Translations under genes and position numbers: made by a program
Shown: piece after piece, positions 1 to 31,596 of the stretch
Numbering within the stretch: the stretch's first letter is position 1
How the letters are laid out: each line of letters opens with the position of its first letter
The notes under the pieces: generated by a model
The model's input: only the letters and a program-made list of their open reading frames with translations
Database searches by the model: none
Told to the model about the DNA's origin: nothing
Origin: a virus
Reading direction: 5' to 3' (one strand)
Length of the DNA stretch: 31,596 nucleotides
Virus record (IMG/VR): IMGVR_UViG_3300021960_000313
Span: 1 to 31,596 of that record

Positions 1-2
1 GT

Positions 3-131
3 ATTACCGGCTATGTAGCTAATGTATGCCTTAACTGTAACAAAGAATTTAAAAAAGTTATAGATCATTATTCAGTGGTATACTGTAGTGCTGAATGCGC
101 TAAACTTTATAAAGAGGATTGTAAAAAATGA
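3..131 (+). CDS. 3' end of a small Cys-rich, probably zinc-binding protein (partial)
   Basis: The frame is open from the window edge to a TGA at 129-131. The visible 42 residues contain a CxxC pair (CLNC) and, about 20 residues later, a CxxxC pair (CSAEC), followed by a Lys-rich end. Two Cys pairs at this spacing are typical of small zinc ribbons or treble-clef fingers, so zinc binding is likely but the function is unknown. The stop overlaps the next start as ATGA, which suggests translational coupling. The true start lies upstream of the window, and the full protein could carry other domains. Confidence 0.6.
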   Translation: MTGYVANVCLNCNKEFKKVIDHYSVVYCSAECAKLYKEDCKK

Positions 132-727
132 TTGAAACAACTATAGATCTTTTATATTCATATTGGATGTTTACTGCTGTTTTAGTACTTATCCTAGTAG
201 GATGGTTAGCTAATCTAGTGGGTATTGATCAAAATGAAGATATTGTAGGCTTTAAATATAAAGAAATGCCCAACATGAGGCCAATCCGAATACCAACTGA
301 TGGTAAAGGCTTCTGGGGTGCTATTTGGCACTGGTTTTGGGGTGTTAGACAATGGGAAATAGCTAAAGACTTTGTTTTTGAGCTAAACGGAGAGGAATAT
401 GTAATTCCTGCCGGTTTTACCTTTGATGGTGCTTCTGTTCCCAAATTTTTAGCAGCTTGGCTGTCCCCTGTAGGTATTTTACTTATGGGTGGCCTAGTGC
501 ATGACTATATTTATAAGTATACTGTGTTATTAAAGGCTAACAAACAACAAGTTAGTCCTGTAATGACACAAAAAGAGGCAGATATACTGTTCAGAGATAT
601 TAACATTGAACAAAATGGTATACATGTCTTAAATTATGCAGCTTATTATGCCCTTCGTTTAGGAGGTTTTGTCGCCTGGAAGGGACATAGGAAAGCTGGA
701 TGTAAAGTAGAGTTATACGATAAGTAA
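128..727 (+). CDS. DUF1353-like phage protein with N-terminal membrane segment
   Basis: The 199-residue product has a hydrophobic segment at about residues 9-32 that could span the membrane. A conserved block follows: FTFDGASVPKFL at about residues 98-109 and then a GGLVHDYIYK segment at about 120-129. DGASVP followed by HDxxY is the signature I associate with DUF1353, a family of small phage proteins of unknown activity. The conserved Asp and His residues could form a metal or catalytic site, but that is inference. An AGAGG ribosome site precedes the ATG, which overlaps the preceding stop. A hairpin terminator follows the gene. Confidence 0.65.
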   Translation: MIETTIDLLYSYWMFTAVLVLILVGWLANLVGIDQNEDIVGFKYKEMPNMRPIRIPTDGKGFWGAIWHWFWGVRQWEIAKDFVFELNGEEYVIPAGFTFDGASVPKFLAAWLSPVGILLMGGLVHDYIYKYTVLLKANKQQVSPVMTQKEADILFRDINIEQNGIHVLNYAAYYALRLGGFVAWKGHRKAGCKVELYDK

Positions 728-743
728 CTCTTTTTGTTAAACT

Positions 744-775
744 AGGGTTAGCCACAAGGTAACCCTTTAAATTTT
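744..775 (+). terminator. Probable Rho-independent terminator after the DUF1353-like gene
   Basis: AGGGTTA (744-750) pairs perfectly with TAACCCT (760-766). An inner CC/GG pair closes a small loop. A T/A-rich tail (TTTAAATTTT) follows. The T run is interrupted by AAA, so termination may be partial. It sits between the DUF1353-like gene and the heat-shock gene. Confidence 0.55.
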
Positions 776-793
776 CGCTGAAAAGGAAGAATT

Positions 794-1192
794 ATGACTA
801 CACTACCCTTAATTAAGAATTTCGACAAATTTTTTGTTGGTTATGAAGATATGTTTGATCGTATTAGTCAAAATACAACTAACTATCCTCCCTATAACAT
901 TATTAGAGCTGATGCCAATTCCTACATTATTGAAATGGCTTTAGCTGGATTCGACAAAACTAATGTTGAAGTTACTTTAGAAGGCAGTAAACTAACTGTA
1001 AAAGGTACAGCACCCGAAAAAGATGAATCTATAAAGATTTTTAATGGGTTGGCTTTACGGCCTTTTACTCGAGTGTTCAATGTAAGTGATGATATCAAAG
1101 TAACAGATGCAGAAATGCTTAATGGTTTACTTAAAGTCACACTTGAACGTGAAGTTCCGGAAACTCATATCAAAAAGATTGAAGTAAAGTAA
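794..1192 (+). CDS. Small heat-shock protein, Hsp20/alpha-crystallin family
   Basis: The 132-residue protein has the layout of a bacterial IbpA-type small heat-shock protein. A short N-terminal arm (about 1-35) is followed by an alpha-crystallin beta-sandwich (about 36-125). Visible family features are the strand pattern YIIEMALAGFDKTNVEV, the EGSKLTVKG segment, and the GLLKVTLERE strand with its conserved G-x-L. The C-terminal tail IKKIEVK resembles the I/V-x-I/V anchor used for oligomer assembly. Family members hold unfolding proteins in an ATP-independent way. In phages they may protect host or virion proteins during infection, which is inference. Hsp20 genes are frequent in marine cyanophages. 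An AAGGA ribosome site lies upstream, and the structured RNA region follows. Confidence 0.9.
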   Translation: MTTLPLIKNFDKFFVGYEDMFDRISQNTTNYPPYNIIRADANSYIIEMALAGFDKTNVEVTLEGSKLTVKGTAPEKDESIKIFNGLALRPFTRVFNVSDDIKVTDAEMLNGLLKVTLEREVPETHIKKIEVK

Positions 1193-1204
1193 TTCCAACG
1201 CGTG

Positions 1205-1390
1205 ATAGAATGTGCAGTTATGCACGTATGGGACCAGAGGTCATATTACTATCCGCACGCTACCTTACCTCTGGCTTCGTTAAACCATGATGGCGAAGAG
1301 AAAGCAATAAGCTGAGCATATGGCGTTAGCGTAATAGCTTGCGTTAGCAAAAAGCATCGGGGTGGTTCGGGTACCACTTAAAAGCCCAAC
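1205..1390 (+). ncRNA. Candidate structured non-coding RNA or mRNA leader
   Basis: This gap without a long open frame is about 47 percent GC over 1201-1380, against roughly 30-35 percent around it. It can fold into a run of hairpins: GTGCA/TGCAC (1212-1225, loop GTTA); CCAGAGGT/ACCTCTGG (1234-1241 with 1267-1274); CTTCG/CGAAG (1275-1279 with 1294-1298) enclosing CCA-TGA-TGG; AAGCT/AGCTT (1309-1313 with 1336-1340); and GTGGT/ACCAC (1362-1366 with 1373-1377). The octamer GCGTTAGC occurs twice, at 1323 and 1341. It could be a free small RNA or a leader controlling the gene at 1418. I could not match it to a tRNA, tmRNA or named riboswitch. Confidence 0.45.
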
Positions 1391-1396
1391 TTAACT

Positions 1397-1409
1397 CTCC
1401 TGTCTGGAG
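1397..1409 (+). promoter_or_regulatory. Hairpin that can hide the ribosome site of the gene at 1418
   Basis: CTCC (1397-1400) can pair with GGAG (1406-1409), leaving the loop TGTCT. GGAG is the best Shine-Dalgarno match for the ATG at 1418. The upstream structured region could control whether this hairpin forms. Four base pairs is weak, so this is a suggestion only. Confidence 0.3.
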
Positions 1410-1417
1410 TAATCATT

Positions 1418-1867
1418 ATGATTGTAGAAGCTATATGCGTAATTCAGACTGCGAATGCTGCTATTGGTGCGGTTAAAGAACTAATTGGCAACGGTCAAGA
1501 CTTAATGTCTTGTGGAAAACAACTAGGTGACTATTTTAATGCCAAAGCAGAAATACAGAGTAAAGCTAATCGTAGTGGCTCTGGTAATGAACTTGAAATG
1601 TTTTTCGAACTTGAAAAATTAAGACAACAAGAAGAAGAACTCAAAACTATGATGATTTACCAAGGAAGAGGCGGCTTGTGGGATGATTGGTTAAATTTCC
1701 AAGCAAAACAAAAACGATTAAGAGAAGAAGAAAAGAAGAAAATAGCCCTAGCAAAAGCTAAACGTAAAAAGATGATATTGTATTGGACTGCAGGTATTGT
1801 TGGTACACTAACTGCAGTTGGTATAATAGGTGGTCTCTTTTATGTTTTATTTTCTTTTGCTAGTTAA
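1418..1867 (+). CDS. Unknown protein with charged coiled-coil and C-terminal membrane anchor
   Basis: The 149-residue product is not assigned to a family. An Ala/Ile/Val-rich N-terminal part (about 1-45) is followed by a helical, Glu/Lys-rich stretch (about 60-118) likely to form a coiled coil. A strongly hydrophobic segment (about 121-147, starting ILYWTAGIVG) should be a single transmembrane helix with a very short tail. The basic run just before it (KAKRKK) suggests that the N-terminal bulk stays in the cytoplasm. It is the first gene after the structured RNA region and is followed by three small unknown genes. The layout is that of a membrane-anchored accessory protein. It does not look like a classical holin, which usually has two or three membrane helices in a shorter protein. 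Confidence 0.75.
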   Translation: MIVEAICVIQTANAAIGAVKELIGNGQDLMSCGKQLGDYFNAKAEIQSKANRSGSGNELEMFFELEKLRQQEEELKTMMIYQGRGGLWDDWLNFQAKQKRLREEEKKKIALAKAKRKKMILYWTAGIVGTLTAVGIIGGLFYVLFSFAS

Positions 1868-1891
1868 CACACATAAAAAGGAAACACACAC

Positions 1892-2128
1892 ATGTCAACA
1901 ACAGTTGAAACACGATTACCTGAACATCGTAATGCGAATATCTCTTTAAAGAAAGTATTAAAACCAGTAATTAATTTTTTTGTTAATATTTTTAATTCCA
2001 TGGTTGAAGCGCGTAGGTTACAAGCTGCATATGAAACAGCTAGCCAACTAAGAATGCATAATAAAGACTTTAAGCAACTGTCACACTCAGAAATTGTTCA
2101 ACAAGTAATGAACAGTTATAAAAACTAA
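1892..2128 (+). CDS. Small unknown protein (78 aa)
   Basis: This short, mostly helical protein was not recognised. It has a polar start, a hydrophobic/aromatic stretch at about residues 25-37 (VINFFVNIFNSMV), and a charged C-terminal half ending LSHSEIVQQVMNSYKN. An AAGGA site lies about 13 bases before the ATG. It is one of four consecutive small genes that share direction and spacing. The sequence is too short for a function call. Confidence 0.65.
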   Translation: MSTTVETRLPEHRNANISLKKVLKPVINFFVNIFNSMVEARRLQAAYETASQLRMHNKDFKQLSHSEIVQQVMNSYKN

Positions 2129-2146
2129 GATATAGAGAGATATAAG

Positions 2147-2380
2147 ATGTCAAACAAAAACCCTTTTGAAATTCGTACAGATCTTTTGGCTATGGCTAAA
2201 GACTATTTAGATAAGCAACAGCAACTTACATGGGAATACCAAAAGCAAGCCATTGAGAAGCTTAACGAAAACACTACAGATGTAGTTAAATTTTTAGAAG
2301 AAAATCAACCTAAAAACTATTCAGTTAGTGATTTAATTGCAAAAGCTAACGAAATGTATAATTTTGTAAGCAAAAAGTAA
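2147..2380 (+). CDS. Small unknown helical protein (77 aa), marine-phage type
   Basis: The product starts SNKNPFEIRTDLLAMAKDYL and ends LIAKANEMYNFVSKK. It appears fully helical, with a Gln/Lys-rich middle. I associate the NP(F/Y)EIR...MAKDY start and the (K/A)xEMYxFVSKK end with short conserved hypothetical proteins of marine T4-like cyanophages, but this is from memory and not from a search. No catalytic motif is visible. A purine-rich stretch (GAGAGA) precedes the ATG. The role is unknown. Confidence 0.7.
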   Translation: MSNKNPFEIRTDLLAMAKDYLDKQQQLTWEYQKQAIEKLNENTTDVVKFLEENQPKNYSVSDLIAKANEMYNFVSKK

Positions 2381-2433
2381 GAGATTATGCAACCTGAGTA
2401 TGTTGGTAAACTGCTCTTCTTTAAGGATTTATT

Positions 2434-2634
2434 ATGATTTTACCACCAGTGACCACTATTAGTCAAATAACTACAGTTGCTCCCATATCTTCTACCCAAA
2501 ATGAACAACAAATTTTAAAATATGTTGAAATTAATGGTACAGTTAAAGTTGAAACCGTATTAACGCTTTACGATAAAAATGGTCAACTAATTGAAACTAG
2601 GCTTAAAGATACTTCGCCTATGGCGTCAGCCTAG
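2434..2634 (+). CDS. Small unknown protein (66 aa)
   Basis: The Thr/Ser/Val-rich N-terminal half is followed by a beta-rich C-terminal half (YVEINGTVKVETVLTLYDKNGQLIETR) resembling a short antiparallel sheet. No known motif was recognised. An AAGGAT ribosome site lies about 7 bases before the ATG. A possible 16-codon frame beginning at 2387 ends across this start as ATGA and could act as a coupling leader, though nothing else supports it. Confidence 0.6.
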   Translation: MILPPVTTISQITTVAPISSTQNEQQILKYVEINGTVKVETVLTLYDKNGQLIETRLKDTSPMASA

Positions 2635-2684
2635 GCAACTATGAGTAAAAACTGTATTATAAAAAACGAACGGCCTAGTTAACT

Positions 2685-3116
2685 ATGAAGCTTATATATA
2701 GAATACTTAAATGGTTTATAAGTTTATTTAAACCAAAGTATAAAAAAAGAATTAGAGAAACTCAATATATAAAAGAGTTGAGTAATCTATTAGAAATACC
2801 TTTAGGTTCTACTTACTATGATAACAATTATAGGTATTATCCTGATTTAGAAGATAGTGAATATGTTTATGAAGTAGAATTTGGAGGAGGACAAAAGTTT
2901 TACACAGCAATAGGTCAATCATTGACTTATGCTCATTTAAGCAAAAAACAACCTGCTATTATTTTTATTTTAAGAAAAGATAAAGTAGGTAATTACAAAG
3001 AATTAAAAAAATACAAAACAAAAATAATTAGAGAACTTTTATATAGGTATAAAATTAAAGTTGAAATCTATTTAGAAGAAGATTGCTATAAAGGCGGATT
3101 AATTAAATATGACTAA
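2685..3116 (+). CDS. Unknown protein, possibly PD-(D/E)XK nuclease-like
   Basis: The 143-residue product begins with a short hydrophobic and basic helix (MKLIYRILKWFISLFKPKYK). The centre holds D57, a beta strand with E63-V64-E65, a Gly-rich turn, and GQSLTYAH at 77-84, followed by a hydrophobic strand (AIIFILRKD). An acidic residue, then ExE on a strand, then a helix with GQxxxYA is the order seen in many small PD-(D/E)XK-like folds. The catalytic Lys is not obvious, so the protein may be an inactive or divergent member. No clear Shine-Dalgarno site is visible before the ATG. Its stop overlaps the next gene. This opens the long overlapping string that runs to the terminase. Confidence 0.65.
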   Translation: MKLIYRILKWFISLFKPKYKKRIRETQYIKELSNLLEIPLGSTYYDNNYRYYPDLEDSEYVYEVEFGGGQKFYTAIGQSLTYAHLSKKQPAIIFILRKDKVGNYKELKKYKTKIIRELLYRYKIKVEIYLEEDCYKGGLIKYD

Positions 3117-3315
3117 AGAATTTGTAACTTCTTTTGGATGTATTCTTTACTTACCTAACACAGTTTATAAAAATTTTGTTAAAAAAGTTAAAAAATTAGA
3201 AGAAAGACAACCGGATACTTATTTTATAAGCAATAGTAAAGAGATCTTTAATCAATGGTTTCCTGAAGACTCTCCTGAAGACATAGTGAATAAAATTTAT
3301 GGAAAAAGAAACTAA
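3109..3315 (+). CDS. Small unknown protein (68 aa)
   Basis: This Lys/Glu-rich protein was not recognised. It has a hydrophobic start (FVTSFGCILYLP), a basic helix (NFVKKVKKLEERQ) and an acidic end (PEDSPEDIVNKIYGK). Its ATG overlaps the upstream stop by 8 bases, and its own end overlaps the next gene by 17 bases. It is therefore probably translated by coupling. No function can be inferred. Confidence 0.55.
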   Translation: MTKEFVTSFGCILYLPNTVYKNFVKKVKKLEERQPDTYFISNSKEIFNQWFPEDSPEDIVNKIYGKRN

Positions 3316-3481
3316 ACTAGCATTAACAGATATGTTAATGAATACTAATCCCTATGATACAGGATTTAAAGAGTTATTAAAAGCAAGTCTTATTGATTCA
3401 AAGAATAAAGAAGGTTATTTGCATTTAAACCTTATAGAGTACTTAGACTTAAAATGTATGTTAGAAGAGATGGAATTATGA
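3299..3481 (+). CDS. Small unknown protein (60 aa)
   Basis: A short helical protein with a Leu-rich C-terminus (LNLIEYLDLKCMLEEMEL). It was not recognised. It overlaps the previous gene by 17 bases and the next by ATGA. It could be a small regulator or partner of the terminase-like protein that follows, but only position suggests that. Confidence 0.5.
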   Translation: MEKETKLALTDMLMNTNPYDTGFKELLKASLIDSKNKEGYLHLNLIEYLDLKCMLEEMEL

Positions 3482-4593
3482 ATAGCTTTAAAGATATTTC
3501 TAATGAAATTAACCCTTCCGAATTAAGACCTGATGAGGGTGGTAAATTTCATTATTGTTATTTAATACGTGCATTAGAAGACGGACCTCACTGCGAAGAA
3601 ACAGGAGAACCAATGAAATATTTTGGTGTTCGGTCTTCAGACGCTATTCCACATCATGATACAAAATATTATGGTAGTGGTAAAAAAATTACAGAAGATA
3701 TTAAAACATATGGTAAATATAATTTTGAAAAATTAATTCTTTCTGTTCATAAGACAAGAAGTGAAGCTATGGAGTATGAAGAATACTTTATGGATCAGCA
3801 TAAATGTGTAGATGAAACTGATTTTTATAATTTGTCTTGGAAATCTACAGGTGGATCCTTTGATTACCATAAGGATTTACGCGATGGTACAACTATTTCT
3901 CCGCAAGTTAAAAATGGAGCACAAAAAGTAGTTATGACTGGAGTAGAGCTTAAAACTTTAGAAGTTGAGCGTGAAAAGAAAAAACAAGAAGCTGCCGAAA
4001 AACGTAAAGCTATTTCTAACGTTACTAAAGAAAAGAAAAAGCTTATTGAAGAAATGCAAAAACAACTTGCAAATTTAGAAAAACAAGAAGAAGAAGAGCG
4101 TAAAGCCGCTGAAAAAGCAAGATTAGAAGCTGAAGCTATTGAAAAAGAAAAGAAAGAATTAGAAAAAGAAGAACGCCGCATAAATCAACAACCCGGTAAA
4201 ACTTATGATGGGGATCCAGATGGCCGTATTGCACATAAAGGACAAATGGGTGGTGCAAGACCTGGAGCAGGAAGACCTAAAGGGTCTAGGAATATTGCTA
4301 CTAAAGCGTCTGTTAGAAAGCTAGAAGAATTAGCTTATGATCCTATTGAGTCTATGCTTGAAAATAGAGCACGTATTGAACAATTACTTGTTGAAACTCG
4401 TAGTATTTCTGCTCAAACTTCTTTGGTTAACTCTTTACATAAAATTGATGAAACGTTAATTAAATATGGATATCGTCCTGTGCCTACAAGAGAAGAACGC
4501 TCTGTTGAGGTAGAAAAGAAAGGTCCAATGAGCATCGTACTTACTAATAGTGATGATAAAACTAAAGAAGAAGATCAACAGGTTAAACATTAA
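3478..4593 (+). CDS. GIY-YIG-like domain fused by a coiled coil to a terminase small-subunit-like domain
   Basis: The start at 3478 gives 371 residues, because it forms ATGA with the upstream stop and has AGAAGAG ahead. Residues 24-120 resemble phage GIY-YIG-like homing endonucleases: YCYLIRA, YFGVRSS (48-54), YYGSGKKI (64-71), a YGKYNF segment (78-83), a Glu-rich helix (96-102) and FYNLS (116-120). Residues about 155-237 are a Lys/Glu-rich coiled coil. Residues 259-272 read GARPGAGRPKGSRN, the N-terminal signature of many phage terminase small subunits, followed by a helical region and an acidic tail. Terminase small subunits bind the packaging site and load the large subunit, encoded downstream at 7622. 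The nuclease-like part may be a captured homing nuclease or may contribute to DNA recognition. The family of the first domain is moderately sure; the fusion is directly visible. Confidence 0.75.
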   Translation: MNSFKDISNEINPSELRPDEGGKFHYCYLIRALEDGPHCEETGEPMKYFGVRSSDAIPHHDTKYYGSGKKITEDIKTYGKYNFEKLILSVHKTRSEAMEYEEYFMDQHKCVDETDFYNLSWKSTGGSFDYHKDLRDGTTISPQVKNGAQKVVMTGVELKTLEVEREKKKQEAAEKRKAISNVTKEKKKLIEEMQKQLANLEKQEEEERKAAEKARLEAEAIEKEKKELEKEERRINQQPGKTYDGDPDGRIAHKGQMGGARPGAGRPKGSRNIATKASVRKLEELAYDPIESMLENRARIEQLLVETRSISAQTSLVNSLHKIDETLIKYGYRPVPTREERSVEVEKKGPMSIVLTNSDDKTKEEDQQVKH

Positions 4594-4599
4594 AATGTA

Positions 4600-5211
4600 A
4601 TGAAAAATTTAATTATACAGACTTATTATAAAGATGATATACAAAGGAATACGATTAATACGTATAAACAATTTCCTAAACTAGAAAAACTTTCTCAAAA
4701 ATGTTTTAAAATTTATGCAAAAAATATTAATGCAGATTATGAATTCTGCGAAAAGCCAGAGACGCAATTACAAGCTGCAGCTCATTGGTTACGAATGGTT
4801 ATGTTTAATAGACCTGAATACGATAATGTCCTCTATGTGGATTGCGATATTCTTATTAATCGTGCTAGATTAACGGATAATATTTTTGATTATGAAGGTG
4901 TAGGAGTTAACAAAATTCATTTTTATAATTATTCTAAGTATCCTATTTTTAATGCAGGCGTGACTAAATGGACACAAAAAGAATGTCAAATTATGAAAGA
5001 CAAAATAGATGATTACTACCATCCTACACATAATCAAAACGCAATTAATCAGTGTTATCTGGATAATGTTGGTCCTATTCAGTGGTTGCCTTACCGTTTT
5101 AATGTTACTCATAAGCCAACTAATGATATTACTTTTAGGCACTATGCGGGGTCTCATAAAGAAAAACAAAACTTAAAAAAAGATTTAATTTGGAATCAAT
5201 GGAATAAATAA
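4600..5211 (+). CDS. Glycosyltransferase, GT-A type with DxD motif (first copy)
   Basis: The 203-residue product starts KNLIIQTYY, an alpha/beta nucleotide-sugar-binding start. It has NVLYVDCDILI with the DxD motif at D81-C82-D83, which in GT-A enzymes binds the metal and nucleotide-sugar phosphates. PIFNAGVTKW follows, a segment typical of GT8-like enzymes, and the end is RHYAGSHKEK. It is a paralogue of the gene at 6489, sharing the LIxQxYxxxD start, the KLSQK segment, the YVDCDIL core, the N-A-G-V segment and the HxxG tail. It probably transfers a sugar to a phage or host glycan or protein, with the acceptor unknown. It lies directly after the terminase small-subunit-like gene and overlaps the next start as TAATG. 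Confidence 0.8.
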   Translation: MKNLIIQTYYKDDIQRNTINTYKQFPKLEKLSQKCFKIYAKNINADYEFCEKPETQLQAAAHWLRMVMFNRPEYDNVLYVDCDILINRARLTDNIFDYEGVGVNKIHFYNYSKYPIFNAGVTKWTQKECQIMKDKIDDYYHPTHNQNAINQCYLDNVGPIQWLPYRFNVTHKPTNDITFRHYAGSHKEKQNLKKDLIWNQWNK

Positions 5212-5828
5212 TGGTTATGAAGTATTATACTAAAGAAGAATTAAAGGTTTATAATACCTTAGAGGAAGTGTGGACAAAAGTTTATAAAGATAACTTTGAT
5301 TTTGTTACAGGTGGAAATACTAAACATCCAAATGCTACTATTAATCGTAAAAAACATTTTTTAAAATATTTACCTGAAAGGGGTTCTCATCGTGAAGTAG
5401 GAGCTCATCAAGGTCTTAATATTGCTAGAGTATTAATAGATTATAAAGCTAGCTATGTAGATTCTTTTGATATCACTAATAAATACATTAATATTTTAAT
5501 GCCTTACTTTGATGAATATTGTAAAAGAAATAATGTTAAATTAGATTTTGCAGTAACTAGTGGAGAGCCAAAATTAAGTCAAACAGCTAAAATGGTTGAT
5601 ACTGTTTGGATTGATGCTTGTAAAAGAGGTTTTTGGGTACATGCAATGTTAAAAGAATGTGCAAAAACTACACGTTATGCAATAGGTGTAGATGATTTAG
5701 TTTCATCTCAAGATATTTGTAAAGGGGTAGATGCTTTTCTTAAAGAACAAAATGAATGGATTTTAGAGTATGAAGACCGTACTAATTATCCAGGAATTGC
5801 AGTATTGGTGAAAAATGAAAACTTATAA
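5211..5828 (+). CDS. Probable class I SAM-dependent methyltransferase
   Basis: The 205-residue product contains REVGAHQGLNIARVL at residues 61-75, matching the Gly-rich SAM-binding loop (motif I). It is followed by VDSFDITN, where an acidic residue ends the second strand. A later DTVWIDACKRGFW segment resembles the motif IV strand and loop of Methyltransf_24-like enzymes, and VDDLVSSQDI recalls the DDxxxxxD segment of that group. The substrate may be a sugar on the glycan made by the flanking enzymes, which is inference from context. The start shares TAATG with the previous stop, and the end overlaps the next gene by 14 bases. Confidence 0.6.
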   Translation: MVMKYYTKEELKVYNTLEEVWTKVYKDNFDFVTGGNTKHPNATINRKKHFLKYLPERGSHREVGAHQGLNIARVLIDYKASYVDSFDITNKYINILMPYFDEYCKRNNVKLDFAVTSGEPKLSQTAKMVDTVWIDACKRGFWVHAMLKECAKTTRYAIGVDDLVSSQDICKGVDAFLKEQNEWILEYEDRTNYPGIAVLVKNENL

Positions 5829-6489
5829 TGAATGGGTACGATATTATTTAGAGAATGATAAAGATCCAAGAATACCCAAAGTAGTTGATAAAATAGGCTT
5901 AAAGGAATATGCTAAAAGTAAAGGTATTAATACTCCTAAAAATTTAGCTACGCTAGCAGATACTTGCGTTGTAAAAGCTAATAACGATTGCGGAAGTACT
6001 ATAATTATTAAAGATGGCAAAATAATTAAAGGTAACTGGAATAATCTTAATAAGTATAAAGATAAACCTTATGGAGCACATAAAGGTGAGTGGTTTTATG
6101 CTGAAATACCTCATAAAATTTTTTATGAGGAATATTTAGATGATAATATTACAGATTATAAATTTCATTGCCATAAAGGTAAAGTAATGTTTTGTCAAAC
6201 TATTTTTGATAGAAATACAGGACAAACTAAAGAACACCTTAAATTACCTTCTGGTAAGATTTTAAATTATCGTTTAGATGAAAATTTTGTTTTCAGTAAA
6301 GAGCATCAATATCCTACTAATTGGGAAGAGATGTTAAAAGCCGCAGAAATACTATCAGCAGATTGGAATTATGTAAGAGTTGACTTGTATAATGTTAAGA
6401 ATACTGTATATGTAGGTGAATTAACGTTTGCGCCTAGAGCAGGAAGATACAAAGGTAAAGGTCAAGAAAAACTTGGAGCTTATTTTTAA
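5815..6489 (+). CDS. TupA-like ATP-grasp protein
   Basis: The 224-residue protein shows the pattern of the TupA-like ATP-grasp family. There is a VVKANNDCGSTIIIKDGK segment around residue 52 (nucleotide-binding Lys and glycine loop), then FYEEYL, and DYKFHCHKGKVMF around 115-125. RVDLYNVKNTVYVGELTF follows, with D190 and E202 in positions typical of the metal and ATP site. TupA was named for teichuronopeptide synthesis, and relatives sit in capsule and glycan clusters, where they are thought to ligate an amino acid or similar group to a carboxylate. Its position between a methyltransferase and a glycosyltransferase supports a glycan-modification role. A GGTGA site precedes the start. Confidence 0.75.
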   Translation: MKTYNEWVRYYLENDKDPRIPKVVDKIGLKEYAKSKGINTPKNLATLADTCVVKANNDCGSTIIIKDGKIIKGNWNNLNKYKDKPYGAHKGEWFYAEIPHKIFYEEYLDDNITDYKFHCHKGKVMFCQTIFDRNTGQTKEHLKLPSGKILNYRLDENFVFSKEHQYPTNWEEMLKAAEILSADWNYVRVDLYNVKNTVYVGELTFAPRAGRYKGKGQEKLGAYF

Positions 6490-7160
6490 TGAAACAACTT
6501 ATATTTCAGAGTTATCATCCTGCAGATGAATCAGCGTGGAATAAAAAATTAGATTGTTATCGTCCAATAGATGAATTAGCAAAATTATCACAAAAAAGGA
6601 TAAAAGATTATGCCAAGTCAATTGGAGCTGATTATGTACTACTTGATAAACCTAAGTGGAAAGATATTCGAAAACATCCAGCATGGACTCGTTGGGCTAT
6701 GTTTGACTATTGGAATAGTTATGACGAATTGTGCTATGTCGATTGCGATATTCTCCCGACACCCTATGCGTTTGGCAATAGTATATTCGATACAGAAGGT
6801 ACAGCAAAACTTACAGAACGCGAAGACAACTCAAGAGAAGCTTGGCATGTAAATGCTGGTGTTTTTAAAATAAATAAACAAGAAGCTTGTAGGTTATCTA
6901 ATAGTATTCACAATAAACGTTATGTTAAAATGTTAGAACAATCTGGTAAGAACCAAGAAGCTTTTAATGATTGTTGGTATAAAACATTCCGTAAAAAACC
7001 AAAACACTTTGGAACTCGTTGGAATGCTACTAGGCCTTACCATAGAGAAAACACTTACTATTTTCATCATTACATAGGTGCTCAAAAAACGATTACTGGT
7101 AATCAATGGGGTAATCTTTATAGCAACAATATTTATAAATGGAATTTACAACAAACATGA
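6489..7160 (+). CDS. Glycosyltransferase, GT-A type with DxD motif (second copy)
   Basis: The 223-residue product is a paralogue of the gene at 4600. It starts KQLIFQSYHP, has LCYVDCDILPTP with the DxD at D85-C86-D87, then WHVNAGVFKINK and a HHYIGAQK end. The similar architecture with different middle segments suggests that the two enzymes use different donors or acceptors. The protein probably acts with the ATP-grasp and methyltransferase genes in one pathway. Its start forms TAATG with the previous stop and its end forms ATGA with the next start. Confidence 0.8.
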   Translation: MKQLIFQSYHPADESAWNKKLDCYRPIDELAKLSQKRIKDYAKSIGADYVLLDKPKWKDIRKHPAWTRWAMFDYWNSYDELCYVDCDILPTPYAFGNSIFDTEGTAKLTEREDNSREAWHVNAGVFKINKQEACRLSNSIHNKRYVKMLEQSGKNQEAFNDCWYKTFRKKPKHFGTRWNATRPYHRENTYYFHHYIGAQKTITGNQWGNLYSNNIYKWNLQQT

Positions 7161-7426
7161 AGTATACAGAAATATTAAAAAATCCTAGTATTTTATCAAC
7201 TTATACTTTACATTTAAGAGAAGATAAAATTTTACTTAAAAATAAAATTGAAAGTAAACAGTTATATTTAGAGATTGATGTTCCAGACATGGCAATTAAA
7301 GAAGTTTATGCTGATTGTTGGTCTAAAAAATTAGCTAACGCTTTTTTGGAAAGACGTGCAGATATGTGTACTTTAATTGATCCTGGTAATGGAAAGAAAA
7401 TGAAAACAGGATACAAAAGAGTATGA
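7157..7426 (+). CDS. Small unknown protein (89 aa)
   Basis: I chose the ATG at 7157 because it forms ATGA with the preceding stop, as elsewhere in this string. An in-frame ATG at 7139 would add six residues. The protein has a helical start (ILKNPSILSTYTLHLRED), a beta-like core (LYLEIDVPDMAIKEVYADCW) and a basic C-terminus (GNGKKMKTGYKRV). No family was recognised. Its position before the AT-hook protein and terminase might suggest a packaging-related role, but nothing else supports that. Confidence 0.6.
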   Translation: MKYTEILKNPSILSTYTLHLREDKILLKNKIESKQLYLEIDVPDMAIKEVYADCWSKKLANAFLERRADMCTLIDPGNGKKMKTGYKRV

Positions 7427-7644
7427 GTATGAAAAATCAAGCAGGTTACACTACAGTATCTGCCTATATGCATCAAATATTACTAGCTGATTTTGAAAAG
7501 CTTAAAAAAGAAAACGACGCCATAAAGAAAGAATTAGAGGAAACTAAGCTTAAATTGCAAGATGCATTAGTTAATCAAGCACCTCCAAAAAGGCCTCGTG
7601 GAAGACCTAGGAAAGTAGTAGATGGATCAAGTAGTATTACATAA
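7423..7644 (+). CDS. Small coiled-coil protein with C-terminal AT-hook
   Basis: This 73-residue protein has a charged helical region at about residues 23-49 (LADFEKLKKENDAIKKELEE) that should form a coiled coil. It is followed by PPKRPRGRPRKVV, a canonical AT-hook core (RGRPRK) that binds the minor groove of AT-rich DNA. The gene overlaps the terminase large subunit by 23 bases and the previous gene by ATGA. A dimeric DNA binder immediately before terL could be a packaging accessory factor or a second small-subunit-like protein. That is inference, since classical terminase small subunits usually use a helix-turn-helix domain. Confidence 0.7.
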   Translation: MSMKNQAGYTTVSAYMHQILLADFEKLKKENDAIKKELEETKLKLQDALVNQAPPKRPRGRPRKVVDGSSSIT

Positions 7645-8956
7645 AGCTCAAAGTGAAATCTTTAGCAATTTGTTTATAGATAAAACAACACGTTATGCAG
7701 TAGGCGTTTGCACTAGAGGCTTTGGTAAAAGTTATTTAGCCGCAATTTGTGCTATTCAAGCAGTTAGTGAACTTTTAGAATTAGACGAATCTGTTCCTAA
7801 TAAAAACGTAACTTTGTTAGCACCTACTTATCAGCAAGCAGTTGATATTTATTTTCCTTTATTGTGGTATGAATTTGGAATGAAAGATTATGCTAGCACA
7901 GGATCAGCATACTCTGGTAAAATTAGGTTTGAAAATGGCACTGAGCTTCGCCTTATGTCGTATGAATCGGCAGAACGTTTAAGGGGTACTGGCCAGTACT
8001 TTATAGTTTGTGATGAGGTTTCCTCATGGCAACAAAAACCCGGTTTAGAAGAAACTTGGAAAGCCACACTTAAACCTTGTATTACTACACGTTGGTCAAG
8101 AGAACAAGCTGCAAAATTTGGAGCACCTTCTCCAGGGAGAGCTTTAATCATTTCAACTCCAATGGGTTATAACTATTTACACGATATGTTTAACATGGAA
8201 CATGTAGATCAAGATTGGAAAGGATATCATTTTACTTATAAAGATGCTCCTCATTTATCACAAATAGAAATAGAGAAAGAAAAATTATTATCAGATCCTT
8301 TAAGATTTGCTAGAGAGTATGAAGCTAGCTTTGAAGATTCTGGAGCTAATGTCTTTTATAATTTTAGAAGAACAGAGCATATAGCAGAAGATATCCCTTA
8401 TTTTGGTGATGAAGAAGATGTTCATGTTGCAATTGATTTTAACGTAGGTGTTATGGCTTGGTCTGCTTTTGCTAAAAGAGGAGATCAAATACATTTTCTT
8501 ATTGATGGAAAAGGAGCTCCTGATACTACACAACTTTCAAAAATGTTAAAATCTAGATTTTATGGACATCGTATATATGCTTATCCTGACCCTTCAGGTA
8601 GAGCTAGAAAAACTTCTGCAGCAGCAGGTATTACTGATTTTAAAATTTTAGAATCAGAAGGTATTACTTGTAGGGCTAGACGAAAAGCCCCACCTATCGC
8701 AGACTCTGTACAAGCAGTAAATCTTATGCTTAAGAATGCTGCTGGTCAAATTCGTATGTATTTTAGACCAGAGTGTCAAAATACAATTAAATCAATGGAA
8801 ACTACTGTTTGGAAAGAAGGTTCTATCGATAGTGCGCAAATCGATAAAACTATGGGAGCAGAACATCATTCTGATGGTGTACGCTATGCTACTGAGTATT
8901 TGTTTCCAGTTCAAGCGGGTGGTAAAAAAGTCATTCGTAATACAATGACATTCTAA
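7622..8956 (+). CDS. terL: Terminase large subunit (packaging ATPase and nuclease)
   Basis: At 444 residues this is the expected size for a siphovirus TerL. The ATPase domain has a Walker A-like motif TRGFGKS (31-37, K36), an adenine-site-like Q in HKAQ near the N-terminus, and Walker B YFIVCDEVSS with D131-E132. A short coupling-like motif, ISTP, lies near residue 178. The RNase H-like nuclease domain carries three acidic positions: D272 (VAIDFNVG), D323 (YPDPSG) and D418 (HHSDGVRY). The enzyme cuts concatemeric DNA and pumps it through the portal encoded next. An AGGAAAG ribosome site lies inside the preceding gene. All key residues appear intact. Confidence 0.93.
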   Translation: MDQVVLHKAQSEIFSNLFIDKTTRYAVGVCTRGFGKSYLAAICAIQAVSELLELDESVPNKNVTLLAPTYQQAVDIYFPLLWYEFGMKDYASTGSAYSGKIRFENGTELRLMSYESAERLRGTGQYFIVCDEVSSWQQKPGLEETWKATLKPCITTRWSREQAAKFGAPSPGRALIISTPMGYNYLHDMFNMEHVDQDWKGYHFTYKDAPHLSQIEIEKEKLLSDPLRFAREYEASFEDSGANVFYNFRRTEHIAEDIPYFGDEEDVHVAIDFNVGVMAWSAFAKRGDQIHFLIDGKGAPDTTQLSKMLKSRFYGHRIYAYPDPSGRARKTSAAAGITDFKILESEGITCRARRKAPPIADSVQAVNLMLKNAAGQIRMYFRPECQNTIKSMETTVWKEGSIDSAQIDKTMGAEHHSDGVRYATEYLFPVQAGGKKVIRNTMTF

Positions 8957-8968
8957 TAGGATCCTAAA

Positions 8969-10714
8969 ATGTCTAATAGTGGTACTTTTAATCTAAATGC
9001 AGGCGGTATTTTTTACACTGCAAATAGTAACAAGAGTGTAGGAGACCCTTCAGACCAATACACTAGTATTCGTCCTTTATGGGATCGCTCTCGCGCTGTT
9101 GTACAAGGTCAACGTTTTTCTAAAGCGTTTGACACTTATATTGATACTTTAAATTTTAATAACTTGTTGTTACCTTTTTCACCAAGTATGACACAGCATC
9201 AATACGATTTTTATAGAGCAGAGGCAGAGTTACCTGGGCTTACTTCACAGTATGCCCGAGTATTAATTGGCTCTCTGCTAAGAAAAGGAGTAAGCCTTGA
9301 ATTACCAGTAGATGCACCTGATGGAGCTAAAGACTGGATTTTGCATAAGTTTACAGCAGATAAAAAATCTATGCATTCATTTTTAGATGAGGCTATGTGG
9401 GAAGAAATTCAAACATCTCGTGCATGGGTTTTAGTAGATTATCCTCAAGTAATGACTGAGCTTTCTTTAGAAGAAGCAGAGGATTTATATCCGTATCCCC
9501 GATTATTAAGAGCAGAATCTATAATTAACTGGAAAGAGGGAACACATCCTATTAAGGGAACTCCTTGTTTAACTCAAGTTATTTGTCGTTATTACACACA
9601 AAATTATGAGGAAAATGAATTTCATCCAACTTATGTTGATAAAGTAGTTGTTTATGATTTGCCAGATGGCTTTTTAAGAGTTCGTATTTTTGAAAGAACT
9701 AAAGAAGATGAAAATGTTCCTATTATTAATGGTGAAATACAACAATATTACAATGTAGAAGGCGGTGGATTTAAAGATTCTTCTAAATCTAATCAGTGGG
9801 AATTAAAGTCAACAAATGTTAATGTTTTAAAAAATGGAGAACGTTTAGATTTTATTCCTTTATGGCCATTAAATGGACAAGTTCAACCTAGTGAACCAAT
9901 TTTACAACCCTTAATTGATCGTGAAATTGGATTGTATAATAAAGTTTCTCGAAGAAATCATTTACTTTACGGAGCTGCAACTTATACTCCTGTTGTAGCT
10001 TCTGATATGTCAGATGAAGAGTTTGAAGAACTAGTTTCTGCAGGCTTAGGCTCTTGGCTTCGAGTAAGAGAAGGAGAAAAAGTTACTGCACTTGAAACTC
10101 CAACAAATGCTCTTAAAGATATGGAGCAAGCAATTAACAATACTGTAGAAGAAATGTCTAGGATGGGCATTCGATTATTATCTCCTGAAGGTAATAGCTC
10201 AGGGATTGCTTTAGAAATCCGTAATGCGGCTCAAACAGGCTTATTAGGTAATCTTAATACTAGAGTTTCTATTACTATGTCTGAAATTATTGCTTTTATG
10301 CTTAATTGGAAGTATAACACAGAGTATGAAACTAGTGATATTAAGTTTATGCTTTCTGGAGACTTTAATCCAGCACCTCTTGGCTCTGATTGGATGCGTT
10401 TAGTTACAGAGTGGTATCAAGCGGGTCTTATCCCTCGTGCAACTTTTTTGGATATTGCTAAACAAAACGATATTATTCCAAATGATTATGACGATCAAGA
10501 AGCTATTGCAGAAATTGAGGAAGACGATTTAATTGTACCTATTAGAGAACAATTTGACGTCAACGTTGAATTACGTCAAGCAAAAGCTACTGGTACAAAT
10601 AATGAAACAGGTTATCAGGGAAATAATGGTCAGACGCAAGGTGGGGCTACTATTAGACCTCTTCGTGAAAGAACAAAACCTGAAAATGATGGGAATATTT
10701 CTCCCGAACGTTAA
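8969..10714 (+). CDS. Portal protein, DUF4055-like
   Basis: The 581-residue product has the features of the DUF4055 portal family. There is an N-terminal segment with repeated tyrosines and acidic residues and LPGLTSQYARVLIGSLLRKG near residue 90. The clip/stem region contains LIDREIGLYNKVSRRNHLLYGAATYTPVV around 313-341. A later ALKDMEQAINNTVEEMSRMGIRLL helix is followed by SSGIALEIRNA. The Gly/Asn/Gln-rich tail is probably disordered. Portals form the dodecameric ring through which DNA enters and leaves the head. Placement between terL and the MuF gene is the standard head-module order. Confidence 0.85.
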   Translation: MSNSGTFNLNAGGIFYTANSNKSVGDPSDQYTSIRPLWDRSRAVVQGQRFSKAFDTYIDTLNFNNLLLPFSPSMTQHQYDFYRAEAELPGLTSQYARVLIGSLLRKGVSLELPVDAPDGAKDWILHKFTADKKSMHSFLDEAMWEEIQTSRAWVLVDYPQVMTELSLEEAEDLYPYPRLLRAESIINWKEGTHPIKGTPCLTQVICRYYTQNYEENEFHPTYVDKVVVYDLPDGFLRVRIFERTKEDENVPIINGEIQQYYNVEGGGFKDSSKSNQWELKSTNVNVLKNGERLDFIPLWPLNGQVQPSEPILQPLIDREIGLYNKVSRRNHLLYGAATYTPVVASDMSDEEFEELVSAGLGSWLRVREGEKVTALETPTNALKDMEQAINNTVEEMSRMGIRLLSPEGNSSGIALEIRNAAQTGLLGNLNTRVSITMSEIIAFMLNWKYNTEYETSDIKFMLSGDFNPAPLGSDWMRLVTEWYQAGLIPRATFLDIAKQNDIIPNDYDDQEAIAEIEEDDLIVPIREQFDVNVELRQAKATGTNNETGYQGNNGQTQGGATIRPLRERTKPENDGNISPER

Positions 10715-10729
10715 TTCAAACAATAAACG

Positions 10730-10755
10730 GCCCCTTTAAGTTTACTTATTGGGGC
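10730..10755 (+). terminator. GC-rich hairpin between portal and MuF-polymerase genes
   Basis: GCCCC (10730-10734) pairs with GGGGC (10751-10755). AAG can pair with CTT inside, around a TTTA loop. The following bases (TAATTATT) are AT-rich but lack a clean T run, so this may be a weak terminator, an mRNA-processing or stability element, or a translational control site. It lies about 20 bases before the strong AGGAG ribosome site of the giant gene. Confidence 0.4.
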
Positions 10756-10774
10756 TAATTATTAGGAGAAACTT

Positions 10775-13700
10775 ATGTCAATTAATACAACTCTTTATGA
10801 TAATGCAATTCAAAATGCAGCAGAAATTCGTATTGCAGAAGAAGAATTATTTACGCAATTAGACAGGCTTAATCGTGATCATCAAAGCCGACTAACTAAG
10901 TTAATTGCTCGTAACTCTTCTGAAACAGATTTATTAAAAGAAGTAAATCGTTATAAAAGTATTTCTAAAAATACTATTGAAAGTGCTTTAGATAACTTAG
11001 GAGTTAAAGAATTATCTTTTCAAAAAAATACTATTTCTAATGCTTCTAAAAGTTTTTATAAATTAAAAGATGTTTCTAGAGAAGGTTTTTTAAATTCTAT
11101 TAAAAATACTCCTATTAGAGGAAACAAAAATTTAACTCAACAAGTTAATGGTATTTTTAGTAAGCAAGAAGAAAGAGTTAAAAGTGTTTTAACAAAAAAC
11201 ATTTCGTCAAAATCACAACTTACTGCTGAAATTAAAAACACTAGTAATCTAACTAGAGCCCAAAGTCATACTTTATTTGCAACTTCTAGTACTCAAAGCC
11301 AATCCGAAGCTTTTACTAAAACAATGGAAGCAAACAAAGATATTATTAAAGGCTATAGATTTACAGCAGTTTTAGATTCTAGGACTTCGGATATCTGCCA
11401 ACACCATGATGGAGAAATTTATCCTGTTGACGATCCAAAATTTATACCACCTTTACATTGGAATTGTCGTTCTGTTTTAGTTCCTGTTCTAAAATCACAT
11501 AGCGAATTAATTGGAACTGATAGTAATAGAATTATTTACTCTGTTTTAGAAAAAATGAATGTAAGTTCTATTTCTAGATTAGATGGTTTAAATCCTAAAT
11601 TAGAAACTTATGATGTTTGGTTGCGTAGACAGCCTTCAGAAGTTCAATTAAAACACTTAGGTAATAATTTAGAAAGGCTTGCTTTATTTCAAAATGGTAA
11701 CTTACATCTTAAAGATTTTCAGTCTGCTAGGGGAACTAATATTAGTGCAGAAGTTCTTGCACGTAAAGCACAAGAAGGCCTTTTTGATACACCTATTAGA
11801 ACAACTAAATATCAACCCGCAGTTAATTCAGAATTTAAAGTTGATGCTTATAAAGTTGAAAACCTAATAAAAGATAAAAAAGCTCAAAATCAGTTAAAAG
11901 AGTTATTTGAAATTGATGAAAGACATAGCATTTCTCCTTTATCTACTACTGAGTTTAGAGGTGTTACTTCTGAAACCAAAAGACAAAATAGATTTAAGTC
12001 AAAAACAGTAGCAGATGAAGATCTAATTATGGATCCAGTAACAGGAATTGTTAGAAATCCTTTAATTTACAAGCCTAATAATTCTTTATTAGAAGAAAGA
12101 CTTACTCTAGTACGAAACTCTAAGATACTAAATAAAGAACAAAAAGAGTTTATTGAGAATTTTGTAAATTCAATGGAAGATAGAGTAAGTACTAACAATA
12201 GATCTGTTATTACTGAAAATTTGCGTGTTGTTTTTGAACGTCAATTAAATGTTGATTCTCCTAGTTATAATAAACCCTGGGAAAATTTAACCGCAGTCAT
12301 AAGAGCAGAAAATGTTAATGCTGTGCAAAACGTTTCTAGACGATTAGAAAGAACTTATAGAAAAGATCTTAAGCATATGGTAATTGCTAACGTTAGCGGA
12401 GACGCTGATGTTATGCCTTCTGTTAATATTTTTGGAAATATAAGAACTTTTGATCAAATAGAAAATAGTATTGCGTCTAATCAAAGATTTGTAGATGATT
12501 GGATTGATCGTAAAGGCTTAAAAATGGCTACTAAAGTTTATTTTAGTGGAAAAGCACCTTTAAGAAATTATTTTTTACCACCTTCTCAAATTAATCCTTT
12601 AGATTTTAAAAAAAGAATTATAAAAGCTTATGATGAAGCAATTGATACTATAAATGTTCCAGCAAGGTTAAAAAAATATCTTAAACAACAAATTGAGTTT
12701 TGGACACAAAATCCAATTACTGTTGCAGAAAATGCATTAATTGACTTTGCAAGAGAATTAAATGTTAAATGGTATCAATTAGTAGAACTAGAATTTTTTT
12801 ATCGATTAGTTAATATAAATATTAGAAAATCTGTTGTTAACAATTCACCAGATATTGTTAAAGTAAATACCAGAGCAATTGCAAAAGGCTTAAAAGCTTT
12901 AGCAGATGGTTCTACTTTAGACTATGATACGCTTGCTATTAATGTAGGTAAAGCTTTATATGCCGAATCAAAAATAGATTTACCTTGGAGAAAACCTACT
13001 TTAAAAGATTATCATAAAAATGGATCTCGTATATTAGCAGATTTAGAAAAACAAGGGCTTATTAAAATTGGTCAAGCTACAGTAACTCGTCAAAGTGTCA
13101 TTGATGTTAAAACAGGACGTCCAGACCCTTCAGGTTACAAAGAAGTCCAACAAAGAGAAATAGAAATTTTAGATCCTGATTTGTTTAAGTTACAACAAAT
13201 AAATAGAGAGCTTTATATTGGGCGTAGAATTGGTATTACTCAAAATAAAAATAGATTATATTTAGATCCACCTCAAGAAGGAAAAGGCGCTGCTAATATT
13301 AAATATAAAGATGCGCAAGGAAAAGTTACTAGTGAAAGGGTTATTACTAGATCTGCATCTGCTAAATTAGGAACAGATGAAGATGCTATTGGTAATCAGC
13401 TAGATCGTGATTTTCAAAACCAAACTAACTATGCTAATAGTTTAGAATGGGGCTTAGACAATCAATTTACAGACTTTTTCCAAGATGTAGTTTATTATAC
13501 GCCTAAAGACTTAAAAAGAGTTACAAATGCTCCTAACTTATTTAGAGAAGTAGTTAAACGACGTGGCGAACAAGGTACTATGTTTATGCAATCTATGAAA
13601 TGGCATAGACAAAAAAATACTAATTGGTCTAATATTCATCAATTTGATGGCCGTGGTCGTTTTTATGAACAAGGCTATTTAGCCGCTACTAGAGGTGAAT

Positions 13701-16447
13701 TAGTTCGTCCATTTTTGCACACTACTTTTGATCAAAATGGTAGCAACGCAATTATTATAGAGCTTAAAAAACAATTAGGCGCAACTATTGGAGACAAAAA
13801 TTTAAGCTTATCTACTACTGGTAGGTTTCAAAATTTTGATGACAATATAGAAGATATCTTTGAAATTGGCTCAATTATACAAGGTAAATATAATCAAAAA
13901 CAAAGATCTATTAATGAATTTCTTGAAAATAAGTTAATTGCACATGTTGATGATATTAGTGATGCAGCAGAAATTGGTAAAATTGCTAGATACTCTTTAG
14001 AAATTAAAAGAATTGAAGATCACCTTAATAAATCAAAATTAACTCTTAAATCTAAAAAAATAGAAAAAGGTGTAGTATTCCAAACATGGGATGCGTCTAA
14101 TAAAAAACATAATTTTATTATGCAAAAGTTTAAAACTAGATTATTAGTAGAAAATGATGCATCCGCTTCAGGAGCACAACAAATTGCTTTAGCGTCTGGA
14201 GATAAATTATTAGCAGATGCTTCAAATGTTATCCCTACTCCGCAAAAACAAAGATTATACGATTTAGCAGCACAAGCTACTGTAGCTAATCCAGAGTTTC
14301 AAAAAAGATTTGGACCAGAAGGTTTAAATCTTGGTCTTGACTGGGAAGACCTGCAAAAAGGAGCTAAAGCTCAGAACATGGTAACTTTTTATGGTGCAGG
14401 AGAAGCTACTAAAACTTTAAGCATTGAATCTAAATTTGCTAAAGTTCTTACAAAAAATGAACAAAATATTGTTGTTTACTCTGATAAAGCACCTGATGTA
14501 CCTAATGCTTTTTCTCAAAAAGAATTATATAGTGCAATTGAAACTAATATAAATGATGCAGAAGCTAGAGGTTTAACCAATACTGTAATTGGTTTAAAAC
14601 AGGTAAGAGATGAGTTAGATCAAGTTTTAAAAAAAGAAATTTCTATTGGCGATCATTTGTTAAGATATGCTAGTGAAAAAGATGATGTTGTAACTGAATT
14701 TGTTATGAAATCTACTAACACTAGAGCTAAACTTATTACACCAAAAGATTTTGAGTTTATTAACCGAGTAATGTCTGAAGAGTTAAGTAAAATTGCGCCT
14801 TCTACTGAAAGATTTATTACTTTTTGGAAAGCAGCAGCAAGAACTTATGTAAATGTTTCAGGCACCGTAGATATTCCTTGGGTTAACTATAGAGGAAAAC
14901 AATTTACTCAGTTTTATAGACCTATATCCGAAGATTCTATTAGCTTTAAAGATCCTATAACGGGTAAAATAATTTCAAATAGTTATCGCAATTCAGTAGA
15001 TGATGGTTTATTAAGATCTTCTGGTTCTGCGGGAGATGCTCAAACAGGGTTGGGTGTTAATGGAAACCATTCTAATGATGCTAGTTTAGTTCAAGGTTAT
15101 TGGTTAAAAGCAAAATCAGAAAAGAAAAGAGTTGCTACTATCCATGATGGGTTTTTCTCACCTATTGAAGATGCAGATTGGACAATTGATACTCTTTATA
15201 ACTTAATGGGTGATGCTGTAGAAAGTAACTCTATTAAAAAAACTTTAATTTCTATGAGAGATTTTGCAAAAACTAATGTTAATCGGGAAACACGTAGAGA
15301 GCAAGCAAAAATACTAGACTCTTTACTGGATAAAGCAGAAGCTAATATATTAACTCGTGAAGATATCTCTAATGCTTTTAAAACACTTCCCGGTTTAAGA
15401 GAGTATATTAAAAAACAAGCTAAACTAACTGACTATGAGTTAAATAAAAAATTAGGTAATGCTCAAAAACAAGCTATACTTAATGATTTAGCTAGTAATG
15501 TAACTGATGAATTTTACTCTGTCAAAACGTTAAAAGATAGTATGTCTGATATACTTCTTTTAGAAAAAACTTTAAATAAAGAGTTTAATTTAAGTACAAA
15601 TCAAATTTTAAATCAATATGCAAAACATGGGACTAAAAGAAGACTTCTAATTACTCAAAATAAATACAAAGAAGGAACTTTAAATAATGGTTTATTTTTT
15701 AATCAATATTTTAAAGAACCTGCTTTAACTCCACAAGAAACTTCAAAATATAGAGATGCTGTTAAAAAAGCAACAGCTCAAAAAAAAGCTATTCCTTATG
15801 TTGCAGAAGTCCTAGGTAAAAAACCTACTCAAAATGAGCTTCTTCGTAAACAATATAACGTAAGCAATCTTAAAAATTTAGAAGATAAAATTAAAAGTGG
15901 AAATTTTACTTTTGAAAATTTTTTTAAAAATGAATTAATAAAAACTGAAAATCCTTTAGATTTAAAAGTTTTAAAAGAAGTTATTAAAAATGTAAGTAAT
16001 TCTCAAAACCCAGACATTAATATTACAGATATTATTGCTAGTGTAAAAAGCTATCGTGGAAATCTTAGAAGTGTACAAAGAAAACAACTTAAAGAAATAG
16101 ATAGCTGGTATGAAAGCATGTTAGCCGAAGCTACCCGTGCACAATTAATTGACAAAAATAAAACAAATAAATTAATATTACAAAAAGTAGATAATTGGCA
16201 AACTAGTCTAAATCTTAAAAAATTTAATTATAAACAATTACCATCTTTTTATAGAGATTGGTCAGAGGATTTAGAAAAATATTTTGGTATTAAAAGTCTA
16301 GCAGAATTAAATATTAAATATAGATCAGGTAATTTTGATATTGAAGATTTTATTCGAATTCAAGATAATCGTTATCGTGAATTAAAAAAATCAGATATTA
16401 TTAAAAAACCTTTAGAAAATGAAGATAGGTATGGAATCGGGCCGTAA
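10775..16447 (+). CDS. Giant minor head protein (MuF/SPP1 gp7-like) fused to a single-subunit RNA polymerase
   Basis: The 1890-residue protein starts as a MuF-like minor head protein: LDSRTSDIC at 200-208, a DGEIYP turn (212-217), PPLHWNCRS at 225-233, and a WLRRQPSEVQ...LG segment near 280. After an unassigned 600-residue region it shows all hallmark motifs of the T7/N4 single-subunit RNA polymerase family: D958-GRG-R962 (T7 DWRGR); motif A DASASGAQQ with D1128 (T7 DGSCSGIQH, D537); motif B K1198-AQN-M1202-VTF-Y1206-G with exactly the T7 K631/M635/Y639 spacing; NGNHSNDAS at 1429-1437 (T7 NFVHSQDGS); and motif C HDGF with D1458 (T7 HDSF, D812). The three active-site spacings are closer to N4 virion polymerase than to T7 in the long B-to-C gap. 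Residues about 1560-1890 are Lys/Asn-rich and contain a duplicated 24-residue motif. MuF proteins are head-packaged, so the polymerase is probably delivered with the DNA, which is inference. AGGAG precedes the start. Confidence 0.9.
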   Translation: MSINTTLYDNAIQNAAEIRIAEEELFTQLDRLNRDHQSRLTKLIARNSSETDLLKEVNRYKSISKNTIESALDNLGVKELSFQKNTISNASKSFYKLKDVSREGFLNSIKNTPIRGNKNLTQQVNGIFSKQEERVKSVLTKNISSKSQLTAEIKNTSNLTRAQSHTLFATSSTQSQSEAFTKTMEANKDIIKGYRFTAVLDSRTSDICQHHDGEIYPVDDPKFIPPLHWNCRSVLVPVLKSHSELIGTDSNRIIYSVLEKMNVSSISRLDGLNPKLETYDVWLRRQPSEVQLKHLGNNLERLALFQNGNLHLKDFQSARGTNISAEVLARKAQEGLFDTPIRTTKYQPAVNSEFKVDAYKVENLIKDKKAQNQLKELFEIDERHSISPLSTTEFRGVTSETKRQNRFKSKTVADEDLIMDPVTGIVRNPLIYKPNNSLLEERLTLVRNSKILNKEQKEFIENFVNSMEDRVSTNNRSVITENLRVVFERQLNVDSPSYNKPWENLTAVIRAENVNAVQNVSRRLERTYRKDLKHMVIANVSGDADVMPSVNIFGNIRTFDQIENSIASNQRFVDDWIDRKGLKMATKVYFSGKAPLRNYFLPPSQINPLDFKKRIIKAYDEAIDTINVPARLKKYLKQQIEFWTQNPITVAENALIDFARELNVKWYQLVELEFFYRLVNINIRKSVVNNSPDIVKVNTRAIAKGLKALADGSTLDYDTLAINVGKALYAESKIDLPWRKPTLKDYHKNGSRILADLEKQGLIKIGQATVTRQSVIDVKTGRPDPSGYKEVQQREIEILDPDLFKLQQINRELYIGRRIGITQNKNRLYLDPPQEGKGAANIKYKDAQGKVTSERVITRSASAKLGTDEDAIGNQLDRDFQNQTNYANSLEWGLDNQFTDFFQDVVYYTPKDLKRVTNAPNLFREVVKRRGEQGTMFMQSMKWHRQKNTNWSNIHQFDGRGRFYEQGYLAATRGELVRPFLHTTFDQNGSNAIIIELKKQLGATIGDKNLSLSTTGRFQNFDDNIEDIFEIGSIIQGKYNQKQRSINEFLENKLIAHVDDISDAAEIGKIARYSLEIKRIEDHLNKSKLTLKSKKIEKGVVFQTWDASNKKHNFIMQKFKTRLLVENDASASGAQQIALASGDKLLADASNVIPTPQKQRLYDLAAQATVANPEFQKRFGPEGLNLGLDWEDLQKGAKAQNMVTFYGAGEATKTLSIESKFAKVLTKNEQNIVVYSDKAPDVPNAFSQKELYSAIETNINDAEARGLTNTVIGLKQVRDELDQVLKKEISIGDHLLRYASEKDDVVTEFVMKSTNTRAKLITPKDFEFINRVMSEELSKIAPSTERFITFWKAAARTYVNVSGTVDIPWVNYRGKQFTQFYRPISEDSISFKDPITGKIISNSYRNSVDDGLLRSSGSAGDAQTGLGVNGNHSNDASLVQGYWLKAKSEKKRVATIHDGFFSPIEDADWTIDTLYNLMGDAVESNSIKKTLISMRDFAKTNVNRETRREQAKILDSLLDKAEANILTREDISNAFKTLPGLREYIKKQAKLTDYELNKKLGNAQKQAILNDLASNVTDEFYSVKTLKDSMSDILLLEKTLNKEFNLSTNQILNQYAKHGTKRRLLITQNKYKEGTLNNGLFFNQYFKEPALTPQETSKYRDAVKKATAQKKAIPYVAEVLGKKPTQNELLRKQYNVSNLKNLEDKIKSGNFTFENFFKNELIKTENPLDLKVLKEVIKNVSNSQNPDINITDIIASVKSYRGNLRSVQRKQLKEIDSWYESMLAEATRAQLIDKNKTNKLILQKVDNWQTSLNLKKFNYKQLPSFYRDWSEDLEKYFGIKSLAELNIKYRSGNFDIEDFIRIQDNRYRELKKSDIIKKPLENEDRYGIGP
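15854..15925 (+). repeat. C-terminal motif, copy 1, inside the giant protein
   Basis: This encodes residues 1694-1717, with the pattern (Y/F)x(V/I)xxLxxLxxKx(K/R)SGNFx(F/I)E(N/D)F. It matches a second copy 143 residues later. It is a protein-level duplication in the extension beyond the polymerase core, possibly a small binding or oligomerisation module. Confidence 0.55.
16283..16354 (+). repeat. C-terminal motif, copy 2, inside the giant protein
   Basis: This encodes residues 1837-1860 and shares L-x-x-L, K-x-(K/R)-SGNF and E-(N/D)-F with copy 1 at identical spacing. Both copies lie within the last 200 residues. Confidence 0.55.
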
Positions 16448-16461
16448 AAAGCTCGATTTTT
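16436..16461 (+). terminator. Rho-independent terminator overlapping the end of the giant gene
   Basis: ATCGGGC (16436-16442) pairs with GCTCGAT (16451-16457), seven pairs with one G-U, around an 8-base loop that contains the TAA stop. A run of T follows (16457-16461). It should end transcripts of the MuF-polymerase gene before the scaffold and capsid genes. Confidence 0.65.
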
Positions 16462-16484
16462 CAGCGCCATAAAGAAATAAATTG

Positions 16485-16490
16485 TATAAT
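16485..16490 (+). promoter_or_regulatory. Possible -10 box (TATAAT) upstream of the scaffold gene
   Basis: A perfect TATAAT preceded by TG lies in the AT-rich gap between the terminator at 16436 and the scaffold gene. No TTGACA-like box was found at 16-18 bases upstream. In DNA this AT-rich the hexamer can occur by chance. Its position after a terminator and before the capsid genes is the only support. Confidence 0.25.
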
Positions 16491-16544
16491 TTTTTATACT
16501 TTTATTTAAAAATTTATTATTTTTGGTCAGTGATCAAGTGTTTA

Positions 16545-16557
16545 AGAGCAGTGCTCT
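16545..16557 (+). promoter_or_regulatory. Perfect five-base-pair hairpin with three-base loop before the scaffold gene
   Basis: AGAGC (16545-16549) and GCTCT (16553-16557) form a perfect stem around AGT. Phage N4 virion RNA polymerase recognises promoters with 5-7 base-pair stems and three-base loops with a central purine, for example a GAAGC/GCTTC stem. The geometry here is the same and the neighbouring gene encodes an N4/T7-like polymerase. It also lies just before the AAGGA ribosome site, so control of translation is an alternative. Confidence 0.3.
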
Positions 16558-16568
16558 AAGGAAATATT

Positions 16569-17330
16569 ATGTCAGAAGAAAAAATTTCAGAATTAAATGA
16601 AAACATTGCAGCAGCAGAAGCTGCTATTAATAGCCTTGAATCCCAAATAGGGAAAAAAGAGAATCTTTCTGCAGAAAACTCTAGTAGCAAACCTTCAGCA
16701 AAACAAGAATTGGATGATCGTTTAAACGATGTTGATTTAAAACAAATGATTGAACGTCGTGTTCAGGAAGAAGTAAATCAAGCAAAAACCGCATTTAAAG
16801 ATAAATTAGATGAGGTTTATAAATTACGTGATCAAGCAATTAAAGAAAAAGTAACGCTAGAAGAAGAGAAGAGACAAGCAGAAATTAAACGGATGGAAGA
16901 CGAAGGCAAACATAAAGAAGTTGCTGAATTACGAATGGCTGAGTTAAATGCGCGTTTAGAGACTCTCCAGAAAGAAAATACTAAGCTTACTCGAGATCAG
17001 GCAGTGCGTGATGCTATGAGAGGTGTAGACTTCCGTTCAGACGTGGCCGCAGAAATGGCTCAAGAAAGAATTCTAAGTCAACTGATCCAAGAACAATCTG
17101 GACGTTGGACTCATAAGAGTGGTATCTCTATCAAGGAATATGTTGATCATTTTACAAAAGATGAAGAAAATAATTTTCTTTTGAAAGCAAAAGCTAATAG
17201 TGGTTTAGGCATGACACAAGCTGCTGGAACTGCTAATACAAATTTAGATAAACCTATAACTGAAATGAGCACTGAAGAATTGTTACAACATTTTTCTAAA
17301 CAATCTCCTTCAGGAAGTTTTGGTTATTAA
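16569..17330 (+). CDS. Capsid scaffolding protein, coiled-coil type
   Basis: The 253-residue protein is almost wholly helical and highly charged. Long coiled-coil heptads run from about residue 55 to 150 (for example ERRVQEEVNQAKTAFKDKLDEV). A DFRSDVAAEMAQERI segment and a C-terminal Gln/Ser-rich tail ending QSPSGSFGY follow. This size, composition and position directly before the major capsid gene fit a scaffold that templates procapsid assembly and is then released or cleaved. It resembles GP20/DUF4355-type scaffolds. No protease motif is visible. An AAGGA site precedes the ATG. Confidence 0.8.
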   Translation: MSEEKISELNENIAAAEAAINSLESQIGKKENLSAENSSSKPSAKQELDDRLNDVDLKQMIERRVQEEVNQAKTAFKDKLDEVYKLRDQAIKEKVTLEEEKRQAEIKRMEDEGKHKEVAELRMAELNARLETLQKENTKLTRDQAVRDAMRGVDFRSDVAAEMAQERILSQLIQEQSGRWTHKSGISIKEYVDHFTKDEENNFLLKAKANSGLGMTQAAGTANTNLDKPITEMSTEELLQHFSKQSPSGSFGY

Positions 17331-17346
17331 AACTTAAGGAATAAAA

Positions 17347-18456
17347 ATGGCGATCTCAGCTAATACAACTATGGGCAATTTCTCATTTGCCATTCAGAGC
17401 GCTCTTTCTGCTTACTCTGATGAAATGTATACTAATGCCAAAAAGCTATCAGGAACTGGTATTGTAGGAGCAAACGCTCAAATCGATCCAAATACTGAAA
17501 CTTTCATTGGTCAAACTCGTTTCTTCAAGCCTTATGCTTCACAAACTGTAAACGTTGCTTCTACAACTTCTGCAACTGATGGTTCAAAACAGTCTTATAC
17601 TTCAGACTTTTTAAGCTATGTTAAAACAGTTCGTACACATGGCGCACAAGAAATCAACATGCAGCGTGTTGTTTCTCAACAAGACGGTCTTGCTAAAATT
17701 GCTCGCGACTTTGGTGAAGTTCGTGCACAAGACGAGCATGATGCAATCCTTAACATCCTTCAAGGTGTTGCTAAAAAAGAAGCAGCTATCGGAACTGGTT
17801 ACAGTGCTTTTGGCGGTAACTATGATTCAGATGGTCTTGGTCTCTTTGTAGACGTAAACGCTGGAGGTGCCTTTGGTACTGACACAGATCAAGGTCTTCT
17901 TACAGCTGGTGGTATTGCTTCAGGTTATGGCGCTATTCGTGCTGAAAACCTATTTACTGCTCTTTCTCTTGGCTTTGCAGACTATGAGCCGGACTTTGTT
18001 TACATGGTTACTTCTCCAGAAGTTATGACTCAATTGCGTGTTGCTAACATTGTTGACCAAACAACTGTTACAGAAGGCAACCTTGAGTTTACTACTGCTT
18101 TTGGTGGTAAGTTCCGTTTGATCATGACTCGTGCTGATCAAGGTAACCGTGGTAGTGACACTAACGTTCACGCTAACTCTGTTAAAACTACTTTCATGGT
18201 TAAGCCTGGAGCTATTGAACTAGCTCAACTTGCTGTTCCAATGCCAGTAGAACTTTATCGTGATGCTAACAAGTATAACGGTGGCGGTACTACAGATATT
18301 TGGTATCGTTGGGGCTACGTTGCTCATCCTATGGGCTACAATTGGGCTGGTTCTACTACTGCATTTGCTACTAACGCTACTTACAATGCCGCGGCATCGT
18401 GGGAACGTAAGTATGATACGTTGAATCTTGGTATTCTTCCGATCTTCCACGCTTAA
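17347..18456 (+). CDS. Major capsid protein, HK97-fold
   Basis: The 369-residue product has the length and layout of an HK97-fold capsid subunit without a large propeptide. It has a helical N-arm (NFSFAIQSALSAYSDEMYTNAKK), a segment likely to form the E-loop around residues 50-85, and a long spine helix region (EHDAILNILQGVAKKEA). The P-domain has ENLFTALSLGFADYEPDFVY followed by SPEVMTQLR, and the C-terminal part has IWYRWGYVAHPMGYNW. The gene is far less AT-rich than its neighbours (27 of 60 bases G or C at 17761-17820), as expected for a very highly translated gene. It follows the scaffold directly with an AAGGA site. Confidence 0.85.
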   Translation: MAISANTTMGNFSFAIQSALSAYSDEMYTNAKKLSGTGIVGANAQIDPNTETFIGQTRFFKPYASQTVNVASTTSATDGSKQSYTSDFLSYVKTVRTHGAQEINMQRVVSQQDGLAKIARDFGEVRAQDEHDAILNILQGVAKKEAAIGTGYSAFGGNYDSDGLGLFVDVNAGGAFGTDTDQGLLTAGGIASGYGAIRAENLFTALSLGFADYEPDFVYMVTSPEVMTQLRVANIVDQTTVTEGNLEFTTAFGGKFRLIMTRADQGNRGSDTNVHANSVKTTFMVKPGAIELAQLAVPMPVELYRDANKYNGGGTTDIWYRWGYVAHPMGYNWAGSTTAFATNATYNAAASWERKYDTLNLGILPIFHA

Positions 18457-18470
18457 TTGAGAGGTAAGGT

Positions 18471-19028
18471 ATGGCTTTAGTGCTAGGCATAAACAGCTAT
18501 GCTACTATAGAAGAGGCTAATATTTATTTTGAGTCTCGTATTGATGTAGCTACGTGGGAATCAGCTGATGACACGCTTAAGGAGCAAGCTCTAGTTTCTG
18601 CAACTAGATACTTGGACACTCTTGCCTATACTGGGTACGTTACCGATACTGATCAAGCAATGTCATGGCCTCGAACAGGAACTATTTATAGCTCTCAAAG
18701 AGGTCGTGATATTCAATTTTCAAAAAGTTATACTTGGGTAGAATTAACTACAACGTCTTCAAATAATTTTACTACGGCGTTGTATAATCTACCTTTAGAA
18801 ATTCGTTTAATTAAAACTGCAAGCATAGAACAAGCTTATCATTTTATTAATAATGATGGACTTCTAGATAATACTGGAGGTTTACCAGACAGAGTTGCAG
18901 TAGGATCAATCACTATTGATGGTCTTAATGGTAATTCTGAAACACCAGCTCGTTCTCGTGTAGTAACTAATTTAATTAGACCACTATTAATTAATGGTGG
19001 TTCTTCACAATGGTTTAGGTCAAACTAA
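18471..19028 (+). CDS. Head-tail connector (adaptor), DnaT-like/gp6-like family
   Basis: The 185-residue product starts with NSYATIEEANIYFESRIDVATWESADD, a start common in head-tail adaptor proteins annotated as DnaT-like. It continues LKEQALVSATRYLDTLAYTGY, then MSWPRTG, and a helix NLPLEIRLIKTASIEQAYHF. This order is typical of the first connector bound to the portal, made of a small helix bundle. It follows the major capsid gene directly. The DnaT resemblance is an annotation tradition for the fold and not evidence of a replication role. Its TAA overlaps the next ATG. Confidence 0.75.
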   Translation: MALVLGINSYATIEEANIYFESRIDVATWESADDTLKEQALVSATRYLDTLAYTGYVTDTDQAMSWPRTGTIYSSQRGRDIQFSKSYTWVELTTTSSNNFTTALYNLPLEIRLIKTASIEQAYHFINNDGLLDNTGGLPDRVAVGSITIDGLNGNSETPARSRVVTNLIRPLLINGGSSQWFRSN

Positions 19029-19387
19029 TGGCATTAAAATCTTTACTTAAAAGTCAAGTGAAAAAGACATTTGATTTATATTTACAAGATCTCGCTCAAG
19101 ATGTTACTTTGACCAATAAATCTGCAAGCTCTTATAATTTTACAACAGGTGTAACTACTGTTTCAGATAAAGCTTCCATTACTGTAAAAGGTGTATTAGT
19201 AGAAGGTAAAAAAGATCCAAAAGATCCTTTAAATACAACTACTGCAAAAGATATTCTTTTAATTAATGCAGAAGATGTTACAGAGTTTAACTTGTATGAT
19301 TCTATTAAAGTAAGTGGTAAAACTTATAATATTGACTCTTTTACTAATAATGGCTTTTTAATCGAAGCCGATATAAGTGGAGGTTAA
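19028..19387 (+). CDS. Head-closure (head-tail joining) protein
   Basis: The 119-residue protein is beta-rich with a short helical start (LLKSQVKKTFDLYLQDL). It continues with VTLTNKSASSYNFTTGVTTV, a long charged loop (VEGKKDPKDPLN) and a beta end (SIKVSGKTYNIDSF). Small beta-barrel proteins of this size between the adaptor and tail terminator usually close the head (SPP1 gp16-like). The call rests on size, fold pattern and gene order more than on motif. Confidence 0.6.
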   Translation: MALKSLLKSQVKKTFDLYLQDLAQDVTLTNKSASSYNFTTGVTTVSDKASITVKGVLVEGKKDPKDPLNTTTAKDILLINAEDVTEFNLYDSIKVSGKTYNIDSFTNNGFLIEADISGG

Positions 19388-19388
19388 T

Positions 19389-19778
19389 ATGGCTAAATTT
19401 TCACAAGTTATTCAGGATATTGAAAATATTTTTGGAACTTCCGCGTGGACTTCTAAAAGTATTCAAGCTTATCCTACAAATTATAGCGGTACTTACACAA
19501 ATGAATTTGTTAAATTAGAAATAATTCCTTCAAGACCTTTAAATGCTTTTGGAAACTTAAGCGTTCAAGGTCAAATTATTGCCCAAATCTATGTACAAAC
19601 GGGATTAGGTGCAAGAAGGATTATGGAAATAGCAGATGAATTAGACGATGTTCTCCAAGCTAAAACTTTAAGTAATGGCACTCAGACTGGCACTAGTGCT
19701 TTATCTTTCTTAGGCGTAGATCCAGATGACAATTCGTTGTTTAGGGCGGATTATTCAATTTCATTTAAAAAATACTAA
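19389..19778 (+). CDS. Tail terminator (tail completion) protein, DUF4128-like
   Basis: The ATG at 19389 is preferred over one at 19377 because GGAGG lies just before it. The 129-residue product has a helical start (FSQVIQDIENIF), a WTSKSIQAYPTNY segment and FVKLEIIPSRPLN. A strand QIIAQIYVQTGLGARRIMEIADELDDVL follows, and the protein ends on a beta strand (DYSISFKKY). This alpha/beta pattern with a G-x-G-x-R-x(4)-A-D turn fits the DUF4128/tail-terminator family, which caps the growing tail tube and docks to the head. Its place just before the tail tube gene supports this. Confidence 0.7.
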   Translation: MAKFSQVIQDIENIFGTSAWTSKSIQAYPTNYSGTYTNEFVKLEIIPSRPLNAFGNLSVQGQIIAQIYVQTGLGARRIMEIADELDDVLQAKTLSNGTQTGTSALSFLGVDPDDNSLFRADYSISFKKY

Positions 19779-19787
19779 GGACTAACA

Positions 19788-20348
19788 ATGGCTCACATTA
19801 ACAGTATTACAGCTGTCCGTTTTGCTTCACTTGCTTATTCCGATGGCACACCTGCTGATTTTACTTCAGCAAGTGCAGCTACTCGCGGTGCAAATGCAAA
19901 AGCTCTTTTTACAGGAGCTAATAATGTATCACTAGTAGGTGACCTTCGTGAATTTCCTTCACTAGGTACTCCTGCTAATATTGTAAACGTTCCTGTTTAC
20001 GGACAAGCGCAATCACAACAAGTTGGTGGTCAATCAGACGCTCCAACTCTTGAATTTACACTTAATTATAATCCAGCTAACCACGCTGCTCTTGACACTC
20101 TTCGTCGGAGTGGTACTCAGGTTACTTGGCGCGTACGTTTAAGTGATGTTGACGGTGTACAATCAGATACGGATATTCCATCTGATGATACTAAACTTTA
20201 CAATGATATTTATTTTAATGGTAAAGTAGAATCGTTTGAAATTACTCCTTCTCTTTCAGATTCAATGCAAGCAACTTTTTCAGTATCTTGTCAATCTGAC
20301 TTCGAAGGCCCGTATTCTAACGTTAGTGGAACTTACGGAACACCATAA
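19788..20348 (+). CDS. Major tail (tube) protein
   Basis: The 186-residue protein is rich in beta strands and small residues, with an open Ala/Ser/Thr-rich start and a SLVGDLREFPSLG segment. A conserved-looking core follows: PTLEFTLNYNPANHAALDTL, then TWRVRL, a negatively charged loop and FNGKVESFEITPSLSDSMQATFSVSCQS. A beta sandwich whose last strands read V-E-S-F-E-I-x-P-x-x-x-D is typical of tail tube subunits that stack as hexamers. It lies between the tail terminator and the chaperones and is followed by a strong terminator, both usual for this gene. Confidence 0.8.
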   Translation: MAHINSITAVRFASLAYSDGTPADFTSASAATRGANAKALFTGANNVSLVGDLREFPSLGTPANIVNVPVYGQAQSQQVGGQSDAPTLEFTLNYNPANHAALDTLRRSGTQVTWRVRLSDVDGVQSDTDIPSDDTKLYNDIYFNGKVESFEITPSLSDSMQATFSVSCQSDFEGPYSNVSGTYGTP

Positions 20349-20350
20349 TA

Positions 20351-20383
20351 AAAAAAGGAGTGGCCTTCGGGTCACTCTTTTTA
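20351..20383 (+). terminator. Strong Rho-independent terminator with TTCG tetraloop
   Basis: GAGTGGCC (20358-20365) pairs with GGTCACTC (20370-20377), with one G-U pair, around a very stable TTCG tetraloop. The A run before and T run after extend the stem and provide the U tail. It follows the tail tube gene and would keep tail tube transcription separate from the lower-copy tail genes. Confidence 0.85.
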
Positions 20384-20390
20384 TATAAGG

Positions 20391-20407
20391 AGTTTCATTA
20401 TGAAACT
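20391..20407 (+). promoter_or_regulatory. Hairpin containing the start codon of the 59-residue gene
   Basis: AGTTTCA (20391-20397) and TGAAACT (20401-20407) form a perfect seven-base-pair stem around TTA, with the ATG of the next gene at 20400-20402 inside it. AAGGAG lies directly before. The structure could limit initiation, or act as a three-base-loop promoter hairpin for the N4-like polymerase. Both ideas are speculative. Confidence 0.3.
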
Positions 20408-20579
20408 TATTATTGAAAGTGAAACAATAGTACGTTGTGCTGAAACAGGTAAAGAATTTGCAATTGCTGATTTAAAAACTATTAAAGAAAAAAATGAAAT
20501 TGTAGAAGATAAAACAAAACCTGTAATTAAAAAAACAAAACGTGTTATATCAGAATTTAAAAAACTTGAAGAAGAATAA
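20400..20579 (+). CDS. Small Lys/Glu-rich unknown protein (59 aa)
   Basis: The frame opens just after the terminator with AAGGAG eight bases before the ATG. The N-terminal part is beta-like (KLIIESETIVRCAETGKEFA). The C-terminal half is a highly charged helix with alternating Lys and Glu (KTKRVISEFKKLEEE). It was not recognised. The small tail-module neighbours suggest a minor virion or assembly accessory role, which is inference only. Confidence 0.6.
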   Translation: MKLIIESETIVRCAETGKEFAIADLKTIKEKNEIVEDKTKPVIKKTKRVISEFKKLEEE

Positions 20580-20591
20580 GTAGGAATAAAT

Positions 20592-20831
20592 ATGTCAGAC
20601 GATTCAGCACCTTTCTCAAAAGCATATGTGCTTAAAACTACGTCAAGACACATGCGACGTAGCATTGATATTAGTATTAGAAAAACTTTTGATAGGATGA
20701 AAGATTTTTCAGAGGATAATCAAAAGAAAATTGAAGTTATGGAAACTTTAGATTGTTTACATAAAATGCGTAAAATGCTTGATGATTTTCAAATGTATAA
20801 TCAACATTTATTTGCAGAAAACCAAGAATAG
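20592..20831 (+). CDS. Small helical unknown protein (79 aa)
   Basis: After a polar start (SDDSAPFSKAYVLKTTSRHMRR) the product is helical and Lys/Met-rich (KKIEVMETLDCLHKMRKMLDDF). It was not recognised. An AGGA site precedes the ATG. Together with the preceding and following tiny genes it forms a set between tail tube and tail chaperones. Confidence 0.65.
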   Translation: MSDDSAPFSKAYVLKTTSRHMRRSIDISIRKTFDRMKDFSEDNQKKIEVMETLDCLHKMRKMLDDFQMYNQHLFAENQE

Positions 20832-20840
20832 GAGTAAAAT

Positions 20841-20972
20841 ATGCCAGCAGGTAAAGGTACTTATGGTTCAAAAGTAGGTAGACCTAAAAAGAAAATGTTT
20901 AAGACTTGTGCAACTTGTACAACACCAGCCGCTTGTAAAAAAGCAGGGAAATGTTTAAAAAGAGGTAAGTGA
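20841..20972 (+). CDS. Tiny basic four-cysteine protein (43 aa)
   Basis: The product starts PAGKGTYGSKVGRPKKK and ends with four cysteines spaced C-x2-C-x5-C-x4-C in a basic context, which could hold one zinc ion. The GRPKKK stretch resembles a half AT-hook. I recall very similar PAGKGTYGSKVGRP starts in marine phage proteins of unknown role. AGGAGT precedes the ATG, and the TGA overlaps the next ATG. Confidence 0.65.
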   Translation: MPAGKGTYGSKVGRPKKKMFKTCATCTTPAACKKAGKCLKRGK

Positions 20973-21124
20973 TGCCAGGTAAGAAAAAAGGTTTGTGGGC
21001 TAATATACACGCAAAAAGGAAAAGAATTAAAACGGGATCTAAAGAAAGAATGAGATATCCAGGTTCAAAGGGAGCTCCTACAGCTAAGGCTTTAAAAGAA
21101 TCCTCTAAAAAAGGTAAAAAATAA
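20972..21124 (+). CDS. Tiny highly basic protein (50 aa)
   Basis: The Lys/Arg-rich product contains LWANIHAKRKRIKTGSKERM and RYPGSKGAPTAKALK. I associate the KRxxxGSKERMRxPGSKGAPTxKAL pattern with conserved small proteins of marine phages, but the function is not known. Such a strong positive charge suits nucleic-acid binding or a virion-associated peptide. It is overlapped one base at each end by its neighbours (ATGA before, TAATG after). Confidence 0.65.
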   Translation: MPGKKKGLWANIHAKRKRIKTGSKERMRYPGSKGAPTAKALKESSKKGKK

Positions 21125-21411
21125 TGGCTAAAGAAAAAGATCCAAGACTTGAAAGAGCAGGAGTTAGCGGATACAATAAACCTAAAAGAACACCTAATCA
21201 CCCCCGAAAATCTCATGTTGTTGTAGCTAAAGTAGGCGACAAAGTTAAACTTATCAGGTTTGGTCAACAAGGAGTAAAAGGTGCAGGTTCAAATCCAAAA
21301 TCGGATAAAGAAAAAGCACGTAAAAAAAGTTATTATGCTAGGCATAATGCACAAGATTCAAAACCATCTAAATTATCACCTCGATATTGGTCGCATAAAG
21401 TTAAATGGTAA
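21124..21411 (+). CDS. DUF6321-like basic protein (95 aa)
   Basis: The pattern KDPRLERAGVSGYNKPKRTP, then HPRKSHVVVAKVGDKVKLIRFGQQGVKGAG and PRYWSHKVKW matches what I know as DUF6321, a small basic domain common in marine phages. A beta hairpin core is flanked by basic disordered segments. The function is unknown. The KxIRFGQQGV motif is the most constant part and may form a binding surface. It is the third of three overlapping basic genes. Confidence 0.75.
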   Translation: MAKEKDPRLERAGVSGYNKPKRTPNHPRKSHVVVAKVGDKVKLIRFGQQGVKGAGSNPKSDKEKARKKSYYARHNAQDSKPSKLSPRYWSHKVKW

Positions 21412-21440
21412 TATATAAATAAATATCTAGGAATATATAA

Positions 21441-21764
21441 ATGAGAAAATTTGTAGGAAAAGTTCAAACTAAAAAAGTTGATTTTATGGGAAGTAAATTA
21501 GAAATTCGTAAATTAACAGCAGGTGCTGTAGAACGAATTGGAAAAGTTGCTACTGAAAAAGCGGAAACTGAGGATCCAAATGCATTGGATACTGTTGCAG
21601 TTATTTTAAACGAAGCAGTGGTTTTACCTGATGGGGAAGAGCCAATTGATTTGGAGTTGCTTCGAGAATTTCCGTTAGATGAACTTAATAGCGTAGTAAA
21701 CGAAGTTATGATTTATGCGGGAGTAAATGTCCCTTTAGTGGAAGCGGTGGACGCAGACGCTTAA
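21441..21764 (+). CDS. Tail assembly chaperone, G-like (pre-frameshift product)
   Basis: The 107-residue product has a beta-rich start (RKFVGKVQTKKVDFMGSKLEIRKL) and an acidic helical end (LLREFPLDELNSVVNEVMIYAG), the size and place of lambda gpG-like chaperones. Near its end a C-CCT-TTA heptamer in this frame would shift a fraction of ribosomes to the -1 frame, making a 215-residue G-T fusion ending at 22087. Chaperones of this kind bind the tape measure and tail subunits during assembly. An AGGA site precedes the start. Confidence 0.75.
   Translation: MRKFVGKVQTKKVDFMGSKLEIRKLTAGAVERIGKVATEKAETEDPNALDTVAVILNEAVVLPDGEEPIDLELLREFPLDELNSVVNEVMIYAGVNVPLVEAVDADA
21731..21762 (+). promoter_or_regulatory. 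Programmed -1 frameshift signal for the tail chaperone fusion
   Basis: CCCTTTA at 21731-21737 is read as C-CCT-TTA in the upstream frame, a canonical X-XXY-YYZ slippery site. Four bases downstream AAGCG (21742-21746) can pair with CGCTT (21758-21762) as a stimulatory hairpin. The -1 frame is open from here through 22087, and the zero frame stops at 21762-21764. Confidence 0.75.
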
Positions 21765-21808
21765 GCCAAACAGAACTACAAGAATACGAATTAGCTTTTC
21801 AGCTTAAA

Positions 21809-22087
21809 ATGAGTATAGCTGAAATTAAAGAGATGGATTATGAAGAGTATCTTGGGTGGTTTGATTTCTTTTCAAGAAGACCTCCTGGGTGGCAAGATGA
21901 TTTAAGAACATATTATATAATGTCTTCTGGAATGGGTCAAATGAAAAAGAAACCCGAAGAAATTTTTCCCTCTATACTAGCAGTTAAAAAAGATGAAGCA
22001 ATAGAAAGAGAAGAAGGTGCTAAACTTACAAATAGTTTAAAAGCATCTCCTTTTGGTATAGCTTTAATTAATGCTGGTATTAAATAA
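21809..22087 (+). CDS. Tail assembly chaperone, T-like part (reached by -1 frameshift)
   Basis: This open frame continues upstream of its ATG without a stop (reading SGSGGRRRLSQTELQEYELAFQ) to the slippery site at 21731. The ATG at 21809 has no ribosome site. It is therefore best read as the C-terminal part of the G-T fusion, encoded from 21737. It contains MDYEEYLGWFDFFSRRPPGWQDD, typical of gpT-like segments, then a helical tail ending FGIALINAGIK. The T domain usually interacts with the tail tube protein while G binds the tape measure. A strong terminator follows. Confidence 0.75.
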   Translation: MSIAEIKEMDYEEYLGWFDFFSRRPPGWQDDLRTYYIMSSGMGQMKKKPEEIFPSILAVKKDEAIEREEGAKLTNSLKASPFGIALINAGIK

Positions 22088-22103
22088 TGCTAAATTTTTT
22101 ATC

Positions 22104-22156
22104 GCCCTATGATGGTGAGCTATTAGTAGTTCATAGTCATAGGGCTTTTTTGTTTT
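22104..22156 (+). terminator. Long Rho-independent terminator after the tail chaperones
   Basis: GCCCTATGA (22104-22112) pairs perfectly with TCATAGGGC (22137-22145). Inside, TGAGCTA pairs with TAGTTCA around TTAG. TTTTTTGTTTT follows. This is one of the strongest terminator structures in the window. Confidence 0.85.
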
Positions 22157-22175
22157 ATAGCTATAGGAGATAGCA

Positions 22176-22535
22176 ATGGCACTTACTTTTAAAGTTCGAG
22201 GTGTTAAGCAAACGTTTGAACAGCTAAATGCTGATATAAATGAAATAGTTGATGATAAAACTAGAGCTTTAACTACTGATGCTGTACAAGAGCTAATTGA
22301 AAATACTCCTGTAGATACAGGCAAAGCAAGAGATTCGTGGCGAGTAGAAGCAATAAATATTGAAGAAAAAGATTTACCTAAAGAACGAATAATCGTTACT
22401 ATTGATAATGAAGTTCCTTATATAGCAGAACTTAATTCAGGTTCTTCAAGACAAGCTCCTCCCCGATTTATAGAAAAAACAATTTTAAAATATTTTGACC
22501 CTGATGGTGTCATTGTCCAAGTTAAAAATAATTAG
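22176..22535 (+). CDS. HK97 gp10-like tail/neck component
   Basis: The 119-residue product has TPVDTGKARDSWRVEA around residues 48-63 followed by VPYIAELNSGSSRQAPPRFIE near 85-105. TPVDTGxxRxSW then PYxxxxxxGSSxxAPxxF is the signature of HK97 gp10-like proteins, related to neck/tail-joining subunits. Members normally lie before the tail tube gene; here the gene lies after the chaperones and directly before the tape measure, which is a less common place. An AGGAG site precedes the ATG. Confidence 0.8.
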   Translation: MALTFKVRGVKQTFEQLNADINEIVDDKTRALTTDAVQELIENTPVDTGKARDSWRVEAINIEEKDLPKERIIVTIDNEVPYIAELNSGSSRQAPPRFIEKTILKYFDPDGVIVQVKNN

Positions 22536-22544
22536 GAGATTTAA

Positions 22545-25500
22545 ATGGCAGTTCAAATTGATATTAGAGCTAATTCTGAACAGGCTAAACGTAGCATTGA
22601 TCAGCTAAATAACTCTGTTAAAAATATTGAAACATCAACTCAAAATGTTAATAATAGTTTTAAAAATTTAGGCAGAGTAGCTAATTTTGCTGCTGCAGCT
22701 ATTGCTGCTGCTTTTACAGGTAATGCAATTACTAGAGCAGCAGATACTTATAAAGAAATTAATAGTTCTTTAAGACTAGCAACTCGAAATGCTAAAGAAT
22801 TAGCTAATGCTCAACGTTCAATTAATAAAATTACTATTGAAACTAGAGGAAATTTATCTAGTACTGCAAATCTTTTTGCTAGGCTTAATAGAAGTGCTAT
22901 TCAATTAGGTCGTAGTCAACAAGATACAGTAAAAGCTACTAGAGCAATTTCTCAAGCTATTCAAATTTCAGGAGCTTCTGCAGCTTCTGCACAAGCAGCT
23001 ATTATTCAGTTAGGTCAAGGTTTAGCTTCTGGAACATTACGTGGTGAAGAACTTAATTCAGTATTAGAACAAACACCTCGTGTAGCACAAGCTATTGCTA
23101 AAGAATTAGGTGTAAGTTTAGGACAACTAAGAAAAATTGCCTCTGAAGGCAAGGTAACTTCTGAGGTTGTTTTTGATGCTTTGGTAAAACAATCTGCACA
23201 AATAAACAGAGAATTTACTAGTGTATCACTTACTGTAGGTCAAGCTTTTAATGTTCTTAATACAGGTGCTACAACTTTTTTAGCTGCTTTAGATAAATCT
23301 TTGGGCTTATCAAGTGCATTGGCTAATCGAATTCAATTAGTTGGTAAATTTTTAAATGATTTTGGAACTGAATTTGAAGACAGACTTTCTATTTTACAAA
23401 CACGACTTGTATTGTTTAGAATGGATGTTGAAGATATTTTTACTAAATTATTTAATAAAATACAAGGCCTTTTTGATAACTTAACTTTTTCTAATATTGG
23501 TTTTGAAATTGAAAGTGATGCCTTTAATAGAGCTAAAGCTAAATTTAATGAAATTGGAGAAGAATTAAAAAAAGTAAGTAATTTTGAAATTGGCATTGAT
23601 TTTAGCGGAATAAAAAGTTCTGTTGATACGGTAAAAACTTTTGTTAACAGTATTTATAATTACTTTTATGATCTTTATATTGATTTAGTAGGTAACTCTA
23701 TTGTACCTGATATGGTATACGCTATTATTGATCAGTTTTTAATTTTAAAAGCTGAAGGAATAAGAGTTATTAGCGGTTTTATTTCTGATATTGAAGGTAG
23801 TTTTAACAAAATATTAGAACATGAATTAACTCAAAAAGGATTGAGTAAATTAAAAAGTTCAATTAATGAGTTAAAAGAAACTTCAACCTTTAATAAATTA
23901 GAAAGCGCTTTAAGTTCAGCTAAAGAAAAAGCAATAGAAATTGGTACAACTTTAAAAGATGCTTTTAATACAACTTTTAGTTTAAGTCAAGAAACTAAAA
24001 CAAGTTTAGAGGCAGGATTAGGTACTGCTCTTATAGCAGCAATTAGTGCACAAGGCGTTGTTAACGCTTTTAAATTTGCTATTCAAAATGGAGCTAAATT
24101 AGCAAAACCTATAGCTATTTTAACAGTTACTGAAGCTTTTGGAACTCAAATTGCAGAAAAATTATCTAAAATTAATTTTACAGATTTAGGTAAAAAGTTA
24201 GGCGCTGGTTTTAATGAAATCGCTAATAGTGCGTCTAGTAGCGGAACTGGTAATTTAATTAGCCAACTTGCAGCCGAAGCTTTAGCGCTTATAAGAGGTG
24301 CCTTTGAAGGTGCTTTTGTAGATCCTAGTCTTAAAGAGAGTTTCTCAAATGTTATAATTGGAGCGTTTGCTCTTGCTTTAGCTTCTGGCACAATTCGTTC
24401 AGCTATTGCTGGAGCTTTTGCTTTTGCTTTTACAGGAGGCACTCTTAGTGATAGAGCAGGTTTTGGTAAAAACGCAAAGGCTCTTGATATAGAAAAACCA
24501 GCAGAAGCTGCTAGATTTAAAACGCAAAGACTTGGTGGTGGTGTTGGAGCACTTTTAGCAGGACTTTTTGTTTCAGGTGTTGTAGATGAATTAGGAGGTT
24601 CTGCAGGAGAACAAATAACATATGCTTTTGCCGCCGCATTAGTTGGCGGTGCCGCTGCAACAGCCCTTACAAATGCCGCTATTAGTTTTTCTGGTAAAAT
24701 TATTACAGGCTTAACTGCCGCATCTGCCGCTGCAGGTTTAACTGCCGCAGGTGCTGCAATAGCTGGGGGCATATTAACTGTTCTTGCTGGATTAGGAGGA
24801 GCTCTTCTTTTCCCTGAAGAAACTCAAAAATTAGTAAGAGCTGTTTTTGGTGATGCCGCTGGAGATTTTGCTAAGTCTATAATACAAGGTCTTAAAGATT
24901 CTGTAAATTTCATTGCTGAAGCTGTTGCTAAAGGAATTGGAAAATTCTTTTTAAGTCCTTTTAGTGGTGGTACAACCGAACAAAAACTAACGCCTGAAGG
25001 AATAGCTGGAAGAGGCACAGCAACTACTGCTATTGACCAATTTAGACAAAGCCCACAAATTTCAAGTAGCGATGATGCAAAATTATCGCGAGCTATTACT
25101 CTTATTGCTGATTCTAATTTAAGTAATCAAGAAGTTGCAAAAAATTTAAGAGAAATTAATTCTAATAATGCTGCAGTAACTGATTTATTAAATCGTCTTG
25201 CTAGTGCTTTAGAGCTTATTGCTAATCCTCGTAGAATTGATGTGGAGAAAAGATTTGCTAATGGTGGACGTGTATTTGGATCAGGCACTAGTAAATCTGA
25301 TAGTATTCCTGCTTATTTATCTAATGGTGAATATGTTGTTAATGCTAAAGCTACCTCTCGTAATTTAGGATTATTATCTGCCATTAATGGTGGAATGAAT
25401 CCTGGGGGTAATAGTGGTAGATTTAATGATGGTGGTTTAGCTTCTTATTTAACAAAATTAATTGAATTTGAAGGTGGTTATTCTAACAAAAAAACTGATA

Positions 25501-27008
25501 GAGGCGGTGAAACTAATTTTGGTATAACTCAAACTACTTATAAAGGGGAAGGTTTCTCAAGTCGTAAAGGTTTTCCAAAAGGTGTAAAAGATTTAACTTT
25601 AAAACAAGCTGAAGCTTTTTATTCATATTTTTGGAAGAAAAATAATATAGATAGAAATTTTCCAAAACAGCTTAGACATCAAGGATTTGATATAGTTGTT
25701 AATAGTGGTCCTGGAAATACCGCTAGAATGATTCAAGAGCATTTTGGAATTACTGGCGCTGATGGTAAACCAACTAACCAATTTGGTTCTCAAACTAGAA
25801 AAGCAATTGCAACTCTTACTAATTCAGAATTAGCAAATATAAGAATTGCATATCTTAAAAATTTAGCAAAATCTGATCCTATACAAGGAAAACCAAATGA
25901 AAAAGGTTGGCTAAGAAGAGCTAACTATTTTAAAGGATACGCATCAGGTGGTAAAGTAACAGGCCCAGGAACAGGTCGTTCTGATGATATTCCAGCAATG
26001 TTATCTAACGGTGAATTTGTAGTTAACGCTAAGTCTACTGCTCGTAACAGAGGATTGTTAGAATCTATTAATCGTCAAAAATTTAACAATGGTGGTATGG
26101 CAGGTAAAATTTCTGCTTTAAATCCTACTGCAGAAAATCTAGCTCCTTTTTTAAAAGAATTAATTAATATTACTGTTGATAAAAATAAATTTGAAAAATT
26201 AACAGGTGCTAGTAAAGAAACTATTAAACAAGCACTTTCTGCGCTTGCAAACACTAATGAGAGATTACAAGCTGCAACTTCTTCAGGAAATTTTGAAAGA
26301 TCAGCTGAATTATTAGTTGAACAAGAAAAGCTTCAAAAGCTCTTAGATAACAAATTAGATGATGTAGTTGATGCTATAAACAAAAATGCTGCACCGGATG
26401 GTAAAACTTTTGCTGAAAAAGTAATGGAATCTATTAACACTAAAGAAGCAGGAAGAGCTGCTGGAGAAGATTTTGTTGCTAATCTTAGAACCGCTATTAT
26501 TAAAGGCGAAGGTGGTGGCATTAAACAATTATTAAATAGTTTTGTTGATACCTTTACTAAAACTATTGTTAACCAATTTTTTGAAGGAATGACTAAAGAA
26601 GTTGGAAACTTAACAGCAGATTTGTTTAAATCAAATGGTCCTCTATCTGGTGGTTTTAGTAGTATATTTAGTTCTATTGGTGGCTTCTTTGGAATGGGAG
26701 GAGGAGGCACTCTTGGCTATAATGATATGAGTTTTGAGTTAGCTTCTGGAGGTATGGTTCCTGGTCCTTTAGGCGCTCCTATGCCAGGTATTGCTCACGG
26801 CGGTGAAATGATTCTTAACCCAACTCAACAAGCAGCAGTGTTTGGAGATAAAACTAATTCGGGAAGCGTAGATAACGTAACAGTAAACCTACAAGTTGTT
26901 GGAGATGTTTCTATGCAAACTCGTAAAGAAGTATTAAACATGATGCCAGAAATTGCCAACGCAACTCAAGTCACATTCGCAGAAAGAAGATTAATTGGAG
27001 ATAGGTAA
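22545..27008 (+). CDS. Tape measure protein with embedded GH108-like muramidase
   Basis: The 1487-residue protein begins with helical repeats and the tape-measure N-domain (TYKEINSSLRLAT, then LGQGLASGTLRGEELNSVLEQ and ASEGKVTSEVVFDAL). The middle (about 480-800) is Ala/Gly-rich and hydrophobic and could cross the membrane. Residues about 970-1135 look like a GH108-type lysozyme: FEGGYSNKKTDRGGETNFGIT, with E976 the probable catalytic acid, plus LKQAEAFYSYFW. This would open peptidoglycan during DNA entry. Related motifs flank it: GGRVFGSGTSKSDSIPAYLS from about 908, and GGKVTGPGTGRSDDIPAMLS from about 1135. A shorter third copy is near 1402. By the usual 0.15 nm per residue the tail would be roughly 220 nm, an estimate that assumes no processing. 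AGGAG precedes the ATG. Confidence 0.88.
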   Translation: MAVQIDIRANSEQAKRSIDQLNNSVKNIETSTQNVNNSFKNLGRVANFAAAAIAAAFTGNAITRAADTYKEINSSLRLATRNAKELANAQRSINKITIETRGNLSSTANLFARLNRSAIQLGRSQQDTVKATRAISQAIQISGASAASAQAAIIQLGQGLASGTLRGEELNSVLEQTPRVAQAIAKELGVSLGQLRKIASEGKVTSEVVFDALVKQSAQINREFTSVSLTVGQAFNVLNTGATTFLAALDKSLGLSSALANRIQLVGKFLNDFGTEFEDRLSILQTRLVLFRMDVEDIFTKLFNKIQGLFDNLTFSNIGFEIESDAFNRAKAKFNEIGEELKKVSNFEIGIDFSGIKSSVDTVKTFVNSIYNYFYDLYIDLVGNSIVPDMVYAIIDQFLILKAEGIRVISGFISDIEGSFNKILEHELTQKGLSKLKSSINELKETSTFNKLESALSSAKEKAIEIGTTLKDAFNTTFSLSQETKTSLEAGLGTALIAAISAQGVVNAFKFAIQNGAKLAKPIAILTVTEAFGTQIAEKLSKINFTDLGKKLGAGFNEIANSASSSGTGNLISQLAAEALALIRGAFEGAFVDPSLKESFSNVIIGAFALALASGTIRSAIAGAFAFAFTGGTLSDRAGFGKNAKALDIEKPAEAARFKTQRLGGGVGALLAGLFVSGVVDELGGSAGEQITYAFAAALVGGAAATALTNAAISFSGKIITGLTAASAAAGLTAAGAAIAGGILTVLAGLGGALLFPEETQKLVRAVFGDAAGDFAKSIIQGLKDSVNFIAEAVAKGIGKFFLSPFSGGTTEQKLTPEGIAGRGTATTAIDQFRQSPQISSSDDAKLSRAITLIADSNLSNQEVAKNLREINSNNAAVTDLLNRLASALELIANPRRIDVEKRFANGGRVFGSGTSKSDSIPAYLSNGEYVVNAKATSRNLGLLSAINGGMNPGGNSGRFNDGGLASYLTKLIEFEGGYSNKKTDRGGETNFGITQTTYKGEGFSSRKGFPKGVKDLTLKQAEAFYSYFWKKNNIDRNFPKQLRHQGFDIVVNSGPGNTARMIQEHFGITGADGKPTNQFGSQTRKAIATLTNSELANIRIAYLKNLAKSDPIQGKPNEKGWLRRANYFKGYASGGKVTGPGTGRSDDIPAMLSNGEFVVNAKSTARNRGLLESINRQKFNNGGMAGKISALNPTAENLAPFLKELINITVDKNKFEKLTGASKETIKQALSALANTNERLQAATSSGNFERSAELLVEQEKLQKLLDNKLDDVVDAINKNAAPDGKTFAEKVMESINTKEAGRAAGEDFVANLRTAIIKGEGGGIKQLLNSFVDTFTKTIVNQFFEGMTKEVGNLTADLFKSNGPLSGGFSSIFSSIGGFFGMGGGGTLGYNDMSFELASGGMVPGPLGAPMPGIAHGGEMILNPTQQAAVFGDKTNSGSVDNVTVNLQVVGDVSMQTRKEVLNMMPEIANATQVTFAERRLIGDR

Positions 27009-27607
27009 TGCCAAAATTTTTAGATTTTAATTATGTAACTCCAGTTACAATCAAAAACAATGAGCCTAGGTTTATAACGGATACTTTGTCTCTTAGGAGG
27101 CAGAGTGTTAGAACTGGCGCTCAACGTTGGGAATTAACCGTAGGTTTTCAAGGCGGTAAAGCAGATAATTTATTAGGCGTATTACAAGCACATTACTTAA
27201 GGTTTGGTGATACTGCTTTTAATTTTGCTATGCCTCAACCTTTCATGATTGATACTTCAGATACTGATGTTTACGAACCAACTACAGGTACTGCTTCAGG
27301 GAGCGCAGGTTCTACTAGTGTAACCCTTAGTTCTGCAGGCATTTATCCTGTAGGTTGGTTTGTTAAATTTGCTAGTCATAGTAAAATTTATATGGTAACT
27401 GAAAGTAATGGTACTAGTTTAAAAATAGCACCTGCATTAACAGAGGATCTTGTAGATATTGCTGTTACTTCAGATCAAGCAACAGATGAAGATGATACTA
27501 CAGGTGTTAGAATTCGTGTTCAACATGAAATATCAAATGAATCAATTACTTACACGCAAGGTGTTTTACAAAGCGCAAATTGGACTTTTATAGAGTCATT
27601 AGAATGA
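27008..27607 (+). CDS. Distal tail/tail-tip protein (minor tail protein)
   Basis: The 199-residue beta-rich product begins with KFLDFNYVTPVTIKNNEPRFITDTLSLRRQSVRTGAQRW. It continues with a Ser/Thr/Gly-rich loop region and ends with IRVQHEISNESITYTQGVLQSANWTFIESLE. The N-terminal strand pattern with RTGAQRWEL is typical of phage minor tail proteins placed directly after the tape measure, which form the ring at the tail end. The call is by position and general pattern. It overlaps the tape measure stop as TAATG and the next start as ATGA. Confidence 0.6.
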   Translation: MPKFLDFNYVTPVTIKNNEPRFITDTLSLRRQSVRTGAQRWELTVGFQGGKADNLLGVLQAHYLRFGDTAFNFAMPQPFMIDTSDTDVYEPTTGTASGSAGSTSVTLSSAGIYPVGWFVKFASHSKIYMVTESNGTSLKIAPALTEDLVDIAVTSDQATDEDDTTGVRIRVQHEISNESITYTQGVLQSANWTFIESLE

Positions 27608-27876
27608 TAATATTAAAAAAACGTGCAGATTCATATGAAATTCATTTAGATATAGATAAGTGGACAATATCCATGTCAAGAAAATTTTGGAAAGAAGCTA
27701 AGCAATTAGCTAGAGAATATGATTATCCAATAGTGTGGACTTATATAAAACCACATAATGTAAAATTTATGAAACATTTAGGGGCAACTTTTGTTAGAAA
27801 TACTTTAACAGAAGAAGGCATTTACAAAGTATATTATTTTGATTCAGAGGTTTTAAGAAATGCTACAAATAAGTAA
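27604..27876 (+). CDS. GNAT-like/T7 gp13-like small protein in the tail-tip module
   Basis: The ATG at 27604 is chosen because it forms ATGA with the preceding stop; 90 residues result. Residues about 40-75 (EAKQLAREYDYPIVWTYIKPHNVKFMKHLGATFV) resemble the C-terminal part of GNAT acetyltransferases, where A-x-x-x-x-x-P-x-x-x-x-x-x-x-x-N-x-x-x-x-x-x-L-G-A precedes the last strand. Similar short proteins are known as T7 gp13-like (DUF2833). The usual acetyl-CoA loop (RxxGxG/A) is not visible, so it may not be an active acetyltransferase and could serve structurally. It lies between distal tail and tip genes. Confidence 0.55.
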   Translation: MIILKKRADSYEIHLDIDKWTISMSRKFWKEAKQLAREYDYPIVWTYIKPHNVKFMKHLGATFVRNTLTEEGIYKVYYFDSEVLRNATNK

Positions 27877-28468
27877 CGAATTACGTAATGCTATAGTATA
27901 TCAAGCAACTAACCCTGCATCTAATAACCTTATTACTTTTTCTTTAGTTAAAATAGGATTTGATACACAATTATTAATGACAGATGCTCCTAGAAATATT
28001 ACAGTTTCTGTTGATAGTGTTAACAGAACGTATACCCCTTCTAACAATTTGTTATCAGTTTCACCACCTAAATCAGAAGGCGAAATAGATAGAGATATAT
28101 TTCAAATTACTCTATCAGACCCTTCTTTTTCTTTAGCTGGAACTTTATCTCAAGAAGCTACTGGGATTCCGGTAGATGTACGCTTAGGTTTTATAACAGA
28201 TACTGAAGAATTAATTGCAGAAACTTTACCAGTGTACTCTGGTCAAATTTCATCGTGGGGAAGTAAAGTTGAAAATAATGAGCCGGTAGTTACTATAACT
28301 TGTACTGGACCTTTAACTAAACTTAAACAAGTTACAAACAGGTTAACAACAAAAGATAATCAACAAAATATTCATGATACAGATAGTTGTTTTGATTATT
28401 CATTTGACACAGGTAATGAAGCCTCTTTACGATGGGGACCAGCACCACCAAAAGGCTCAGGAGAATAA
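27860..28468 (+). CDS. Tail-tip protein, DUF2163/lambda gpL-like
   Basis: The 202-residue product has SNELRNAIVYQATNPASNNLITFSLVKIGF, then YTPSNNLLSVSPPKSEGEIDRDIFQITLSD. It continues with LPVYSGQISSWGSKV and a tail containing DTDSCFDYSF and LRWG. This beta-rich pattern, ending in a Cys/acidic segment with a terminal WG, matches tail-tip proteins of the gpL/DUF2163 type that join the distal tail ring to the central fibre. The order here (distal protein, small protein, L-like, J-like) is like lambda-type tips. Few Cys are present, so an iron-sulfur cluster as proposed for lambda gpL is unlikely. AGAGG precedes the ATG. Confidence 0.7.
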   Translation: MLQISNELRNAIVYQATNPASNNLITFSLVKIGFDTQLLMTDAPRNITVSVDSVNRTYTPSNNLLSVSPPKSEGEIDRDIFQITLSDPSFSLAGTLSQEATGIPVDVRLGFITDTEELIAETLPVYSGQISSWGSKVENNEPVVTITCTGPLTKLKQVTNRLTTKDNQQNIHDTDSCFDYSFDTGNEASLRWGPAPPKGSGE

Positions 28469-28471
28469 ATA

Positions 28472-31400
28472 ATGGCAGAACCAACCTCAAAACTTATACT
28501 CCAACTATTTCTTACTGCTGTTTCAATTCAGCATCAACAAGCTCAAGCTAGAAAACTTAAAAGAGCGCAAGAGCAAGCAGCTGAAGAAGCAAGACTTGCA
28601 AATGCAACTAAAAACGTTAGAAAAACAGGTTCTGCAGTTCCTTTAGATTTTCTTTATGGTTATACAGCAATTTCTCCTAGTTTAGTAAATGTAAATACTT
28701 CTACAAATTTTGATTTAGCTAATATAGCAAGCACTAACTTCGGTAATTTACCAACAGGTAACGGTTCACAAAATGAATATTTAATATTACAAAAAGCTAT
28801 TGGTTTTGGAGAACTTGACAGTGTTATAGCGGTAGATGTAGATGACTCAAATATTACTGATACTGATTATTACGCTTATTCTAGAGTTGAAGCTCGATTA
28901 AATGGTGGTTATAGCTTATTTGCTGATCAAAATTCTTCTACTATTAATACAGATACTCTATTTCATGATATAGCTTATACAACTGAAATTTATAAAAATA
29001 ATGTTGATGAACCACAATTTGCTGGTCCTCCTAAAACTTTTTTATATTTAAAAGGTCGTAAAGTAAGAGATATAGTTAGAAGTGGATCTCCAGGCTCTTA
29101 CACGTATTCTGTAGGTAGCACTTATGCTTGGGATAATAACGCTATTAAAGTTTTATTAGATTACTTATTAGATACAAATGTTGGTGTTGGTTTAAGTTCT
29201 TCAACTTTAGACTTAGAATCTTTTTATAATGCTATTCAAATAGCAGATACAGTTGTACAAGCAGATGCTGTTATTAGAGGTAAAATTTTTAATTCTACAG
29301 TAACTAGTACAACTCGCGATATTAAAAAATATGAATTTAATGGAGTACTATCTTCTGCAAGTGATCACATTGAAAATATAAAAATTATTATTGATGCTCT
29401 TCCAGGTGCAGTATTCCTAAGAGATGCAACTGGTAAAATTAAAATTAGTTTACCAGATGTTGAAAATAGTTATACAGATTCTGAGCTAGCAGTAGGTACT
29501 GTTACAGATGACCATTTAATAGTTTATCCTAGTATTGTTTTTCCAGATTCAAGTGAAAAATTAAATACTGTAACAATTACTTTTCCTAATGCAAGTAAAG
29601 ACTTTGCTAATGATACTTTTACTTATGCACCTTCAAATTTACTTTCAGAAGATCAAAATGTTAAATTAAGTACTTCATTTAATTTACAAGGTATTTCTAA
29701 TAAATATCATGCTGAGTATTTAGCTAGAACAACTGTTGCACTAAGTCGATTGCCTACCTATGAATTTCGTATGACTGCTGATGGTTTCTTATATGAGCCA
29801 GGAGATATTATAAGGTTAATTTCACAATCGCAAAGTATTGATACTTACGTAAGAATTAACTCTATTAATATAAAGCCTTCTATGCAAGTAGAAATTGTAG
29901 CAACTAAATTTGTTCAATCTGTTTATACTTGGACAGATCAAGATGATGAAAGTTTTACTAATGCAGTTAATTTTAATTTTAATATTGGAATTCCTAATGT
30001 ATTAGCTATTGATTTTAATACCGCTTCTCGTTCTACTACCATTAGTTGGACTCCAAGTGATACTGAAAGTCACTTAGTTAATCGTTATGAAATTGAAAGA
30101 TCTGTTGGAAATGCTAATAATTTTAGTTTGTTAACAACGGTTGATAAAACAGATACAGATACAGAAAGTTTTGTAGATACTAGCATATTAACTGGTGGTA
30201 ATTATTACTATAGAGTAAGAGCTAGAACCTTAGATAATCGTAGATCAAGCCCTGCTGCTTATTCTGTTATTAATATAGAAGAACTAACTAGTTTATCTAC
30301 TAGAACTGATATAGCTTATGCTGATGATATTATTAATTCAGATACAGAAGCACCTACTACTTTTACATTTAGTGCTACCGGATCTGGAAATAAAGCTAAA
30401 GAATATGCAAAATCAAATTTTGAAGAAATTGTTTGGTTTAATAAAACAGTTAATTTACCTAGCGTAGCACAACCAGAAATTCAAGTTATTAAGGCTAAAG
30501 GTACTTATCATGATACAGATAGTGATCAAAAATCAGTAGTAAAAAATACTTTTTTTGGTAGTCATGCAAATGATACTCATGTACCTGAATATAAAAATTG
30601 GATATTTAGCTTTGATACTGATAATGTAACAGGGATAGCAGGAGACAATTGGAGTCTTAATTTAAGTTTTGATACTGATGGTACCACTAGTTCTGAAACT
30701 CCTTTATATACTTGGGCTTTTACTTTAAAGTACTTAGGAAACAAATATTGGTTTTGGTGGGGTAATAACTTTTCTAATGGCAGCTATAAATATTCTTCTA
30801 GCTTACTAACTACTCATAAAGAAAATGTAAAACAATTTTTTATAGATTGGTTTAGTTCTGGAACAGTTTATACTGGTTATTTAAACGATTCTGATAATTT
30901 GCAAGATAGTGATTCTTTACAAATTATACCTTTATTTGATAGTGACACTAATACTTTTTCATTACTTGACTTTTCTGCTTCTGATATAGGTTTAACTATT
31001 TTTGCTAGTCTTGATTCTGATATAGAAGCTATTGATAATAGAACAGAAAAAGTAATTTTATCAGATACTGATTCTGAGGGTATAGGGCCTAGTAGCGGAT
31101 ATGAGTTTGAAAATTTAGTTACAGCATGGTCTAACTTTATAGATGGTAAAGGAGCTACTACTTTAACTTTTCAACCAAGCGAAAGTAGTAATTCTGTAAT
31201 TGATTCAGAGCTTATTAATGAGCCTTCAAGTATTACTACTGAATATTATGGCTATTTTGGTGATAGTGATTATGTAAATCCAGGATCTGAACTTAATATT
31301 GATACTGATACCTATGTAAAATGGACTAATTCAACAGAAACTTTAAGTATTATATGGAATGGTCAAACTATTATTAGTTTTGATTCTGAAGAAAATTCTT

Positions 31401-31596
31401 ATGGAATTAGATCACAAGGTTATTATACTTATAACACTTTAACTTACTATTGGGATTTTGACAATCCATTTATAGGCGATGGTTTTGGTGAAGATGCTTA
31501 CTATCGTATTAGGCGTTCTGGTTACCAGAGTAAAACTTTAAATCATACTTTTTCTAATAATATAAATGCTACAGAACAAGCAGAAGAATTTAAAAT
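28472..31596 (+). CDS. Central tail fibre/host-specificity protein J-like (partial, no stop in window)
   Basis: The frame starts at an ATG after CAGGAG and stays open to the last base, giving at least 1041 residues. The first 60 residues are a hydrophobic then charged helix (LILQLFLTAVSIQ...QAQARKLKRA). Tail-tip-type beta domains follow, including TRDIKKYEFNGVLSSASD and FLYEPGDIIRL around 430-445. A fibronectin type III-like domain lies near residues 505-600 (TISWTPSDTES, then YEIERSV and YYYRVRARTLDN). The last 440 residues are beta-rich and dense in Asp-Ser/Thr-Asp motifs. This is the order of J-like central fibre proteins, which contact the host receptor. Because the gene runs off the window, length and receptor-binding end are unknown. 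Confidence 0.75.
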   Translation, partial: MAEPTSKLILQLFLTAVSIQHQQAQARKLKRAQEQAAEEARLANATKNVRKTGSAVPLDFLYGYTAISPSLVNVNTSTNFDLANIASTNFGNLPTGNGSQNEYLILQKAIGFGELDSVIAVDVDDSNITDTDYYAYSRVEARLNGGYSLFADQNSSTINTDTLFHDIAYTTEIYKNNVDEPQFAGPPKTFLYLKGRKVRDIVRSGSPGSYTYSVGSTYAWDNNAIKVLLDYLLDTNVGVGLSSSTLDLESFYNAIQIADTVVQADAVIRGKIFNSTVTSTTRDIKKYEFNGVLSSASDHIENIKIIIDALPGAVFLRDATGKIKISLPDVENSYTDSELAVGTVTDDHLIVYPSIVFPDSSEKLNTVTITFPNASKDFANDTFTYAPSNLLSEDQNVKLSTSFNLQGISNKYHAEYLARTTVALSRLPTYEFRMTADGFLYEPGDIIRLISQSQSIDTYVRINSINIKPSMQVEIVATKFVQSVYTWTDQDDESFTNAVNFNFNIGIPNVLAIDFNTASRSTTISWTPSDTESHLVNRYEIERSVGNANNFSLLTTVDKTDTDTESFVDTSILTGGNYYYRVRARTLDNRRSSPAAYSVINIEELTSLSTRTDIAYADDIINSDTEAPTTFTFSATGSGNKAKEYAKSNFEEIVWFNKTVNLPSVAQPEIQVIKAKGTYHDTDSDQKSVVKNTFFGSHANDTHVPEYKNWIFSFDTDNVTGIAGDNWSLNLSFDTDGTTSSETPLYTWAFTLKYLGNKYWFWWGNNFSNGSYKYSSSLLTTHKENVKQFFIDWFSSGTVYTGYLNDSDNLQDSDSLQIIPLFDSDTNTFSLLDFSASDIGLTIFASLDSDIEAIDNRTEKVILSDTDSEGIGPSSGYEFENLVTAWSNFIDGKGATTLTFQPSESSNSVIDSELINEPSSITTEYYGYFGDSDYVNPGSELNIDTDTYVKWTNSTETLSIIWNGQTIISFDSEENSYGIRSQGYYTYNTLTYYWDFDNPFIGDGFGEDAYYRIRRSGYQSKTLNHTFSNNINATEQAEEFK

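Follow-up and report, generated by a model that had tools for sequence, protein, structure and literature searches.

Four overlapping genes just upstream of the large terminase gene in a 31.6-kb IMG/VR phage record, IMGVR_UViG_3300021960_000313 (the whole of which is referred to here as the window), may constitute a translationally coupled cassette that assembles an amide-capped, methylated glycan on a virion protein; taken as a complete statement, this reading is given a probability of roughly 0.45. One of the four encodes a TupA-like ATP-grasp ligase belonging to a clade in which only viral sequences were found, and which recurs among head and packaging genes.

Mechanical six-frame ORF calling places all four genes on the + strand. 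The first, GT1 (4600..5211, 203 aa), encodes a GT8-like glycosyltransferase with a DxD motif; it is followed by a methyltransferase-like gene (5211..5828, 205 aa), the divergent product of which is predicted to be a class I SAM-dependent enzyme, by the TupA-like ATP-grasp amidoligase (5815..6489, 224 aa) and by GT2 (6489..7160, 223 aa), a GT8-like paralogue of GT1. The junctions overlap by 1, 14 and 1 nt, bearing out the original observation that these genes overlap by a few bases, and the set is probably a single tightly packed, translationally coupled cassette. Within the first 11 kb, terminator-like sites number five, against 4.8 in shuffled sequences, and promoter-like sites are fewer than in the shuffles (35 against 48.9); hence no clear internal promoter or terminator emerges from these scans. 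None of the four proteins is hydrophobic enough to suggest a membrane helix (maximum 19-residue Kyte-Doolittle mean of 0.73).

GT2 is overlapped by a gene for a 95-aa protein (7139..7426, + strand) matching no known family in Pfam or PHROGs, in which an internal ATG at position 7157 would give an ATGA overlap. A gene for a 73-aa coiled-coil/AT-hook-like protein (7423..7644, + strand; PF02178 at 0.007, below the cut-off) then directly precedes the large terminase subunit gene, TerL (7622..8956, + strand), the product of which is 55% identical to that of phage DSS3_PM1. Beyond TerL are genes for the portal (phrog_145, 1.3e-56), a long head-morphogenesis protein and the major head protein. Elsewhere in the window, a small heat-shock protein, Hsp20, is encoded upstream of the head module (794-1192; phrog_432 1.4e-36, PF00011 1.4e-14). 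A protein of 1890 aa (10775-16447), 88% conserved in L010, joins a MuF head-morphogenesis domain (PF04233 2.9e-12) to a region resembling T7-type RNA polymerases (phrog_414 2.9e-12; PF00940 4.5e-5, just over the cut-off). It possibly unites a virion RNA polymerase with a head protein in one chain, and sequence searches found no match to it among solved structures.

The cassette had been thought to lie between the genes for the small and large terminase subunits. The downstream half of this description holds, TerL being recognised by phrog_2 (2.5e-32), but the upstream gene is no more than a candidate for the small subunit. This candidate (3454..4593, + strand) encodes a GIY-YIG (SegE-type) N-terminus, a coiled coil and a C-terminal part, with matches to PF19835 (1.5e-6), phrog_314 (3.8e-18) and gp008 of the Ruegeria phage DSS3_VP1 (29% over 234 aa, 6e-11). 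Searches returned GIY-YIG and homing-endonuclease families, weak coiled-coil matches, hypothetical proteins and one family without a known function, and no small terminase family. The C-terminal part of this GIY-YIG fusion matches hypothetical proteins only, the genes of which precede TerL in the Ruegeria phages DSS3_VP1 and DSS3_PM1. In DSS3_VP1, the equivalent of the C-terminal part is a stand-alone 209-aa protein before TerL, and TerL itself is split around an endonuclease VII gene. With the 95- and 73-aa genes intervening, the position of the cassette is therefore best described as just upstream of TerL, rather than as within a demonstrated bracket of terminase genes.

The arrangement is not a peculiarity of one assembly. 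Over the region compared, contig 3300021958_000120 is essentially identical to the window, and the cassette proteins of the two agree at 100%, while a sister phage, IMGVR_UViG_3300017950_000014, has the four genes in the same order and on the same strand with 80-84% amino-acid identity. Between the window and this sister, dN/dS is 0.166, 0.160, 0.115 and 0.141 for the cassette genes, compared with 0.062 for TerL. The maintenance of gene order under purifying selection rules out chance or artefact as an explanation of the cassette. The closest TerL relatives in the phage collection are those of DSS3_VP1 and DSS3_PM1, at about 55%; in both phages TerL is preceded by a few small ORFs, and the regions that were compared contain nothing matching the cassette genes. 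In a tail-fibre-like region of the sister phage there is also a tryptophan halogenase gene (L018 1142-3240, PF04820 9e-106), next to one for a 201-aa protein without a family match.

Phage glycosyltransferases can modify DNA, and are usually explained as acting on either DNA or host lipopolysaccharide. Of the three targets originally proposed for the cassette, namely virion proteins, phage DNA and the host surface, DNA is nevertheless the least favoured, and it is improbable that these enzymes glycosylate and aminoacylate the phage genome. Base modification does occur in this neighbourhood, as the related phage DSS3_VP1 has deoxyuridine DNA (abstract of PMC12697855). However, in addition to the lack of cassette-gene matches in the compared regions of DSS3_VP1 and DSS3_PM1, no gene of the thymidylate synthase family (hydroxymethylase, PF00303) is present in 13 records, all of them fragments, comprising the window, two related contigs and ten other ligase-bearing contigs.

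The ligase is the cassette protein with the clearest family membership. It matches the TupA profile PF14305 at 1.6e-21, scoring 77.4 bits against a cut-off of 25 and covering profile positions 55-238 of 241, such that the earlier TupA-like ATP-grasp call is upheld and the family assignment, judged from sequence, is solid. Across eight viral ligase sequences K54, E105, D114-Y-K116, R133, R188, D190, E202 and T204 are invariant, and they remain so when two distant homologues are added. The N-terminus of the window protein is shorter than that of its relatives, the majority of homologous ORFs having some 250 to 330 aa against its 224 aa.

As predicted, two paralogous DxD glycosyltransferases flank the central pair of genes: GT1 and GT2 are about 32% identical and share an invariant DxD (YVDCDIL) as well as NAGV, Q and HYxG..K motifs. 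Both are classed as GT8-like, though they fall below the Pfam cut-off, with GT1 reaching an E value of 0.0015 against PF01501 (GT8) and the two proteins scoring 18.6 and 13.4 bits where 24.3 is required. This classification draws on a comparison of the window glycosyltransferase profile with the viral protein L113, itself confirmed as GT8 by PF01501 (4.8e-14), which is matched at 2.2e-6 by hmmsearch and at P 1e-5 with 82% probability by hhalign. In the same hhalign comparison a second viral glycosyltransferase family gave 1.2e-3 and the remaining seven families 0.06 or worse. An AlphaFold2 model from the glycosyltransferase alignment, which has just four rows, reached a pLDDT of 32.

The 205-aa protein is probably a class I methyltransferase, as first proposed: the class I motifs can be read in it (EVGAHQG, DSFDI, VWIDAC, IGVDD), and relatives of Methyltransf_24 are the best of nine families by hhalign (P 5e-4; next best 0.018), in a weak match with a probability of 30% that covers the C-terminal part only. 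It finds no family in Pfam or NCBIfam at E values up to 10 and no credible one in PHROGs, and neither patterns, tblastn nor a profile search of neighbouring ORFs detected relatives beyond the sister phage. The AlphaFold2 model from its two-row alignment has a pLDDT of 41, and sequence searches of solved structures with all of the cassette profiles returned nothing usable.

Further ligase loci were sought by searching viral contigs with the ligase alignments, and were compared with 32 bacterial rows, including Pseudomonadota taken from plasmids, in quick trees built without bootstrap. The window ligase falls in a clade of 22 viral and no bacterial rows with an SH-aLRT of 99 (97 in an earlier sample), separate from the homologues of Bacillota, Bacteroidota and Pseudomonadota; this grouping depends on short search patterns, and since the bacterial rows were drawn from plasmids and from searches with different patterns, a member of bacterial origin may have been overlooked. 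Twelve of the 22 rows, a figure that includes the window and its sister, lie in head or packaging modules, in several parts of the tree (the window, L010, L107, L108, L110, L111, L137, L138, L140, L141, L146 and L158). These modules were recognised from PHROGs matches of neighbouring genes to major capsid protein, portal, TerL, MuF, connector or protease, together with BLAST to the proteins so confirmed, and by visual inspection where PHROGs gave no match. Mapping context onto the earlier ligase tree requires at least three changes, which implies that placement in a head module has been gained or lost more than once. Two small genes of the window, at 1418-1867 and 21124-21411, are also found in L107 (7972-8412, 9938-10201) and L112 (1617-2066, 3571-3849), at 42-46% and 64-65% respectively for the two window genes; other phages with a ligase in the head module therefore share or exchange more than the ligase.

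The partners of the ligase vary considerably between these loci. They include GT2, GT8-like and other DxD glycosyltransferases, methyltransferases of the TylF, FkbM and Methyltransf_24 types, a sulfotransferase and epimerases. The four genes of the window are thus found together in one phage group only, and the expectation that they would move as a unit applies within that group and not to the ligase elsewhere, where it has different associates. In L137, the sulfotransferase gene (4780-5367, PF03567 2.6e-7) lies between the ligase and a glycosyltransferase in a head module. The cassettes of L143 and L151 are near DNA-metabolism genes, not head genes. The viral locus L119, outside the clade, encodes a 511-aa ORF beside a tail sheath gene, in which the ligase domain follows a GT-like N-terminus that was read as such without a family match; in joining two such domains it resembles Cj1438 of Campylobacter.

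These varied contexts also bear on whether the cassette instead remodels the host envelope, altering O-antigen or other surface glycans during infection and so stopping superinfection or re-adsorption to debris. The nearest tree neighbours of the window ligase (L106 and L129-L132) lie in sugar clusters, mostly of larger phages, and these, with L136, are accompanied by epimerases, several glycosyltransferases or a TylF methyltransferase; in such clusters modification of the host surface is an equally natural reading. Furthermore, the sugar cluster that precedes a tail fibre gene in S-CAM7 includes a homologue of the window glycosyltransferases, the GT8 genes of pelagimyophages have been interpreted in this manner (PMC7029224), and some bacterial TupA-like ligases adjoin polysaccharide genes. 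Nevertheless, the window cassette is embedded among head and packaging genes, not early or tail-fibre ones, its surroundings yielded no recognisable flippase, polymerase or lipid-linked initiating enzyme, and head modules hold the 12 clade members listed above. Envelope remodelling is accordingly considered unlikely, while keeping a real share of the probability.

Among annotated phages, such ligases are rare. A tblastn search of 50,697 phage records with three clade ligases found no convincing TupA ligase; the matches fell in four unannotated records, two of them short Listeria phage records, and those in MT835502 and MT838506 were set aside given that their neighbours are polysaccharide-synthesis genes. 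The view that an ATP-grasp enzyme of this type is unusual in a phage head module hence holds for annotated phages, but not for metagenomic ones, in which it is recurrent. To judge from titles, abstracts and passages of the open-licence literature, no phage appears to have been described with a TupA-like ligase in its head module.

The scheme we infer extends to the reaction, the order of its steps, late expression, the acceptor and the benefit. GT1 and GT2 would draw on host NDP-sugars as donors, one of them to start the chain and the other to extend it. The ligase would use ATP to activate a carboxylate, most plausibly C6 of a uronic acid within the glycan, and form an amide bond from it to an amino acid or amino alcohol; the capped product would perhaps then be methylated by the methyltransferase-like protein. 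Assembly and amide capping of a glycan, the core of the original prediction, is likely, given the combination of a TupA-like ligase with paralogous DxD glycosyltransferases and the glycan genes beside the ligase in relatives. As a counter-point, none of the genes recognised around the cassette would form a uronic acid, and this substrate would therefore need to be supplied by the host. Because the cassette is in a head and packaging run and related ligases are repeatedly found in head modules, a virion protein is favoured as the acceptor, which would result in surface decoration or shielding; the chances that the virion is the target are put at even.

Sets of ATP-grasp, methyltransferase and glycosyltransferase enzymes also make small molecules. 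A secreted or intracellular metabolite as the product, in place of a surface glycan, would be in keeping with such sets and with the tryptophan halogenase elsewhere in the sister phage, yet is very improbable: the TupA-like ligase of tested function considered here acts on polysaccharide (PMC11800379), and the genes recognised around the cassette include none for export or for a carrier.

The repeated occurrence of a viral branch of amide ligases among head genes, combined with glycan enzymes that are interchangeable, points to the particle itself as the thing modified, and such a modification should be recognisable by a clear chemical mass signature. This would bear on the stability of environmental phages, their avoidance of wrong adsorption and their escape from recognition. 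The recurrence in head-gene clusters of unrelated uncultured phages suggests a little-known chemistry decorating virus particles or hosts. It is put forward tentatively that a phage-specific TupA-like lineage in such phages links amino acids or amines, through amide bonds, to glycans of virion structural proteins, and with the same reserve that this chemistry of virion modification is not described in any phage found.

The best functional precedent is Cj1438 of Campylobacter jejuni, in which a GT2 domain is joined to a TupA-like domain that makes an amide on C6 of glucuronic acid (PMC11800379). In this capsule pathway, as proposed for the window, a TupA-like ATP-grasp enzyme works with a glycosyltransferase on a glycan; the window set differs in being phage-encoded, divided between separate genes, GT8-like rather than GT2 and located in a head gene run; the Cj1438 sequence is not among the tree rows. 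Bacterial TupA-like amidoligases in general share the Pfam family, the conserved ATP-grasp residues and often a glycan-gene context with the window ligase, from which they are separated by identities below about 40%, a distinct clade and its shorter N-terminus. Mycobacteriophage capsids and tail tubes carry glycans, according to the parts of the reports drawn on here (PMC12619734, PMC11256854), and in Che8-type phages, as is envisaged for the window, phage glycosyltransferases are thought to decorate structural proteins. In those same parts, glycosylation is shown for Che8, whereas the window is known from its genes alone, no TupA-like ligase is mentioned, and the glycosyltransferases of Maravista are near the 3' end of the genome rather than among head genes. 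Finally, the sugar clusters of cyanophages and pelagimyophages likewise combine glycosyltransferases with methyltransferases, and S-CAM7 has a related glycosyltransferase; these clusters usually occupy tail-fibre or hypervariable parts of large myovirus genomes, accompanied by nucleotide-sugar genes, in contrast to the compact four-gene set beside TerL in the window.
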